Shown here: positions 1-64,000 of the stretch, piece after piece | Numbering within the stretch: position 1 is the stretch's first letter | Layout of the letters: each line of letters begins with the position of its first letter | Source: Pseudomonas laurentiana | GTDB taxonomy: Bacteria; Pseudomonadota; Gammaproteobacteria; Pseudomonadales; Pseudomonadaceae | Length of the DNA: 64,000 bases | Reading direction: 5' to 3' | Assembly: GCF_014648275.1 (NCBI RefSeq) | Contig: NZ_BMQU01000008.1 | Coordinates: forward strand, 168,592-232,591 | Translations under genes and position numbers: made by a program | Notes under the pieces: generated by a model | The model's input: only the letters and a program-made list of their open reading frames with translations | The model's database searches: none | Told to the model about the DNA's origin: nothing

Positions 1-69
1 CCCGAGCGCCTTTTTAGTGGGCGGGCCAAAAGGGCGCCGTGGCCCGGATTGGCAATAGAGGAGTTTGTC

Positions 70-552
70 ATGAGTGTATTTCACGACCTGAAGTTGCAAG
101 CGCTGGATGGCCAGGAGTTACCCCTGGCGCCCTTCAAGGGCCAGGTGGTGCTGGTGGTCAATGTCGCCTCGAAGTGCGGGTTGACGCCGCAATACGCCGC
201 GCTGGAAAACCTCTATCAGCAGTACAAGGCCAAGGGTTTCAACGTTCTGGGCTTGCCGTGCAATCAGTTTGCCGGGCAGGAGCCGGGTACCGAGAGCGAG
301 ATCCAGGCCTTTTGCAGCCTCAACTATGGGGTGAATTTCCCTTTGGGCAGCAAACTGGAAGTGAACGGTCCGCAGCGCCACCCCTTGTACCGTCTGTTGG
401 CCGGCGAGGGCGCGGAGTTCCCAGGCGATATCACCTGGAACTTTGAAAAATTCCTGGTTGGCAAGGATGGTCGGGTGTTGGCCCGCTTTGCCCCGCGTAC
501 CGCGCCGGATGATCCGACCGTGGTACAGGCGATCGAGAAAGCGCTGGGCTGA
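70..552 (+). CDS. gpx: Glutathione peroxidase-family thiol peroxidase
   Basis: This 160-aa cytoplasmic protein reduces peroxides, probably with thioredoxin as the electron donor as for most bacterial non-selenium glutathione peroxidases. The peroxidatic cysteine lies in NVASKCGLT (about residue 35). The conserved LGLPCNQFAGQEPG and WNFEKFLVGKDG blocks complete the Cys-Gln-Trp active site. I start it at the ATG at 70, because a GAGGAG ribosome site sits just upstream and the family start motif follows (MSVFHDLKL). The in-frame codon at 49 would put that ribosome site inside the gene. It converges with the glycosyltransferase gene, and a hairpin lies between them. Confidence 0.93.
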   Translation: MSVFHDLKLQALDGQELPLAPFKGQVVLVVNVASKCGLTPQYAALENLYQQYKAKGFNVLGLPCNQFAGQEPGTESEIQAFCSLNYGVNFPLGSKLEVNGPQRHPLYRLLAGEGAEFPGDITWNFEKFLVGKDGRVLARFAPRTAPDDPTVVQAIEKALG

Positions 553-557
553 TCCTT

Positions 558-589
558 GCGTCACGGGCGATTCTGTTCACCCGTGAGGC
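558..589. terminator. Hairpin between convergent gpx and glycosyltransferase genes
   Basis: The arms GCGTCACGGG (558-567) and CCCGTGAGGC (580-589) pair with one mismatch around a 12-nt loop. The hairpin overlaps the stop codon of the leftward gene. It is probably a shared bidirectional terminator, although there is no T-tract. Confidence 0.5.
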
Positions 590-1788
590 GCTGAGGAGCC
601 TGGTTTGATCGTCAGTGGCATAGGTGGCTGGCGTACGCTGGCCGCTTGCTCGCACGCTGTACGCAAGTAAGTCTCGAATTGCTCGACAATGGCCGGCCAG
701 CCTTGGCGGCTGGCATGTTGGCGAGCATTCAGGCGCACCCGGCGCAAGGTCTCGCAGTCTTCAAGCAGCCAACTGGCGGCGTCGATGAACGCGTTCTCGT
801 CCCCCGGCATGGCCAGTGCGCCATTGTGGCCGTGGCGGATATGCTGAGCCGCAGCGGCTTCATCGTAGGCCACGACCCCCAACCCCGACGCCAACGCTTC
901 AAGCACGACGTTGCCGAAGGTTTCCGTGAGGCTGGGGAAAAGGAAGATATCCCCGGACGCATAGTGTTCGGCCAAGGCTGTACCGCGTTGAGCGCCGCAG
1001 AAAACTGCCTGTGGCAACTGCTGTTCCAGCGTTGTCCGTTGAGGACCGTCTCCGACCACAATCAGCCTGATGCGCCGCTGTGGATAAGCCTGGCACAGGG
1101 CATCAACGCTGCGCCGCAGCAGGCCCAGGTTTTTTTCCGCAGCCAATCGCCCGACGTACATCAGGGCAATGTCCTCGTTGCCCAGCCCCCAATGCTCGCG
1201 TAACGCTTGGCTGCGTCGTACCGGGTTGAACAGGTTGCTGTCCACGCCGCGGGCGAGCAGGCCCAGGCGCTCGAAGCCTCGTCGTTGCAGTGTCTGGCGC
1301 TGGCTGATGCTTGGCACCAGGGTGGTGTGCGTGCGGTTGTGGAACCAGCGCAGGTACTGAGTGAGCGCACGTGTCAGCAGGCCCAGACCGTACGGGTTGG
1401 TATACAGCTGAAAATTGGTGTGAAAACCACTGACCACCGCAATCCCCAAGCGCCGTGCAGCCCGCAGGGCACTCAAGCCCAGTGGGCCCTCGGTCGCGAT
1501 GTAGAGCACGTCTGGGCGCTGTCGGCGCCAGTGGCGCAGGAGTTTGTGCATTGATACCTGGCCCCACTGCAGGCCGGGGTAGCCCGGCAGTGGCCAGCCT
1601 CGGCACAACAGTGCCTGTTCGTCGCCGGTGCCGGATGAATCACCGGCTTGGCGGGGGCGCACCAGTTCGACCTGATGCCCGCGTGAGCGTAACCCTTCGC
1701 TGAGGCGGCCTAGCGTGTTGGCGACCCCGTTGATCTCGGGTGGGAAGGTCTCGCTGACCAGGGCAATGCGCAAGGTATGTGCTGTCAT
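577..1788 (-). CDS. Family GT4 glycosyltransferase
   Basis: This 403-aa protein has a two-domain GT-B fold of the GT4 type. The N-terminal acceptor-domain motif ETFPPEINGVANTL is near residue 14. The C-terminal nucleotide-sugar domain has YVGRLAAEKN, VVGDGPQR and the retaining EX7E-like block FPSLTETFGNVVLEALASGL. It most resembles enzymes annotated as phosphatidylinositol mannosyltransferase-like or MgtA-like in Pseudomonas, where the acceptor is probably a lipid. The substrate cannot be read from the sequence. The ATG at 1788 gives the family N-terminus (MTAHTLRIALVSETFPP). The open frame continues far upstream, but that stretch is non-family sequence. Confidence 0.85.
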   Translation of the reverse strand: MTAHTLRIALVSETFPPEINGVANTLGRLSEGLRSRGHQVELVRPRQAGDSSGTGDEQALLCRGWPLPGYPGLQWGQVSMHKLLRHWRRQRPDVLYIATEGPLGLSALRAARRLGIAVVSGFHTNFQLYTNPYGLGLLTRALTQYLRWFHNRTHTTLVPSISQRQTLQRRGFERLGLLARGVDSNLFNPVRRSQALREHWGLGNEDIALMYVGRLAAEKNLGLLRRSVDALCQAYPQRRIRLIVVGDGPQRTTLEQQLPQAVFCGAQRGTALAEHYASGDIFLFPSLTETFGNVVLEALASGLGVVAYDEAAAAQHIRHGHNGALAMPGDENAFIDAASWLLEDCETLRRVRLNARQHASRQGWPAIVEQFETYLRTACEQAASVRQPPMPLTIKPGSSAPHG

Positions 1789-1963
1789 GGGGAAAGTTTC
1801 ATACCCAACGATTGCCGGGGCATGACGCTGATATGACGGCTTTGTGACGTTCGATATCGGGGGCTTCGTGACCGAAATATTTCGCACCGGTGCGCTCAAG
1901 AATGTCGAACAATCAGCCGATGAAGATGCATTCAATTGAAGGTCTTGCGCTCCAGGGGCGGTA

Positions 1964-3280
1964 ATGTTCAACAGCAAACTGAAAAAAGAAGTACTCCAGC
2001 TGCGTGAAGACCTGCTTTCCATGGAGCAGGTAAAAAGCAGTCTCGACAGTGAGATGCTGGTACTGCACCTCGACCCGCAGGGGCGTATCGAGTCGGCCAA
2101 CAGCAATTTCGAGAAAGAGATGTTGTACGACAGCAGCCAACTGGTTGGCCGCAATATCGAAGACATTGTTCCGCCCCACGTCAAACAGCTCGATTTCTAC
2201 ACGCGAATGAGGGCCGCCATCACCCGTGGCGAGCACCTCAATGGTGCCTTCCGTCTGCTGCGTGGCAACGGTGAGGAAGCCTGGCTGCGTTCGATTTTGC
2301 AGCCGGTCAAGAATAGCGCAGGCCGGTTGCAGTACTTCACACTGCACTCCAGCGACCTGACCCGCACGATTGAAACCTCTCGTGAGCATGAAAGCCTGAT
2401 CAATGCGCTGATGCGCTCTACGGCTGTGATCGAGTTCAACCTTGATGGTGAAGTGCTTACAGCCAATGACCGTTTTTTGCAGACGATGGGGTATAGCCTC
2501 GAGAAGCTGCGCGGCAAGCACCATCGGGTGTTCTGTACACCGGAAGATTACAACTCGCCTGCTTATCAGGCGTTCTGGGAAAAGCTGCGCCGTGGCGAGT
2601 TCATCGTCGACCGCTTCAAGCGCATTGATGCCCATGGGCGTGAAGTCTGGCTGGAGGCGTCCTATAACCCGATCGTCGACGCTCACGACGTGCTGTACAA
2701 AGTGGTCAAGTTCGCCACGGTAATCACCGATCAGGTCAAGCAGGAACAAGCAGTGGCCGACGCGGCTAATATCGCCTACGAGACCTCTCGGCAGACCGAC
2801 GCCAGCGCTCAGAAGGGTGCCGAGGTGGTAAGCAAGACGGTTGAGGTGATGCGTGGTCTTGAGGCTTACATGCAGGATGCCGCTGGTGGTATCGAGGCAT
2901 TGGACAAGCAGTCTCAGGTGATCGGTTCGATCATCAAGACCATCAGCGACATTGCCGGGCAGACCAACCTGTTGGCACTCAACGCTGCCATTGAAGCGGC
3001 TCGCGCGGGGGAGCAAGGCCGTGGTTTCGCGGTGGTCGCCGACGAAGTGCGGCAGTTGGCGTCGCGTACCAGCGCCGCCACCGAGGAAATCGCCCGAGTG
3101 GTGCAGCAGAACGAACAACTGGCCAAAGCGGCAGTGGACATTATCGACAGCAGCAAGCGTCAGGCCGAACAAGGTCTGGAGTTGGTCGGGCAGACCGGAA
3201 CAGTGATTGTCGAAATTCAGGACGGCGCCAAGCGCGTGGTCAGCGCCGTAGGCCAGTTTTCCAACCATTTGGCGAGCTGA
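1964..3280 (+). CDS. bdlA: PAS-PAS-MCP soluble chemotaxis transducer, BdlA-like
   Basis: This 438-aa protein has no transmembrane segment. It carries two PAS domains (about residues 25-135 and 145-260) followed by an MCP signalling domain. The hairpin tip is [20 protein letters not shown], followed by [17 protein letters not shown]. Architecture and length match P. aeruginosa BdlA (about 417 aa), a cytoplasmic transducer needed for nutrient-induced biofilm dispersal. Soluble Aer-2-like or other PAS transducers are alternatives. The N-terminus is a short helical segment before PAS1. No che genes adjoin it, and it converges with cysZ through a hairpin. Confidence 0.85.
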
Positions 3281-3300
3281 TGCCAGTCTGACTAGTAAAG

Positions 3301-3328
3301 CTACGGCCTGTCGGGTGGCAGGCCGTAG
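3301..3328. terminator. Bidirectional terminator between bdlA-like gene and cysZ
   Basis: A perfect 10-bp inverted repeat (CTACGGCCTG / CAGGCCGTAG) with an 8-nt loop lies in the 55-bp gap between two convergent stops. Confidence 0.7.
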
Positions 3329-3335
3329 TTGGCGG

Positions 3336-4094
3336 TCAGCGTGCTCGGGTCGGCACCAGCGCCTTCTCACCCTCTTCACGCACCCAGAACACTACTGCCC
3401 CGGCCACCGCCGCTGGCATCATCAGGATGTTGACGAACGGTATCAGCAACGCCAGGTACACCGAACCACCGAAGCTCAGGCTTTTCCAGCGCTTTTCCCG
3501 CAGCCAGGCAAGCATTTCGTTCCAGCCCAGCTTGTGGTTGTCTGCCGGGTAGTCGATGTACTGAATGGCCATCATCCAGATCCCGAACACCAGCCACAAC
3601 GGTGCTGCGATCAGGTTGACCATCGGAATCAGCGACAGAATGAACAAGGCAATAGTGCGCGGCAGGAAGTAGCCCAGTTTGCGCAGCTCGCGGCTCAGTG
3701 TGCGTGGCACCATGGCAAACAGTTCGCTCCAGCTGAACGGTGGCGACTGGTCGCTGCCGCGCAGCACCGCTTCTACCTTTTCAGCCAGAAAGCCATTGAA
3801 GGGGGCGGCGATGATGTTGGCGAGCAAAGTGAAGGTGAAGAACACCATCAGCGCTACCAGCACGACAAACAGTGGCCAGAGGATATAGCTGAGAAAGCTC
3901 AGCCAATTCGGCAGGCTGGGCATCAACGTGTCGACCCACAGGCTGAACTGGTGCCCGGCAAGGTAGATAAGGCCGAAAAACAGTACCAGGTTGATAGTCA
4001 AGGGCAGCAACACGAACAGTCGCAGGCCCGGGCTGAGTACCAGTTTTAAGCCCTGGCGCAGGTAGTCCGGGCCAGAGAGAACAGGGGCTTGCAT
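3336..4094 (-). CDS. cysZ: CysZ-like EI24-family membrane protein (sulfate uptake)
   Basis: This 252-aa inner-membrane protein belongs to the EI24/CysZ family. It has four or more hydrophobic segments (for example [20 protein letters not shown] and the paired helices around residues 70-100) and the family block around [11 protein letters not shown] with the following ...[22 protein letters not shown]. CysZ supplies sulfate for cysteine synthesis in E. coli. The ATG at 4094 is preceded by GGAG. In-frame upstream starts lack one. It is divergent from the peroxiredoxin gene, the same neighbourhood as P. aeruginosa PA0846/PA0848 as I recall it. Confidence 0.85.
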
Positions 4095-4247
4095 AGAATG
4101 CTCCGCGTGAGGACAAAACGCGCTGACATTACCGAGTTTGGGCATTCGGTGAAAGCCGGCAAGGCTCGGCGACACGCGATGTAACAAAAGCCGAGGTCGC
4201 CTGTGACCCATAGGTCATAGAAGATCAGGTCATTCCCACGGCGGTAA

Positions 4248-4262
4248 ATAGAGGTCGTCTAT
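4248..4262 (+). promoter_or_regulatory. OxyR-type half site upstream of ahpB
   Basis: ATAG-N7-CTAT (4248-4251 and 4259-4262) is an exact match to one half of the OxyR tetramer consensus (ATAG-N7-CTAT-N7-ATAG-N7-CTAT). The partner half upstream does not match in register. It lies about 100 bp before the peroxiredoxin start. In P. aeruginosa OxyR is known to activate ahpB-trxB2, so the context fits. Control by OxyR here is inference. Confidence 0.5.
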
Positions 4263-4360
4263 AAGGTGGATTGTCTAAGGATATTTCCTTAATCTCTGCC
4301 ACCTCGCTACAGTGCGCACAACTTTTCAACGCCTTCGAATTCAATCTTCAAGGAGTTTTC

Positions 4361-6051
<1,691 letters not shown>

Positions 6052-6068
6052 TTTCGCGTAGCTAGACG

Positions 6069-6098
6069 ACAAACCCCCGCTTTTGAGCGGGGGTTTGT
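6069..6098 (+). terminator. Strong terminator after trxB
   Basis: A perfect 13-bp inverted repeat (ACAAACCCCCGCT / AGCGGGGGTTTGT) with a 4-nt loop sits 18 bp after the trxB stop and is followed by GTTTT. It also faces the 3' end of nadC and can serve both strands. Confidence 0.9.
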
Positions 6099-6145
6099 GT
6101 TTTCAGGCCAGGGGCCGCTGCGTGCTGTTAGCCCCCGCTGACCCC

Positions 6146-6994
6146 TTACAGGCTCAGGCGCATCGACAGGTCCACTGCCTTGACGTCCTTGGTCATGGCA
6201 CCGATGGAAATGTAGTCCACCCCCGTTTCGGCGATCACCAGCAAGGTGCTTTCGTTGATCCCGCCACTGGCTTCGAGTTTGGCACGGCCTGCATTCAGGC
6301 GGACGGCTTCACGCATGTCGTCCAGGCTCAGCTCGTCGAGCATGATGATGTCGGCACCGGCATCCAGCGCTTGCTTCAGCTCGGCCAGGCTTTCCACTTC
6401 AATTTCCACCGGTTTGCCGGGGGCGATGCGGTGTGCCGCCGTGATCGCTTCGGCGATGCCGCCGCTGGCGGCAATGTGGTTTTCCTTGATCAGGAAGGCA
6501 TCGTAGAGGCCGATCCGGTGGTTGTGGCAGCCACCACAGGTGACGGCGTACTTCTGCGCCAGACGCAGGCCTGGGAGTGTCTTGCGGGTGTCGAGCAGCT
6601 TGACCTGGGTATGGGCAACCTTGTCGGCGAGGGACTGCGCGTGGGTGGCGACACCGGAGAGCAATTGCAGGAAGTTCAGGGCGCTGCGCTCACCGCTGAG
6701 CAGCGAGCGTGCGGGCCCTTCAAGGGTGAACAGGATCTGGTTGGGCCTGGCCCGGTCGCCGTCCTTGACCTGCCAATGCACTGCCACCCGAGGGTCGAGC
6801 TGGCGGAACACGGCATCAACCCACGCAGTGCCGCTGATCACGCAGTTTTCACGGGTGATGATAGTGGCCTTGGCCAGGCGTTCGGCCGGGATCAGTTGGG
6901 CAGTGATGTCGCCGCTGCCAATATCTTCGAGCAACGCACGGCGCACGTTGGCTTCGATTTCGGCAGTCAGATCGGCGAGGCGTAAATTCGGCAT
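6146..6994 (-). CDS. nadC: Nicotinate-nucleotide pyrophosphorylase (carboxylating), QPRTase
   Basis: This 282-aa cytoplasmic enzyme converts quinolinate and PRPP to nicotinate mononucleotide, CO2 and PPi in NAD synthesis. Diagnostic blocks are [10 protein letters not shown] near the N-terminus, [12 protein letters not shown] (PRPP/quinolinate site), [21 protein letters not shown], and [10 protein letters not shown]-type and LEASGGINE near the C-terminus. The ATG at 6994 gives the usual start MPNLRLADL. It is divergent from ampD with about 175 bp between them. Confidence 0.96.
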
Positions 6995-7169
6995 GGCAGG
7001 CTCCACAAGCTAAGTGGTCGGGATTATAGGGCAGGCCGGGCCGGGGTTGCAGCAAACACGCGGCGTGTTGTGCACGGTGCGGCTATTCGATAACACACTT
7101 TTTCACGATACATCCGCCCATGCGGCGGGGCATACTGGCGTTGTCTTTGGGTCGCTTTCAGGAATTTCT

Positions 7170-7736
7170 ATGCAGTTGGACCGTGCTACCGGCTGGGTTG
7201 CCGGCATCACCCATTGCCCTTCGCCAAACTTCAATGCCCGCCCCGACGGTGAAGCCATTTCCCTGCTGGTGATCCACAATATCAGCTTGCCACCAGCCCA
7301 ATTTGCTACCGGCAAGGTGCAGGCGTTTTTCCAGAACCGCCTGGACCCTGACGAGCACCCGTTTTTCGAGACCATCAAGACGTTGCGTGTCTCTGCGCAT
7401 TTTTTGATCGAACGTGACGGTGCCATTACTCAGTTCGTTTCCTGTCTGGACCGGGCTTGGCACGCCGGTGTCTCGACATTTGACGGTCGCGAGGGGTGTA
7501 ACGACTTTTCTTTGGGCATCGAGCTTGAAGGCACCGACGACCTGCCTTTCAGCGATGCTCAGTACCAGGCCCTGCAGGCATTGACCCGGCAGTTGCAGGC
7601 AGCCTGGCCCGCCATTAGCTGCGAACGGATTCGTGGCCATAGTGAGATTGCACCGGGCCGCAAGACAGACCCGGGTCCAGCCTTTGATTGGGCGCGTTAC
7701 CGCGCCGCCCTGCAGGATAGCGAGGAAAAATCATGA
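7170..7736 (+). CDS. ampD: 1,6-anhydro-N-acetylmuramyl-L-alanine amidase AmpD
   Basis: This 188-aa cytosolic zinc amidase of the amidase_2 family cleaves anhydro-muropeptides during cell-wall recycling. Its activity keeps AmpR-dependent beta-lactamase off in many Pseudomonas. Visible zinc-site blocks are LLVIHNISLP (His about residue 34) and RGHSEIAPGRKTDPG (His and Asp near residue 155-165), with VSAHFLIERDG between. The ATG at 7170 follows CAGGAA. Its stop overlaps the ampE start by 4 bp (ATGA), so the pair is translationally coupled. Confidence 0.95.
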   Translation: MQLDRATGWVAGITHCPSPNFNARPDGEAISLLVIHNISLPPAQFATGKVQAFFQNRLDPDEHPFFETIKTLRVSAHFLIERDGAITQFVSCLDRAWHAGVSTFDGREGCNDFSLGIELEGTDDLPFSDAQYQALQALTRQLQAAWPAISCERIRGHSEIAPGRKTDPGPAFDWARYRAALQDSEEKS

Positions 7737-8566
7737 GTTTTCTGGTGTTGTTGTTGGTGTTGTGGATCGAGAAGTTTTCGGCTTTGCGCCAGCGCCTGCA
7801 ACGTGATGGCTTCTTTCTTGGCGAGCTGGCACGACTGGAACGCAGCGGCAAAACCCATCCGTGGTGGGTGTTGGGCATTCTGGTGCTGCTGCCTGTTGCT
7901 GTGCTGGCCTTGCTACTGCATGCACTGGCACCGGTGGCGTATGGATTGCTCAACTTCGTACTGCACCTGCTGGTGCTGATCTACAGCCTGGGGCGTGGCG
8001 ATGTGAAAGCATCGCTTGGGACGTTTCGCGATACCTGGCGGCGCGGTGATGAGCAGGCCGCACTGCATGTCGCTGAGCGTGACCTGGGTTTGGTCGCAGA
8101 CAGTGAAACGATGTTGATTGAACGGGTCGAGGGGCACCTGTTGTGGCAGGCCTACCAGAGCCTGTTCGCGGTGATTTTCTGGTACTTCCTGCTAGGCCCG
8201 GCCGTCGCGTTGGGCTACCGGCTGCTGGCACTGACGGCTGAACATGCGAGCAACGAGGCATTGCGCGAGCGCGCAGCGCAGTTGCGGCACGCTTTCGATT
8301 GGCTGCCAGTACGCTTGCTGGCAGCGAGTTTTGCCTTGGTTGGCAATTTCGTTGCCGTCAGCCGTGCCTTGTTGCATGAGTTGCTGAACTGGAACATCAG
8401 CGCCGGTCGGTTGATTCACATTGCCGGTCGTGCGGCTGGCGAGCTGTCTCAGCGTTCTGTGGCCGGCCCCGATGGCCTCGCCGGGCTGGACATCCTCTGG
8501 GAGCTGTTGCTGCGTTCCGCCGTACTCTGGTACGCCGGCTTCGCCCTCTGGACTGTGCTGGCCTGA
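7733..8566 (+). CDS. ampE: Regulatory signalling membrane protein AmpE
   Basis: This 277-aa inner-membrane protein is encoded as the second gene of ampDE. It has hydrophobic segments at the N-terminus (SFLVLLLVLWIEKFSAL), around residues 45-85, 140-160, and at the C-terminus. It also has the family motifs LHLLVLIYSLGRGD and FAVIFWYFLLGPAVALGYRL. AmpE proteins are proposed sensors linked to beta-lactamase induction, but their biochemical role is not settled. The 4-bp overlap with ampD supports the start. Confidence 0.93.
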   Translation: MSFLVLLLVLWIEKFSALRQRLQRDGFFLGELARLERSGKTHPWWVLGILVLLPVAVLALLLHALAPVAYGLLNFVLHLLVLIYSLGRGDVKASLGTFRDTWRRGDEQAALHVAERDLGLVADSETMLIERVEGHLLWQAYQSLFAVIFWYFLLGPAVALGYRLLALTAEHASNEALRERAAQLRHAFDWLPVRLLAASFALVGNFVAVSRALLHELLNWNISAGRLIHIAGRAAGELSQRSVAGPDGLAGLDILWELLLRSAVLWYAGFALWTVLA

Positions 8567-8720
8567 AGCCGTGGCGGGCCGCGTTCAGGCATGGTCCGCC
8601 GCCGGTTAACCTTAAGTTACAAATCCCCGCATCAATATGCGTTATACAGGAGCTGGTGAGCATCGCCGGTGGCCTAGTGCCATTGCGCCTATAGAACAAT
8701 AAGAACCAAGGAGACGACCC

Positions 8721-10751
8721 GTGAAGCGCCTCTTGTACCCAGCTATCGCGTTGATGAACCGCCTGAGTTTCGGGAAGAAGTTCAGCCTGATCAGCGTTCT
8801 GTTTTTCCTGCCCATGTTGGTGACCAATTTCTATCTGGTCCGCGACGCGTATGCCCAGTTCAGTGCCACCCGTATCGAGTTGCAGAGCCTCGATCTGCTG
8901 GGTAGCAGCCTGATGTTGCGCAGTGATCTGGAAACGCTGGGCAACCTGGTGCAGATCAACGCTGTGCTGGGGCAGTCGGGCAAGGCGGGGGATGTCGAGG
9001 TGAAAATCTCGGCCCTCGAGCAGCAGTTGCTGGCCCACCTGCAGGGGTTGAGTGCGGTGTCGGTCGACGAGGCGCAGGTACGCGCCTTTGAAGACAAGCG
9101 CAGTGAAATGCTGGCCGTGCTTACGCGCGCACAGAGCGAAACCTCCTTGTTGAGCAAGGCTGCGCTGTTCGACAAGCTACTGGCGCAGGCTCAGGTGCTG
9201 ACCAAGCTGATCGCCAGCCAGGCGGGGTTGAGCCAAGACGATGAGCGTGTGGTTCGCCAGCTCAGTGAGCTGCTGATCAGCGCAACACCTCAGGTCACCC
9301 AGGCCTTGGGCGAAGGACGTGCCATGGGCGCCTACTCCCTCGGGCAGGGTTTTCTCAATTCTGCTTCCAGTACCCGTTTTGAGGAGCTGCTGCAAACCCT
9401 CGAAAAGCTCGGGGCGGATTATGCGATCAAGCTGCAAGACGCTCTCGCTGTTGAACCTCGGGCGAAGGCAAGCCTGGGGGCGCAGGCTGCAGCCAGTCAG
9501 GCCTCATTGAAGCAGGCCGGTGAGCTGTTCGAGGAGCAGGTGGTGATGGCCGATACCCTTGATGCGCCGTGGCCGTCTTTTTATCAACAAGTGAGCGGGC
9601 TAATGGCGCAGACCTATCAACTCAACAGCGCGACGCTCGGCTTTCTGCGTTTGGAGCTGGAGCAGCGGCTGGGTGAATACCGTCGTCATATGATCCTGCT
9701 AGTGGGTGCGCTGGCTGGCGTATTCCTGCTGATCGTCTACCTGTATAGCGGCTTCTATGCGTCGACCCGCAGTACGTTGAGGCGCCTGGGCATTGTGATG
9801 GACGAGGTGGCGGCCGGTGATATGACGGTGAATTTCCAGGCCCATAGCCGCGATGAGTTGGGTGAACTGGGTCAGGTGTTCAATGCCACGGTGCGGCGTA
9901 TCCACGACCTGATAGAGCAGGTCGGCCAGACCGTGGCGCAGGTTGAGTACCAGGCCGAGCAGGTGCATACCGTATCGGCGCAGAGCAATCAGGCGGTCAG
10001 TGGTCAGCGCGGGCAGATTGAGCAGGTAGCCACGGCGATGAACCAGATGTCGGCGACAGCTCAGGAGGTTGCACGCAGCACGGCCGCAGCGGTCAGCAGT
10101 GCCCAAGGGGTCAATCGCGACACCGTCAGTGGCCGCAGCCTGGTGGCTTCGCAGCAAGGCAGCATCGCCCGCCTGGCCAGTGAAATTGACCAATCGGTAC
10201 GGGTGATCAACCAGTTGGCCAATGACAGCCAAGCCATCAGCCGGGTGCTGGAAGTGATCAAGAGCATTGCCGAGCAGACCAACCTGCTGGCGTTGAACGC
10301 GGCTATCGAAGCGGCCCGTGCTGGCGAACAAGGCCGTGGTTTTGCCGTGGTGGCCGATGAGGTACGAACCTTGGCCAAGCGCACTCAGCAGTCGACCGAA
10401 GAGATCGAGCACATGATTTCACGCTTGCAGGGTGGCGTGGGTGCAGCGGTCAAGGCGATGGACAGCAGCCATCAGATGGCGTCGGGGACGGTGGGCCAGT
10501 CCGAACAGGTGCAGCAGGCGCTGGAGAATATTCTGGGTGCCGTCGGTACGATCGTCGACCAGAACCAGCAGATTGCCGCTGCGGTGGAGCAGCAGACTGC
10601 GGTAGCCCACGACATCGACCAGAACATCGTACAGATCAACCGCGCTGCCGAACATGCCAGCGACGGCGCGCACCAGACCGAGGATGCCAGCCGGCAATTG
10701 TCCACCCAGGTGCTGGAGCTCAAGCGTTTGATCGGGGCGTTTCGGGTCTAG
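8721..10751 (+). CDS. Methyl-accepting chemotaxis protein with large periplasmic domain
   Basis: This 676-aa chemoreceptor has a first TM helix near residues 20-40 ([20 protein letters not shown]) and a periplasmic, mostly helical sensor of about 270 residues. A second TM follows around residue 320 ([20 protein letters not shown]), then HAMP and an MCP signalling domain with the tip [20 protein letters not shown]. The start is GTG at 8721 with AAGGAGA eight bases upstream. The ligand is unknown. The helical sensor lacks an obvious dCache signature. It stands alone between ampE and tatD. Confidence 0.92.
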
Positions 10752-10778
10752 GGCCAAACACAATCGTGGTGCCTGGGG

Positions 10779-11555
10779 TTACCAGCCAAACAGTGCACAG
10801 GCCGTACGGCTGCTGGCGTCGGCCAACTGATCTGGCTCAATGCCCATCAGCTCGGCCAGCGCTGCAGCAATCTGCGGCAGGTGTTCCGGGCTGTTGCGCA
10901 GCCCGGCAAACATCGCCGGCGCCATGTCCGGGGCGTCGGTTTCCAGTACCACGCTGTCCAGTGGCAAGCGCACAATGGTTTTGCGCAGGCGCAGTGCCTG
11001 CGGCCAGGTGGCCGCGCCGCCCAAGCCGAGCTTGAAGCCTAGCCGGATGTACTCCCGGGCTTCTTCGTAACTGCCAGCAAATGCGTGGATTATTCCACCG
11101 CGTGCCAGCTTGTAGCGCTTGAGCGTTGCAATGACTTGAGCGTGACTGCGCCGTACATGCAGCAGTGCGGGCAGGTTGAAGTCGGCTGCCAGCTGTAACT
11201 GGCCTTCAAACAATGCGTTTTGTCGATCCCGGTCGAGGGTTTCCAGGTAATAGTCCAGGCCAAACTCACCCACTGCGCACAACTGGCGTGCTCCGTGCAG
11301 GCGGTTCAGCCAGTCTTTCAGTGCCAGAAGATCCTCGGCGCGATGCTCATCCAGGTACACCGGATGCAGGCCAAACGCTGCATACAACTGTGAGTCGCTT
11401 TGCACCAGGTCCCAGACCCGCTGCCAGTTGTCCCGATACACCCCCAGCACCACCATGCGTTCGACACCCTGGGCCCGGGCATTGGCCAGCAATGCTGTGC
11501 GGTCAGCATCGAAGTCCGGAAAGTCCAGGTGTGTGTGGGTGTCGATCAGGCGCAT
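10779..11555 (-). CDS. tatD: TatD-family metal-dependent hydrolase (DNase-like)
   Basis: This 258-aa TIM-barrel metallohydrolase has the N-terminal HxH motif in LIDTHTHLDFPDFD. Further metal ligands are in AVGEFGLDYY, LLHVRRSH, IIHAFAGSY and VVLETDAPDMAP. TatD/YcfH/YjjV enzymes act as 3'-5' exonucleases or deoxyribonucleases, and this copy is nearer the YjjV type. The substrate is inferred from the family only. It starts 2 bp after the fruR stop, so it is probably cotranscribed with fruR. Confidence 0.9.
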   Translation of the reverse strand: MRLIDTHTHLDFPDFDADRTALLANARAQGVERMVVLGVYRDNWQRVWDLVQSDSQLYAAFGLHPVYLDEHRAEDLLALKDWLNRLHGARQLCAVGEFGLDYYLETLDRDRQNALFEGQLQLAADFNLPALLHVRRSHAQVIATLKRYKLARGGIIHAFAGSYEEAREYIRLGFKLGLGGAATWPQALRLRKTIVRLPLDSVVLETDAPDMAPAMFAGLRNSPEHLPQIAAALAELMGIEPDQLADASSRTACALFGW

Positions 11556-11557
11556 GG

Positions 11558-12553
11558 TCAGGCCGTGAATATTCGCTGTTTGAAGGTGCGGCCAATGGCA
11601 TGGATGCCTGGCGTGTAGTCGTTCTTCTCGATCGCTGCCAAGGCCAGTTTCAGTGCGGTTTCGGCGATCAGCCTGTGTTGCTGGGCCATGGCGTTGACTG
11701 GCAATGGCAGGAAGTCCAGCAACTGGGTGTCACCGAAGGTGCCCAGATGCACGGCGCGGGAATCGGCCGGGCGGCTTTGCAGCACATCGAATACACCCTG
11801 CAGCAGGACGTAGGAGGTGGTCACCAGCGCGTCGGGCAGGCGGCCCAGATCGGCCAGCAGTTCGCCCATCAGGCGGCGACCGCAGTCACGGCTGAATGCC
11901 TCGCCTTGATAGTGGCTGATACTACCGGTAAAGCCTTCCAGTGCCTGGTCGAAGCCACGGGTACGTGCCTGGCTGACGCTCAGTTCGGCGCGCGCACCAA
12001 TCAGGGCAATGTGCTTGGGGGCCGACGCCAGCAAGCTGAGGGTCAACTGCAAGCTGGCATTCTGGTCATCACTGACCACCGAGCAGAAATGCGCGGCGTC
12101 CAGCGTACGGTCGATGGCAATGATCGGCAGGCCCTTAGCCTGCAACTGCCGATAGCTGTCGTCGTCTTCTGGCAGGCAGGTGGCGACAAACAAGGCGTCA
12201 CAACGGCGCGCGCGGAACAGTTGCTGCAACTGACGCTCGCTCTCGGGGTTGTCGTCGCTGCTGGCGATCAGCAACTGATAGCCCTGGGCGCGGGCACCTT
12301 GCTCCAGTTGTTTGGCGATGCACGCGTAGGAGGGGTTTTCCAGATCCGGCAGGATGAACCCCAAGGTTCGCGTGTGTCGGCTGCGCAGGCCGGCTGCCTG
12401 CGGATTGGGTGTGAAGCCATGTGCATCGACCACTGCACGCACCCGCTCTACAGTACTGTTACTGATGCGTTGTTGTTCGGCCTTGCCATTGATGACATAG
12501 CTGGCGGTGGTCACAGACACACCGGCCAGGCGAGCGATATCGCTGAGTTTCAC
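11558..12553 (-). CDS. fruR: Catabolite repressor/activator Cra (FruR), LacI family
   Basis: This 331-aa repressor has an N-terminal LacI helix-turn-helix (MKLSDIARLAGVSVTTASYVINGK), the hinge-helix region near residue 50-60, and a periplasmic-binding-like effector domain. In P. putida, Cra binds fructose-1-phosphate as its preferred effector and controls the divergent fruBKA operon. Here it is divergent from fruB, and its expected operator lies between them. tatD follows in the same direction. Confidence 0.95.
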   Translation of the reverse strand: MKLSDIARLAGVSVTTASYVINGKAEQQRISNSTVERVRAVVDAHGFTPNPQAAGLRSRHTRTLGFILPDLENPSYACIAKQLEQGARAQGYQLLIASSDDNPESERQLQQLFRARRCDALFVATCLPEDDDSYRQLQAKGLPIIAIDRTLDAAHFCSVVSDDQNASLQLTLSLLASAPKHIALIGARAELSVSQARTRGFDQALEGFTGSISHYQGEAFSRDCGRRLMGELLADLGRLPDALVTTSYVLLQGVFDVLQSRPADSRAVHLGTFGDTQLLDFLPLPVNAMAQQHRLIAETALKLALAAIEKNDYTPGIHAIGRTFKQRIFTA

Positions 12554-12682
12554 CGAATTATCCTTGTTATTACCAGGTCTTGGCTGCGAAGCCTGACCGG
12601 ATAGTTTCGCCGATCTCGTCGCAGTAGCGCAGACGACTATTGTCGCAGTTGCCCGACAAGATGGGGCTTCATAGATCGCAGA

Positions 12683-12711
12683 TTATCGAGTAACGTGATC
12701 GTCATTATAGA
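12683..12711 (+). promoter_or_regulatory. Predicted sigma70 promoter of fruBKA
   Basis: A -35-like TTATCG (12683-12688) and -10-like TATAGA (12706-12711) are separated by 17 bp and end directly against the Cra operator. The -35 is poor (4 of 6). The call rests mainly on spacing and on the operator position. Confidence 0.5.
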
Positions 12712-12723
12712 TTAAACGTTTCA
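12712..12723 (+). promoter_or_regulatory. Cra (FruR) operator of fruBKA
   Basis: TTAAACGTTTCA is a near-palindrome and matches the operator reported for Cra at the P. putida fruB promoter, as I recall it. It sits directly after the predicted -10, where a bound repressor would block initiation. fruR is the divergent neighbour. Confidence 0.85.
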
Positions 12724-12839
12724 GCTGGCGCTTTTTCTGCCCTGCTAGCCACCGGCGCCACGGCCAGATCCCTGAGGACTGTGCTGAAATATCCACAACA
12801 ATACCTCGGCGCCAACCTGGCGCTGCAAAGGAGAGGGTC

Positions 12840-15701
12840 ATGCTCGAGCTCACCGTAGAGCAGATATCCATGGGCCAGACGGCTGTGGATAAACCGGCCG
12901 CACTGCAACTGTTGGCGGGCCTTCTGGTTGCTGACGGGTTGGTCGCCGAAGGTTACCTGGCCGGATTGCAGGACCGCGAGGCGCAAGGTTCGACCTTTCT
13001 GGGTCAAGGCATTGCTATCCCCCACGGCACTCCACAGACCCGCGACCTGGTGCATACCACAGGCGTGCGGCTGTTGCAGTTTCCCGAGGGCGTGGACTGG
13101 GGTGATGGTCAGACGGTTTACCTGGCCATTGGTATCGCCGCTAAATCCGATGAGCACCTGCGGCTGTTGCAACTGCTGACCCGGGCCTTGGGCGAAACCG
13201 ACTTGGGCGAAGCGCTGCGCCGTGCTGCCTCCGCCGAGGCGCTGTTGAAATTGCTGCAGGGTGCACCGCAGGCGTTGGCACTGGATGCGCAACTGATCGG
13301 CCTTGGCGTGCCGTCGGAAGATTTCGAAGAACTGGTCTGGCGTGGCGCACGCCTGTTGCGGCGAGCCGAATGCGTGGGCAACGGCTTTGCGGCGGTTCTA
13401 CAGCAGGTCGAAGCCTTGCCTCTGGGCGATGGGCTCTGGTGGTTGCACAGCGAGCAGACAGTACGGCAACCGGGCCTGGCATTCGTCACCCCGGCACAAC
13501 CGTTGCGTTACCTGGGCCAACCCTTGAACGGGCTGTTCTGTCTGGCCAGCCTGGGGGAAGCGCATCAGGCGCTGCTTGAGCGCTTATGCACACTGCTGAT
13601 CGAGGGGCGTGGCCAGGAACTGTTCCGCGCCACCAGCAGCCGTACCGTACTGGAAGTACTGGGTGGCGAAGTGCCGGTGGATTGGCCCAGCGCACGCATT
13701 ACCCTGGCCAACGCCCATGGTCTGCATGCCCGTCCGGCCAAGATCCTTGCGCAATTGGCCAAAGCCTTCGAGGGTGAGATTCGCCTGCGCCTGCCGGAAA
13801 CCGGTCAGGCTGCCGTCTCGGCGAAGAGTTTGAGCAAACTGCTCAGCCTGGGCGCGCACCGTGGGCAGGTGCTGGAATTCATCGCAGAACCAAGCATTGC
13901 GGCTGACGCGTTGCCAGCCTTGCTGGCTGCTGTGGAAGAGGGGCTGGGCGAGGAGATCGAGCCGTTGCCGGCCCTCGTGGCTGAGCCGGTCGTTGCCGAG
14001 GTGACGCCACCGCGGGTCCAGGCCCCGGCGGCAGGTACGCTGATTCAGGGCGTGGCCGCCGCTCCTGGAATAGCCAGCGGCCCGGCGCATGTCCAGGTGC
14101 TGCGCGAGTTCGAGTATCCGCTGCGCGGTGAGTCGCCTGCTGTCGAGCGTGAGCGTTTGCAACAGGCGTTGGTGGCAGTGCGCGACGATATTGACGGGGT
14201 CATCAAGCGCAGCCAGGCCAAGGCGATTCGTGAAATCTTCGTCACCCATCTGGAAATGCTCGACGACCCGGCGCTGGGGGATGAGGTGGCGCAGCGTTTG
14301 CGCCAGGGCGAAAGCGCCGAAGCCGCGTGGATGGCGGTAATCGATGCTGCAGCCCGACAGCAGGAAGCCCTGCACGATGCGCTGCTCGCTGAGCGTGCGG
14401 CCGACCTGCGCGACGTCGGTCGGCGGGTGTTGGCGCAGTTGTGTGGTGAGGCCGACATGGCCTTGCCGGACGCGCCTTACGTGTTGGTGATGGAAGAGGT
14501 CGGGCCTTCCGATGTCGCCCGGCTTGACCCGGCCCGCGTCGCCGGCATTCTTACCGCTCGCGGGGGCGCTACCGCGCACAGCGCCATTGTTGCCCGTGCA
14601 CTTGGCATTCCTGCGGTCGTGGGGGCGGGGGCATCGGTATTGCTGATCGCCCAAGGTACGCCGTTGCTGCTCGACGGCCAGCGCGGACGTTTGCATGTGG
14701 CGCCAGAGCCTGAGCTGTTGCAGCGCTCCCTGGCCGAGCGCGATCGTCGTGAGCAGCGCTTGCAGGCTGCCCGCGCGCGTCGCCTGGAGCCGGCACATAC
14801 CCTTGATGGGCACGCCATCGAAGTCTTTGCCAACATTGGTGAAAGCGCGGGTATCGCGGCGGTGGTCGACCATGGTGCCGAAGGCGTTGGCTTGCTGCGT
14901 ACCGAGCTGATTTTCATGGCCCACCAGAGCGCCCCCGATGAGGCGACTCAGGAGGCCGAGTACCGTAAGGTCCTCGACGGCCTCGGTGGTCGGCCACTGG
15001 TGGTGCGAACCCTTGATGTCGGCGGCGACAAGCCGTTGCCCTATTGGCCGATCGAGCAGGAAGAAAACCCCTTCCTCGGCGTGCGCGGTGTTCGCCTGAC
15101 CCTGCTGCGGCCTCAGATCATGGAGAGCCAACTGCGTGCCTTGCTGCGTGCTGCCGATAACCGACCGCTACGGATCATGTTTCCGATGGTCGGCCAGTTG
15201 GAGGAGTGGCGTGAAGCACGAGCGATGGTCGAACGCCTGCGTCAGGAAATTGAAGTCAATGACCTGCAGGTCGGGATCATGATCGAAGTGCCTTCGGCGG
15301 CGATACTGGCGCCTGTGCTGGCCCGCGAAGTGGACTTCTTCAGCGTCGGTACCAATGACCTGACCCAATACACCCTGGCGATTGACCGGGGTCACCCAAC
15401 GCTTTCCGCCCAGGCCGATGGCCTGCACCCGGCGGTACTGCACTTGATCGACATGACGGTGCGAGCCGCCCATGCCCACGGCAAATGGGTCGGGGTGTGC
15501 GGCGAACTGGCGGCTGATCCGCAGGCTGTACCCATCCTGTTGGGCCTTGGGGTGGATGAACTGAGTGTGGCCGCGCGCAGTATCGCCGAGGTCAAGGCTC
15601 AGGTGCGCGAACTGAATTATGAACACACCCGGCAGTTGGCGCGCGACGCGTTGGCTCAGGGTAGCGCCGCCGATGTGCGGGCGCTGGTGGAGATACGCTG
15701 A
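12840..15701 (+). CDS. fruB: Fructose PTS multiphosphoryl transfer protein EIIA-HPr-EI
   Basis: This 953-aa soluble protein carries phosphate from PEP to FruA through three fused modules. EIIA-Fru occupies about residues 1-145, with the active His at about 62 in GIAIPHGTPQ. HPr occupies about 285-370, with the active His at about 296 in HGLHARPAK. Enzyme I occupies about 400-953, with the active His at about 580 in GGATAHSAIVARAL and the PEP-site block GTNDLTQYTLAIDRG. The start has GGAGAG upstream. The stop overlaps the fruK start by 1 bp (TGATG). Confidence 0.97.
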   Translation: MLELTVEQISMGQTAVDKPAALQLLAGLLVADGLVAEGYLAGLQDREAQGSTFLGQGIAIPHGTPQTRDLVHTTGVRLLQFPEGVDWGDGQTVYLAIGIAAKSDEHLRLLQLLTRALGETDLGEALRRAASAEALLKLLQGAPQALALDAQLIGLGVPSEDFEELVWRGARLLRRAECVGNGFAAVLQQVEALPLGDGLWWLHSEQTVRQPGLAFVTPAQPLRYLGQPLNGLFCLASLGEAHQALLERLCTLLIEGRGQELFRATSSRTVLEVLGGEVPVDWPSARITLANAHGLHARPAKILAQLAKAFEGEIRLRLPETGQAAVSAKSLSKLLSLGAHRGQVLEFIAEPSIAADALPALLAAVEEGLGEEIEPLPALVAEPVVAEVTPPRVQAPAAGTLIQGVAAAPGIASGPAHVQVLREFEYPLRGESPAVERERLQQALVAVRDDIDGVIKRSQAKAIREIFVTHLEMLDDPALGDEVAQRLRQGESAEAAWMAVIDAAARQQEALHDALLAERAADLRDVGRRVLAQLCGEADMALPDAPYVLVMEEVGPSDVARLDPARVAGILTARGGATAHSAIVARALGIPAVVGAGASVLLIAQGTPLLLDGQRGRLHVAPEPELLQRSLAERDRREQRLQAARARRLEPAHTLDGHAIEVFANIGESAGIAAVVDHGAEGVGLLRTELIFMAHQSAPDEATQEAEYRKVLDGLGGRPLVVRTLDVGGDKPLPYWPIEQEENPFLGVRGVRLTLLRPQIMESQLRALLRAADNRPLRIMFPMVGQLEEWREARAMVERLRQEIEVNDLQVGIMIEVPSAAILAPVLAREVDFFSVGTNDLTQYTLAIDRGHPTLSAQADGLHPAVLHLIDMTVRAAHAHGKWVGVCGELAADPQAVPILLGLGVDELSVAARSIAEVKAQVRELNYEHTRQLARDALAQGSAADVRALVEIR

Positions 15702-16651
15702 TGGCCAAGATCCTGACGTTGACCCTCAACCCGGCACTGGACCTCACCGTTACGCTGGAGCACTTGCAGCCGGGCACCGTCAATCGGAGCCACGCCCTGC
15801 AGGCGCATGCCGCGGGCAAGGGGCTCAACGTGGCTCAGGTGCTGGCCGACCTGGGGCACCAGATAACCGTGAGTGGCTTTCTTGGTGCGGATAACCTTCA
15901 GCCTTTTGAGGCGCTGATCGCACAGCGTGGCTTTGTTGACGGCTTCATTCGTGTACCGGGACAGACCCGTAGCAATATCAAGCTGGTTGAAGGTACAGGG
16001 CGGGTGACCGACATCAATGGCCCAGGGCCGGACGTCGACGAGTCGGCCTTTGCGGCGTTGTTGGAGCGTCTGGAACGTATCGCGCCAGGGCACGATGCGG
16101 TGGTCGTGGCTGGCAGCCTGCCGCCCGGCGTCACGGTGCAGTGGTTTGCACAACTGCTTGCGCGTCTCAAGGCCTTGGGGCTGAAAGTCGCGCTGGATAC
16201 CAGTGGTGAGGCCCTGCGTGCCGGTCTTGCCAGCATGCCGTGGTTGGTCAAGCCCAACACCGACGAGTTGGGCGAGGTATTGGAAACGCCGCTGCATAGC
16301 TTTAGCGAGCAGCAGGCTGCTGCGCGCCGTTTGCTGGACCTGGGTATTGAGGAGGTGGTGATTTCTCAAGGGGCCGAAGGCGTTACCTGGTTCAACGCCC
16401 AGGCAACCTTGCATGCGTCGCCACCCACGGTGAAGGTTGCCAGTACCGTGGGTGCTGGTGATTCGCTGTTGGCCGGCATGGTCCATGGTCTGCTGGAAGG
16501 CGACGCCGCCGAAAGCACCTTGCGCCGGGCAACCGCCATTGCGGCCATGGCCGTGAGCCAGATCGGCTTTGGTATCACCGACCCACAGTACCTCGTGCAG
16601 TTGCAGCGTGAGATCCGTATCCACACCCCGGCAGCAGAACAAGAGGGTTGA
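15701..16651 (+). CDS. fruK: 1-phosphofructokinase
   Basis: This 316-aa PfkB-family kinase phosphorylates fructose-1-phosphate to fructose-1,6-bisphosphate, thereby also removing the Cra effector. The N-terminal TLTLNPALDLTV and the GKGLNVAQVLADLG block are diagnostic of the LacC/FruK branch. The C-terminal anion hole and catalytic Asp are in STVGAGDSLLAGMVHG. It overlaps the fruB stop and ends 2 bp before the likely fruA ATG, so the three genes form one operon. Confidence 0.97.
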   Translation: MAKILTLTLNPALDLTVTLEHLQPGTVNRSHALQAHAAGKGLNVAQVLADLGHQITVSGFLGADNLQPFEALIAQRGFVDGFIRVPGQTRSNIKLVEGTGRVTDINGPGPDVDESAFAALLERLERIAPGHDAVVVAGSLPPGVTVQWFAQLLARLKALGLKVALDTSGEALRAGLASMPWLVKPNTDELGEVLETPLHSFSEQQAAARRLLDLGIEEVVISQGAEGVTWFNAQATLHASPPTVKVASTVGAGDSLLAGMVHGLLEGDAAESTLRRATAIAAMAVSQIGFGITDPQYLVQLQREIRIHTPAAEQEG

Positions 16652-16653
16652 AC

Positions 16654-18387
16654 ATGAAACTGGCGATTGTCACGGCTTGTCCCAACGCCATGGTCTCCAG
16701 CGTGCTCAGTGCACGCTTGCTGGAGGCTGCGGCCCGCCGCCAGGGTTATGGCACCAGCGTCGAAGTTCACGACCCGGCGCACCCCGAGCGGCAACTTCTG
16801 GCGGCGGATATCGACGCGGCCGACTGGGTTCTGGTGGTCAGCAGCGGCCCGTTGAACTTGCAGCGTTTTGCCGGCAAGCGGTTGTTCCGCAGTACCCCGT
16901 CGCAGGCGCTACAGGATGTTGATCACTTCTTGCGCGATGCCGCCGAGAAGGCCGAGGTTTATCAGCCGGTAGCCGAGCCTGTGGCGCCTGTCGCACAGGG
17001 CAAACGCATTGTCGCGATCACCGCCTGCCCGACCGGTGTGGCTCACACCTTCATGGCCGCCGAGGCGTTACAGCAGGCAGCGCAGCAGATGGGTTACCAC
17101 CTTGACGTGGAAACCCAGGGTTCGGTGGGCGCCCGTACACCGCTTAGCGCTCAGGCGATTGCCGAGGCGGATGTGGTATTGCTGGCTGCAGACATCGAAG
17201 TGGCCACCGAGCGTTTTGCCGGCAAGCGGATCTATCGCTGCGGCACAGGCATTGCCCTGAAGCAGGCGCGCGCGACCTTGGATAAAGCACTGGCCGAAGG
17301 CAAGCAGGAGTCGGCGGCGACTGCCGGCCAGGCTGCGCCCGACAAGGGTGAGAAGACGGGTGTCTACAAGCACCTGCTGACCGGGGTATCGTTCATGCTG
17401 CCGATGGTGGTGGCGGGTGGTTTGCTGATCGCCTTGTCCTTTGTCTTCGGCATCGAGGCGTTCAAGCAACCGGGTACCTTGCCTGCGGCGCTGATGCAGA
17501 TCGGTGGTGAGGCGGCGTTCAAGTTGATGGTGCCGTTGCTGGCCGGTTATATCGCCTACTCGATTGCCGATCGCCCTGGCCTTGCGCCGGGCATGATTGG
17601 CGGCTTGCTGGCCAGCACCCTGGGTGCCGGGTTTATCGGCGGTATCGTTGCCGGTTTCCTCGCAGGCTACAGCGCCAAGGCCATCAACCGTTGGGCGCGA
17701 CTGCCCAGTAGCCTGGAAGCGCTCAAGCCGATCCTGATCATTCCATTGTTGGCCAGCCTGTTTACGGGCCTGGTGATGATCTACGTGGTTGGCCAGCCCG
17801 TAGCGCAGATGCTTGCGGGGTTGACCCATTTTCTCGACAGCATGGGCACCACCAATGCCATCCTCCTCGGCATCCTGCTTGGCGGGATGATGTGCGTTGA
17901 TCTCGGTGGGCCGATCAACAAGGCCGCCTATGCGTTCTCTGTGGGCCTGCTGGCATCGCAGAGTTATGCACCGATGGCCGCGACCATGGCAGCAGGTATG
18001 GTGCCGCCGATCGGGCTGGGCATTGCCAGCTTCATTGCACGGCGCAAGTTTGCCCAGAGTGAGCGGGAGGCCGGCAAGGCCGCGTTGGTACTGGGCCTCT
18101 GCTTCATTTCCGAAGGGGCGATTCCCTTTGCTGCCAAGGACCCGCTACGGGTGATTCCCGCGAGCATCGCCGGTGGGGCGTTGACCGGTGCCTTGTCGAT
18201 GTACTTCGGTTGCAAGCTGATGGCGCCTCATGGCGGGCTGTTCGTGTTGCTGATCCCGAACGCCATCAACCATGCACTGCTTTACCTGTTGGCAATTCTT
18301 GCCGGTAGCCTGCTGACCGCCGTGTTGTACGCGTTGCTCAAGCGTAGCGACGTCGTCGAGCTGGCGGTCGAGCCGGCCAAGGCCTGA
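16654..18387 (+). CDS. fruA: PTS fructose transporter EIIB'BC
   Basis: This 577-aa inner-membrane permease takes up fructose and phosphorylates it to fructose-1-phosphate. An N-terminal EIIB-like copy (residues about 1-95, with TACPNAMVSS) precedes a second, canonical EIIB (about 118-215, phosphorylated Cys in ITACPTGVAHTFMAAEAL). The EIIC domain of about 340 residues follows, with many hydrophobic helices and GGPINKAAYAF. The ATG at 16654 has AAGAGG upstream. A TTG two codons earlier is possible but unnecessary. It is the last gene of fruBKA. Confidence 0.96.
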   Translation: MKLAIVTACPNAMVSSVLSARLLEAAARRQGYGTSVEVHDPAHPERQLLAADIDAADWVLVVSSGPLNLQRFAGKRLFRSTPSQALQDVDHFLRDAAEKAEVYQPVAEPVAPVAQGKRIVAITACPTGVAHTFMAAEALQQAAQQMGYHLDVETQGSVGARTPLSAQAIAEADVVLLAADIEVATERFAGKRIYRCGTGIALKQARATLDKALAEGKQESAATAGQAAPDKGEKTGVYKHLLTGVSFMLPMVVAGGLLIALSFVFGIEAFKQPGTLPAALMQIGGEAAFKLMVPLLAGYIAYSIADRPGLAPGMIGGLLASTLGAGFIGGIVAGFLAGYSAKAINRWARLPSSLEALKPILIIPLLASLFTGLVMIYVVGQPVAQMLAGLTHFLDSMGTTNAILLGILLGGMMCVDLGGPINKAAYAFSVGLLASQSYAPMAATMAAGMVPPIGLGIASFIARRKFAQSEREAGKAALVLGLCFISEGAIPFAAKDPLRVIPASIAGGALTGALSMYFGCKLMAPHGGLFVLLIPNAINHALLYLLAILAGSLLTAVLYALLKRSDVVELAVEPAKA

Positions 18388-18395
18388 GGGCGTGC

Positions 18396-19592
18396 TCAGG
18401 CCAGTTCGTGCAAGGCGCGGACCAGCGCCTGGAGGTCGTCCGGCGTTGTGGTGAAGCCGGGCGTTACCCGAATGCATGGCCCGCAGGCCGAGCCCTCGGG
18501 GGCCACGGTGAACAGGTTGTGCTCGTCCAGCAGGCGTCGAGCCATGGCGGCCTGGTCAGGGTGGCGGGTAAAGCGAAATGAGGTGATGCCGCAATACAGG
18601 CGCGGATCGTCCGGGGTCATCACCTCGATGCCGGGCAATGGGCGCACCTGTTCGACCCAAAGGTCGCGCAGGTAACTCAGGCGCGCCCCTTTTACCGCTG
18701 CGCCACCCATGGCCCGGTGTTCTGCAAATACGGTCGGCAAGGTCATCCAGGCGGGAATGTTCGGTGTGCCGCACGGCGCCCGCGAGCGGATATCATCCCC
18801 TCGGTAGTTCGCTTCGCTCATGTCCGGGTCGATGGCCTGCAGACGTGCTTCGGCGATGTACAGCACCCCCAGGCTCAGCGGCGCGCCGATCCATTTCTGC
18901 AAGTTGAACGCGGCGAAATCGACGCCTGACTGATCCAGCGTGAAGTCCACCAACCCCAGCGCATGAGCACCGTCGAGCATGACCTCGACGCCCTGAGCCC
19001 GGGCGCAGGCGGCGATGGCCTGCACCGGCATCACCAACCCGGTGCGGTGGGTCACGTAGGTCAGGGCCATCAGCTTGAGTCGAGGGTAGCGCTCGAACGC
19101 CTGGCGGTAGCTGTCGAGCAGGTTATCGAACGTGGCCGGGTGCGGATGACGGATTTCGATCACTTCCACCCCTCGGTTGTGCGCCAGCCAGCGCATGGCG
19201 TGCTTTACGCTGTCGTACTCCAGGTCGCTGATCAGCACCTGATCGCCAGGGCGCAGGCCGTTGTAGTTACGGATCAGCGACAGCATCGAGGCCGACGTGC
19301 TCTGCGTCAGGGCTACAGTGTTGACCGGAACCTGCAACAACTCCGCCACCGCCGCATGGATCTCCAGGCTGCCGACCTGCTCGAAGTGCTGCCGTACCGG
19401 CAGTGAGCCAGCCCGATTGATTGCCGCGATATGCGCCTGGTAGTGCTCCGCTACCGTGCGTGTCATGCGGCCGAAGTAACCGTACTCAAGGTTGATCGGT
19501 CCGGGTTCGATGTCGTAGCGCGAGGCGACGCGTTGCCAGTAGCCCTCGTCGCGGGCCAGAAGGGAGGGCTCAGACAGGGGCAGGTCATTCAT
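18396..19592 (-). CDS. Class V PLP aminotransferase (isopenicillin-N-epimerase/cysteine-desulfurase-like)
   Basis: This 398-aa fold-type I PLP enzyme has VALTQSTSASMLSLIRNYNGLRPGDQ (cofactor-phosphate region, about residue 105), the Asp-containing VMLDGAHALGLVDF (about 205) and the Schiff-base Lys in FAAFNLQKWIGAPLSLGVLY (about 230). The conserved active-site block and length fit the isopenicillin N epimerase-like subgroup of class V aminotransferases. The natural substrate is unknown. The ATG at 19592 starts MNDLPLSEP. The 30 residues open upstream look non-coding. Confidence 0.85.
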   Translation of the reverse strand: MNDLPLSEPSLLARDEGYWQRVASRYDIEPGPINLEYGYFGRMTRTVAEHYQAHIAAINRAGSLPVRQHFEQVGSLEIHAAVAELLQVPVNTVALTQSTSASMLSLIRNYNGLRPGDQVLISDLEYDSVKHAMRWLAHNRGVEVIEIRHPHPATFDNLLDSYRQAFERYPRLKLMALTYVTHRTGLVMPVQAIAACARAQGVEVMLDGAHALGLVDFTLDQSGVDFAAFNLQKWIGAPLSLGVLYIAEARLQAIDPDMSEANYRGDDIRSRAPCGTPNIPAWMTLPTVFAEHRAMGGAAVKGARLSYLRDLWVEQVRPLPGIEVMTPDDPRLYCGITSFRFTRHPDQAAMARRLLDEHNLFTVAPEGSACGPCIRVTPGFTTTPDDLQALVRALHELA

Positions 19593-19608
19593 GCAAGTGC
19601 TCGCTGTG

Positions 19609-19839
19609 TCAGGGGCGGGGGCGTGGGTGTTTTTTACGCAGGGGAACGAGCAAGTCAGACAGGCCGTTGTGGTCGACTTCATGCATCAGCGCCAACAGGC
19701 TGCCCAACTCGCCCTTGGGAAAGCCTTCACGGGCGAACCAGTTCAGGTACTGGCCGGGCAGGTCCGCGATCAAGCGGCCTTTGTACTTGCCGAAAGGCAT
19801 TTCGCGAGTGACCAGCAGTTCAAGGGCTTCGGGGTTCAT
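19609..19839 (-). CDS. DUF3820-family small protein (putative quorum-sensing-regulated factor family)
   Basis: This 76-aa protein carries the compact family motif MPFGKYKGRLIADLPGQYLNW followed by FAREGFPKGELGSLLALMHEID-like sequence. The family is annotated as putative quorum-sensing-regulated virulence factor. No biochemical role is established. I chose the ATG at 19839 because the homology starts there (MNPEALELL). The TTG at 19944 would add 35 unlike residues. It lies 16 bp before the aminotransferase start on the same strand, suggesting cotranscription. Confidence 0.75.
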   Translation of the reverse strand: MNPEALELLVTREMPFGKYKGRLIADLPGQYLNWFAREGFPKGELGSLLALMHEVDHNGLSDLLVPLRKKHPRPRP

Positions 19840-19956
19840 GGTGCGGCAACAACCTGTGACGTCGAGCCCATGAAGATACAGGCATTCGACAGGTGCGCCA
19901 AAGGACAGATCCCGTCGAAAATCTGCATACAGATTCGTCCTCAAGGAGGCGCGTGG

Positions 19957-21477
19957 TTAGACGACCTGATTGCGTCCGTTGTGTTTGGCTTGGTAGAGCG
20001 CCCCGTCGGCAGCGCCCAGCAGGGCGTCGAGGCTGTGTTGCGGGCAGTCTGGCGCATGGGTGGCAACACCGATGCTGACGGTTACGGGCTGCGCATCGCC
20101 GGCGTACGGCGGTTGTGCTGCGATCTGACGGCGCAGGTTCTCAGCCAGTTGATGAGCACCCTGGGTGTCGGTTTCCGGCAAGACGATCAGAAACTCCTCG
20201 CCGCCATAGCGGGCCGCGAGATCTGCCGGTCGACGGATGCAACGCTGGATGGTCGCGGCCACTTTACGCAAGGCCTGATCACCGCCCTGGTGGCCGTGTC
20301 GCTCGTTGAAGGCCTTGAAGCGGTCGACGTCCACCATCAATACCGACAAGGGACGCGCATTGCGTTTGGCGCGGGCCCATTCCTGGCGCAGCACCTGGTC
20401 CAGACGCCGACGATTCGGCAGATTGGTCAGGCTGTCGGTGGCGGCCAGGGTGGCCAGGCCTTGTTCGGCATCCTGGCGGCGGCGCAGCTCGCGACCCAGC
20501 AACAGCGTAAGCCAGAGAATGCCAACGCACAGCACGCCTGTTGCGCTACCCACCACCAAAGCGGTTCGCAGCCACGACTCGAATACTTCTTCACTGGACA
20601 GGGCCACGACCACCATCAATGGCAGGTCCGTGACGCGGGAAAAAGTGAACAGGCGCTCTTTGCCATCCAGTGCCGAGATCGCGCTGAAACTACCCCTGCC
20701 TTCTTGAATGGCCCGTTTGAAGTTCAGTTGCTGGCTGAAGTCCTTGCCCACCAGTTGGCGGTTGTCCTGTGCCGAGTGCCGAGCGAGCAGTACCCCGTTG
20801 GTGTTGATCAGGTTAATGCTGCCTTCGTGGCCAATGTCCAGGCGATTGAACAACTCATCGAAGTACGACAGGCGCAAGGCACCGGCGGCGACGCCAGCAA
20901 ACTCGCCATGGATATCCGAAATCCTGCGGCTGAAGCCAATGCACCAATCCAGATCGCCAAGCCGTGCCTTGAACGGTTGGCTGATCAACAGGCCCAGGCC
21001 AGGGTTAGCCCGGTGGTCCTGGAATATCTTGCTGTCGGCAAAGTTGGCGCTGCGTGGGGTCGTGCTGGCGGAGTCCGCGACCACATCGCCATTGCTGTCG
21101 AGCCACAGGATATCGCCCCGCAATGGCACGCTGAAGGCCTGGTTGAACAACACCTGGTGGCGCAGTTCCGGTGGAATCGTCAACAACTCCGGGCGCTGTG
21201 CGGCCCAGATCAGGCCCCGCAAGGACAGGTTGTAGAGTTCCACGTTGCGCACAATGTCGGTGTCGATCAACTGCACGATGTTGCTTGCCGAGCGAACGGC
21301 CGCCTGCTCGACGTTGGTACGTTCGCGCATCAACAAAAACGTTACGATGGCAACGATCGCCAGAACCGTCAGGCAACTGCCCAGATTAAGAACCAGTTCT
21401 GGATGGCTTCGGTACAGGGCAGTGCGTTGAGGCCGGGTGCGCGAAGTCATGGTCGCCAGTGTTTGACCGTAGGTCAT
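19957..21477 (-). CDS. Membrane diguanylate cyclase with Cache-type periplasmic sensor
   Basis: This protein of about 506 aa makes c-di-GMP. TM1 is near residue 35 (LGSCLTVLAIVAIVTFLLM). A periplasmic Cache-like domain follows (about 60-290), then TM2 (about 295-320) and a C-terminal GGDEF domain. The active site reads RYGGEEFLIVLPE, and an RPAD inhibitory I-site lies five residues before it, so product inhibition is expected. No EAL domain is present. The start is uncertain between ATG 21477 and ATG 21450. Neither has a clear ribosome site. Confidence 0.88.
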   Translation of the reverse strand: MTYGQTLATMTSRTRPQRTALYRSHPELVLNLGSCLTVLAIVAIVTFLLMRERTNVEQAAVRSASNIVQLIDTDIVRNVELYNLSLRGLIWAAQRPELLTIPPELRHQVLFNQAFSVPLRGDILWLDSNGDVVADSASTTPRSANFADSKIFQDHRANPGLGLLISQPFKARLGDLDWCIGFSRRISDIHGEFAGVAAGALRLSYFDELFNRLDIGHEGSINLINTNGVLLARHSAQDNRQLVGKDFSQQLNFKRAIQEGRGSFSAISALDGKERLFTFSRVTDLPLMVVVALSSEEVFESWLRTALVVGSATGVLCVGILWLTLLLGRELRRRQDAEQGLATLAATDSLTNLPNRRRLDQVLRQEWARAKRNARPLSVLMVDVDRFKAFNERHGHQGGDQALRKVAATIQRCIRRPADLAARYGGEEFLIVLPETDTQGAHQLAENLRRQIAAQPPYAGDAQPVTVSIGVATHAPDCPQHSLDALLGAADGALYQAKHNGRNQVV

Positions 21478-21610
21478 GAGCAAGAGGGGGCACGGAGCGT
21501 GCGCGGCGACGTATTTTAGGGATCTGTTTATTGTCGGACAAGATCCAGAGTGATTTGTCTTGTCACATTGGCGAATTGAACAGATGAACGGCGGCTGTCT
21601 GTTTGTAGGT

Positions 21611-21637
21611 AGGGCGCCGCATACGTGCTGGCGCCCT
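21611..21637. terminator. Hairpin AGGGCGCC/GGCGCCCT after oprD-type gene
   Basis: An 8-bp perfect inverted repeat (21611-21618 / 21630-21637) lies downstream, on the minus strand, of the porin stop at 21722. It may act with the adjacent REP-like hairpin to end the porin transcript. Confidence 0.5.
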
Positions 21638-21650
21638 AACGGATCCCATC

Positions 21651-21710
21651 GCAGGCAAGCCTGTTCCAACAGGGCTCTTGCAGCCCTGAAGGCCTGACTG
21701 GCTTGCCTGC
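21651..21710. repeat. REP-like nested inverted repeat
   Basis: The outer arms GCAGGCAAGCC (21651-21661) and GGCTTGCCTGC (21700-21710) are perfect. Inner arms CAGGGCT/AGCCCTG (21670-21676 / 21682-21688) nest within. The GGCAAGCCTG core also occurs in intergenic hairpins at about 43.65 kb and 53.95 kb and resembles Pseudomonas REP elements. Confidence 0.65.
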
Positions 21711-21721
21711 CATACCGCAGG

Positions 21722-23062
21722 TCAGAAAATGTTCAGTGGGTATTCGACGATCACACGGTATTCGTCGACGTTGTTGTCCACCTGCGAGTAACCCTGGCTA
21801 CCACGGTGGGCAGCCCAGCGCAGCATGACGGAGAGGTCCTTGAAGTCGCCTTCCTGGAATACGTACTGCAGGTCGATGTCACGCTCCCAGTGCTGCGCGT
21901 TCTTGCCATCGGGGTTGTACCAGGTCTCGCCGTAGCCTGCGCTGTTCGGGTCAACTTTGGTCAGGTCCAGTTCACCGCGTGAGTAGGACACCACCGAAGT
22001 CAGGCCGGGTACGTCCAGGCCGGTGAAGTCATAGGCGTACTTGAGCTTCCAGGAGCGCTCGTTGGGGCCGTTGAAGTCCGAGTAGATCTGCGAGTTGTCC
22101 AGGTAAATGCTGTCGCCCTGGGTGATGTAATCGAACGGGGTGTTGCCGTTGACGCGCTGATACACCGCCGTGATCGCATGAAAACCAACACCGACCGTGA
22201 AGTGCAGGCTGTAGGTGTTGTTGTCGATGTTGCCCAGCAGCGCATCGCCGGTGTCCTGGGTGTGATAGAAATGCACGCCTGGGTTGAGGCTGACCAGATC
22301 GTTCACGTGATAGGTGTAGTCGAGGTCGGCGTAGTACTGGTTCCAGATATCCTTGAGTTCCGCGGCATACAAGTTGGCGGTCAGGTTCGGAATCGAACTC
22401 CAGGCTACACCGGCCCAGTTCAGGTGGCGGCTCTCTCGGTCGTCCGGTAGCGTGCCGTACGAGGTGCCGATACGGCTGTGCCCGCTTTGGTTGTAGAGCT
22501 TGGTGAAGCTGGCCTGACCTGCGTCGAACATCAGGCCATCGAGGCTTTTGTTAGTCAGGCTGACCCCACGGAAGGTCTGCGGCAACATGCGGCTTTCGCC
22601 TCCGGCGATCACCGGGTTGTTCAAGAACAGGTCACCGGCCTTCAGCTCAGTGTCGAAGGCCTTGAACTTGAGCGCTGCGCCCGCGGTAGAGAAGGAATCC
22701 GGCGCCTTGCCGTACTCGTAACCTTCTTTGCTGGTGCTGCTGACCGGCAGAATGCTGGAGTTGCCGGTACCGCCGCCGCCATCGAGTTTCAGGCCGAGCA
22801 TGGCATGAGCGTCAATGCCGAAGCCGAGTGTGCCCTGGGTGTAGCCCGACTCGAATTTGCCAATGAAACCCTGGCCCCACTCCTTGTTATCGCGCTTGCC
22901 CTGCGAGAGCTGGTTGCGATTCATGTAGTAGTTACGACTAAGCAGTTTGAGGCTGGAGCCTTCGATGAAGCCTTCAGTGGATTCGTCGTCTGCCTGGGCA
23001 GTGAAAGGCATCGTTGCAGCCAGTGCAACGAATAGTGGTGTGAAGCGTAAGGCAATGCTCAC
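21722..23062 (-). CDS. OprD-family outer-membrane porin
   Basis: This 446-aa porin has a signal peptide ([20 protein letters not shown], cleavage near TAQA-DD). The mature part matches OprD-family markers: [18 protein letters not shown] near the N-terminus, [17 protein letters not shown], and a C-terminal beta-strand ending in a terminal Phe ([10 protein letters not shown]). OprD-type channels pass specific carboxylates, amino acids or related small solutes. The substrate here cannot be told from sequence alone. An AAGGAG site precedes the ATG. It appears monocistronic. Confidence 0.93.
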
Positions 23063-23170
23063 CGTGGTTAACTCCTTGGGTGAAGGTGTGGCTGTTTTTT
23101 ATTGTGCGAAACAACGATCGTCAGGGCGGCAAGGACGATCAAACTCAGGCACTTTTCAGCGCGCCAAAAA

Positions 23171-23236
23171 AAGCCGCTGATCAGCAGCGGCTTTAGACGA
23201 AAACCGCACCGGCGAATGCATCACCGGTGCGGTTTT
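23171..23236 (-). terminator. Tandem terminators downstream of the small secreted protein gene
   Basis: Two hairpins occur in series. AAGCCGCTG/CAGCGGCTT (23171-23193) has an A-run on the plus strand, which is a T-run for leftward transcription. AAAACCGCACCGG/CCGGTGCGGTTTT (23200-23236) has perfect 13-bp arms. Both read as intrinsic terminators for the leftward gene at 23268. Confidence 0.8.
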
Positions 23237-23267
23237 CGGGGGGAGCAGAGGGGGCGCGAGGCGCCGA

Positions 23268-23492
23268 TCAGCTGTCGTTGCGGTCACTCGCCGAAACCTT
23301 GGGCGCTGCGTTTTTCTGGGTTTCCAGGCGGTCTTTACCCTGTTCTGCAATCGCTTGGCGAGCGTTGTCGAGTGCAGCGGCGCGGGCGGCATTTTGAGCC
23401 ACGAACGCTTGCGATTCTTCGGCCATTACGACCGGCGACAACAAAAAAGAAGACAGAACAAAAACGCTGGCAATACCCATACTGTTGGACAT
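23268..23492 (-). CDS. Small secreted hypothetical protein
   Basis: This 74-aa protein has a clear Sec signal peptide (GIASVFVLSSFLLSPVVMAEES, cleavage after VMA). The mature part is about 50 residues, Ala/Gln-rich and probably helical (AFVAQNAARAAALDNARQAI). AAGAAGG sits ahead of the ATG and tandem terminators follow, so it is a complete single-gene unit. I do not recognise its function. Similar small periplasmic proteins are common in Pseudomonas. Confidence 0.7.
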   Translation of the reverse strand: MSNSMGIASVFVLSSFLLSPVVMAEESQAFVAQNAARAAALDNARQAIAEQGKDRLETQKNAAPKVSASDRNDS

Positions 23493-23679
23493 TTCGACAA
23501 ACCTTCTTGCAGAGCAAGTGCTAGTTAGGTGTACATAAATTAGTCGGAAATGTTCGAATGAAACAGAGAGTATTCGGATAAGAACTGTTGCAGTTTTGGT
23601 AAAAGTGTCGATATCACGGGCGTTTGCTCAAGGCACGCGCGGGTCTGCTGCGCTGCAACATTGTCCGTCTGGCTGGCGT

Positions 23680-26600
23680 TCAATTCATGTCAGGCTGGGG
23701 TACGGTTGCCGAGCCTTTGTGCCGGTGAAACAGCTGTTCCAGAGCCAGGTAGATGACGGGCGTGGTGAACAGCGTCAGGGCCTGGCTGACCAGCAACCCG
23801 CCGACCACAGCGATCCCCAGGGGTTGACGCATCTCTGCCCCGGCACCGACGCCAAACATCAATGGCAGTGCGCCAAGCAGTGCCGCCAGGGTTGTCATCA
23901 TGATTGGTCGGAAACGGGTCAGGCAGGCCTGATGGATGGCGGCGAGTGCAGACAGGCCCTGATGGCGCTGAGCTTCGAGTGCGAAGTCGATCAGCAGAAT
24001 ACCGTTCTTCTTGACGATACCGATCAGCAGCACCACACCGATCAGGCCCATGATCGAAAAGTCCTGGCCCCACAGCCAGAGCATCAGGACGGCGCCGAGA
24101 CCGGCAGAAGGCAGGGTGGAAATGATGGTCAGTGGGTGAACAAAGCTCTCGTAGAGCACGCCGAGGATGATGTACACCGCCACCAGTGCGGCCAGGATCA
24201 GCCAGGGTTGGCTCGACAGTGAGCTTTGGAATGCCTGGGCCGCGCCTTGGAAGGTGCCGCTGATCGAGGCTGGTAGACCCACGTCGCGTTGGGTTTGTTC
24301 CAGCATCCTTACGGCGTCGCCCAGTGCTACACCAGGCGCCAGGTTGAATGACAGGTTGGCGGCTGGGAACAGTCCGTCATGGCTGATCGATAGGGGGCCG
24401 GTACTCGGTGGTGCGACTTTCGCCACCGCTGACAGGGGCACCATTTCACCACTCAGTGGCGAGCGCTGGTAGAAGTAGTTGAGGCTCTCGGCCTTGCCGC
24501 GTTGGCGGGCATCGAGTTCGAGGATCACTTTGTACTGGTTGGTTTCAGTCTGGAACTCGCTGATCTGGCGCTGGCCAAAGGCATCGTAGAGGGCTTGGTC
24601 GATGTCATTGGTGGTCAGGCCGAAGCGGGCGGCGGCGCGGCGGTCGATATCGATGCGGGTAACACTGGCGCCCAGTTGCAGGTCATTGGACAGGTCGCGA
24701 AAGGCCGGGTTGGCCCGCAGGCGTTCGGTCAGTCGCTCGGTCCAGAGGTTCAGCGCCGGGCCGTCGTTGCTTTTCAACACGTATTGATACTGGCTGCGGC
24801 TTGGGCCAGAACTGAGGTTGATGTCTTGCCCGGCCCGCAGGTACAACACGACTCCGGGCACCTTGGCCAGTTCAGGTCGCAGGCGGTCGATGAATGCGCT
24901 GACGGACACATCCCTCTTGTTACGTTGTTTCAACGCGATCCAAAAGCGTCCGTTGGCGATGGTCTGGTTGCTGCCGGTGACGCCAACGGCGTGGGAGAAG
25001 GCCTGTACGGCGGGGTCGGCTTCGATGATCTTCGCCAGCGCCTGATGCTTTTCGATCATGTCCGGATAGGAGACGTCGGCTGCCGCTTCACTGGTGCCGA
25101 GGATGAAGCCGGTGTCTTGCACCGGGAAGAACCCTTTCGGAATACTCACATAGCCTGCAACCGCCAGCACCAGTGTCAGGCCAAACACCCCCAGCGTCAG
25201 CCGCTGATGGGCCAGGGCATGGTCCAGGCCGCGAGCATACCAGGCCAGCAGGCGCTCACCGATTCGGGGCTTATCTGAGGGCGGATGTAGCGGTTTGCGC
25301 ATGAAGTGCGCGCACAGTGTCGGGGCCAGGGTCAGCGATACCACCACGGAAATCAGGATGGTCGAGGTCGCGGTCAGGGCAAATTCCTTGAACAGACGGC
25401 CTACTACGCCACCCATGAACAGCAAGGGAATGAACGCCGCCACCAGCGAGAAGCTGATCGATACCACGGTAAAGCCTATTTCCCCGGCGCCCTTGATGGC
25501 TGCTTCACGCATGCCGTCGCCAGCCTCCAGGTGGCGATGAATGTTCTCCACCACGACGATTGCGTCGTCGACCACGAAACCTACCGCAATGACGATAGCG
25601 ACCAGGGTCAGGTTGTTCAGGCTGAAGCCGAACAGGTACATCAGGGCGAAGCTCGCCACCAGCGATACGCCCAGTACGCTGGAAACAATCAAGGTTGCCG
25701 ACCATTGACGCAGAAACAACGCCATCACCGCGATTACCAACAGCACGGCAATCATCAGCGTGATCTCGACTTCGTGCAGTGAGGCGCGAATGGTCTGGGT
25801 GCGGTCGTTGAGCACTGACACCTGTACCGCTGCTGGCAGCATCTCTTCCAGCCGGGGCAGGGCGGCCAGTACGCGGTCGACGGTCTCGACGATATTCGCG
25901 CCGGGCTGGCGGAACACCACCAGGTTCAGCCCAGGTTGCTCACCGGACCAGGCCTGTACATAGGCGTTCTCTGCGCCGTTGATAACCTTGGCAACGTCCT
26001 GGAGTTGTACTGGCGCGCCCTCGCGGTAGGCAACGATCAGGCGGGCGTAGTCGTCGGGGTGGAACAACTGGTCGTTGGTGGCCAGGGTCGACACGCTGTT
26101 CTCGCCATAGAGCGCGCCCTTGGCCAGGTTCAGGCTGGTCTGCTGGATAGCTTGGCGCAGGTCGGCCAGGGTCAGGCCGATGGCGGCGAGTTTTTCCGGT
26201 TGGGCCTGAACACGGATTGCCGGACGCTGCTGGCCGGTAATGTTGATCAGACCGACCCCGTCGATTTGGCTCAGCTGGCGGGCCAGCAGGGTTTCTGCGT
26301 AATCGCTCAGCTCATTGGCGGGCAGTTGCGCTGAGCTGACGGTGAGAATAAGAACTGGGCTGTCGGCTGGGTTGACCTTGCGCCAGGTTGGCAGACCTGG
26401 CATGTCCCGGGGCAAGCGCGAGGCTGCCGTGTTGATCGCCGCCTGCACTTCCTGGGCTGCGGTATCAATGCTTTTGTCGAGGCTGAACTGCAGGATCAGG
26501 TTAGTCGACCCCAGGGCACTGCTGGAGGTCATTTGGGTCATGCCAGGGATCGCGCTGAACTGCACTTCCAGTGGCGTTGCCACCGATGAGGCCATGGTCT

Positions 26601-26781
26601 CCGGGCTGGCACCGGGTAGCAGGGCATTGACCTGAATCGTCGGGAAGTCAGCCTCCGGTAGTGGCGCCACCGGCAGGCGTGGAAAGGCGATGGCCCCCAG
26701 CAGCACCAGAGCGAAGGTCAGCAGGAGGGTTGCGACCGGGTGATCGATGCACCATGCCGACAGGGCATTGTGGCTTTTCAT
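23680..26781 (-). CDS. RND efflux permease (MdtB/MuxB-like)
   Basis: This 1033-aa inner-membrane RND transporter shows the duplicated 6-TM architecture. TM1 is in PVATLLLTFALVLLGAIAF, and periplasmic loops follow TM1 and TM7. The TM4 proton-relay block is VAIVIAVGFVVDDAIVVVENI, with the Asp pair. The C-terminal half has FSIMGLIGVVLLIGIVKKNGILLIDFA. Length and motifs fit the hydrophobe/amphiphile efflux (HAE-1) group, nearest MdtB/MuxB-type. It overlaps the adaptor gene by 4 bp. No outer-membrane factor gene adjoins it, so it must borrow a TolC/OprM-type channel. Confidence 0.92.
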   Translation of the reverse strand: MKSHNALSAWCIDHPVATLLLTFALVLLGAIAFPRLPVAPLPEADFPTIQVNALLPGASPETMASSVATPLEVQFSAIPGMTQMTSSSALGSTNLILQFSLDKSIDTAAQEVQAAINTAASRLPRDMPGLPTWRKVNPADSPVLILTVSSAQLPANELSDYAETLLARQLSQIDGVGLINITGQQRPAIRVQAQPEKLAAIGLTLADLRQAIQQTSLNLAKGALYGENSVSTLATNDQLFHPDDYARLIVAYREGAPVQLQDVAKVINGAENAYVQAWSGEQPGLNLVVFRQPGANIVETVDRVLAALPRLEEMLPAAVQVSVLNDRTQTIRASLHEVEITLMIAVLLVIAVMALFLRQWSATLIVSSVLGVSLVASFALMYLFGFSLNNLTLVAIVIAVGFVVDDAIVVVENIHRHLEAGDGMREAAIKGAGEIGFTVVSISFSLVAAFIPLLFMGGVVGRLFKEFALTATSTILISVVVSLTLAPTLCAHFMRKPLHPPSDKPRIGERLLAWYARGLDHALAHQRLTLGVFGLTLVLAVAGYVSIPKGFFPVQDTGFILGTSEAAADVSYPDMIEKHQALAKIIEADPAVQAFSHAVGVTGSNQTIANGRFWIALKQRNKRDVSVSAFIDRLRPELAKVPGVVLYLRAGQDINLSSGPSRSQYQYVLKSNDGPALNLWTERLTERLRANPAFRDLSNDLQLGASVTRIDIDRRAAARFGLTTNDIDQALYDAFGQRQISEFQTETNQYKVILELDARQRGKAESLNYFYQRSPLSGEMVPLSAVAKVAPPSTGPLSISHDGLFPAANLSFNLAPGVALGDAVRMLEQTQRDVGLPASISGTFQGAAQAFQSSLSSQPWLILAALVAVYIILGVLYESFVHPLTIISTLPSAGLGAVLMLWLWGQDFSIMGLIGVVLLIGIVKKNGILLIDFALEAQRHQGLSALAAIHQACLTRFRPIMMTTLAALLGALPLMFGVGAGAEMRQPLGIAVVGGLLVSQALTLFTTPVIYLALEQLFHRHKGSATVPQPDMN

Positions 26782-27941
26782 GGCTGTGCCCCGCGCGTGG
26801 GCTCAAGCATGGTCGCGGCGTTCAGAACCTCGACCCTGGCCCCGGGTTTGAGTCGGGACTGGCCATCGACGACCAGTACATCGTTGACTTCAACACCGCT
26901 GATCACATTCAGCGTACTGTCCTGATAAAGCACCTGGACAGGCACCGACTCGACCGTATCCCCCGTAACCCTGTAAACAAAGGACTGGTCGATGCCGCGT
27001 TGAACCACGGTTGGCGGTACTACGCGTGCCGCGCGATCCAGAGCGGTCTGGATTTTCAGGCTGACCAGTTGCCCGGGCCAGAGCCGCAACTGTGGGTTAT
27101 CGAATTCGGCTTTGGCCCGAAGAGTGCCGGTGTTGGCGGAAATCTGGTTGTCGATCAGCGTCAGCCGCCCTTCACCGAGCAGGATGCCGCCGCTGTCCCC
27201 ATCGCCCTCCACATAGGCCAACACCTTGGCCTGTGCAGGGTTGACCACCAAGGCTTGCAGGGTGGACAGCCACTTCTGGGGCAGTGAGAACTCCACCCCG
27301 ATCGGATCGATCTGGGTGACACTGAACAGGCCCTGAGCATCGTTGCCGCGCAGCAGATTGCCCTCATCCACAGTGCGAATGCCCACTCGGCCACTGACGG
27401 GTGAACGGATCTGGGTGTAGGAGAGCTGTACCTGTGCGGCGGCGATGGCTGCCTGGTCGCCAAGAATAGTGGCATGTAGTCGATTGACCAGTGCTTGCTG
27501 CTGGTCGAGGGTCTGGCGCGAGACGCTGTTATCGGTGCTGAGCAGGCGGTAACGCTTGAGATCGACATTGGCGACCTGCAATTGCGCCTGGCTTTGTTCC
27601 AGTTGGGCTTGTGCTTGCGCCAGGCTGGCACGGATGGCGCGGTCGTCGAGGGTCGCCAGCAAATCGCCTTGCTTGACCATCTGCCCTTCCTTGACCAGCA
27701 GGCGGGTGAGTATCCCTTCGACCTGGGCGCGGATGACCACGCTGTGTAGCGACAGCACTGAACCAATGGTGCTGACATAACGGGGGACATCTTCTTGTTT
27801 GACCTTCACTACGCGTACAGGGATCGCCGCTCGAGTCTCGGGCCGGTTTGCGGAGGGGCGGTTCCAGAACCAGAAGGCCGTGGCGGCGATGACCAGGGTC
27901 AGCAGGCTGATCAGAAGTCTGGTTGAGGTGGGCTTGCGCAT
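26778..27941 (-). CDS. RND efflux periplasmic adaptor subunit (MdtA-like)
   Basis: This 387-aa membrane-fusion protein has an N-terminal signal anchor (LLISLLTLVIAATAFWFW), a lipoyl half-motif (VVIRAQVEGILTRLLVKEGQMVKQGDLLATLD) and a coiled-coil hairpin rich in Gln/Ala (about residues 110-170). The second lipoyl half and beta-barrel are near LSYTQIRSPVSGRVGIRTVDEGN. It is the first gene of the two-gene operon with the permease. Two perfect 16-bp palindromes lie upstream as likely operators. Confidence 0.92.
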   Translation of the reverse strand: MRKPTSTRLLISLLTLVIAATAFWFWNRPSANRPETRAAIPVRVVKVKQEDVPRYVSTIGSVLSLHSVVIRAQVEGILTRLLVKEGQMVKQGDLLATLDDRAIRASLAQAQAQLEQSQAQLQVANVDLKRYRLLSTDNSVSRQTLDQQQALVNRLHATILGDQAAIAAAQVQLSYTQIRSPVSGRVGIRTVDEGNLLRGNDAQGLFSVTQIDPIGVEFSLPQKWLSTLQALVVNPAQAKVLAYVEGDGDSGGILLGEGRLTLIDNQISANTGTLRAKAEFDNPQLRLWPGQLVSLKIQTALDRAARVVPPTVVQRGIDQSFVYRVTGDTVESVPVQVLYQDSTLNVISGVEVNDVLVVDGQSRLKPGARVEVLNAATMLEPTRGAQP

Positions 27942-27973
27942 GGGGGTGGTTTATCCGCTCCGAAAACAAAAAA

Positions 27974-27989
27974 TCATGTGTTCACATGA
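27974..27989. promoter_or_regulatory. Perfect 16-bp palindrome, operator candidate of the RND operon
   Basis: TCATGTG-TT-CACATGA lies 33 bp upstream of the adaptor start on the minus strand. The size and symmetry suit a TetR- or MarR-type repressor. No regulator gene adjoins the operon. Confidence 0.55.
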
Positions 27990-28018
27990 GGTTATAGCGC
28001 GCCGCGTCGATCAATGAC

Positions 28019-28034
28019 GTGACTGATCAGTCAC
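28019..28034. promoter_or_regulatory. Second perfect 16-bp palindrome upstream of the RND operon
   Basis: GTGACTGATCAGTCAC is fully self-complementary and lies between the divergent RND and Aer-like genes. Its half-site differs from that of the palindrome at 27974, so two different regulators may act here. Confidence 0.5.
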
Positions 28035-28082
28035 TCTGCATCTTTCAGTCGATAATGCGATGGATGGCCATTTGCCAATATC

Positions 28083-28096
28083 CTGCTCTGGATCAA
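28083..28096 (+). promoter_or_regulatory. ANR/FNR-like box upstream of the Aer-like receptor
   Basis: CTGCT-CTGG-ATCAA matches the TTGAT-N4-ATCAA consensus at 8 of 10 positions, with one perfect half. A -10-like TTAGAG at 28117-28122 puts the box near -41. ANR activation of aer is known in P. aeruginosa. The site here is inferred. Confidence 0.45.
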
Positions 28097-28167
28097 TATT
28101 TCAGAAAAAAAACACCTTAGAGTCGAACGCCCTGCCGATCTCCTGCCAACAATAATGAGCGCCCACA

Positions 28168-29739
28168 ATGAAGAGCAATCTGCCTGTGACTGGCCGCAAT
28201 ATGGATTATCCCGGCGATGCCAACATTCTCTCTACCACTGACCTGACCAGCGCGATTACCTACGCCAATGATGACTTTGTCAGCATCAGCGGCTTTAGCC
28301 GTGAAGAGCTTATAGGCCAGCACCATAACCTCGTACGTCACCCGGACATGCCACCCTTGGCCTTTGAGCAGATGTGGCAAACCCTCAAGCGCGGGCGTTC
28401 GTGGATGGGGCTGGTGAAAAATCGGTGTAAGAGTGGCGATCATTACTGGGTTAGTGCATTTGTCACGCCAATCACCAGCCAAGGGCAGACGGTGGAATAT
28501 CAATCGGTACGTACCAAGCCTTCAGCCGCCCATGTCGAGGCTGCCGAGCGGTTGTATGCACAGGTGCGCAGCGGTCGCACGAGCTGGTTGCAACGGTTAC
28601 CCGTGCCAGGGCTGGAATGGCAGTTATGGGGTGGCATGAGCCTGTCATTTGCCGTGGCAATGGCCGCGCACTGGTTGCTGCCACTGTCGGACCTGTTGAC
28701 CCTGGCGCTGAGCACTACGCTGAGTGCTGCCGTAGTGTTTCCTCTGTTACGGCCCTTTGAGCGCTTGCGACGACGTGCCAAGGCGGTGGCAGACAATCCC
28801 TTGAGCCAGCAGTTGTACACCGGTCGCCGGGATGGCATCGGGCAAATCGAGTTTGCCATGCTGATGCTGGAGTCTCAGGTGGGTGCGGTGGTTGGACGCA
28901 TTGGCGACACGTCCAAGCGTTTGGCGGTGGAGGCGGCCGAACTGGCCAGTCACCTGCATAGCAGTCACAACAGTACCCTGGGTCAGCAAAGTGAAACCGA
29001 TCAGGTCGCTACTGCCATTCACCAGATGGCGGCCAGCGTTGCCCAGGTGGCCAGCAGTGCTCAGCAGGCCTCACAGGCTGCGGATCAGGCCGAAGACGAA
29101 ACCCAGAGCGGGCAGCAACTGGTTGACCAGAGCCAGAATGCGATCTTGCAGTTGGCCCGTGAGCTGGAGGTAGCCACGCAGGTTATCCACAACCTGGAGA
29201 GCCACAGTAGTGAGATTTCCAGTGTGCTTGATGTCATTCGCAGCATTGCCGAGCAGACCAACCTGTTGGCCTTGAACGCCGCCATCGAAGCGGCCAGGGC
29301 GGGGGACCAGGGGCGCGGCTTTGCCGTCGTGGCTGACGAAGTGCGCGGCTTGGCGAAGCGTACCGCCCAGTCGACCCAGGAAATTCAGCGCATGATCGGC
29401 GTGTTGCAAGGCGGTGCGCGCGATGCGGTGCTGGCGATGCAACAGAGCAGCGCCTATGTCGGTAATAGCGTTGAGCAGGCACAGCGTGCTGCCAGTGCCC
29501 TTGATGGCATCAGCCAGCGGGTTACCCAGATCAATGAAATGAGTATGCAGATTGCTGCTGCGGTCGAAGAGCAAAGCAGTGTCAGTGAAGACATCAACCG
29601 CAACATCACCAGCATTCGCCAAGCCAGTGAAGTCACGGTCAGTGCCGGGCAGCGTGGTCACCTGAATTCCAGCAATGTTGCCGAACTGGCCGAGGGCTTG
29701 CGGCAGTTGGCCGACGAATTCTGGCGTCGCCGCAGCTAG
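28168..29739 (+). CDS. aer: Aer-like aerotaxis receptor (PAS-TM-MCP)
   Basis: This 523-aa receptor has an N-terminal PAS domain of the Aer type ([37 protein letters not shown], residues about 25-65, the FAD-binding region). A central hydrophobic pair of helices follows (about 150-195, with no periplasmic domain), then a HAMP-like linker and an MCP domain with the tip [20 protein letters not shown]. Aer monitors redox state through FAD and steers cells towards oxygen. The last 4 bp overlap the convergent YkgJ-type gene. Confidence 0.92.
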
Positions 29740-30524
29740 CCGGCCTGCAGCGCAATAAAGCTGTAGTAGGTTGCCGGTTCGCTGTTGACCTGGGCGCCCA
29801 GCATACGCAGGTGCTCGGCTAACAGCGGATCGGCTACGTGCAGGCGCCAGGCGCTGCCGGTATCGGCAGAGGCGTCGACTTCACGGATCGCCTTCGCCAT
29901 GGCCTCGACGGTGGGCAGGTAGGCGGTGAAACCGTTGCCCTTGAGTGCGCTGGCATCAATGCCCAGTTGTTGGCAAATCGCAACTTTGGCGCGGATATCC
30001 TCACGGTCGGCCTGGCGCGATCGTTCGATCAAGGTCGCCAGCTCCGGGTCTTGGAGTTGATCGCGGTGAATCAACAGCGGTCCGTCCTGCCAGGCTTCCG
30101 GGGGGCAATCCTTGGCCTCGGGACGCAGCGGAATATGCGGGTTGATTTCCATCGGATAGATGCGGCACACCAGTGGCCGTTCCGTATAGATGCGGCAGCG
30201 GTAATCAGCATCCAGGTTACGGCAGGGGCCGACGTTGTACGCCGCGAAGGTCACCGCCAGGTGGATCTGGCTGTCACCGCAGGGCACCGCAAAGCTGCGG
30301 CGCAAGGCATGCTCGCGCTGATCTTCGGGCAGGCCTGGGCCCTGCTCGAAGAAGGCTTCGAGCAAGACAATCAGTTGCCCGCCGGATGCGCTCCAGCGCC
30401 CGGCTTCGGCCAGCGTCAGGGGCACATGATGATCGGTGCAGCATTTACCGCAGCCAACGCAATTGAACGGTGTGGAAAGTGACACGGTTTCGGGCTTCTT
30501 CTTAGCGGACAGGTCTGACGGCAT
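29736..30524 (-). CDS. YkgJ-family cysteine cluster protein
   Basis: This protein of about 262 aa belongs to the UPF0153/CxxCxxCC family, predicted to hold zinc or an Fe-S cluster. Visible ligands are [14 protein letters not shown] near the N-terminus and [13 protein letters not shown]...RPLVCRIYP around residue 110. The role of the family is not established. The ATG at 30524 begins [13 protein letters not shown] at 30557 is an alternative. Either start overlaps the preceding gene on the same strand, suggesting coupling with the small exported protein. Confidence 0.8.
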
Positions 30525-30819
30525 CCCACTCGGTGACGTGGGCAGTGCGGGTTTCACGGTGGTACAGGCACAACTCGGTACCGGCCTTGTTCTTCATGTG
30601 CGCGGGCTTGTAGCGTCCTTGCAACAGAATTGCCGTGTAACCCACGCTGTCATCGAACAAGGCACTCTGCTTGAGCGGCTTCACTGCAGTGAGTTGGCTG
30701 GCTTCTACACAGCTGGCCAATGCCTGGCGTTGCGCGTCTGCCCAGGCCGTATCGCTGGAAGCGCTGGCCTGGGCCAAGGGCAATGCGAACAGGCACAGGG
30801 TCATTGCGGCATTCTTCAT
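30502..30819 (-). CDS. Small exported hypothetical protein
   Basis: This 105-aa protein has a signal peptide (NAAMTLCLFALPLAQASA). The mature part of about 85 residues has two cysteines (SCVEAS and LCLYHRET) that could form a disulfide. The ATG at 30819 has a GAGGTG site. The in-frame upstream codon lacks support. It overlaps the YkgJ-type gene, so the two are probably one transcript. I do not recognise a characterised family. Confidence 0.7.
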   Translation of the reverse strand: MKNAAMTLCLFALPLAQASASSDTAWADAQRQALASCVEASQLTAVKPLKQSALFDDSVGYTAILLQGRYKPAHMKNKAGTELCLYHRETRTAHVTEWDAVRPVR

Positions 30820-30897
30820 GGGGCGCACCTCGTGGCTAGTCGTCGTTGCCCGCGATTATGCCCCAGACCGACGGCCCGGCAAGTGAGCACATTGCCT

Positions 30898-31797
30898 TCA
30901 CTGGCCGAAGTCGGCCACCGTACGCGCAGCATGGATCAGGCAGTCGGTCAGTTCCGGCGAGGAGAACTTGGTCAGTACGGCATTGGCTCCGGCGGCCTTG
31001 GCTTTCTCGCTGTTCATGGCGCTGTCCAGCGAGGTATGCAGGAGCACATACAGGTGCTGGAAGTCCGGCGTTTCGCGCAGGGTGCGGGTAAAGGCGTAGC
31101 CATCCATCTCGGACATCTCGATGTCCGAGACCACCACGTTGATCTCGCGCTCAGTGCCTTGCAGTTCCAGCAATGTGTCGATGGCTTCCTTGGCGCTGCG
31201 GGCGGTGTGGCACTCGATGCCCAGGTTGCGCAAGGTATGCACTGACTGCTGCAGGGCCACCTGGCTGTCGTCCACCACCAGAATATTGGCAGCGCCGAGC
31301 ACCGCCGCGTCTTCTGGCGCCAGTTCGATGTGGGTGTGATCGTGAGGCGCTGGGGTAATACCGTGAATCACTTTTTCGATGTCCAGCACCTGCACCAGCG
31401 TGCCGTCGACCTGGGTTACCCCGGTAATGAACGACTTGCCGCCCGAGGCGAAGGGTGGTGGGCGAATGTCGGTACTCAGGCAATGGACGATCTTGCTCAC
31501 GGCTTGCACATGCAGGCCCTGTTTGGAGCGGCTGATCTCCGTAACGATCAGGCAGCCTCCGTCCGGATCGAGCAGGGGCCGCTCGCCAATGGCACGTGAC
31601 AGGTCGATCACTGACAGCGAGCTGCCGCGCAAGGTCGCAACGCCTTTCACATGGGGGTGCGACTCTGGCAACCGGGTTAGCGGTGGGCAGGAGATGATCT
31701 CGCTGACCTTGAGTAGGTTGATGGCCATCAGCTTGCCGCTGCGCAGGGTGAACAACAGCAGCGACAACGAGTCCGCACGGGCTTTTTGCGAGACCAT
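30898..31797 (-). CDS. cheV: Chemotaxis coupling protein CheV (CheW-REC)
   Basis: This 299-aa cytoplasmic protein joins a CheW-like coupling domain (about residues 8-155, with VSEIISCPPLTRLPESHPHVKG and RGSSLSVIDLS) to a response-regulator receiver domain (about 170-295). The receiver has the acidic pocket in NILVVDDSQV, the phosphoacceptor Asp in VVVSDIEMSEMDG and the conserved Lys in AVLTKFSS. It couples receptors to CheA and adapts through phosphorylation. I chose the ATG at 31797 because a textbook GAAGGTG site lies upstream. The ATG at 31821 lacks one. Confidence 0.92.
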   Translation of the reverse strand: MVSQKARADSLSLLLFTLRSGKLMAINLLKVSEIISCPPLTRLPESHPHVKGVATLRGSSLSVIDLSRAIGERPLLDPDGGCLIVTEISRSKQGLHVQAVSKIVHCLSTDIRPPPFASGGKSFITGVTQVDGTLVQVLDIEKVIHGITPAPHDHTHIELAPEDAAVLGAANILVVDDSQVALQQSVHTLRNLGIECHTARSAKEAIDTLLELQGTEREINVVVSDIEMSEMDGYAFTRTLRETPDFQHLYVLLHTSLDSAMNSEKAKAAGANAVLTKFSSPELTDCLIHAARTVADFGQ

Positions 31798-31867
31798 AGG
31801 CACCTTCAAGGTTAAAAACATGGGGAGATGCTGGGTTATCGGCTCGGCATCGGTTGGCTTTAATGCG

Positions 31868-33421
31868 TCAGCGTAGACCGAGGCGCTTGGCCAGGCGATT
31901 GAGGTTGGCCCGGTCCAGGCCCAACTCACGAGCCGCACTCGCCCAGTTGTGTTGATGGCGTTCGAGGCTGGCCTGGATCAACTCGCGCTGGTACGCGTCC
32001 AGGGCCAGACGCAGGTCGCCGACGATTGTCGCACTGGCAGGGCTTGCGTTGCTGCTGGCCGAGACCGGCTCACTGTGCGGGGTAGGCAGGTCGAGGTCGT
32101 TGGCGCTCAGGCTGAGGATCTTCGGTCGCTCCGGGTGTTGCCCAAGGGCCTTGAGTGCCGAGCGGCCAATCAAGTGTTCCAGTTCACGGACATTGCCAGG
32201 CCAGGTATAGGCCAGCAGTGCGGCCTGGGCGTCGGGGGTCAGGCGCAGGCTGTTCAAACCCATGCGTGAGCGGTTCTGTTCAAGGAAGTAGCCGCTGATC
32301 AGCAACACATCGCGACCACGTTCGCGCAGCGGTGGCACCTGCAGTGGGTAGACACTCAGGCGATGATAGAAGTCGGCGCGGTAGCGACCGGCGCGCACCT
32401 CTTCGGAGAGGTCGCGGTTGGTCGCGGCGATCAGGCGCACATCCACCCGATGCTCTTGATCCGAACCCAAGCGTTGCAACTGGCCGCTTTGCAGCACGCG
32501 CAACAGTTTGGCCTGTACTTGCAGCGACAGTTCGCCGACCTCATCGAGAAACAATGTGCCGCCGTTGGCCAGTTCGAACTTGCCGCGGCGCTCACTGACC
32601 GCGCCGGTAAAGGCCCCGCGCACGTGGCCGAACAGTTCGCTTTCCACCAGGGTGTCGGGCAGTGCGGCGCAGTTCAGGCTCACCAGCGGCTTGTCGGCGC
32701 GTGACGAGGCCGAATGGATGGCCTGGGCCACCAGCTCTTTGCCGACCCCGGTTTCGCCGGTAATCAATACGGTCAGGTCGCTGCTGCCCACCAGGGCGAT
32801 CTCTTCGAGCAGACGCTTGTGCGGCTTGCTCTGGCCGATCAACTCCCGCTCCTGAAGGCCACTGGCCTCGCGGTAGAGTTCGGCCCGTTGGTGTTCGTCT
32901 TCTATGCGCAGGGCCAGGCGCTCGATCCGTTCGGCCACCTTGACCGTTGCGGCGGCCAGGCTGGCGAAGGCTTGCAGCGCGTCGAGCTCAATCTGCTGAA
33001 AGCGCTCCGGGGCGAGTGCGTCCAGGGTGATCAGCCCCCAGGGCTGTTCATCAACGAACAGCGGGCAGCCCATGCAGTCGTGTACTTCAAGGTGCTGGTG
33101 CAGGCCTTCGACCAGGCCATCGTAGGGGTCGGGCAGGTCGCTGTCGCTGGCAAAGCGTGTGGGTTCATGACGACTGAGCAGCACCTGAAACCGTGGGTGT
33201 TCGCTGATTTTGAAGCGCCGCCCCAAGGTGTCGGTACTCAAGCCATCGACGGCTAACGGTACCAGCCATTCACCTTCCCGTTTGAGCAGGGCGGCAGCGT
33301 CGCACGGCAACAGGGTGCGCATAGCCTCCAACAGGCGTCGATAACGCTCGCGCTCTGGCAGTTCACGGGACAGGTCGCTGACCAGAGGCAGCAGGGCGGT
33401 GAGCAGGGGCTTTGCGGTCAT
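31868..33421 (-). CDS. fhpR: Nitric-oxide-responsive sigma54 activator, NorR/FhpR type
   Basis: This 517-aa enhancer-binding protein has an N-terminal GAF domain (about 20-165) that in NorR carries a non-haem iron for NO. A central AAA+ domain follows, with Walker A GETGVGKE (about 222-229) and the sigma54-contacting loop GAFTGA (about 269-274). A Fis-type helix-turn-helix lies at the C-terminus (NWASAARELGLDRANLNRLAKRLGL). It is divergent from the flavohaemoglobin gene. In P. aeruginosa the equivalent FhpR activates fhp. Three NorR-type sites lie between the two genes. Confidence 0.95.
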   Translation of the reverse strand: MTAKPLLTALLPLVSDLSRELPERERYRRLLEAMRTLLPCDAAALLKREGEWLVPLAVDGLSTDTLGRRFKISEHPRFQVLLSRHEPTRFASDSDLPDPYDGLVEGLHQHLEVHDCMGCPLFVDEQPWGLITLDALAPERFQQIELDALQAFASLAAATVKVAERIERLALRIEDEHQRAELYREASGLQERELIGQSKPHKRLLEEIALVGSSDLTVLITGETGVGKELVAQAIHSASSRADKPLVSLNCAALPDTLVESELFGHVRGAFTGAVSERRGKFELANGGTLFLDEVGELSLQVQAKLLRVLQSGQLQRLGSDQEHRVDVRLIAATNRDLSEEVRAGRYRADFYHRLSVYPLQVPPLRERGRDVLLISGYFLEQNRSRMGLNSLRLTPDAQAALLAYTWPGNVRELEHLIGRSALKALGQHPERPKILSLSANDLDLPTPHSEPVSASSNASPASATIVGDLRLALDAYQRELIQASLERHQHNWASAARELGLDRANLNRLAKRLGLR

Positions 33422-33427
33422 AATGAC
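33417..33427. promoter_or_regulatory. NorR-type binding site 1
   Basis: GTCATAATGAC (GT-N7-AC, inverted GTCA/TGAC) overlaps the fhpR start codon. It is one of three related sites upstream of hmp. Confidence 0.7.
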
Positions 33428-33435
33428 TCCTGTTG

Positions 33436-33446
33436 GTCTAAATGAC
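33436..33446. promoter_or_regulatory. NorR-type binding site 2
   Basis: GTCTAAATGAC fits GT-N7-AC with one arm imperfect. Its centre is 19 bp from that of site 1. Confidence 0.65.
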
Positions 33447-33461
33447 TATAAAACAGATGGG

Positions 33462-33472
33462 GTCATAATGAC
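33462..33472. promoter_or_regulatory. NorR-type binding site 3
   Basis: GTCATAATGAC is identical to site 1, with its centre 26 bp from that of site 2. Three such enhancer sites are known to be needed for NorR hexamer assembly at the E. coli norV promoter. Confidence 0.7.
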
Positions 33473-33513
33473 TCTATATTTTTTAAGTTATTGATTTTAT
33501 TGGTTTTTATAGT

Positions 33514-33529
33514 TGGCATGGTTCCTGAA
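33514..33529 (+). promoter_or_regulatory. Candidate sigma54 promoter of hmp
   Basis: TTGGCATG-N4-CTGA keeps the -24 GG (33515-33516) and the correct spacing. However, the -12 element reads TGA instead of TGC. It lies 41-55 bp downstream of NorR site 3 and about 50 bp before the hmp ATG. The position is right but the -12 mismatch lowers confidence. Confidence 0.45.
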
Positions 33530-33577
33530 TTACTAGCAGCAGTTCTTATCAGAAGCCATAGGCTCAGGAGTCCCCTA

Positions 33578-34759
33578 ATGCTCAACGCCCAAGACCGTGC
33601 AATCATCAAGGCGACCGTTCCGCTGTTGGAAAGCGGTGGTGAAGCGCTGACGACGCATTTCTACAAGCTGATGCTCAGTGAGTACCCCGAGGTGCGTCCG
33701 CTGTTCAACCAGGCTCACCAGGCCAGTGGCGATCAGCCACGTGCATTGGCCAATGGCGTACTGATGTATGCGCGGCACATCGATCAGCTTGAACAACTGG
33801 GTGGGTTGGTTGGGCAGATTATCAACAAGCATGTGGCCTTGCAGATCCTGCCGGAGCATTACCCGATCGTTGGTAGCTGCCTGTTGCGTGCAATAGAAGA
33901 AGTACTGGGCAGCGAAATCGCAACCCCTGAAGTCATTGCAGCCTGGGGGGCGGCGTATCAACAACTGGCCGACATCCTGATCGGCGCTGAAGCCCAGGTC
34001 TATGACCAGAAAGCCGAAGCCGTTGGCGGCTGGCGTGGTGCGCGGGTATTCAAGCTGGTCGCGAAGGTGGAGGAGAGCAGCGAGATCGTTTCCTTCTACT
34101 TCGAGCCTGAAGATGGCGGTGCGATTCTGGCGGCAGAGCCGGGCCAGTACATTGGCCTGCAACTGTTCATCGACGGTGAAGAACACCGTCGCAACTACTC
34201 GCTGTCGGCGCTGAGCACGGGCGGTCAGTACCGCATCAGTGTCAAGCGTGAAGTGGGCGGCAAAGTGTCCAACTACCTGCATGAGCAACTGCAGGTGGGC
34301 GACACCCTGAACCTGTTCCCGCCAGCGGGCGAGTTCACCTTGGCCGCGAGCGATAAGCCGCTGGTGCTGATCAGCGGTGGCGTAGGCATCACACCGACCC
34401 TGGCGATGGTTGAGGCGGCGCTGTCCAGCGGTCGCTTGATTCACTTCATCCACTGCGCCCGTAACGGTGCTGTGCATGCTTTCCGTGGCTGGATCGACGA
34501 CTTGGCCGCAACGCATCCGCAGTTCAAGCGCTTCTATTGCTACGCCGAAGACGATGGCGTGAGCCCGGCTGCCGACGCGGTGGGCTTGTTGACCCTCGAT
34601 CAGTTGGGGCAGTGGCTGCCGGCTGAGCGTGACGTGGATGCCTACTTCCTCGGGCCTAAAGGGTTCATGGCGACCGTCAAGCGTCACCTGAAAGGTCTGG
34701 GTGTGCCGGAGCAACAGAGCCGTTACGAATTCTTCGGGCCGGCTGCAGCACTGGAGTAA
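33578..34759 (+). CDS. hmp: Flavohaemoglobin, nitric oxide dioxygenase
   Basis: This 393-aa cytoplasmic enzyme oxidises NO to nitrate using O2 and NAD(P)H. An N-terminal globin domain (about 1-140) has the proximal haem His in NKHVALQILPEHYPIVG. It is followed by an FAD domain (RRNYSLSAL, about residue 206) and a NAD domain (LISGGVGITPTLAM, about 270). The C-terminal block YFLGPKGFM is canonical. The ATG at 33578 has CAGGAG upstream. In Pseudomonas this gene is also called fhp. It is divergent from its activator gene. Confidence 0.97.
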   Translation: MLNAQDRAIIKATVPLLESGGEALTTHFYKLMLSEYPEVRPLFNQAHQASGDQPRALANGVLMYARHIDQLEQLGGLVGQIINKHVALQILPEHYPIVGSCLLRAIEEVLGSEIATPEVIAAWGAAYQQLADILIGAEAQVYDQKAEAVGGWRGARVFKLVAKVEESSEIVSFYFEPEDGGAILAAEPGQYIGLQLFIDGEEHRRNYSLSALSTGGQYRISVKREVGGKVSNYLHEQLQVGDTLNLFPPAGEFTLAASDKPLVLISGGVGITPTLAMVEAALSSGRLIHFIHCARNGAVHAFRGWIDDLAATHPQFKRFYCYAEDDGVSPAADAVGLLTLDQLGQWLPAERDVDAYFLGPKGFMATVKRHLKGLGVPEQQSRYEFFGPAAALE

Positions 34760-34776
34760 CCCCGCAACCTGCCAAC

Positions 34777-34805
34777 AAGGCCCGCTCCTGCCTGGAGTGG
34801 GCCTT
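34777..34805. terminator. Hairpin after hmp
   Basis: The arms AAGGCCCGCTCC and GGAGTGGGCCTT (12 bp, one G-T) have a 5-nt loop and start 18 bp after the stop. There is no T-tract, so it may be a factor-independent pause or a REP-like element. Confidence 0.55.
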
Positions 34806-34834
34806 GCTCGCGGTGCTGCACCCTGTGCGGCAAT

Positions 34835-35104
34835 CTATAAGGCATCTGCAGGCGTTAATCCTGCATTAATCGGCCTATCCTTCACTACCTGACGTCGATG
34901 GCGCATGCCTGCGAATCGCCGAATCAGGAAGTCCTTCCTGTCTTCCCCTTTCGCTTTCCGTTCGATACGGTCCGTTGCCCTGGTGTAGCAGTCGGCGATT
35001 GACCCGCCACCTTCATGGTGGGTGCGGGGCGCGAATTTGGCACGTTCAAAGGCCAGAGCCAGCGTGTAGACTTTCTCCTGGCGGTGGGTCGCCGGCGGAG
35101 TCAC
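34835..35104 (-). CDS. Hypothetical small basic protein (uncertain)
   Basis: This 89-codon frame starts at GTG and is charged and protein-like in composition (for example LALAFERAKFAPRTHHEGGG and IERKAKGEDRKDFLIRRF). No other gene lies on either strand here. No ribosome site is visible before the GTG at 35104, and I recognise no family. It is divergent from dsbB with 22 bp between the starts. It could be a real small gene with a different start, or non-coding. Confidence 0.4.
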   Translation of the reverse strand: MTPPATHRQEKVYTLALAFERAKFAPRTHHEGGGSIADCYTRATDRIERKAKGEDRKDFLIRRFAGMRHRRQVVKDRPINAGLTPADAL

Positions 35105-35126
35105 TTATCTATTAAAGGGAACAGTA

Positions 35127-35633
35127 ATGAATGAGCACGTACAGCGCCTGAACCGAGAACGGCGCTTTCTGGTTCTGTTGGGGATAATCTGCCTGGCGTT
35201 GATTGGAGGCGCACTGTATATGCAGATCGTCCTTGGCGAGGCACCGTGCCCGCTGTGTATCCTGCAGCGCTACGCGTTGCTGCTGATCGCCCTGTTTGCC
35301 TTCATTGGTGCGGCCATGCCCGGCAAGCGCAGCCTGACGGTCTTCGAGGCACTGGTAGTGCTCAGTGCCATTGGCGGTATCGCCGCAGCGGGCAACCATG
35401 TCTATATTCTGGCCAACCCGGCCGTCAGTTGTGGCATCGATACGCTTCAACCGATCGTTGACGGGTTGCCGCTGGCATCGGTCCTGCCGCTGGTGTTCCA
35501 GGTCGATGGCTTTTGCTCGACGCCTTACCCGCCCGTGCTGGGGTTGTCGCTGGCGCAGTGGGCGTTGCTGGCCTTTACATTGACGGCTGTGCTGGTGCCG
35601 CTGGGCATCTACCGCAACCGTCGTCGGCCTTAG
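35127..35633 (+). CDS. dsbB: Disulfide bond formation protein DsbB
   Basis: This 168-aa four-helix inner-membrane protein reoxidises DsbA and passes electrons to quinone. The first periplasmic CxxC is in GEAPCPLCILQRYALL (about residues 36-39). The second cysteine pair is in NPAVSCGIDTLQP (about 98) and VDGFCSTPYPP (about 129). An AAAGGGA site precedes the ATG. It lies directly upstream of cyoABCDE, which also works with the quinone pool. A 9-bp hairpin follows the gene. Confidence 0.93.
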   Translation: MNEHVQRLNRERRFLVLLGIICLALIGGALYMQIVLGEAPCPLCILQRYALLLIALFAFIGAAMPGKRSLTVFEALVVLSAIGGIAAAGNHVYILANPAVSCGIDTLQPIVDGLPLASVLPLVFQVDGFCSTPYPPVLGLSLAQWALLAFTLTAVLVPLGIYRNRRRP

Positions 35634-35659
35634 ACAAAAGTCACGCGTCGGGCAAGCTC

Positions 35660-35693
35660 GCTGCGACAGCAAGTAGGCCTGAAATGTCGCAGC
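35660..35693. terminator. 9-bp perfect hairpin after dsbB
   Basis: The arms GCTGCGACA (35660-35668) and TGTCGCAGC (35685-35693) lie 27 bp after the dsbB stop. The arms repeat the GCGACA/TGTCGC half-site seen again at 35758, so this may be a regulator site as well as, or instead of, a terminator. Confidence 0.5.
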
Positions 35694-35697
35694 AACA

Positions 35698-35711
35698 TTG
35701 ATCTGGATCAA
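35698..35711 (+). promoter_or_regulatory. Perfect ANR/FNR box upstream of cyoABCDE
   Basis: TTGAT-CTGG-ATCAA matches the FNR/ANR consensus at all 10 specified bases. ANR control of cyo is known in P. putida. The box lies 483 bp upstream of cyoA and about 160 bp upstream of the best -10 seen. Confidence 0.8.
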
Positions 35712-35757
35712 GTCGCAGCCCTTTTAGCACGGGCCTTTCAGGTGTGTCGGAAGGGGT

Positions 35758-35772
35758 GCGACAAACTGTCGC
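35758..35772. promoter_or_regulatory. GCGAC-N5-GTCGC inverted repeat, RoxR/PrrA-like site
   Basis: GCGAC-AAACT-GTCGC is a perfect inverted repeat in the dsbB-cyoA gap. It resembles the GCGRC-N5-GNCGC type of site proposed for RegA/PrrA/ActR redox regulators, of which RoxR is the Pseudomonas member. The assignment is by motif memory only. Confidence 0.45.
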
Positions 35773-36193
35773 GAAATTGATTTTGCAAGATTTATTGTTG
35801 CAGATTCTGTAAAGGACTGTTGCTCAATAAGTCATAGTCAATGCCAGGTTACATATCTACAATCGCCCCCAATTTCCGTTCGGCACCGCTTGCGAGTCGC
35901 AGGATTAAAGGAGCTCAGGCTCTTTTCGCTGACTCTGTCGAGCATCGCCTGCGGCGATGCCGGGCTGACCCCCCTCCGTGATTTCCCGCACCAAATGGAC
36001 TTGGTCTGAAGACAGGCCCGTTGCCTACGAAGTCAAAATAAAAACCATCGTTATATAAGGTTTTGCTGAGTCGCCACAGCGGTCGTTCATGCATAACCCT
36101 ATTCGATCCCGTAAATGCTAACGCTTGGCAGGACGAAGTGTTGGCGACCAAAACACACATTGCATTGAAGCAAGCTGCTCTAGAGGTCGTGAA

Positions 36194-37141
36194 ATGAGTA
36201 AAAAGCGTTACCCCAGACTGTTTGGCATTCTGCCCTTTTTAGGCATGCTTTTTCTCAGTGGGTGCAACTGGACCCTGCTCGACCCGAAGGGGCAGGTCGG
36301 CATTGAGCAAAAGAACCTTATCCTGATCGCTACCGGCCTGATGCTGTTGGTGGTGATTCCGGTCATCCTGATGACCATCGCGTTCGCCTGGAAGTATCGT
36401 GCTTCCAACAAGGCAGCCAACTACACGCCTGACTGGTCGCACTCGACCAAGATCGAAGTGGCGGTCTGGACCATCCCGGTACTGATCATCATTGCGCTGG
36501 GCTATGTCACCTACAAGACGACCCACTCGCTGGATCCGTATCGTCCTCTGGATTCGGACGTGAAGCCGGTGCAGATCGACGTGGTCGCGCTGGACTGGAA
36601 ATGGCTGTTCATCTACCCGGAACAAGGCATTGCCACGGTCAACAAGATCGTCTTCCCGGCCAATACCCCGGTTAACTTCCGCGTGACCTCCGATGCGGTG
36701 ATGAACTCGTTCTTCATCCCGGGTCTGGGTGGCCAGATCTACGCCATGGCCGGTATGACCACCAAACTGCACCTGATCGCCAACGAGAAGGGTGAGTTCG
36801 ACGGTATCTCCGCCAACTACAGCGGCGCGGGTTTCACCGGTATGAAGTTCAAGGCAATTGCCACCTCTCAGGCTGATTTCGACGCCTGGGTAAACGAAGT
36901 CAAGCAGTCGCCTAAGCAGCTGGAAGCAGCTGAGTACGAGGCTCTGGCCAAACCAAGCGAAAACAATCCGGTTGCGCTGTACGGCGCTGCACCGGCTGAC
37001 TTCTTCCAGACCATCGTCGACAAGTACGAAGGCATGAAACGTGGCAAGCCTGTGCACCACGAGAAGGAAGCCAGCAAGGAAGTAGCCGCTGTGCAAGAGG
37101 TGGACACGAGTATGCATTCAGCTGCTGGGGCAGAGGAGTAA
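36194..37141 (+). CDS. cyoA: Cytochrome bo3 ubiquinol oxidase subunit II
   Basis: This 315-aa lipoprotein subunit has a type II signal peptide with a lipobox at LFLSGCNW (lipidated Cys about 23). Two TM helices follow (about 42-65 and 85-110), then a periplasmic cupredoxin domain (about 125-280). As in other quinol oxidases the CuA ligands are absent. The ATG at 36194 starts [11 protein letters not shown]. The open frame upstream is leader. It is the first gene of cyoABCDE. Confidence 0.97.
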
Positions 37142-37144
37142 GAG

Positions 37145-39166
37145 ATGTTCGGTAAACTAAGTCTGGATGCGATACCGTATCACGAGCCGATAGTCATGGT
37201 GACCATTGCCATGATCGCGCTCGGCGGTATCGCGCTGATCGGTGCTATCACCTATTTCCGCAAGTGGACCTACCTGTGGACTGAGTGGCTGACTTCGGTC
37301 GACCACAAGAAAATCGGGGTGATGTACATCATCGTCGCGATGGTCATGCTTCTGCGCGGCTTTGCCGATGCCATCATGATGCGTACCCAGTTGGCCATGG
37401 CCACTGGTGGCGGCGAGGGCTACCTGCCGCCCGAACACTATGACCAGATCTTCACCGCTCACGGTGTGATCATGATCATCTTCATGGCCATGCCATTCTT
37501 CACCGGCTTGATGAACATTGTTCTGCCGCTGCAGATCGGTGCCCGTGACGTGGCCTTCCCGTTCCTGAACTCCCTGAGCTTCTGGCTGCTGGTGTCCGGC
37601 GTTGCGCTGGTCAACATCTCCCTGGGCGTTGGTGAATTCGCCAAGACCGGTTGGGTTGCCTATCCGCCGCTGGCCGGGATTCAGTACAGCCCTGGCGTCG
37701 GTGTGGACTACTACATCTGGGCGCTACAGATATCCGGGTTGGGGACAACGCTAACGGGTGTCAACTTCCTCGCCACCGTGCTGAAAATGCGCGCGCCTGG
37801 CATGAAGCTGATGGACATGCCGATCTTCACCTGGACCTGCACCTGGGCCAACATCCTGATCGTGGCATCGTTCCCGATCCTGACGGCTACCCTTGCGCTG
37901 CTGACTGTTGACCGTTATCTGGACTTCCACATTTTCACCAACGAGCTTGGTGGGAACCCGATGATGTACGTCAACCTGTTCTGGGCGTGGGGTCACCCTG
38001 AGGTGTACATCCTGATCCTGCCGGCGTTCGGCGTGTTCTCGGAAGTCATTTCGACCTTCACCGGCAAGCGTCTGTTCGGCCACAAGTCGATGATCTACGC
38101 CAGTGGCGCGATCTCGGTACTGGGCTTCGGCGTTTGGCTGCACCACTTCTTCACCATGGGTTCGGGCGCTAGCGTCAACACCTTCTTCGGTCTGGCGACG
38201 ATGCTGATTTCGATCCCGACCGGTGTGAAACTGTTCAACTGGCTGTTCACCATCTACCAGGGCCGTCTGCGCTTCACCGCGCCAGTATGCTGGACCCTGG
38301 GCTTCATGATCACCTTCTCCATCGGTGGTATGACGGGTGTTCTGCTGGCGGTTCCAGGTGCTGACTTCGTTCTGCACAACAGCCTGTTCGTTATTGCTCA
38401 CTTCCACAACGTGATCATCGGTGGCGCGGTATTCGGCTACATCGCCGGTTTCGCCTTCTGGTTCCCGAAAGCCTTCGGTTTCACCCTGAACGAGAAGTGG
38501 GGCAAAGCAGCCTTCTGGTTCTGGATCTCCGGTTTCTACGTGGCCTTCATGCCGCTGTACGCACTGGGCTTCATGGGTATGACCCGTCGTCTGAACAGCT
38601 CGACCAACCCTGCCTGGGAACCGTACCTGTACGTTGCGGTGATCGGTGCGGTGCTGATCCTGTTCGGTATCGCTTGCCAGCTGATCCAGCTGTACGTTTC
38701 GATCCGTGATCGCAAGCAGAACATGGACGTCACCGGTGACCCGTGGAACGCCCATACCCTGGAGTGGTCGACCTCGTCGCCGCCACCGTTCTACAACTTC
38801 GCCACCCTGCCAGTTAATGCCGGCCTGGATGCATTCACCGAAGCCAAGCGTGATGGTTCTGCGTACAAGGCACCTGCCAAGTACAGCGCGATCCACATGC
38901 CGAACAACACCGCCACTGGCGTGTGGATGGGTGCTCTGATCACTGTGTTCGGTTTCGCCATGATCTGGCACATCTGGTGGCTGGTTGTCGCCAGCCTGGT
39001 TGGCACCATTGCTGTCTTCGTTGCTCACGCTGCACGTGACGACCAGGGCTACATGGTTCCAGCAGAGGAAGTCGCCCGCATCGAGGGTGAGCGTTTGAAG
39101 GCCATGGGCCTGGCAACCGGCTCCCCAGTGCATGGCGCACGTGTCGAATCGTTTGAACGGGTTTAA
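37145..39166 (+). CDS. cyoB: Cytochrome bo3 ubiquinol oxidase subunit I
   Basis: This 673-aa catalytic subunit has low-spin haem b, haem o3 and CuB. It has 14-15 predicted TM helices. The cross-linked His-Tyr/CuB block is [21 protein letters not shown], the CuB histidines are in [11 protein letters not shown], and haem-ligand helices are near [13 protein letters not shown]. It reduces O2 to water with quinol and pumps protons. GAGGAG lies before the start, which follows 3 bp after the cyoA stop. Confidence 0.98.
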
Positions 39167-39169
39167 TCA

Positions 39170-39793
39170 ATGTCCAGTCATGTATTGAATGCTGATGCTG
39201 CTCATGGTCACGACCATGGGCACGAAGAACACCACGACTCGGGCCCGATGACCGTATTCGGTTTCTGGCTCTACCTGATGACCGACTGCATCCTGTTTGC
39301 GTCGATCTTCGCGGCCTTCGGGGTACTGTCGAATAACTTCGCCGGTGGTCCGTCGGGTCATGACATCTTCGAACTGAACTACGTACTGGGTGAAACCGCG
39401 CTGCTGCTGTTCTCCAGTATCACCTTCGGTTTCGCCATGCTGGCGATGTACAAGGGCAACAAGAACGGTGTACTGGCCTGGTTGGCCATCACCTTCCTGT
39501 TGGGCCTTGGCTTCATCGTGATGGAAGTCAACGAGTTCCATCTGCTGGTCTCTGAGGGCTTCGGTCCTCAGCGCAGCGGCTTCCTCTCGGGCTTCTTCGC
39601 ACTGGTGGGTACTCACGGTCTGCACGTGACCGGCGGCCTGATCTGGATGGCTGTAATGATGTACCAGATCAACAAGAAGGGTATCACTGCAACCAACAAG
39701 ACCCGCATGAGCTGCCTGAGCCTGTTCTGGCACTTCCTGGACGTGGTCTGGATCTGCGTGTTCACCGTTGTCTACCTGCTGGGGGTTCTGTAA
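39170..39793 (+). CDS. cyoC: Cytochrome bo3 ubiquinol oxidase subunit III
   Basis: This 207-aa five-helix membrane subunit has a His/Asp/Glu-rich N-terminus ([15 protein letters not shown]). Its family blocks are [21 protein letters not shown] and [14 protein letters not shown]. It stabilises subunit I. It begins 3 bp after the cyoB stop and abuts cyoD. Confidence 0.96.
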
Positions 39794-40123
39794 ATGGCTA
39801 ACGCTCACCATAGTCACGACGCCAGCCACGGCAGCTACAAGTCGTATGCGATCGGTTTCATCCTGTCGGTCATCCTGACGGTCATTCCATTTGGTCTGGT
39901 GATGTACCCAAGCCTGCCAAAAGACATGACCATCCTGATCGTGGTGGCCTTCGCAGTGATCCAGGTGGTCGTCCATCTGTTTTACTTCCTGCATCTGGAC
40001 AGCTCGCGCGAGCAGCGCTGGAACGTCAGTGCCTTCCTGTTCACGGGGCTGGTTATCGTGCTTCTGGTCGGTCTGTCCCTGTGGATCATGTTCAACATCC
40101 ACACCAGCATGATGGCGAAGTGA
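39794..40123 (+). CDS. cyoD: Cytochrome bo3 ubiquinol oxidase subunit IV
   Basis: This 109-aa three-helix subunit has a His-rich start ([17 protein letters not shown]) and hydrophobic helices around residues 20-40, 45-68 and 80-103. It assists assembly of the CuB site in subunit I. Its ATG follows the cyoC stop with no gap. Confidence 0.95.
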
Positions 40124-40133
40124 GGTAGACAGC

Positions 40134-41021
40134 ATGTCCTTTAAGCACTTTATCCAAATCACCAAACCGGGGATCATTTTCGGTAACGTGCTTTCTGTGG
40201 CAGGCGGTTTCTTCCTTGCCGCGCAAGGGCATGTCGACTTCGCACTGTTCCTGGCGACGGTTATTGGTACTTCGTTGGTGGTGGCGTCCGGTTGCGTGTT
40301 CAACAACTGCATCGACCGTGACATCGACCTGAAGATGGAGCGCACCAAGAACCGCGCCATGGTGCAGGGCCTGATCTCGCTGAAGCTCGCGCTGGTCTAT
40401 GCCACCCTGCTTGGGGTGGCCGGTTTTGGCCTGCTGTATGTGAAGGCCAATCCGCTGGCGGCGCTGTTTGCCCTGATCGGCTTCATCATCTACGTTGGTT
40501 TCTACAGCCTGTACCTGAAGCGTAAATCGGTGCACGGCACCCTGGTTGGCAGCCTGTCGGGTGCCATGCCTCCGGTGATCGGTTACTGCGCCGTGAGCAA
40601 CAGCTTCGACCTGGCTGCACTGACCCTGCTGGTGATGTTCAGCTTGTGGCAGATGCCGCATTCCTATGCGATCGCGATCTTCCGCTTCAACGACTACCTC
40701 GCCGCGTCGATTCCGGTTCTGCCGGTAAAACGCGGGATCGGTGTCGCCAAGAAGCACATCCTGCTGTACATCGTGGCGTTCCTGCTCGCCACCCTGATGC
40801 TCACCGTCGGCGGCTACGCTGGCATGAGCTACATGGCGGTCGCAGCGGCCATGGGCATGTACTGGTTGTACATGGCCTGGACCGGCTACAAGGCAGTGGA
40901 TGATCGTCTCTGGGCACGCAAGCTGTTCGTGTTCTCGATCTTCACCATCACCGCCTTGAGCGTGATGATGTCGCTGGACACCAAGGTGCCGACCGAGTTG
41001 TTGCTGACTTACGCGCACTGA
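40134..41021 (+). CDS. cyoE: Protohaem IX farnesyltransferase (haem O synthase)
   Basis: This 295-aa UbiA-family membrane prenyltransferase makes haem O for the bo3 oxidase from haem B and farnesyl diphosphate. The first Asp-rich motif is [18 protein letters not shown] (about residues 57-74). The second conserved loop includes [16 protein letters not shown]. About nine TM helices are visible. It is the last gene of cyoABCDE and is followed by a terminator. Confidence 0.97.
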
Positions 41022-41044
41022 CAGTCGCCTGCTTCATGAAAAAC

Positions 41045-41070
41045 CCCGGCTCAATGCCGGGTTTTTTTTT
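41045..41070 (+). terminator. Rho-independent terminator of cyoABCDE
   Basis: The stem CCCGGC/GCCGGG around a 5-nt loop is followed by at least nine T, 24 bp after the cyoE stop. Confidence 0.9.
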
Positions 41071-41148
41071 GGGGAGGCGTTTCCGTATGCCTGCTGTTTC
41101 GCGCGGTTGTTAGCGTACTGCCATCTTCAATCAGATCGAGTTGGCAGT

Positions 41149-42279
41149 ATGAGTATTTTGACAGTGTATTTTTGTGGTACCGGTTCCCATCGCTTTGACG
41201 ACCTTCACCCCAACTTCTGGGATGGCGAGTTGGTGTCGACACTAGCGTCCAACACTCAGGGCAGGGAGTTTGCCGACTGGATCATTATTGATGGCCCGGG
41301 AAGTGGCAACCTGCAGGCGGATGAACTGTTTGTCGAAAACAAGGCGTATGGCATGACAGGCACCTTGTTCGGCAAAGGCTGGGATGAAAACGTCGGCCAT
41401 GCACTGCAGATCATCAAAGGCCGCTGCGACTGGCAGCGCCAGGACTTGACCGAGCAGGAGTACAACCAACTGAAGGCCGCCGGTGTTCCGATCAAGGACC
41501 TTGAAGCCACGGGGTCCTGGCTCTGGCGCCGTTACAGCTACGGCAAGCGCGAGGTCACGCCGCAGAAGTTGCAGGAACAGATCATCAAGACCTTCCGCAA
41601 GGACGGCATCCTGCCTACCCAGGTGAACATGGTCGGCTGGAGCCGGGGTGGTATCAGTTGCCATATGCTGGCCAACGCCATGGCCAAGGACGCGGAGCTC
41701 AAACACATCCCGGTGAATATCTTTGCGATCGACCCGGTACCTGGCGTGCTCAACTTCCAGGATAACCGGGTAAAACTGGCCGCGAACGTGAAGGAATATG
41801 TAGCGTTCTACGCCCGCGACGAACGCTCCAAAGGCTTCGCCTGTGTCATTCCGCAGACCGCCAGCAGCACCCGTACATGCGTGTACCCGATGCCGGGCCG
41901 ACACGCCACGTTGGTGGGCAATGCCGCTGCCGACGGTGCCTCGGGGGACAAGGCGCTGGCCGAGCCGGGGTTGATCGTGCGGCATTTCGCGGAAACCTGC
42001 CTGACCCGTTGGGGCACCTCGTTGAGCAAGCGTCTGCAGTTGAGTGAAGGGCAGTTGAAGGTGCATCACAAGGCCTTGAACGACCAGGACCCGCGCTATC
42101 AGGCCATGCGCAAGCACTCTTATACCCTGATCACCGAATCGGATAAAAACGAGCGAGCGGTAAGCCTGGGCAGTAACGGGGTGCCGTTTTCCTCGGTCCA
42201 GGGTAGCCAGCTGAGCCCGAAGTCAGGCTTGGCTACGCCACTGGAATGGCATGACGGCGCGTACAAAGACATTGGTTAA
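41149..42279 (+). CDS. Tle/DUF2235-like alpha/beta hydrolase, candidate lipase effector
   Basis: This 376-aa protein has no signal peptide or TM helix. It carries a candidate Ser-Asp-His triad. The nucleophile Ser is at about 165 in the elbow VGWSRGGISCHM, the Asp at about 195 in IFAIDPVPGV, and a His at about 252 in PMPGRHATLV. An N-terminal FCGTGSHRF resembles the F-DGT block of DUF2235/Tle1-type phospholipases delivered by type VI secretion. No VgrG, PAAR, immunity or secretion gene is adjacent. It sits alone between the cyoE terminator and alaC. The start is ATG 41149 (MSILTVYFCG) with a weak GAG site. The activity is unproven. Confidence 0.65.
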   Translation: MSILTVYFCGTGSHRFDDLHPNFWDGELVSTLASNTQGREFADWIIIDGPGSGNLQADELFVENKAYGMTGTLFGKGWDENVGHALQIIKGRCDWQRQDLTEQEYNQLKAAGVPIKDLEATGSWLWRRYSYGKREVTPQKLQEQIIKTFRKDGILPTQVNMVGWSRGGISCHMLANAMAKDAELKHIPVNIFAIDPVPGVLNFQDNRVKLAANVKEYVAFYARDERSKGFACVIPQTASSTRTCVYPMPGRHATLVGNAAADGASGDKALAEPGLIVRHFAETCLTRWGTSLSKRLQLSEGQLKVHHKALNDQDPRYQAMRKHSYTLITESDKNERAVSLGSNGVPFSSVQGSQLSPKSGLATPLEWHDGAYKDIG

Positions 42280-42402
42280 GCCGTAAAATTTTCAGCGGCA
42301 GCTATGGACAGCGGTGACCTTGGCGCACTATCGTTTGCCTTGGTCACCGCAGTGGCCAACGTCGCTCGGACGGTTCCGGGCGCTTACGTCTTCGAGGAAG
42401 CC

Positions 42403-43635
42403 ATGGCTGACCAAGGTTCGCCGCGCCGCTTTGCGCGCATTGATCGTCTCCCCCCTTACGTCTTCAACATCACCGCCGAACTCAAGATGGCAGCACGCCG
42501 TCGTGGCGAGGACATCATCGACCTGAGCATGGGCAACCCCGATGGGGCTACGCCGCCGCACATCGTCGAGAAACTGGTGCAGGTTGCCCAGCGTGAAGAC
42601 ACCCACGGCTACTCGACATCCCGCGGCATTCCACGCCTGCGCCGCGCTATCTCGCGCTGGTACAAAGAGCGCTACGAGGTCGACATCGACCCGGAAAGCG
42701 AAGCCATCGTGACCATTGGCTCCAAGGAAGGCCTGGCACACCTGATGCTCGCGACGCTCGACCATGGCGACACGGTGTTGGTGCCCAACCCCAGTTACCC
42801 GATTCATATCTACGGTGCCGTGATCGCGGGTGCTCAAGTGCGTTCGGTGCCACTGGTGCCGGGTGTGGACTTCTTCAATGAGCTGGAGCGGGCGATTCGC
42901 GAGTCGATCCCCAAGCCGAAGATGATGATTCTCGGCTTCCCGTCCAACCCGACCGCACAGTGTGTAGAACTGGACTTCTTCGAGCGCGTGGTGGCACTGG
43001 CCAAGCAGTACGACGTGCTGGTGGTTCATGACCTAGCCTACGCCGACATCGTCTACGACGGCTGGAAAGCCCCGTCGATCATGCAGGTACCGGGCGCCAA
43101 GGACATTGCGGTGGAGTTCTTCACCCTGTCCAAGAGCTACAACATGGCGGGCTGGCGCATTGGTTTCATGGTCGGCAATCCAGAGCTGGTCAACGCACTG
43201 GCGCGGATCAAGAGCTACCACGACTACGGCACCTTCACCCCGCTGCAGGTTGCGGCGATTGCAGCCCTGGAAGGCGACCAGACGTGTGTGCATGACATTG
43301 CCGAGCAGTACCGGCAACGGCGCAACGTGCTGGTCAAAGGCCTGCACGAAATTGGCTGGATGGTTGAAAACCCCAAGGCCTCGATGTACGTCTGGGCGAA
43401 AATTCCAGAGCCGTATGCACACCTGGGCTCGCTGGAGTTCGCCAAGAAGATGCTGGCCGAGGCCAAGGTCTGCGTGTCACCAGGCATCGGGTTTGGTGAC
43501 TACGGTGACGACCACGTGCGCTTCGCCCTGATCGAAAACCAGGACCGTATCCGCCAGGCACTGCGTGGTATTCGTCAGATGTTCCGTGCAGACGGCCTGG
43601 AACTGCCGAAAGCGACCAAGCCCACCCGCGATTAA
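42403..43635 (+). CDS. alaC: Alanine transaminase AlaC-type aminotransferase
   Basis: This 410-aa class I PLP aminotransferase probably makes alanine from pyruvate and glutamate. It has [14 protein letters not shown], the cofactor-binding [11 protein letters not shown], the Asn/Asp/Tyr pocket in [11 protein letters not shown] and [12 protein letters not shown], and the PLP Lys in [17 protein letters not shown] (about residue 245). The ATG at 42403 has GAGGAAG upstream and gives [21 protein letters not shown]. The longer frame starting at 42304 is non-family sequence. Confidence 0.92.
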
Positions 43636-43637
43636 GG

Positions 43638-43683
43638 TCACCGGCAGCCTGCTCCCAAACATGTCGGGGCAGGCTTGCCAGTG
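43638..43683. repeat. REP-like hairpin between alaC and the GNAT gene
   Basis: An imperfect inverted repeat runs CACCGGCAGCCTGCTCCC / GGGGCAGGCTTGCCAGTG. Its right arm has the GGCAAGCCTG core seen at 21651. It fills the gap between two convergent stops and may terminate both transcripts. Confidence 0.6.
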
Positions 43684-43687
43684 ATGT

Positions 43688-44167
43688 TCAAGCCCTCTGC
43701 AGGCGCATCTGTACCAACGCCACCCGTTCACCGCGGTGATTGCGGCGTTCTTCGACCCCATAGGGTACAAAGCCTAACTGCGGGTACAGCAACAACCCTG
43801 CCGTGTTCTGGTTGAAGCAGGACAATTCCACGTCCTTGGCCTGGTAGTGCTCCCGCGCCATCGCGATCATTTTTTCGATCAGGTAACGGGCTACACCCTG
43901 GCCCCGGGCTGCCGGGTCGACGATGACGTTGCCAATCGAGCAGCGCCCACCCCGTTCCCATTCATAGAAGTTGGCGAAGCCGACAACCCGCCCGTCCAGT
44001 TCGACCACCGTCGAATCGGCTCGCTGATCGATGGACGCTTGCAATTGTGCCGGGGTCAGCGGAAACGAGGCTTTCGGGAACATGAAGTAGAGTTCTTCAG
44101 GGCCTTGCGGGAAGGTGCAGAGCAGGGCGAGATCGGCAGCGACAACAGGGCGGTGAGTCAACGACAT
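43688..44167 (-). CDS. GNAT-family N-acetyltransferase
   Basis: This 159-aa GNAT protein has the acetyl-CoA pyrophosphate-binding loop in VIVDPAARGQGVARYLIEKMIAMA (about residue 90) and the C-terminal motif B near NQNTAGLLLYPQLGFVPYG. The N-terminal part (HRPVVAADLALLCTFPQGPEELYFM) is the substrate side, and the substrate is unknown. An AAGGAGGCC site lies upstream of the ATG at 44167. It is divergent from the YkgJ-type gene. Confidence 0.88.
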   Translation of the reverse strand: MSLTHRPVVAADLALLCTFPQGPEELYFMFPKASFPLTPAQLQASIDQRADSTVVELDGRVVGFANFYEWERGGRCSIGNVIVDPAARGQGVARYLIEKMIAMAREHYQAKDVELSCFNQNTAGLLLYPQLGFVPYGVEERRNHRGERVALVQMRLQRA

Positions 44168-44309
44168 CAAAGGCCTCCTTGGCCGGGCAGCGACAGTCTG
44201 TCGGGAACGCGAATTTAATGTTTGCGCCCACTGTTCAAATACCGGGCGAAGCATAGAATATCGCTCGGGTTTCTCCTTATAACGATATTCCTCCCCCCTG
44301 TCCCCCATC

Positions 44310-44687
44310 ATGTCCGAAAACAATCCTTGTTTGAATTGCGGTGCCTGCTGCGCGTATTTCCGTGTGTCTTTTTTCTGGGGTGAATGCAGTTCGGCTGGCG
44401 GGCTGGTGCCCGACGAGTTGGTCGAGCAGATCAGCCCAAGCCGCGTTGCCATGCTCGGTACAGGCTGTAAGCCTAGCCGTTGCATTGGTCTTGAGGGTGA
44501 AGTGGGCAAGGCTGTCAGTTGCTCCCTGTATGAGCAGCGCTCAACGCCGTGCCGTGAGTTCGACGCGGCCTGGGTCAATGGTCAGCCCAATCCGTCCTGC
44601 GACAAGGCCCGGGCTGCCCATGGGCTTCCACCGTTGGAGGCCAACGAACCAAGTTGGCCGGATGACGACGGGGCTTCAGCTGCCTGA
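44310..44687 (+). CDS. YkgJ-family cysteine cluster protein, short form
   Basis: This 125-aa protein has the CxxCxxCC cluster in [15 protein letters not shown] at residues 7-13. Further cysteines are near 26 (GECSS), 53, 58 (CKPSRC), 71 (SCSLY) and 81 (TPCREF), the pattern of predicted Zn/Fe-binding UPF0153 proteins. No biochemical role is established. It is a second, shorter relative of the protein encoded at 29736-30524. There is no strong ribosome site at the ATG. Confidence 0.82.
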
Positions 44688-44774
44688 ACTGTCAGGGTTT
44701 TGCCCCTGGCAGAGCAAAAGTACAAGCGTCGAGCGGCGTGATCGCTTAGGGTGGCGCACTTTTGAAACGGTCAA

Positions 44775-45356
44775 ATGGATATGACGGTGCGCCCAAGTTA
44801 CCTCACGATCAGCTTGATGCTGTTCCTTTGCAGCCTGTTTTTCGATGCCCTTGAACTGAACACGGGCAGTGCATTCTCGGCGATGCACCTGCTGATTGCC
44901 GGTTGGTGGGGCGTGATTTTCGAGCTCTATGGCTGGTTCGCCAACCCGCTGTTTGGCCTGGCGTTGCTGTTTCGACGGCGCTGGCCATGGTTGGCATTGG
45001 TGATTGCCTTGGCGGCTTGGGGGCTGGCGTTTTCCTGCTTGTGGATAAGCCGGGTGCCGGACAACCACAGTTATGATTTCGCCCGCGTGGCCGGTTTTGG
45101 TTGGGGCTACTACCTGTGGTTTGCGGCGCTGACAGTGTTTGCCGCAGGGCAGGGCTGGCATTGTTGGCAGCGCCGCCAGGGTATCGAAATACCACGTTGG
45201 CGCATGCTGGACTGGCTGCTCCTGATTGCGCTGAATGCCACGGTGTTATGGGCCAGTGGCAACCTGGGGCCGCTGCATCAGGTGAAGGTCGAGCGCCAAA
45301 CGGTGGCTGACGAGGCCGATGTGCTGCCTCAGCGGCTGGCCGAGGTGCCCCATTGA
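44775..45356 (+). CDS. Hypothetical inner-membrane protein
   Basis: This 193-aa protein has about four to five hydrophobic helices (LTISLMLFLCSLFF, LIAGWWGVIFELYGWFA, WLALVIALAAWGLAFSCLWI, YYLWFAALTVFAAG, LLLIALNATVLWASG). I do not recognise a named family. The start may be ATG 44775 or ATG 44781. Its last 28 bp overlap tail-to-tail with the DMT-type gene. It follows the YkgJ gene by 87 bp. Confidence 0.72.
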   Translation: MDMTVRPSYLTISLMLFLCSLFFDALELNTGSAFSAMHLLIAGWWGVIFELYGWFANPLFGLALLFRRRWPWLALVIALAAWGLAFSCLWISRVPDNHSYDFARVAGFGWGYYLWFAALTVFAAGQGWHCWQRRQGIEIPRWRMLDWLLLIALNATVLWASGNLGPLHQVKVERQTVADEADVLPQRLAEVPH

Positions 45357-45808
45357 ACCGCCACCATGCCGGCCACGATCAGGCCCACCCCGAACACCCG
45401 CAACCCGCTGACTGGTTTGATTGGTAACCCCATCAAGCCCCATTGATCAATGGCCAGTGACGACAGCACCTGGCCGGCGATTACGCAGACGATAAATCCA
45501 GCCGCGCCCAGGCGTGGCGTCAGGATCAGAGCCGCGGTGATATAGGCCACACCGGCGACGCCGCCTAACCATGCCCACCAGGGCGCTTGTGCTGCCGCCG
45601 ACAGTTGCGGGGATGGCACGCGCATCAGTAGCAAAGCAGGCAGCACCATCAGCACGCTCACTGCCAGCGACACCAGCGTCGCCCACAACGGATGCCCGAG
45701 CAGGCCCCCCAACGTGGCATTGCTGCCCGCCTGAAAGGGCACGGCAGCGCCCGCCAGCAGGGCGATGGCCAGTGGTACAACGATGGCGGCAGAGAGTGGC
45801 GGGCTCAT
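45329..45808 (-). CDS. DMT-superfamily YdcZ/DUF606 membrane protein
   Basis: This 159-aa protein has five hydrophobic helices and the family pattern LLAGAAVPFQAGSNATLGGLLGHPLWATLVS near the N-terminus, plus GFIVCVIAGQVLSSLAIDQWGLMG. DUF606 proteins are single-domain drug/metabolite-type transporters thought to dimerise. The substrate is unknown. It is divergent from a LysR regulator gene, the usual arrangement of a regulated transporter. Confidence 0.85.
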   Translation of the reverse strand: MSPPLSAAIVVPLAIALLAGAAVPFQAGSNATLGGLLGHPLWATLVSLAVSVLMVLPALLLMRVPSPQLSAAAQAPWWAWLGGVAGVAYITAALILTPRLGAAGFIVCVIAGQVLSSLAIDQWGLMGLPIKPVSGLRVFGVGLIVAGMVAVQWGTSASR

Positions 45809-45907
45809 GTTGCATATCCTTCAGGCAATGAACAACGGACTTGGCGCAGTCTTGAATATCCATTTCAATAATGGAAATTCGAATTTCTGAAAGAGACTAT
45901 TCGCCTG

Positions 45908-46816
45908 ATGGATGATTTGCGCCGCATTGATCTGAACCTGTTGCTGACCTTGCACGCGTTGCTGGTTGAACAGCATGTCTCTCGTGCCGCCGTGCGTTTG
46001 CACCGCAGCCAACCGGCGGTCAGCCATGCGTTGGCGCAGTTGCGCGAACTGTTTACCGACCCGCTGCTGGTGCGCCAGGGCGGTCGCCTGCAGCTCACCG
46101 CTCGGGCACGTGAACTGATGCCACCGCTACAGGATGCCCTGTCCCAGCTCGATGCCTTGCTGGTCAGCCCAGGCTTCGACCCGGCTCGCGCACGCCGTAG
46201 TTTTCGCCTGGCGATGTCGGATTACGGCGGGCGTGTGCTGTTGCCGAGGTTGATGGCGCGGTTGCGTGATGAGGCACCCGCGGTTGATCTGGTGGTCACC
46301 CAAGCCAGTCGCGAGGCGATGCTCAGCCACGTGATCGATGGTGAAGTCGACCTTGCACTGGGCGTGTTTCCGACCCCGGCGCAGGAGCTGAGCACGTCGA
46401 CCCTGTTCGAAGACACCTTCGTGTGCGTTGCCGACCGTGAGCACCTCCCGCCTGGGGACGTATTGAGCTTGAGTGACTGGCTGGCCCGCCCGCATGTGTT
46501 AGTCGCGATGCGCCCAGGGGCGGACAATGAGATTGATCAGGCTTTGGCGGCACTCGGCGAAAAGCGCCGCGTTGCGTTGGCTCTTCCGCACTGGGGCGTG
46601 GCCCAGAGTGTCATCGCCGGCACTGACCTGATTCTTACCGTTGCCCGGCGCAGCCTGCCCCGTGACACGCTTGACCCGAGGTTACACGCCTTTGAACCGC
46701 CACTGGCGATCAAAGCCTTTGAATTTCAGCAGGCCTGGCATGAGCGCCGCGAAGGCGACGTGGCCCATCGCTGGTTACGGACCTGCGTGGCCGACGTTTG
46801 TCGAGCCGCGTATTAA
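45908..46816 (+). CDS. LysR-family transcriptional regulator
   Basis: This 302-aa regulator has an N-terminal winged helix (DLNLLLTLHALLVEQHVSRAAVRLHRSQPAVSHALAQL, residues about 6-45). The rest is a periplasmic-binding-like effector domain. The divergent neighbour encodes a YdcZ/DUF606 transporter about 100 bp away, its likely target. The intergenic segment is AT-rich compared with the genes. The effector is unknown. Confidence 0.9.
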   Translation: MDDLRRIDLNLLLTLHALLVEQHVSRAAVRLHRSQPAVSHALAQLRELFTDPLLVRQGGRLQLTARARELMPPLQDALSQLDALLVSPGFDPARARRSFRLAMSDYGGRVLLPRLMARLRDEAPAVDLVVTQASREAMLSHVIDGEVDLALGVFPTPAQELSTSTLFEDTFVCVADREHLPPGDVLSLSDWLARPHVLVAMRPGADNEIDQALAALGEKRRVALALPHWGVAQSVIAGTDLILTVARRSLPRDTLDPRLHAFEPPLAIKAFEFQQAWHERREGDVAHRWLRTCVADVCRAAY

Positions 46817-46947
46817 CGGGATTTTCCCCGACGCAAACGATCCCTGGCGTTCCCTGCACGGAGGGCAATGCTTCCCATTGTCTTGGCGCTGCCTGGCCTG
46901 CATGCTGTGTCTTTATTGCTCTGCTGACGTTCCCAAGGACCTAGAAC

Positions 46948-47337
46948 ATGAAGAAAACGACCCTTTGCGCCGCGCTATTGTGGTGTGCAACGACGCAAGC
47001 GGTGCTGGCGAAAGACGGCTACTCGGCAGCCTACAGCCAATGCATGGATGCCGCCGGCGGCGTCACTTCCAGCATGAATGAATGCAACGGTGCCGAGATC
47101 AAGCGCCAGGACGCTCGCTTGAACCAAGGCTATAAAGCCGCCATGGCCGGCCTGGAACCTGCCCAGCAAGGTAAACTGCGTGATGCCCAGCGTGCGTGGA
47201 TCAAGTACCGCGATACCAACTGCGCCATGTACTACACCCTCACCGGTGGCACCATCGACGTGCTCAATGGTGCGGCATGTACCCTGAGCATGACCAAGGC
47301 ACGGGCGGATGAATTGGCCGCGTTGCTAGGGCCGTAA
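46948..47337 (+). CDS. LprI/DUF1311-family secreted protein
   Basis: This 129-aa protein has a signal peptide (KKTTLCAALLWCATTQAVLA). The mature domain is about 108 residues with four cysteines (QCMDAAG, ECNGAE, TNCAMY, AACTLS) and the conserved RAWIKYRDTNC block. This is the DUF1311 pattern whose Mycobacterium member LprI inhibits lysozyme. Here a periplasmic location is likely and lysozyme inhibition is only inferred. Confidence 0.85.
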   Translation: MKKTTLCAALLWCATTQAVLAKDGYSAAYSQCMDAAGGVTSSMNECNGAEIKRQDARLNQGYKAAMAGLEPAQQGKLRDAQRAWIKYRDTNCAMYYTLTGGTIDVLNGAACTLSMTKARADELAALLGP

Positions 47338-47463
47338 TGGTGCTTAATTCACGCAGATGATGGGTGTTGCGTACATCAAATGATCTGCAAACAGTCATAT
47401 ATGTTCCAAGGTATAGTTACAGGCCTTGGAACATACTCAGGCACGCATTAGTTATGCCTGTTT

Positions 47464-47673
47464 ATGACAGTACAGAGTGTCTTGACTGAATCGTTTAATG
47501 CCCTGTATCAGTGCGAAGTTTATGGTGTGCCGTACCTGTGCAGCACGTCCAGTGCAGGGTTGAACGATTCTCACAAGCAGCGTTTGAACAGCGGCTTGGC
47601 AGTGCTACTTATTGACTTTGATAAGGGGCAAAAGGATGATGGCAATATGATGGTGTGTTTGAGTTTGTTTTAA
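47464..47673 (+). CDS. Hypothetical small protein (uncertain)
   Basis: This 69-codon frame with ATG 47464 lies in an AT-richer 400-bp gap. It has no signal, no recognised family and no clear ribosome site. It is the only frame of note between the LprI-like gene and the GGDEF-EAL gene. It may be a real small gene or chance. Confidence 0.28.
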   Translation: MTVQSVLTESFNALYQCEVYGVPYLCSTSSAGLNDSHKQRLNSGLAVLLIDFDKGQKDDGNMMVCLSLF

Positions 47674-47749
47674 TTCGGTACACCACGCTTATCCCGATGG
47701 GTAGCGGACGGATCAAGTATTTAGTTGCTCTATGGAAAGAAGGTCAGCC

Positions 47750-50326
47750 ATGTCCCTGTTGTCGAGCGAATCCTTGCACCCGACGTCGGAACATAAGGCG
47801 CTGCTGAGCATCCTTGATGACTCGCTGGCGATTGCCGAGTTTTCACCCGACGGCACCCTGCTGTCTGCCAACGGCCTCTACCAGAAACTGTTCGGCTATT
47901 CATCTGCGCAACTCAGCGGCTTGCACCATCGAGTGTTGTACGCCAGCAGCATGAGCGATGCCTCGGCGTGCGATCGGCTATGGGGCAGCCTCAAGAACGG
48001 GCAGGCCATAAGCGGCCAGTACCCCTACATGAGGGCCGACGGTCGCCTGCTATGGTTGGCCGCAACCTATAAAGCGGTCTTCGCGGCGGACGGCCGGGTG
48101 GACAAAGTGGTGACGTTCGCGACAGATGTCACCGCCCGCGTCGAGCAAGAGCGCCTTGAGCACGAGCATACGCGGCTGATCTCGCTGTTTGCCGAGCACT
48201 CGCACAACGCGCTGGTGCTGGCGGACCACAAGGGCTGCGTGCTGTTTGTGAATGACGCGGTCTACCGGTTGTTTGGCTACACCTCGCAGGAGTTGCTCGG
48301 CAAGCCGCTCATGCAACTGTTCAACAGTCTGCAGGCCCAGAGCACGCCCTTGAGCGAGGTGCTTGAGCACCTGGACACGGGGAACTCCTACCGCAGTGAA
48401 GAACTGCTCTACAGCAAGAGCAGGCAGCCATTGCTGTGCGCCCTGCGGGTCAACCCGATTGTTGATGAGCACGGGGCGTTCAGTCATGTCGTCTGCGTGG
48501 TCAACGACCTCACCGATGCCAAGATCCATGAAGTCCTTCAGCGCAAGGCGCTGGAGTCGATGGCGGGTGAGGCGCCGCTGGCCGAAGTGATGACGCTGAT
48601 CTGCAACGAAGTCGAGCGTATCGCACCTGAGGTGGTCGCCTCGATTCTGCGTGTCGATGAGCACTGCGCGCTACGTCCGCTGGCCAGCCCGAGCCTGCCG
48701 CAGAGCTTTGCGCGCGCGCTGGACGGTGTGGTGATTGGCCCGGACGTCGGCTCCTGCGGCACGGCTGCCTTTATTGGCTCGCCGGTGCACGTGCGTGATA
48801 TTGAGAACGACCCGCTCTGGGCACCCTATAAACACCTGCCCCTGCCTTTGGGATTACGCGCCTGCTGGTCGACACCCATCAAAACCAGTGCAGGCCAGGT
48901 GATTGGCACCTTCGCCTTCTATTACCGAGAAGTACGCGACCCCAGCGAGTTTCACAAACGGCTGGTGCAAATCTGCACACATTTGTGCGCATTGGCCCTG
49001 GAGCGCGAGAGCGCACGTCTGAAGATCCGCCAGTTGGCCTTCTACGATAGCCTGACCGGGTTGCCCAACCGTAATCTGCTGCTGGCCAATGCCGACCAGG
49101 CGATTGCCAGTGCCGAGCGTAACCAGCAGTCGTTGGCTGTCCTGTTCATCGACCTTGATCGCTTCAAACAGGTCAATGACTCCTTCGGCCATCCGGCGGG
49201 CGATGACCTGCTGTGCCTGATCGCCGAGCGCTTGCGCAGTGAAGCCTGGAGTAGCGAGATTATCGGGCGTTGGTCAGGCGATGAGTTTGTCATCGTGCTC
49301 AACCCCTGTACCGCGGCCCAGGCTGTCGGCACCGTAGAACGCCTGCAGGCATTGATTTCCATGCCCTGTGATATCGGAGGCATCACCCTGATGCCGTCCG
49401 CCAGCATCGGCATCAGCCAGTACCCGGATGACGGGCATGACATGGAAACCCTGCTGCATTGTGCCGACCTTGCCATGTACCAGGCGAAAACCCGAGGGCG
49501 TGGGCGTTTCAGTTTCTTCAGCAACGACATGAATCAGCTTGCCCAGGAACGCTTGACCCTCGAAATCGCGCTGCGCAATGCCTTGCAGAAACAGCACCTG
49601 CAACTGCACTACCAGCCATTGGTGAATCTTAAGACGGGCGCCTTGTTAGGGGTTGAGGCGCTGGCTCGCTGGCATGACCCGGTCTTTGGCCATGTATCGC
49701 CGACCCGCTTTATTCCGTTGGCTGAAGAGTCCGGCCTGATTGGCGTGCTAAGCGATTGGGCGCTCACGCAGAGCTGTCGGCAGCTGGCCCAATGGCGCAG
49801 CGAGGGCCTGGCGGTGCCGGGAGTATCGGTGAACCTGTCGGCGACCAACTTCCATAACCGCGACCTGCCACGGCAGATCATCGACACGCTCACGCAATAC
49901 GCGCTAGAGCCCCATGACCTGACCCTGGAAATTACCGAAAGCGTCATGCTCGATCCCAACCCGAGCATCATGCTCAACCTGCACGAATTGCATACGTTGG
50001 GTATTGAGTTGGCGATGGACGATTTTGGTACTGGTTATTCCAGCTTGAGCTACTTGCGACGCATTCCGTTGAGCACCCTCAAACTGGACAAAAGCTTCGT
50101 GCATGACATGGAACACGATGCTGCCGCTCAGGCCCTGACCCGCGCAGTGATCCGCATTGGCGAGAGCCTGAACCTCACGGTAGTGGCGGAGGGCGTGGAG
50201 AACGAAGCCCAGCGAGCGCTGCTTCAGGCCCAGGGGTGCGAAGTGGGACAGGGCTACCTGTTCACCCGGCCGTTGTCCCCGGAACAGTTGGCCGAATGGT
50301 TGAAAAGCACCGCCTGTGGTGTGTGA
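47750..50326 (+). CDS. PAS-PAS-GAF-GGDEF-EAL c-di-GMP signalling protein
   Basis: This 858-aa soluble protein has two PAS domains (about 20-135 and 145-265), GAF (about 280-430), GGDEF (about 440-600) and EAL (about 615-850). The GGDEF motif reads GRWSGDEFVIV, so its first residue is Ser and no RxxD I-site is visible. The EAL catalytic set appears whole: GVEALARWHDP, NLSATNF, LEITESVM, MDDFGTGYSSLSYL, KLDKSFV, VAEGVEN. Net phosphodiesterase activity is likely, with cyclase activity uncertain. The ATG at 47750 has GAAGG upstream. ATG 47732 is less likely. Confidence 0.92.
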   Translation: MSLLSSESLHPTSEHKALLSILDDSLAIAEFSPDGTLLSANGLYQKLFGYSSAQLSGLHHRVLYASSMSDASACDRLWGSLKNGQAISGQYPYMRADGRLLWLAATYKAVFAADGRVDKVVTFATDVTARVEQERLEHEHTRLISLFAEHSHNALVLADHKGCVLFVNDAVYRLFGYTSQELLGKPLMQLFNSLQAQSTPLSEVLEHLDTGNSYRSEELLYSKSRQPLLCALRVNPIVDEHGAFSHVVCVVNDLTDAKIHEVLQRKALESMAGEAPLAEVMTLICNEVERIAPEVVASILRVDEHCALRPLASPSLPQSFARALDGVVIGPDVGSCGTAAFIGSPVHVRDIENDPLWAPYKHLPLPLGLRACWSTPIKTSAGQVIGTFAFYYREVRDPSEFHKRLVQICTHLCALALERESARLKIRQLAFYDSLTGLPNRNLLLANADQAIASAERNQQSLAVLFIDLDRFKQVNDSFGHPAGDDLLCLIAERLRSEAWSSEIIGRWSGDEFVIVLNPCTAAQAVGTVERLQALISMPCDIGGITLMPSASIGISQYPDDGHDMETLLHCADLAMYQAKTRGRGRFSFFSNDMNQLAQERLTLEIALRNALQKQHLQLHYQPLVNLKTGALLGVEALARWHDPVFGHVSPTRFIPLAEESGLIGVLSDWALTQSCRQLAQWRSEGLAVPGVSVNLSATNFHNRDLPRQIIDTLTQYALEPHDLTLEITESVMLDPNPSIMLNLHELHTLGIELAMDDFGTGYSSLSYLRRIPLSTLKLDKSFVHDMEHDAAAQALTRAVIRIGESLNLTVVAEGVENEAQRALLQAQGCEVGQGYLFTRPLSPEQLAEWLKSTACGV

Positions 50327-50341
50327 GCGGGCGGGTTGCGC

Positions 50342-50878
50342 TCAGAAACGGTAGCCAACGTTGATCATCATCGCCGCCGTACCGAGCAGCACCACTTCGG
50401 CGCCGACGGGCCCAAAATGCGCGCCAACTGAAGGGACGATTGCCGGAGCAATCCCCAGGTGGTTCAACGGTATCTTGTCCTGATAGTCGTCCTTGTAACC
50501 GTAGATCAACCCTCCAGTGAGCTTGGCGTACACCGGCCAGGTGTCGTTTTCCCAGGTTTTACCCACGTAGCCGTAGTACGAACGCTGATAGAACGAGTTG
50601 CGAAACGTTGTGATCCCCCACAGTGTGGCGTCCGCGTAGTTACGCTCCAGACCAATCAGTTCCTGGTTGTTGTTGTGTTCAGGGTCGTAGCTCCAGTGTT
50701 TGGTATAGGCACTGGTCTGCAGGTACCAGAAGTCTTTTTTTTCCGCTGCAATACCAGGGCTGCATACGGCAAGTGCCAGCAGCGGTACGCCCAGCCGTCG
50801 GGCATAACGAGACGCGGGTTTCAGGCGATGAGGGCAGGGCAAGGCAGGCTCGGGGAGGGAAGAGGTAACTGGAGTCAT
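50342..50878 (-). CDS. Outer-membrane beta-barrel protein (hypothetical)
   Basis: This 178-aa precursor has a signal peptide in YARRLGVPLLALAVCSPGIAA preceded by a long basic N-region. The mature barrel has alternating aromatic strands (FWYLQTSAYTKHWSY, NSFYQRSYYGYVGKTWE, AKLTGGLIYGYK) and ends with a C-terminal Phe after INVGYRF, the Bam recognition signal. Related Pseudomonas proteins are annotated as sn-glycerol-3-phosphate transporter or hypothetical, which I would not trust. A lipid-modifying PagP/PagL-like barrel is an alternative. The ATG at 50878 has AAGGAA upstream. Confidence 0.72.
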   Translation of the reverse strand: MTPVTSSLPEPALPCPHRLKPASRYARRLGVPLLALAVCSPGIAAEKKDFWYLQTSAYTKHWSYDPEHNNNQELIGLERNYADATLWGITTFRNSFYQRSYYGYVGKTWENDTWPVYAKLTGGLIYGYKDDYQDKIPLNHLGIAPAIVPSVGAHFGPVGAEVVLLGTAAMMINVGYRF

Positions 50879-51002
50879 CGCTGTTCCTTGCGCATGGAGC
50901 CCATCTGGGACAAAGCAGCGCGGTTGTTGATCGCCGACCAAGGAGCGTCGCACTTCACTCTAGCGCGACCGCTTGATTACGCCAGTTCAGGGCGTTTGGC
51001 GA

Positions 51003-51269
51003 TCACTTGTGCCGCAGCAGTTCATGACGCCGTTTCTCCAGGTTGAGGTTCTGTTTCGCCAGTTCTTCTGCCTGATCGATCAGCCGTCTTTCACCGTACG
51101 CGATGACGGCCTCTTTGGAGGGGTACAAGTCGTCAATGTGGTAATTGCGACCGGATTCGGTGCAATCGTACGCACTGCCGATGTAGCCCCTGGCGACCAA
51201 CTCGATCTCCAGGGGCTGAAAGCTGCGTGTCAGCAGCCAGGCTTTATAAGGGTAGGTTCTCTCGCTCAT
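51003..51269 (-). CDS. Small hypothetical cytoplasmic protein
   Basis: This 88-aa charged protein has the N-terminal part YPYKAWLLTRSFQPLEIELVARGYI and a helical, Lys/Arg/Glu-rich C-terminus (LAKQNLNLEKRRHELL). I do not recognise it. It follows the M24 peptidase gene by 16 bp on the same strand, so it is probably cotranscribed. The ATG at 51269 was chosen because the open frame above it overlaps the peptidase gene. Confidence 0.65.
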   Translation of the reverse strand: MSERTYPYKAWLLTRSFQPLEIELVARGYIGSAYDCTESGRNYHIDDLYPSKEAVIAYGERRLIDQAEELAKQNLNLEKRRHELLRHK

Positions 51270-51285
51270 ACCGGTGTTCTGCGTG

Positions 51286-51945
51286 TCAGGCCAGCAGGTC
51301 CTCATAAAATGCCCCATAGGGCTTGCCAGGGTGCGCAATCTGGATCTCAAGGATCCACAGACCGGCATTCGGGCAGCGTTCGAAATCCCCCAGATCACCG
51401 CCCCGGTAGATCGCGTGGGGGAAATCGCTGACGCGATGGCCCTTGATATTCAGGTTCAAGCGCCAGCCCATGGCCTCGGCTTGCTCCTCGGCGTAGCGGT
51501 AGAGTGCTTGCCCCGCGACGCGTTCATTGGCCCAACGCTGCTGGACCGTGTCGAACAGCGTTTTGGCGGCAGCGGCGCAGGCCGCCATTTCCTTATCGGT
51601 ACCGGTGGTGAAGGTCGCCCCGGCATCGCCCTCGTGCCCGCACCACACTGCGCCCATGTCGATGAAGAAAATATCGTCTTCACCGAGCAGTGGATCGCCT
51701 TCGGAGCGCTCCTTGAACATCTTCAGGGTGTTGCTGCCGAAGCGCACCAACAGCGGGTGCCAGATACGTTGCATCTCCAGCTCGGCGAGTACCTGTTTGC
51801 CCAGTGCAATAGCTTCGGACTCGCGCATGCCGGGACGAATCAGGGTCGATAGCCGGTCGACTGCACGCCAGGTCATGGCTTGTGCGTACTTCATGGAGTC
51901 GATGTCGTAGACCTCGCCTACGGCTTCCTTGGCTAGTGCGTTCAT
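51286..51945 (-). CDS. M24-family (creatinase/aminopeptidase P-like) metallopeptidase
   Basis: This 219-aa single-domain pita-bread protein is shorter than most M24 peptidases. Metal-site candidates are the Asp in DDIFFIDMGAVW and GHEGDAGATF (about residues 95-112), the His in NIKGHRVSDFPHAIY, and the Glu in LWILEIQIAH near the C-terminus. It lacks the N-terminal creatinase domain. AAGGAAG precedes the ATG. An inverted repeat just upstream is a possible operator. The substrate is unknown. Confidence 0.82.
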   Translation of the reverse strand: MNALAKEAVGEVYDIDSMKYAQAMTWRAVDRLSTLIRPGMRESEAIALGKQVLAELEMQRIWHPLLVRFGSNTLKMFKERSEGDPLLGEDDIFFIDMGAVWCGHEGDAGATFTTGTDKEMAACAAAAKTLFDTVQQRWANERVAGQALYRYAEEQAEAMGWRLNLNIKGHRVSDFPHAIYRGGDLGDFERCPNAGLWILEIQIAHPGKPYGAFYEDLLA

Positions 51946-51973
51946 GCAGTGCTTCCTTGGCAGTGTGGGGTGT

Positions 51974-52001
51974 ACCGTTATATTAATATCTATATAGCGG
52001 T
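51974..52001. promoter_or_regulatory. Inverted repeat upstream of the M24 peptidase gene
   Basis: ACCGTTATAT-N8-ATATAGCGGT (9 of 10 paired) lies 29 bp upstream of the peptidase start in a very AT-rich stretch. The -10 probably lies within it, so a repressor site is plausible. Confidence 0.45.
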
Positions 52002-52045
52002 GGGTGCGATGGCTTTTTTGCTGCGTCGTCGAAGTGTATATGCCC

Positions 52046-52059
52046 CTGATGCAAATCAA
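52046..52059 (+). promoter_or_regulatory. ANR/FNR box upstream of the Met-rich lipoprotein gene
   Basis: CTGAT-GCAA-ATCAA matches TTGAT-N4-ATCAA at 9 of 10 bases. Its centre is about 68 bp before the ATG, which fits an activator site near -41 with a short leader. Confidence 0.7.
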
Positions 52060-52120
52060 GCGCATGTTGGCGTGTTGGCCTAGAGTGAAACAACGACCTC
52101 CACCCGTAAGGTGTTTGAAA

Positions 52121-52510
52121 ATGAGCCGATCACTTCCCGTTGTTGGTTTGGCATTGTTACTGGTCAGTTGTGGCGTTGGCGCACAGACGCCACCTGACAC
52201 CGACCAACAGTGGCAGCAGCACATGACGGAAATGCGTGAAATGCACGAACGCTGGATGGCCAGCAAAACCCCGGAAGAGCGTCAGGCAATAATGAAGGCT
52301 CACCAGCAGGCCATGGGTAGCGGCATGTCCGAAATGGGCGGTTGCATGGGGGGAGGCAAGATGATGGGGGGCATGAATCAAGGTTCGATGATGAACCAGG
52401 GCCCCATGATGAACCTGGATTCGGTCGAAAAGGTCGACAAAGCCATCGCGCACATGGAACAGATGATCGAGCAGTTGCGCAAGCATCGGGAAATGCTATC
52501 TAAACCGTGA
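52121..52510 (+). CDS. Methionine-rich lipoprotein
   Basis: This 129-aa precursor has a type II signal peptide with a lipobox at LLLVSCGVG (lipid Cys about 17). The mature part has a helical Met/Glu region (QQHMTEMREMHERWMA), a Gly/Met/Asn segment dense in Met (GGGKMMGGMNQGSMMNQ) and a final coiled segment (MEQMIEQLRKHREM). Met clusters like these bind Cu(I) or protect against oxidants in other proteins, so a periplasmic metal role is inferred. A GTAAGGTG site precedes the ATG, and an ANR box lies upstream. Confidence 0.75.
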   Translation: MSRSLPVVGLALLLVSCGVGAQTPPDTDQQWQQHMTEMREMHERWMASKTPEERQAIMKAHQQAMGSGMSEMGGCMGGGKMMGGMNQGSMMNQGPMMNLDSVEKVDKAIAHMEQMIEQLRKHREMLSKP

Positions 52511-52574
52511 GCCTAGACCGTCGGCCAGTGTTCACATACCCTGACGCCGACGTTTTTCGAGCCACCTGTTTCCT

Positions 52575-53063
52575 ATGATTGCCCACCTCGCGATATTCCT
52601 TTGCACCCTGACGGCCATGGAAGGTGTCGGCTACCTGGCGCACAAGTACGTCATGCATGGTTGGGGCTGGTTTTTGCACCGGTCCCACCATGAAAAACAC
52701 TTGGGTGCCCTGGAAACCAACGACGTTTACCTGCTGGCCCTCGCACTGGTGGCCGTCGGCCTGATCGCAGAGGGCAATGCCGGCCACGACCCGCTGCAGT
52801 GGATCGGTGCCGGCGTGGCAGCGTTTGGCGTGATCTACATCGTCATTCATGACGGCATCGTGCATCGCCACTGGCCCGTGCGGCCGCGGCCACGGCATCC
52901 GTACCTGAAGCGGCTGTACCATGCCCACCTGATGCACCACGCGGTAAAAGGCCGGCAAAACAGCGTGTCGTTTGGCTTTCTCTATGCGCCGCCAGTGCGG
53001 CGTTTAAAGCAGCAACTGCGTCAGATGCGCCGCAGCGGCGAAGGGCAGATACCGAACCGTTGA
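52575..53063 (+). CDS. Beta-carotene hydroxylase-like (CrtZ, sterol-desaturase superfamily)
   Basis: This 162-aa integral-membrane di-iron oxygenase has the His boxes HKYVMHGWGWFLHRSHHEKH (HX4H and HX2HH), HDGIVHRHWP and YHAHLMHH, diagnostic of CrtZ. It would add 3-hydroxyls to beta-ionone rings of carotenoids. No crtE, crtB, crtI or crtY lies in the window, so the natural substrate is unclear. Other genes elsewhere or another lipid are possible. It follows the Met-rich lipoprotein gene by 64 bp. Confidence 0.85.
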   Translation: MIAHLAIFLCTLTAMEGVGYLAHKYVMHGWGWFLHRSHHEKHLGALETNDVYLLALALVAVGLIAEGNAGHDPLQWIGAGVAAFGVIYIVIHDGIVHRHWPVRPRPRHPYLKRLYHAHLMHHAVKGRQNSVSFGFLYAPPVRRLKQQLRQMRRSGEGQIPNR

Positions 53064-53226
53064 CCTGAGACCGGGTTTCGTTTGCTGGTTACGGTAAAGT
53101 CGCCTGTGCACAGTGGCAGGCTGGAAACGTGCCTCACCACCCATAGTGTTTTTCGCAGGAGAAAACCTGAAGGGTTGCTCAGGGAGAGCAGCGTATCGAC
53201 CTTATGGCGTATTGCAGAGTTCAGAC

Positions 53227-53496
53227 ATGATAAAACAAGAAGAATCAAAGAGCAGGGATGCCATCCTCAAGCGGCTGGCCCGTGTCGAGGGGCAGGTTCG
53301 CGGTATTCAGGCAATGATCACCCGTGGTGATGAGTGTGAGGCCGTTGCCCAGCAGTTCAGTGCGGCACGCAAGGCCCTCGACAAGGCCTATCAGGAAATG
53401 TTGGTGTGCCTGGTGGAGGACGCGATCCTGAGCCCTGAACAGAGCAATCAGGAAAAACTCGCCCAGGTTCGCGCCATCTTTACCAAGTACACCTAA
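53227..53496 (+). CDS. CsoR/FrmR-family transcriptional repressor with atypical cysteine pair
   Basis: This 89-aa all-helical DUF156 protein has the family block LKRLARVEGQVRGIQAMI (residues 14-31). Cys37 aligns with the W-position Cys of CsoR/FrmR. The usual His at +25 is Leu62, and Cys61 is one position before it. The CsoR/CstR second Cys position (+29) is Ala66. This fits neither the Cu(I) nor the formaldehyde set, so a thiol-based sensor is possible. Its stop overlaps the ybgE stop by 3 bp, and a CsoR-like operator lies at the cyd promoter 3.5 kb away. Confidence 0.88.
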   Translation: MIKQEESKSRDAILKRLARVEGQVRGIQAMITRGDECEAVAQQFSAARKALDKAYQEMLVCLVEDAILSPEQSNQEKLAQVRAIFTKYT

Positions 53497-53798
53497 GCCA
53501 TGCCTTGAACGCGGGCTTGCCAGAGGATGGCATAGCCCAGCCCCATCAGCAGCCATCCCAGCAAAGGATGGAAGACACTGCGCCACAACCGGCTTTGCGG
53601 GTCAAAGCCCACTCCATGAATGAAGCCGCTGGAAATACCCAGCATGCTCAGCATGATCAGCCGATGACTGTAGTGGCCATCGGCGTCCAGCATCACCGCC
53701 GGGTGGATCAGGAAGATCAATGACAGGGGCGTCGCCAGCAGTAGCGACACAGCGCGGGTGTAACCGCGCTGCAGCCATGGACGGGGCTTACTGGTCAC
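53493..53798 (-). CDS. ybgE: Cyd operon protein YbgE-like
   Basis: This 101-aa membrane protein has three hydrophobic segments (AVSLLLATPLSLIFLI, RLIMLSMLGISSGFIHGVGF, LLGWLLMGLGYAIL) and the GFIHGVGFDP motif of YbgE proteins found at the end of cyd operons. Its function is unknown. It starts at GTG 53798, overlapping the cydX stop by 11 bp. Confidence 0.82.
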   Translation of the reverse strand: MTSKPRPWLQRGYTRAVSLLLATPLSLIFLIHPAVMLDADGHYSHRLIMLSMLGISSGFIHGVGFDPQSRLWRSVFHPLLGWLLMGLGYAILWQARVQGMA

Positions 53799-53904
53799 CC
53801 CTCACCTCTTCATCAAGGTTCTGGTGGGTTTCCAGCCACAGGGCGTTGATGATGCCGAAGCTGCAGGCCAACAGTACGCCGAGTATCCAGGTGAAATACC
53901 ACAT
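53788..53904 (-). CDS. cydX: Cytochrome bd small subunit CydX
   Basis: This 38-aa single-helix subunit is too short for routine gene calling. I translated it as MWYFTWILGVLLACSFGI, followed by a helix end NALWLET and a charged tail. The MWYF-W-LG start and EXH/ET end of the helix are typical of CydX, which stabilises the CydAB haems. AAGGAGAA lies before the ATG at 53904. It sits 74 bp after cydB and overlaps ybgE. Confidence 0.92.
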   Translation of the reverse strand: MWYFTWILGVLLACSFGIINALWLETHQNLDEEVRGDQ

Positions 53905-53938
53905 GATGTTCTCCTTGCCGCGTTGGGCGGCGGGTGTG

Positions 53939-53971
53939 CTGATCGGCGCAAGGCAAGCCTGCACCGATCAG
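53939..53971. repeat. Hairpin in the cydB-cydX gap
   Basis: The arms CTGATCGG (53939-53946) and CCGATCAG (53964-53971) enclose a loop with the GGCAAGCCTG core of the REP-like elements. It may limit read-through or protect the cydAB mRNA end. Confidence 0.55.
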
Positions 53972-53978
53972 GCTCAGA

Positions 53979-55118
53979 TCAATACAGCCCGTGAGGGTTG
54001 GCTTCGATGGTCTTGTTGGTCAGGCGTCCCCACATGCGGGTGTAGCACCACAGCGTGTAACCCAGGATCAGCGGCACGAAAATGCATGCCACGATCAGCA
54101 GGATGCCGAGGGTCTTCTGGCTGGAGACCGCGTCCCATACTGTCAGGCTTGAGGCGGCATCGAGGCTCGATGGAAACACGAACGGGAACAGCGCAAAGCC
54201 CGCGGTACAGATCGTGCCGACAATCGCCAGGCTGCTGCCGAGGAAGGCCACGCCCGCACGGTTCAGTTGGGCACCGAGCAGGGCCAGCAATGCGCCGACA
54301 AAACCCAGCACGGGTGCGATGACGGTCAGTGGGTAGTGGCTGTAGTTGGCCAGCCAGCCAGCGTTGCCCACCGCGACCTGTTTGCTCAGCGGGTTGATTG
54401 CGCCACCGGTATTGATCCCGTCGGCCAGGGTCAGCCCAGGGATCGAGGCCACCAGCCAGGCGCCCGCACCGGCAAAGGCCGTCAAGTACACCAGTGCGCA
54501 CAAGCGGGTCGCCACACGGGAGCGTGCATGCAGATCGGCATCGGTACGCAGCATCAGCCAGGCCCCGCCGTGCATGCTCAGCATGCTCAAACTCACCACG
54601 CCGGCGAGCAGGGCGAACGGGTGCAGCAAACCGAAGAACGAGCCTTCGTAGCTGGAGCGCATCAGCTCGTCAAGGCGGAACGGCAGGCCCAAAAACAGGT
54701 TGCCAAAGGCTACGCCAAACAGCAGGGCCGGTACGGCACCGCCGGTGAACAGGGCCCAGTCCCAGGCGTTGCGCCACTTCTGGTTTTCCAGCTTGCTGCG
54801 GTAGTCAAAACCCACCGGCCGGCAGAACAGGGCAAACAGCACCAGCAGCATGGCCCAGTACAACCCGGAAAACGCCACGGCATAGACCATCGGCCACGCC
54901 GCGAACAGCGCGCCGCCCGCAGTGATGAACCACACCTGATTGCCATCCCAGTGCGGGGCAATGGTATTGATCGCCACTCGCCGTTCATTATCGGTTTTAC
55001 CCACGAACGGCATGAGCGCCATGGCCCCCATGTCAAAACCGTCGGTCAGGGCGAAGCCGATCAGCAGCACGCCGATCAACACCCACCACACCAGCTTCAG
55101 TGTTTCGTAATCAAACAT
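53979..55118 (-). CDS. cydB: Cytochrome bd ubiquinol oxidase subunit II
   Basis: This 379-aa protein with eight or nine TM helices equals E. coli CydB in length (cyanide-insensitive CioB is shorter). Conserved start motifs are LVWWVLIGVLLIGFALTDGFDMG and VAINTIAPHWDGNQVWFITAGGALFAAWP. The ATG at 55118 has GAGGAG upstream. It follows cydA by 10 bp. With CydA it oxidises quinol and reduces O2 without proton pumping, at high oxygen affinity. Confidence 0.96.
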   Translation of the reverse strand: MFDYETLKLVWWVLIGVLLIGFALTDGFDMGAMALMPFVGKTDNERRVAINTIAPHWDGNQVWFITAGGALFAAWPMVYAVAFSGLYWAMLLVLFALFCRPVGFDYRSKLENQKWRNAWDWALFTGGAVPALLFGVAFGNLFLGLPFRLDELMRSSYEGSFFGLLHPFALLAGVVSLSMLSMHGGAWLMLRTDADLHARSRVATRLCALVYLTAFAGAGAWLVASIPGLTLADGINTGGAINPLSKQVAVGNAGWLANYSHYPLTVIAPVLGFVGALLALLGAQLNRAGVAFLGSSLAIVGTICTAGFALFPFVFPSSLDAASSLTVWDAVSSQKTLGILLIVACIFVPLILGYTLWCYTRMWGRLTNKTIEANPHGLY

Positions 55119-55128
55119 GATCTGCTCC

Positions 55129-56703
55129 TCAAGCCTTGACGGTGTGCGCGACAGCGTCACGCTCGAAGTGATAGCGCCCGGTGTGCAGGCTGGACGGGCC
55201 AAGGCGGGCAAACTTGATCATCAGGTACATCTCGATCACCAGCAGCAGGCTGTAGAAGGCGATCAGTGCCAACAGCGAACCCATCACATCACCCGCCGAC
55301 AGCGACGAGGTCGAAAGGTGAACCGGCAGCACTTCGGCAATCGACCACGGCTGACGACCGTGCTCGGCGACCACCCAACCGGTCTGGGCGGCAATCCATG
55401 GCAGTGGCAGGCTGCACACCGCGAACCTGAGCAACCAAGGCTTGTTCTCGGCATTACGCTTGATCGACGCCCAGGCAGCCAGCACGAACAGCACCAGCAT
55501 CAGGAAACCGGAGGCCACCATGGCGCGGAAGCTCCAGAACATGGTGAAGACGTCCGGAATGGTGTCCAGCGAGGCTTGCTTGATGTGCGCTTCGCTGGCG
55601 TCGACCACGCTCGGGGTGTACTTCTTCAGCAGCAGGCCGTAGCCGAGGTCTTTTTTCACCTCATTGAACGCGGCGATGTTGGCCTCGCTCTTGTCGCCAT
55701 GACGCAGCTTCTCCAGCAGGCCATAGGCGATCATGCCGTTACGAATGCGCACTTCATGGTGAGCGATCAGGTCCTTGATACCCATGACCTGCTTGTCCAC
55801 CGAGCGCGTTGCGATGATGCCCATCACATACGGGATCTTCACCGCATAGTCGGTACGTTGCTGCTCCTGGTTCGGCAGACCAAACAGGGTGAACGCGGCG
55901 GGCGCCGGTTCGGTTTCCCATTCGGCTTCAATCGCCGCCAGCTTGGTCGTTTGTACGTCACCAATCTCGTAGCCGGATTCATCACCCAGCAGGATCACCG
56001 AAATGGTCGAGGCCAGGCCGAACACCGCGGCAATCGCAAACGAACGACGGGCAAACGCCAGGTCGCGTTTCTTCAGCAGGTAGTAGCTGGAGATCGCCAG
56101 CACAAACACGGCACCCGTCACGTAACCGGCAGAGACGGTGTGAACGAACTTCACCTGCGCGACCGGGTTGAACAGCAGCGCGCCGAAATTGGTCAGCTCC
56201 ATGCGCATGGTTTCAAAGTTGAACTCGGCACCCACCGGGTTCTGCATCCAGCCGTTGGCGATCAGGATCCACAGCGCCGACATGTTCGAGCCAATCGCCA
56301 CCAGCCAGGTCACCGCCAAGTGCTGCACGCGGCTCAGGCGGTCCCAGCCAAAGAAGAACAGGCCGATGAAAGTCGACTCAAGAAAGAACGCCATCATCCC
56401 TTCAATGGCCAGCGGCGCACCAAAGATGTCGCCCACGTAGTGGCTGTAGTAGGCCCAGTTGGTGCCGAACTGGAACTCCATCGTCAGCCCGGTGGTTACC
56501 CCCAGGGCAAAGTTGATCCCGAACAACTTGCCCCAGAACTTGACCATGTCCTTGTACACCTGCTTGCCGGTCATCACATAGACCGACTCCATGATGGCCA
56601 GCAGAAACGCCAGCCCCAGGGTCAAGGGCACAAACAAAAAGTGGTACATCGCGGTGACTGCAAATTGCAGGCGCGACAGATCGACTACGGATTCCGAGAT
56701 CAT
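55129..56703 (-). CDS. cydA: Cytochrome bd ubiquinol oxidase subunit I
   Basis: This 524-aa subunit carries haems b558, b595 and d. His near residue 20 is in [19 protein letters not shown], the [20 protein letters not shown] block holds key Glu residues, and [17 protein letters not shown] precedes the quinol loop. The Q-loop is long (about residues 255-390, with [24 protein letters not shown]), the canonical E. coli bd-I type rather than the short-loop CioA type usual in Pseudomonas. Its start overlaps the cydP stop by 4 bp. Confidence 0.97.
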
Positions 56704-56909
56704 CTCGGTTTCTCCTCGGTGAGTTGCGAAGGGGGTGGCGTGCCGAATAGGTGGGCGTCGAAGCGCGCACTGCCGTTTACCGGCACCGTTGGTTCACTGA
56801 ACCAGATGGCTTTTATGCTGAAGAGGATGACCAGCTTGACCACGAGGATGATGCCGATTTCCCGTACCAGCGGGATTCGCCATGGGGACTTGGGGGCATC
56901 GTTGGGCAC
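56700..56909 (-). CDS. cydP: Cytochrome oxidase putative small subunit CydP
   Basis: This 69-aa protein has one TM helix ([25 protein letters not shown]) followed by a short soluble tail with FDAHLFG, the CydP pattern found just upstream of cydAB in some gammaproteobacteria. The start is GTG 56909. It is translationally coupled to cydA by a 4-bp overlap and is the first gene of the cydP-A-B-X-ybgE operon. Confidence 0.85.
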
Positions 56910-57044
56910 GCTGTGACTCCGAGGTCGATCAGGCGGGCATTGCGACGACGGTCATGGGGTAAACCTGGCGCCATCCAGCAACGTCTGCTGAGGAGTTTGG
57001 CGAGTGTTCCGGGGCTCAGAACACTCATGGCGCAATGCTACGTG

Positions 57045-57060
57045 ATACCCGTGGGGGTAT
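57045..57060 (-). promoter_or_regulatory. CsoR/CstR-like operator at the cyd promoter
   Basis: ATACCC-GTGG-GGGTAT is a perfect 6-bp-arm inverted repeat of the TACCC-N4-GGGTA kind bound by CsoR/CstR repressors. On the minus strand it overlaps a -10-like TATCAC (57047-57042), so binding would block the promoter. The CsoR-family gene at 53227 is the obvious candidate ligand. Confidence 0.6.
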
Positions 57061-57074
57061 GTAAGGCGCGACCA

Positions 57075-57088
57075 TTGACGCAAGTCAA
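57075..57088 (-). promoter_or_regulatory. ANR/FNR-like box upstream of the cyd operon
   Basis: TTGAC-GCAA-GTCAA is a perfect palindrome matching TTGAT-N4-ATCAA at 8 of 10. Its centre lies 29 bp upstream of the CsoR-like operator and about 41-46 bp before the predicted start of transcription, the classical activator position. Confidence 0.65.
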
Positions 57089-57140
57089 GGCCACGCCAAG
57101 TAGTGCCCAGCCCGGGCAAAAAACACAGATTGTCCGGCCA

Positions 57141-58346
57141 CTACTGCGCGCGCAGGCCTGCCACCGGCTTGCGCCCACCATGGATCAGCAGATGAACCAC
57201 CAGGCCCGCAACCAGCCCCCAGAACGCGCCACCGACACCCAGCAAGGTGACATTGGCTGCCGTGGCCAAGAAGGTGATGAGGGCCGTCTCGCGGGTGCGG
57301 GCATCCACCATGGCATTGGCCAGGCTGCCGCCAATCGCACCTAGCAAGGCCAAGCCCGCCAGCGTGGTGACGAAGGTTCGCGGCAACACCATGAACAACG
57401 TTGCCAAGGTGACGCCGAAGACACCGACCATGACATACAGCGCGCCGCACACCAGCCCGGCGATGTAGCGCTTGGACGAGTCCTCATGGGCATCCTTGCC
57501 CGTGCAGATGGCCGCCGTGATCGCTGCCACATTGAACGCGTGGGCACCGAACGGCGCCATCAGAAGCGAGCCCAGGCCCGTGACGGTAAGGATCGGGTTG
57601 GCGCTGGTCTTGAAACCGTCATTGCGCAGCACCAGCATGCCCGGCATGTACTGCCCGGTCAGGGTAATGACGAACAGCGGCAGCGCCACCCCCAGCAGCG
57701 AGCCCAACGAGAACTGCGGCAACTCAAACACCGGTGCGGCCAGGCTCAACTGCAGTTGCTGCACGTCGATCCTGTCCTGAGCGATGAGCAGGGCCAGGCC
57801 GATCAGCAGAATGCCGACCACGGCAAAGCGAGAGGTGAAGCGGCGCAGCACGGCGTAGGCCAGCACCAGCACAATCACCAACAGCGGGTCGGCGCTGGCG
57901 CCGCCAAACGCATTCACGCCAAATTGCAGCAGGATACCCGCAAGCAGGCCTGCGGCAATGCCGCTCGGAATCCAGCGAACCAGTCGTTCAAACGCCCCGG
58001 ACACGCCCAGCACGATAAAGCCGATTGCCGACAGCATGTAGGCGCCGATCACCTCGCCATACGGCGTGAACGGCATCACCGTCGCCAGAAAGGCCACACC
58101 CGGTGTAGACCAGGCGGTAATGATCGGTTCGCGGTAGCGGTAGCTCAGCCAGGCGCCGGTCACGCCGACACCGATACTCACCGACCACACCCAGGACGCC
58201 GTTTGCGCCGCGCTGAGCTGGGCCAGTTGCGCCGCCTGAAACACCAGCACGAACGTGCCGCCATAGTTCACGATGACTGAAATCAGTGCCGCAATGCTGG
58301 GGGATACAAGGTCGCTTGCGCGCAGGCCGGTTGTTGATCGAATCAC
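57141..58346 (-). CDS. benE: BenE-family benzoate/aromatic acid:proton symporter-like transporter
   Basis: This 401-aa inner-membrane protein has about 11-12 TM helices and BenE-family blocks (SVIVNYGGTFVLVFQAAQLAQLS, YREPIITAWSTPGVAFLAT, NDGFKTSANPILTVTGLGSLLMAPFGAHAFNVAAI and AICTGKDAH). The fold is shared with the nucleobase-transporter superfamily. No ben catabolic genes adjoin it, so benzoate is only the family default. The start is GTG 58346 with AGGAAGGA upstream. It follows a MocR regulator gene in the same direction, which probably controls it. Confidence 0.88.
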   Translation of the reverse strand: MIRSTTGLRASDLVSPSIAALISVIVNYGGTFVLVFQAAQLAQLSAAQTASWVWSVSIGVGVTGAWLSYRYREPIITAWSTPGVAFLATVMPFTPYGEVIGAYMLSAIGFIVLGVSGAFERLVRWIPSGIAAGLLAGILLQFGVNAFGGASADPLLVIVLVLAYAVLRRFTSRFAVVGILLIGLALLIAQDRIDVQQLQLSLAAPVFELPQFSLGSLLGVALPLFVITLTGQYMPGMLVLRNDGFKTSANPILTVTGLGSLLMAPFGAHAFNVAAITAAICTGKDAHEDSSKRYIAGLVCGALYVMVGVFGVTLATLFMVLPRTFVTTLAGLALLGAIGGSLANAMVDARTRETALITFLATAANVTLLGVGGAFWGLVAGLVVHLLIHGGRKPVAGLRAQ

Positions 58347-58397
58347 GCGGGGGTTCCTTCCTGATGGGCTGACAACAGCAGGGAGGTACGTGTCGCA

Positions 58398-58418
58398 CTC
58401 CCCGCCGAGTGAGGGGAG
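58398..58418 (-). terminator. Hairpin in the MocR-benE gap
   Basis: CTCCCC/GGGGAG (58398-58403 / 58413-58418) lies 52 bp upstream of benE, after the MocR gene. It could separate the two transcripts. No clear T-tract follows. Confidence 0.4.
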
Positions 58419-58506
58419 GAGCGTAGCGCCTGGCTGGTGGGCCCGATCAGTCCAGTTAGCCCACGGCAACCAGACCACATCAGGCCTGCGGCAGGGCGGT
58501 AAACGG

Positions 58507-59997
58507 CTAGGTGATGGCCTTGACCAACCGTTGTATCGCCGTCTCGATTTCATGCGGGGTCAGCGCGGCAAACCCCAGCAGCCAGCCGCCGACCGCTGGC
58601 GGCGTGGCATACAGCCGGCTCAGCCCGGGCAACAAAATGCCGGCCCTGGCCGCTTGCCGAATGGTCTCCGGTTCCGACCACCCCTCGGCCAGCACACACG
58701 GCATGTTCAAGCCGCCCGGTGGCAGGCGCGCCGTGACGATCGGCGAGAGGTGGCGCTCCACCGCATGGGCCATTGCTTCACGGCGTACCGCATAGATCTT
58801 GCGCATGGCGCGAATGTGCGCGCCAAAGTGCCCGTCCTCGATAAAGCGCGCCAAGGTCAACTGCGCCAGTTGCGGGGTATGGCCGTCGAGGATGCTGCGG
58901 GCGTAGCTCATGGGTTTCACCAGTTCCTGCGGCAGCACCATGTAGCCCATGCGCAAACCGGGGAACAGTGACTTGCTGAACGTGCCCAGGTAGATCGTCC
59001 GATTGTACTTATCCACACCCTGCACGCAGGCCGTCGGCAAGCCCTCGTAATGGAACTGGCTGTCGTAATCATCTTCGATGATCCAGCCTTGGCGCTCGGC
59101 CGCCCAGGTCGTCAGTTCCAGACGCCGCTCCAGTGCCAGCGTGGCGCCGGTGGGGTACTGGTGCGACGGCGTCACATACAGGGTGCTGGCGCCGCTGGTG
59201 TCGGCGTACAGCTTGTCAGTGCGCAGGCCTTTTTCATCCACCGGCACCGGCACAATCTTCAACTGTGCCAACTCAAAGGCCTTGCGTGCGCCGAAGTAGC
59301 CGGGGTCTTCCATGAGGATGGGTTTACCGGCATCGACCAACACCTGCGCACACAAGAACAGGGCTTGCCGGGTGCTGCTCAACACCAGCACCTGGTCTGC
59401 CGTCACCTTGGCCCCGCGTTCCAGATTCAAGTAACGGGCGATGGCCTGGCGCAGCGGCTCGGCCCCTTGTGGGTCGCCATGCAACAAGGCGCTGGGGCGA
59501 TAGTCCTTCAAGGCCTGGCGCTGCAGGCGCTCCCAGATGTTCATCGGGAAGGTACGGGTTTCCGGCAGCCCGGTCGCGAATGCCTTGACCTCCTGCTGAT
59601 CGGCGACGCCGCCGCTGGCCAGAATGTCTGCCCCGCGCGCACTGAGCGCCACTGCGCCCTCCGCACGGGGCGGCAACCCGGCAAGGTTCGCCTTGCGCGT
59701 GCGGGTGCCGCGCAAACTGGGCCCGATCTTCTCGGAGACAAAACTGCCAGAGCCTTCACGGCGAAGGATATAGCCGTCCAACTGCAACTGAACGTAGGCC
59801 ATCTCGACCGTATCACGCGAGACACCCAACGACTGTGCGAGCGTGCGCGTGGCCGGCAAGCGCGAACCGGGTGCCAGCACACCGTCCAGAATCAACTGGC
59901 GCAGTGCACGCTGCACGCGTACACGCAGTTCCAGGGGCGCCAACTTTGGGTCGGCAATGCGGATCTTGAGCGTATCCAGCTCGAAATTGTGGGTCAT
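58507..59997 (-). CDS. MocR/PdxR-family GntR-aminotransferase regulator
   Basis: This 496-aa regulator has an N-terminal GntR winged helix (LRQLILDGVLAPGSRLPATRTLAQSLGVSRDTVEMAY, about residues 30-70), a linker, and a fold-type I aminotransferase domain. The aminotransferase domain has VLVLSSTRQALFL, MEDPGYFGARKAF, the Asp/Tyr of IIEDDYDSQFHYEG and the PLP Lys in YLGTFSKSLFPGLRMGY (about residue 325). Such proteins sense PLP or amino acids. Neighbours are a BenE-like transporter and a GNAT gene rather than pdxST. The ATG at 59997 gives MTHNFELDTLKI. Confidence 0.9.
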   Translation of the reverse strand: MTHNFELDTLKIRIADPKLAPLELRVRVQRALRQLILDGVLAPGSRLPATRTLAQSLGVSRDTVEMAYVQLQLDGYILRREGSGSFVSEKIGPSLRGTRTRKANLAGLPPRAEGAVALSARGADILASGGVADQQEVKAFATGLPETRTFPMNIWERLQRQALKDYRPSALLHGDPQGAEPLRQAIARYLNLERGAKVTADQVLVLSSTRQALFLCAQVLVDAGKPILMEDPGYFGARKAFELAQLKIVPVPVDEKGLRTDKLYADTSGASTLYVTPSHQYPTGATLALERRLELTTWAAERQGWIIEDDYDSQFHYEGLPTACVQGVDKYNRTIYLGTFSKSLFPGLRMGYMVLPQELVKPMSYARSILDGHTPQLAQLTLARFIEDGHFGAHIRAMRKIYAVRREAMAHAVERHLSPIVTARLPPGGLNMPCVLAEGWSEPETIRQAARAGILLPGLSRLYATPPAVGGWLLGFAALTPHEIETAIQRLVKAIT

Positions 59998-60104
59998 GTG
60001 GTCCGTCAACCGCGCAACGCTATTCCTTGATGAGCTGGCCATCTTGGTGCGAGCGCACGGCGATGTCCATGACGAACACCGCCGTGCCGTGTTGGCCCTA
60101 AGCG

Positions 60105-60563
60105 TTACAGCGCCATGCGGTACTCAATAAAGCCGGAGTTCTCGGCTACCCAGTTGTACAACTTCTGCGCCCGCTTGTTGGTGTTGTGAGTGTGCCAATA
60201 CAACCGCGCACACTGCTGTTGCCGGGCAAAGTGCTGCACCCACTCGATCAACAGCTTACCGGTACCGCCACCCCGAATCGTCGGGGCCACGTACAAGTCT
60301 TCGAGGTAGCAGAAGTTATCCACCGACCAGGTTGAACGGTGCAACACCGCGTTCACAAAACCGACCAGCTCATCACCCTGCACCGCAACGGCCGAATACA
60401 CCGGCTCGTTCGGGTCGAGCATGCGCTGGAAGGCCGTGCGCGTGGTTTCTTCGCTCAACGCCACCTCATAGAAATCCTGATAGGCCAGCCATAGCGGCAA
60501 CCACTGTTCATAGTCGCTGCTTTGCACTGCACGTACGCTTACTGCGGTTTGCTCATTAGCCAT
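60105..60563 (-). CDS. GNAT-family N-acetyltransferase
   Basis: This 152-aa acetyltransferase has the acetyl-CoA loop in LEDLYVAPTIRGGGTGKLLIEWV (about residue 90) and the C-terminal WHTHNTNKRAQKLYNWVAENSGFIEY. The start MANEQTAV has AGGTG nearby. A GTG three codons earlier is possible. It lies about 100 bp upstream of the MocR gene on the same strand, so MocR-regulated metabolism of a small amine is a possible context. Confidence 0.88.
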   Translation of the reverse strand: MANEQTAVSVRAVQSSDYEQWLPLWLAYQDFYEVALSEETTRTAFQRMLDPNEPVYSAVAVQGDELVGFVNAVLHRSTWSVDNFCYLEDLYVAPTIRGGGTGKLLIEWVQHFARQQQCARLYWHTHNTNKRAQKLYNWVAENSGFIEYRMAL

Positions 60564-60701
60564 TGCACTCACCTGCTACACATCAAGGTTGAACCGGGAA
60601 GACGTGCAGGGTAGAGCCTTCAACGGCTGCCAAACCGACCACTTTACAGCGCCCGGGCAGGCCAATTACCACCCCTCGGCAACGCCTGCCCGAAGCCCGC
60701 C

Positions 60702-60977
60702 TCACTCCACCCCATGCTCCGCCAGCGCCTGGCTTACATCGTCCGTCAGCGCCTTCGCCATCTCCCCCAAATACCACGCCGACCACGCCGCCTGCGCAGA
60801 ACCCTCGCCCATGGCGATATCCAGCGCCAGCGTGTTGGCGCACTTCAGCAGGTTCGAGGCGTATTCAAGGGCGAGGGAAATGGGGATATCCGGATTGACG
60901 CGGAAGAGGTGGTCATCCTGGCCGTAGCGGCCGAAGGTGGTGGTGCCGGTGGTTTTCAGGTTTTTGAAGTTGGGCAT
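60702..60977 (-). CDS. DUF3077-family protein
   Basis: This 91-aa protein has the Pseudomonas-restricted DUF3077 pattern: TTFGRYGQDDHLFRVNPDIPISLALEYASNLL, then a helical ALDIAMGEGSAQAAWSAWYLGEMAKALTDDV. Family function is unknown. Copies are often numerous and scattered in Pseudomonas genomes. The ATG at 60977 has GGAAAG upstream. Confidence 0.85.
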   Translation of the reverse strand: MPNFKNLKTTGTTTFGRYGQDDHLFRVNPDIPISLALEYASNLLKCANTLALDIAMGEGSAQAAWSAWYLGEMAKALTDDVSQALAEHGVE

Positions 60978-61240
60978 GAGAGGCTTTCCATGTAATGCGG
61001 TATCACGGACACATCACAGCGCCCGCAACCGGATAGTGGGTTACGCCTATTTTTCTCAAGCCGCCAAGCTTGGATCGCTGACATGCAGCGATGTGGGGCA
61101 GGGTAGCGTGGTGGTGTAGATCGGACAAGAGAGGCTTGGTGATTCGGGGGATGGAGTGAATGGCGATTCGATTTGCGGGGTATGGGGGACTTTTTTCTGC
61201 TGTCGGTAGTAGATTTTTTGATGTTCTATTTGGGGTAGAA

Positions 61241-61277
61241 GCCCTTCGTGGTGGACTGCTTTCGGCCAGTAGCGGAC
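61241..61277 (+). repeat. Degenerate direct repeat, copy A
   Basis: This 37-bp element begins GCCCTTCGTG and contains GACTGCTT and GCCAG blocks. It is 29 of 37 identical to copy B at 63444-63480 in the same orientation. The pair flanks the ATPase gene. Confidence 0.6.
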
Positions 61278-61300
61278 ATCGAAAGGACGCTTACGCTCAC

Positions 61301-61345
61301 CCGTGACCCTGCCAGAGCAGCGAAGCTACAAAGGCAGGGTCACGG
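61301..61345. repeat. 13-bp perfect inverted repeat, hairpin
   Basis: CCGTGACCCTGCC (61301-61313) and GGCAGGGTCACGG (61333-61345) enclose a 19-nt loop. It starts 32 bp past the stop of the leftward ATPase gene. It may be its terminator, although no T-tract follows. Confidence 0.6.
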
Positions 61346-61377
61346 ATGAATTTAGACTCGCTGACCGCCGCAGACGG

Positions 61378-62991
61378 CTATGCGATAAGATCGGCTGGAA
61401 AAACCCCAAGCAAGGTTCGGACACGATTTACCGCTTCCAAATCGCGCACCAAGAGGTTACGAACAGCTGCCTCATACTGGGTACGATTCGTGAAGTTTAG
61501 CGCTTTAGCAATAGCATCGAGCGCGGAGGACTCTCGAATTGGATACCTTTGCAAAACACCGACAAAATCGGATGTATTGATCAATGACTCAATCCGTTCT
61601 GCCTCATCTTGAGCACACTTGCCGAAGTCGATTTCAGCGATACGTTTACCTCCCGCTGCTACCTCACCCTTCTTGGGAAGAAGTGAGAAGACTTCGGCGC
61701 GCGCCGATTTCTCCGCGATCCGAGCACTAAGATGCTTGGCGCTATCACGAATCGCCTTGATGGCATCGATATTTGCTTTAGCGAGTTTTTCCGTCAAATC
61801 GCCGCCTACTACCGTAGCAAGCTTCTCACCTGCCAGCTTCTGCACCTCGGGATGATAGTAGATGGATTCAACCGAATAAACGTTGAGCGCAATTACACCT
61901 TTGCTTTTTAAGTCTGCGATCCGCTCAGGTTCGGAAGTATCGTTGTCTACCAGACCGAACGGCTTCACCCAGTGAAGTTCAGTTGCTCCTTTGATACCAA
62001 CGACTGCATTCTCGACCTCACGGCAGCTGGCCTTCGCTACAATCGACGCATTCGGAAACAGAAGGCTGTAAAGCGGCTTATCAAGACTATGCTCAGCGCC
62101 CTCGACAAACACGATTTTACGACGTTCGCCCAAGATGGTTTGTTTTAGGTCATCATCAATCTCTGTGCTGCTCTCCAGCAAATCGATATCGTAAGACTTC
62201 ACCCCTTCACCCTCGTATATACAGGCGCGCGTCAGCAAGACCTTTGAACCCGGGTTGTCCACTGGAAGTAATGGCTCATGCGTGGATACGATGAAAGCGC
62301 AGTCTGGTCTTTCCTTCAGCAGAAGCGAGAGAAGCGGGGATACAATAGAACGGTGTAGGTGCCGCTCGGGCTCATCTATTAGGAGAAGTGTTCCTGCGGG
62401 CACGGTGAGCACGTTGGCGGCAATTAGGATCGCGTTTCGCTCTCCGTCGGAAAGTCTGGCGATGCTGTAGAGCTTGCTGCCGCTCCGGGATGCCATAATT
62501 TCGTCGTTTGCTTGGACGGATACGATTATGTCGAGATTGGCGAGCCGCAGTAGGCGGTTCAAGGTCAAGAACGCACCATCTTTGGCGGAAAGCTTGTCGA
62601 CTTCGTCTACTTTTTTGGCGTCAACGGCCCGGGTGATCTCGCGGGCGCGCACGTTCTCAGAATTGATTAAATCGTAGATCGCCATCTGAGCGCGCTGCTC
62701 CGAGTAGTCATCCTTCCAACGCGCGTCAACCTGCCGATCGTAATGGAATAAACCCTGCTCATATTCTGCGCGCTGTCTGCCAGTGAACTCGGGTGATCCA
62801 GATCGAAACCAAGTCTGGCGGTGGGCAGTGATGCGCCGCGTCTTGTCGCTGCTAGCCGATGCAAACAACTGCATTAGGGTCGATTTTCCAGTGCCATTCG
62901 CACCAAGGACAAATAGCATCTGTCCAGTGTTTACCGTCAGCTTTAGAGTGCCTGTCGGCAAATCAGTAGGGATCGAGAACGAGAACGACAT
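61378..62991 (-). CDS. AAA (ABC-like) ATPase fused to a TOPRIM/DUF4435-like domain, candidate defence gene
   Basis: This 537-aa protein has an N-terminal SMC/ABC-type ATPase: Walker A GANGTGKST (30-38), signature LSDGERNA (180-187), Walker B LLLIDEPE (202-209) and H-loop STHEP (236-240). A TOPRIM-like domain follows, with Glu297 in VFVEGAE and the DxD at 349-351 in FGLVDNDTSE. This order is that of OLD nucleases and of AriA-AriB (PARIS) fused into one chain. It lies in an AT-richer segment with weak translation signals (GGAT) and no partner gene. Defence function is inferred. Confidence 0.75.
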   Translation of the reverse strand: MSFSFSIPTDLPTGTLKLTVNTGQMLFVLGANGTGKSTLMQLFASASSDKTRRITAHRQTWFRSGSPEFTGRQRAEYEQGLFHYDRQVDARWKDDYSEQRAQMAIYDLINSENVRAREITRAVDAKKVDEVDKLSAKDGAFLTLNRLLRLANLDIIVSVQANDEIMASRSGSKLYSIARLSDGERNAILIAANVLTVPAGTLLLIDEPERHLHRSIVSPLLSLLLKERPDCAFIVSTHEPLLPVDNPGSKVLLTRACIYEGEGVKSYDIDLLESSTEIDDDLKQTILGERRKIVFVEGAEHSLDKPLYSLLFPNASIVAKASCREVENAVVGIKGATELHWVKPFGLVDNDTSEPERIADLKSKGVIALNVYSVESIYYHPEVQKLAGEKLATVVGGDLTEKLAKANIDAIKAIRDSAKHLSARIAEKSARAEVFSLLPKKGEVAAGGKRIAEIDFGKCAQDEAERIESLINTSDFVGVLQRYPIRESSALDAIAKALNFTNRTQYEAAVRNLLVRDLEAVNRVRTLLGVFPADLIA

Positions 62992-63443
62992 GTTAGTTAT
63001 CCGTGATCATTCGAGGGTGCCCGTCTATGAAGCTGTCCTCGTGAACTGCGATTCGACGGCCCCCTGTGTCCGTTTAGACGACTATCCAGGTCAACCCGTG
63101 TGGAGTGCTGCCCCCATGATGCGGCTTGATCGTAGAGCGGTTGGGTCTGGACAACAAGACTGCCTGCATTCGGAGCCAGCCGACGGGTGACAAGTTAATT
63201 GGTTCATTCTGATACTGGCCGCGGAGGTATGCTTTGGATCCAGGCTGTGTGAAAGCGTTTTAGAGTACGTTCGGTATGCAGAGCCGGAACGAAAACGCGC
63301 TCCAACGTAAATTTTAGGTCTGCTGACTAACCAAGCGCTGGAAGATTTTACGTAGCAGCGCAGACTGCAAAACGATTCGTGCGTTTTCACAAAGCCTCGG
63401 TCGGAAGCGGCCTTTCACCATCGGCAGAAAACGACCCAGAGCT

Positions 63444-63480
63444 GCCCTTCGTGAGAGACTGCTTCCAGCCAGAAGTGGTC
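63444..63480 (+). repeat. Degenerate direct repeat, copy B
   Basis: Second copy of the 37-bp element, same orientation as copy A and 2.2 kb away on the other side of the ATPase gene. The sequence around it (63398-63480) also looks like a Pseudomonas island-associated intergenic repeat. Confidence 0.6.
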
Positions 63481-63651
63481 ACCGTAAGCGCATCAGTCGT
63501 GACAGCCAAGCGCCGCAGCTTGGCTCTGTTCGGCGACGAACGTTTGTTCCGCGCACCGGAATTGCTCTAGCAACCGCCATGAGCGGCCGAGTCAGCGGCG
63601 CGGTTTTGGTAGATACATGAACTGAACGTGTTTACCGAATCGTGTGTCGAT

Positions 63652-63677
63652 CGCCGGCAACCTACTGGTTGCCGGCG
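63652..63677. terminator. 11-bp perfect hairpin
   Basis: CGCCGGCAACC/GGTTGCCGGCG with a 4-nt loop. It is GC-rich and compact. No T-tract follows on either strand. Confidence 0.5.
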
Positions 63678-64000
63678 CGGGTGATGCTGCCGCCTTGGCT
63701 TGGCAGGTCCAAGCTTCGGCCAGAGAGCAAATTTATTACCGAGTCCAGAATGATGCCCAGCGTGATCGAAGAGGTCTGCGCGACTGTTTGCCACTGCTCA
63801 TCTGCGCCTGTCTGTCCTACCCGACTCAGCTGGCGGCGGCAGCGCAATGCCAACCACTACCGTCACCGCGGTATAGGGCAGGTTATGCTACGTTTGTTCG
63901 CTTACTCGCTTTTGGACGCGGACTTCCCAAGCCCTAAGGAAACTCTGAAAAAGGCTTCGAGATTTGGTGAAATACCCGCCTCACAGGAATCGAACGGTTG

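Follow-up and report, generated by a model that had tools for sequence, protein, structure and literature searches.

A putative CsoR-family operator at a cytochrome bd promoter and its counterparts at sulfur genes of related pseudomonads

Heme-copper oxidases are inhibited by sulfide whereas cytochrome bd is resistant, and sulfide-inducible cydAB genes have been described in several bacteria (PMC7315123). Among Gram-negatives, Acinetobacter baumannii offers a parallel to the locus described here, since sulfide raises its cydAB transcription, but the persulfide sensors of that study, FisR among them, are not CsoR-family proteins (PMC7315123). The dedicated cyd repressors among the literature matches listed, CioR and CydE, are of MarR/GbsR types (PMC11837568, PMC6096048). 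CioR of Chromobacterium violaceum (MarR family, predicted GbsR type) lies beside a sulfide-resistance bd oxidase, as does the GbsR-type CydE of Alishewanella; both differ from our regulator in protein family, the CioR operon answered only cyanide among the compounds tested (PMC11837568), and CydE is derepressed by sulfate (PMC6096048).

Within the CsoR family, the persulfide sensor CstR of S. aureus is believed to have a single direct target, the cst operon (PMC5480029), and in B. licheniformis the CstR-like protein YrkD represses sqr and pdo (PMC9918477). TTHA1953 of Thermus thermophilus likewise belongs to the CsoR family, represses sulfur genes and has redox-active cysteines, but these are C39 and C68, the protein recognizes TACNNTACNNNNGTANNGTA, and its targets are sox genes (PMC10318464). 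The copper CsoR regulon of M. tuberculosis goes up in response to H2S, and the accessible part of that report describes no CsoR control of cyd (PMC6987094). The literature matches listed, whose coverage leaves out most subscription papers, include no cyd or cio operon under the control of CsoR or CstR.

The regulator encoded in our window (the whole 64-kb stretch of Pseudomonas laurentiana DNA that was analyzed) belongs, like YrkD and the persulfide-sensing CstR repressors of Staphylococcus, Enterococcus and Streptococcus, to the DUF156 family. It shares with CstR a first cysteine in the same column as that of an Enterococcus homologue (L060), and the regulon of its relatives contains sulfide-oxidation genes, for persulfide dioxygenase (PDO), SQR, rhodanese and TauE. 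It differs in the place of its second cysteine, which is in column 61 and not in column 66 as in CstR and CsoR, in forming a separate clade, and in having cytochrome bd genes behind the putative operator. The window system appears to work like CstR, yet its regulator lacks the second cysteine by which a CstR is recognized. A CstR is further characterized by a di-, tri- or tetrasulfide cross-link formed with persulfides and by the release from DNA that goes with it.

The cyd cluster and the palindrome before it

Searches with Pfam and NCBIfam identified cydP-cydA-cydB-cydX-ybgE on the minus strand, from 56909 to 53493. An intact csoR-like gene, convergent with ybgE, closes the cluster, and a benE-type transporter gene upstream of the cluster has its end at 57141. 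The features are as follows.

56700..56909, minus strand: cydP, small cytochrome oxidase subunit (NCBIfam NF045611, E 2.6e-15, 56.1 bits versus 29.6)
55129..56703, minus strand: cydA, cytochrome bd subunit I (Pfam PF01654, E 1.9e-172)
53979..55118, minus strand: cydB, cytochrome bd subunit II (TIGR00203, E 2.9e-148; the match begins at residue 32 of the longer cydB ORF)
53788..53904, minus strand: cydX (TIGR02106, E 3.6e-18)
53493..53798, minus strand: ybgE (PF09600, E 2.5e-22)
53227..53496, plus strand: csoR-like regulator of the DUF156 family, 89 aa, with Cys37 and Cys61 (PF02583, E 1.2e-19)
57045..57060, no strand assigned: proposed CsoR-family operator ATACCC-GTGG-GGGTAT (exact motif scans, csoR co-occurrence, shared use at sulfur genes)
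57075..57088, minus strand: ANR/FNR-like box TTGACTTGCGTCAA (from the sequence; 29 bp centre to centre from the operator)
57042..57047, minus strand: candidate -10 TATCAC, overlapping the operator (sequence only)
57035..57040, minus strand: TAGCAT, an alternative -10 candidate (TAACAT at the aligned position of G064 and of the csoR-less G008)

The palindrome ATACCCGTGGGGGTAT lies between the ANR/FNR-like box and cydPABX-ybgE. Both of its 6-base arms are perfect, and its TAC/GTA ends and C/G run agree with the description of CsoR/RcnR-superfamily operators as pseudo-palindromic sequences with just these elements (PMC10318464). An earlier, sequence-only reading of this DNA had given the palindrome with these letters and coordinates, an FNR-type palindrome 29 bp from it centre to centre, and a CsoR-family gene tail-to-tail with ybgE at the other end of the cluster, and all three are borne out. 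ATACCCGTGGGGGTAT is the sole exact match to ATACCC-N4-GGGTAT both in the window and in the 5.2-Mb assembly (G000, 223 contigs). With 3 mismatches allowed, the window holds 11 matches against a shuffle mean of 11.9, so that loose matches are what chance would give and the exact one alone stands out. Loose matching was likewise rejected as a criterion for sites, because a 2-mismatch scan of the genome returned 147 matches versus 69 for a reversed control, which is too many.

Co-occurrence of site and regulator

Absence of the repeat from orthologous cyd promoters had been named beforehand as what would refute the sequence-only reading; we found it conserved there. The genus sample comprised 149 genomes, with cydA in 25 (E up to 1e-100) and a csoR orthologue in 13 (E below 1e-30). 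All five cydA genomes with csoR (5/5) carried the site with 0 to 2 mismatches upstream of cydA, and the best upstream match in the 20 without csoR had 3 to 6 mismatches. The family sample comprised 348 genomes, with csoR in 95 (E up to 1e-20) and cydA in 117 (E up to 1e-150). Hits to cydA without a start were left out (G172, G193, G237 and G308, three of these four csoR+), so that the pooled set comprised 130 genomes of Pseudomonadaceae in which the start of cydA could be read, and the 450 bp upstream of cydA were scanned; two csoR- regions were shorter, at 148 and 223 bp. Across both samples, a site with at most 2 mismatches was found in 21 of 56 csoR+ genomes and in none of 74 csoR- genomes. 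Since the 2-mismatch cut-off had been set after the first 25 genomes, we also give the count for the remaining 105, obtained by subtraction: 16/51 versus 0/54. Allowing 3 mismatches weakened the contrast (24/59 versus 8/74 regions). Stratified by genus, the association between site and csoR had a p value of 5.7e-12, although species inside a genus are still related and not independent. Among half-site permutations (n=60), ATACCC was the best discriminator, at 21/0 versus 8/1 for the next.

What speaks against the proposed operator is that cydA lacks a site in 35 of the 56 csoR+ genomes. Of these, 28 belong to a single genus, g15, presumably Stutzerimonas, since the positions of its csoR agree with those in named loci (e.g., L026). 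In the named Stutzerimonas loci, csoR lies a few genes away from a PDO-SQR operon, and most of them have a site at that operon. In Stutzerimonas kirkiae (L033:3155-5230), cydB followed by a PDO-like gene stands directly behind a site, and the locus has no cydA match.

Comparison of promoters also bears on the layout in the window, where the ANR/FNR-like box differs from TTGATNNNNATCAA by 2 mismatches. Of the 21 site-bearing cyd promoters, 13 have an ANR-like box (at most 2 mismatches) no more than 90 bp before the site, a count made with no chance control, and the other 8 lack one in that interval; the spacing from box to site is 24-29 bp in 10 promoters and 47-49 bp in 3. The promoters of two relatives, G064 (csoR+, 2-mismatch site) and G008 (csoR-), can be aligned and share an ANR-like box and GTAACATTA. 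In G008 the palindrome stretch is missing and, counted on the sequence, the distance between box and GTAACATTA is 12 bp shorter. The -10 candidate follows the ANR-like box by 21-22 bp in the csoR-less promoters L095, L099 and G008, whereas in G064 the operator-bearing stretch widens this distance to 33 bp. Class II ANR geometry (the -41.5 rule) was considered for placing the start site and dropped on account of these differing distances, and we therefore claim no start site. As for the -10-like TATCAC that the earlier reading had seen overlapping the palindrome, the overlap itself stands (57047-57042), but TAGCAT downstream (57040-57035) rivals it as the -10; an overlap of the operator with a -10 is plausible.

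Sulfur genes behind the site and the cysteines of the regulator

In csoR-bearing genomes the same site also occurs elsewhere. In 46 stretches of such genomes (598,657 bases; 42 hold csoR, and five near-identical loci were dropped) we found 24 exact sites and 45 with at most 1 mismatch, a count biased upward by the stretches L234 and L238-L240 (five sites), which had been chosen for their exact sites. On the same stretches, 59 permuted half-sites gave means of 0.03 exact and 1.0 near-exact matches (maximum 8). All but two of the near-exact sites (43/45) lie at most 420 bp upstream of sulfur, csoR or oxidase genes, namely those for a PDO-like metallo-beta-lactamase, CsoR, a Tll0287-like protein, CioA, a 1-Cys peroxiredoxin, rhodanese, a DsrE-like protein (a weak match) and Cyd. 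The csoR gene or operon of relatives is often preceded by a site, and operons that follow a site frequently include PDO-like, SQR-like, TauE and SulP genes. The PDO call relies on resemblance to the dioxygenase half of Blh (NF040641; 415 bits, where the full-length cut-off is 625), and the SQR call on a match to NF049943 below its cut-off together with a fused TIGR01244 domain over cut-off. The sites in csoR-bearing genomes thus appear to mark a sulfur regulon like that of CstR.

Several arrangements connect this regulon to oxidase genes. In P. cuatrocienegasensis (L009) and in G133 the order is PDO-SulP-rhodanese-[site]-cydPABX-ybgE-csoR, and in L009 another site precedes PDO. A 1-mismatch site precedes cioA in L007, L008 and L115. 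In genus g6 (L244 and L245, from G243 and G257), csoR stands directly before cydP, at about 5185-5462, and the site reads ATACTC-N4-GAGTAT, with both arms changed symmetrically. Two further gene types recur behind sites. A gene for a small Tll0287-like protein with a CxxCH motif often lies between site and csoR (L010:5828-6373, L021, L120, L121 and others); its product may be a partner of the sensor. A 1-Cys peroxiredoxin gene is found at L092:14863 (G113), L006:1756 and L008:9589, and these sites would tie the regulon to peroxide or persulfide reduction.

In the window genome itself, no site lies upstream of csoR, the best match in 300 bp having 4 mismatches, and autoregulation through the same site was rejected on this ground. 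Its PDO-SQR-TauE operon (L236:4114-8684, G000:C1) likewise has no site before it, and there is a 2-mismatch match inside the PDO gene. This operon adjoins a divergent gene for a PAS-sigma54 activator whose domain order resembles that of FisR, a likeness we presume on that order and not on a named model match. (The other persulfide sensor of the A. baumannii study is reportedly the ArsR-type BigR.) As the operon lacks a site and adjoins this activator gene, two separate sulfur-responsive systems may coexist in the window genome, and since the sole exact site is at cyd, the CsoR-family protein may be a dedicated cyd regulator there. The genome has eight 1-mismatch matches. Those in L002-L005 and L237 were compared with reference sulfur and cyd proteins (C9:133134, C10:147842 and C22:28158 were left out), and they gave no match except weak ones for L003 (24-25% identity).

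Next, we asked how the regulator relates to the described members of its family. The DUF156 profile PF02583 covers the whole window protein (70.9 bits against a cut-off of 22.8), and its PDB matches are to CsoR, FrmR and InrS; the FrmR, RcnR and RicR models of NCBIfam scored 27.9-39.7 bits, under their cut-offs of 133-175. Cys37 occupies the column of CsoR Cys36 and CstR Cys31 and is kept in 48 of the 50 proteins with 50% identity or more (counting the window's own). At the column of CstR Cys60/CsoR Cys65 (column 66) the window protein has Ala66, and its second cysteine, Cys61, stands five residues before that position; it is kept in 47 of the same 50 proteins. Column 66 is Ala or Thr in 47 of these closer proteins and Cys in one (Desulfovibrio), as opposed to Cys in 44 of the 47 homologues below 50% identity. 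The Cys-His-Cys copper site is absent, with Leu62 and Ala66 at what we take to be the CsoR His61 and Cys65 columns. Enterococcus L060, which matches PDB entries 7mq1-7mq3, has its cysteines in columns 37 and 66, and 7MQ2 is named as CstR by a review (PMC9774590).

In a tree of 97 sequences, a branch with 100/95 support sets apart 50 proteobacterial sequences, 48 with C61 and 2 without either cysteine; two further C61 sequences sit on long branches on the other side. The small number of columns limits how finely this tree resolves. The window regulator is accordingly not a typical CstR, as it belongs to a separate clade and has its second cysteine at another position. In g6, both conserved cysteines are gone (Phe and Ala) and yet a site is kept, so that thiol sensing is not universal. 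The joint loss suggests that the cysteines act as a pair and that the g6 regulator senses another signal or none.

A proposed circuit and its possible signals

We regard the palindrome at 57045-57060 as a putative operator for the CsoR-family protein whose gene closes the cluster, a view supported by the comparisons above. The core idea of the sequence-only reading, repression of cyd by a CsoR-type protein, gains purely comparative support: among cydA genes, only those of csoR+ genomes have the site upstream, and sulfur genes share it. On balance, it is probable that a thiol-based, persulfide-responsive repressor blocks the cyd promoter and that ANR drives it once the repressor is released, although binding, repression, persulfide release and ANR activation are each inferred. 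In unstressed cells the protein, in its reduced state and tetrameric like others of its family, would sit on the operator between the ANR box and the transcription start and block RNA polymerase. Such a steric block is the simplest mode, given an operator that overlaps one candidate -10 and is flanked by the ANR-like box and the other. Sulfide would give rise to persulfides and polysulfides, by which Cys37 and Cys61 would be cross-linked or persulfidated; the modified protein would leave the DNA, and ANR would be free to drive cydPABX-ybgE when oxygen is low, which would supply a quinol oxidase that resists sulfide. If this is true, a direct link from sensor to operator at the cyd promoter would explain a respiratory switch under sulfide stress, apart from oxygen. 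The two-cysteine arrangement would be a natural variant of the persulfide-sensing dithiol, comparable with that of CstR, and the signature of regulator, operator and oxidase would make the circuit predictable in further pseudomonads.

It is tempting to extend this picture, although we do so tentatively and would not bet on it, to a proteobacterial class of sulfur-sensing CsoR-family proteins whose second cysteine is five residues off the CstR position along the helix. This class would tie sulfide detoxification to the choice of terminal oxidase (CydAB in some lineages, CioAB in others), and in one genus, with both cysteines lost, it would have become a cyd repressor that has another signal or none.

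Alternatively, the same repressor and operator might answer cyanide (or HNO/NO) instead of sulfide or persulfide. Rhodaneses and bd oxidases have a role in cyanide tolerance as well, and sites do precede cioA and rhodanese genes. Furthermore, P. pseudoalcaligenes CECT5344 needs CioAB to respire with cyanide (PMC6989483), CioABC is induced by cyanide waste (PMC5333837), and S. aureus CstR is inactivated by HNO too (PMC5480029). We nevertheless consider this unlikely, as the PDO-like, SQR-like, TauE and SulP genes so frequent behind sites point to sulfide oxidation.

Of the signals proposed in the earlier reading, then, sulfide or persulfide is favored by the sulfur-gene neighbors, and these same neighbors, together with Leu and Ala at the presumed CsoR His61 and Cys65 columns, disfavor copper and nickel. 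A repressor that senses these or another metal, like the classical CsoR and RcnR, would agree with the family membership (PF02583 and the PDB matches), but we deem it very improbable: no metal efflux protein was noticed, short of a dedicated search, among the cluster representatives listed, and it is the other of the two DUF156 genes in the assembly that adjoins a transporter, presumably of the cation-diffusion (CDF) type as recognized by eye.

That the palindrome at this promoter arose by chance, is a relic or serves a different regulator is scarcely credible given 0/74 csoR-less cydA regions with a site and the 24-29 bp spacing to the ANR-like box in 10 promoters, even though 56 of the 149 genus-sample genomes hold at least one exact match (10/13 with csoR, 46/136 without). 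The exact palindromes ATACCCCGTGGGGTAT and ATACCCACCAGGGTAT recur, each in at least a dozen csoR-less genomes (e.g., G017:C1:5778863, G139:C1:3890391 and G015:C1:1571396), where they may mark conserved binding sites for a different regulator or fall inside a conserved gene. Of 47 loci of distant homologues, 20 have TACCC-N4-GGGTA no further than 300 bp upstream of the family gene, and the 19 other permutations of TACCC gave 0.
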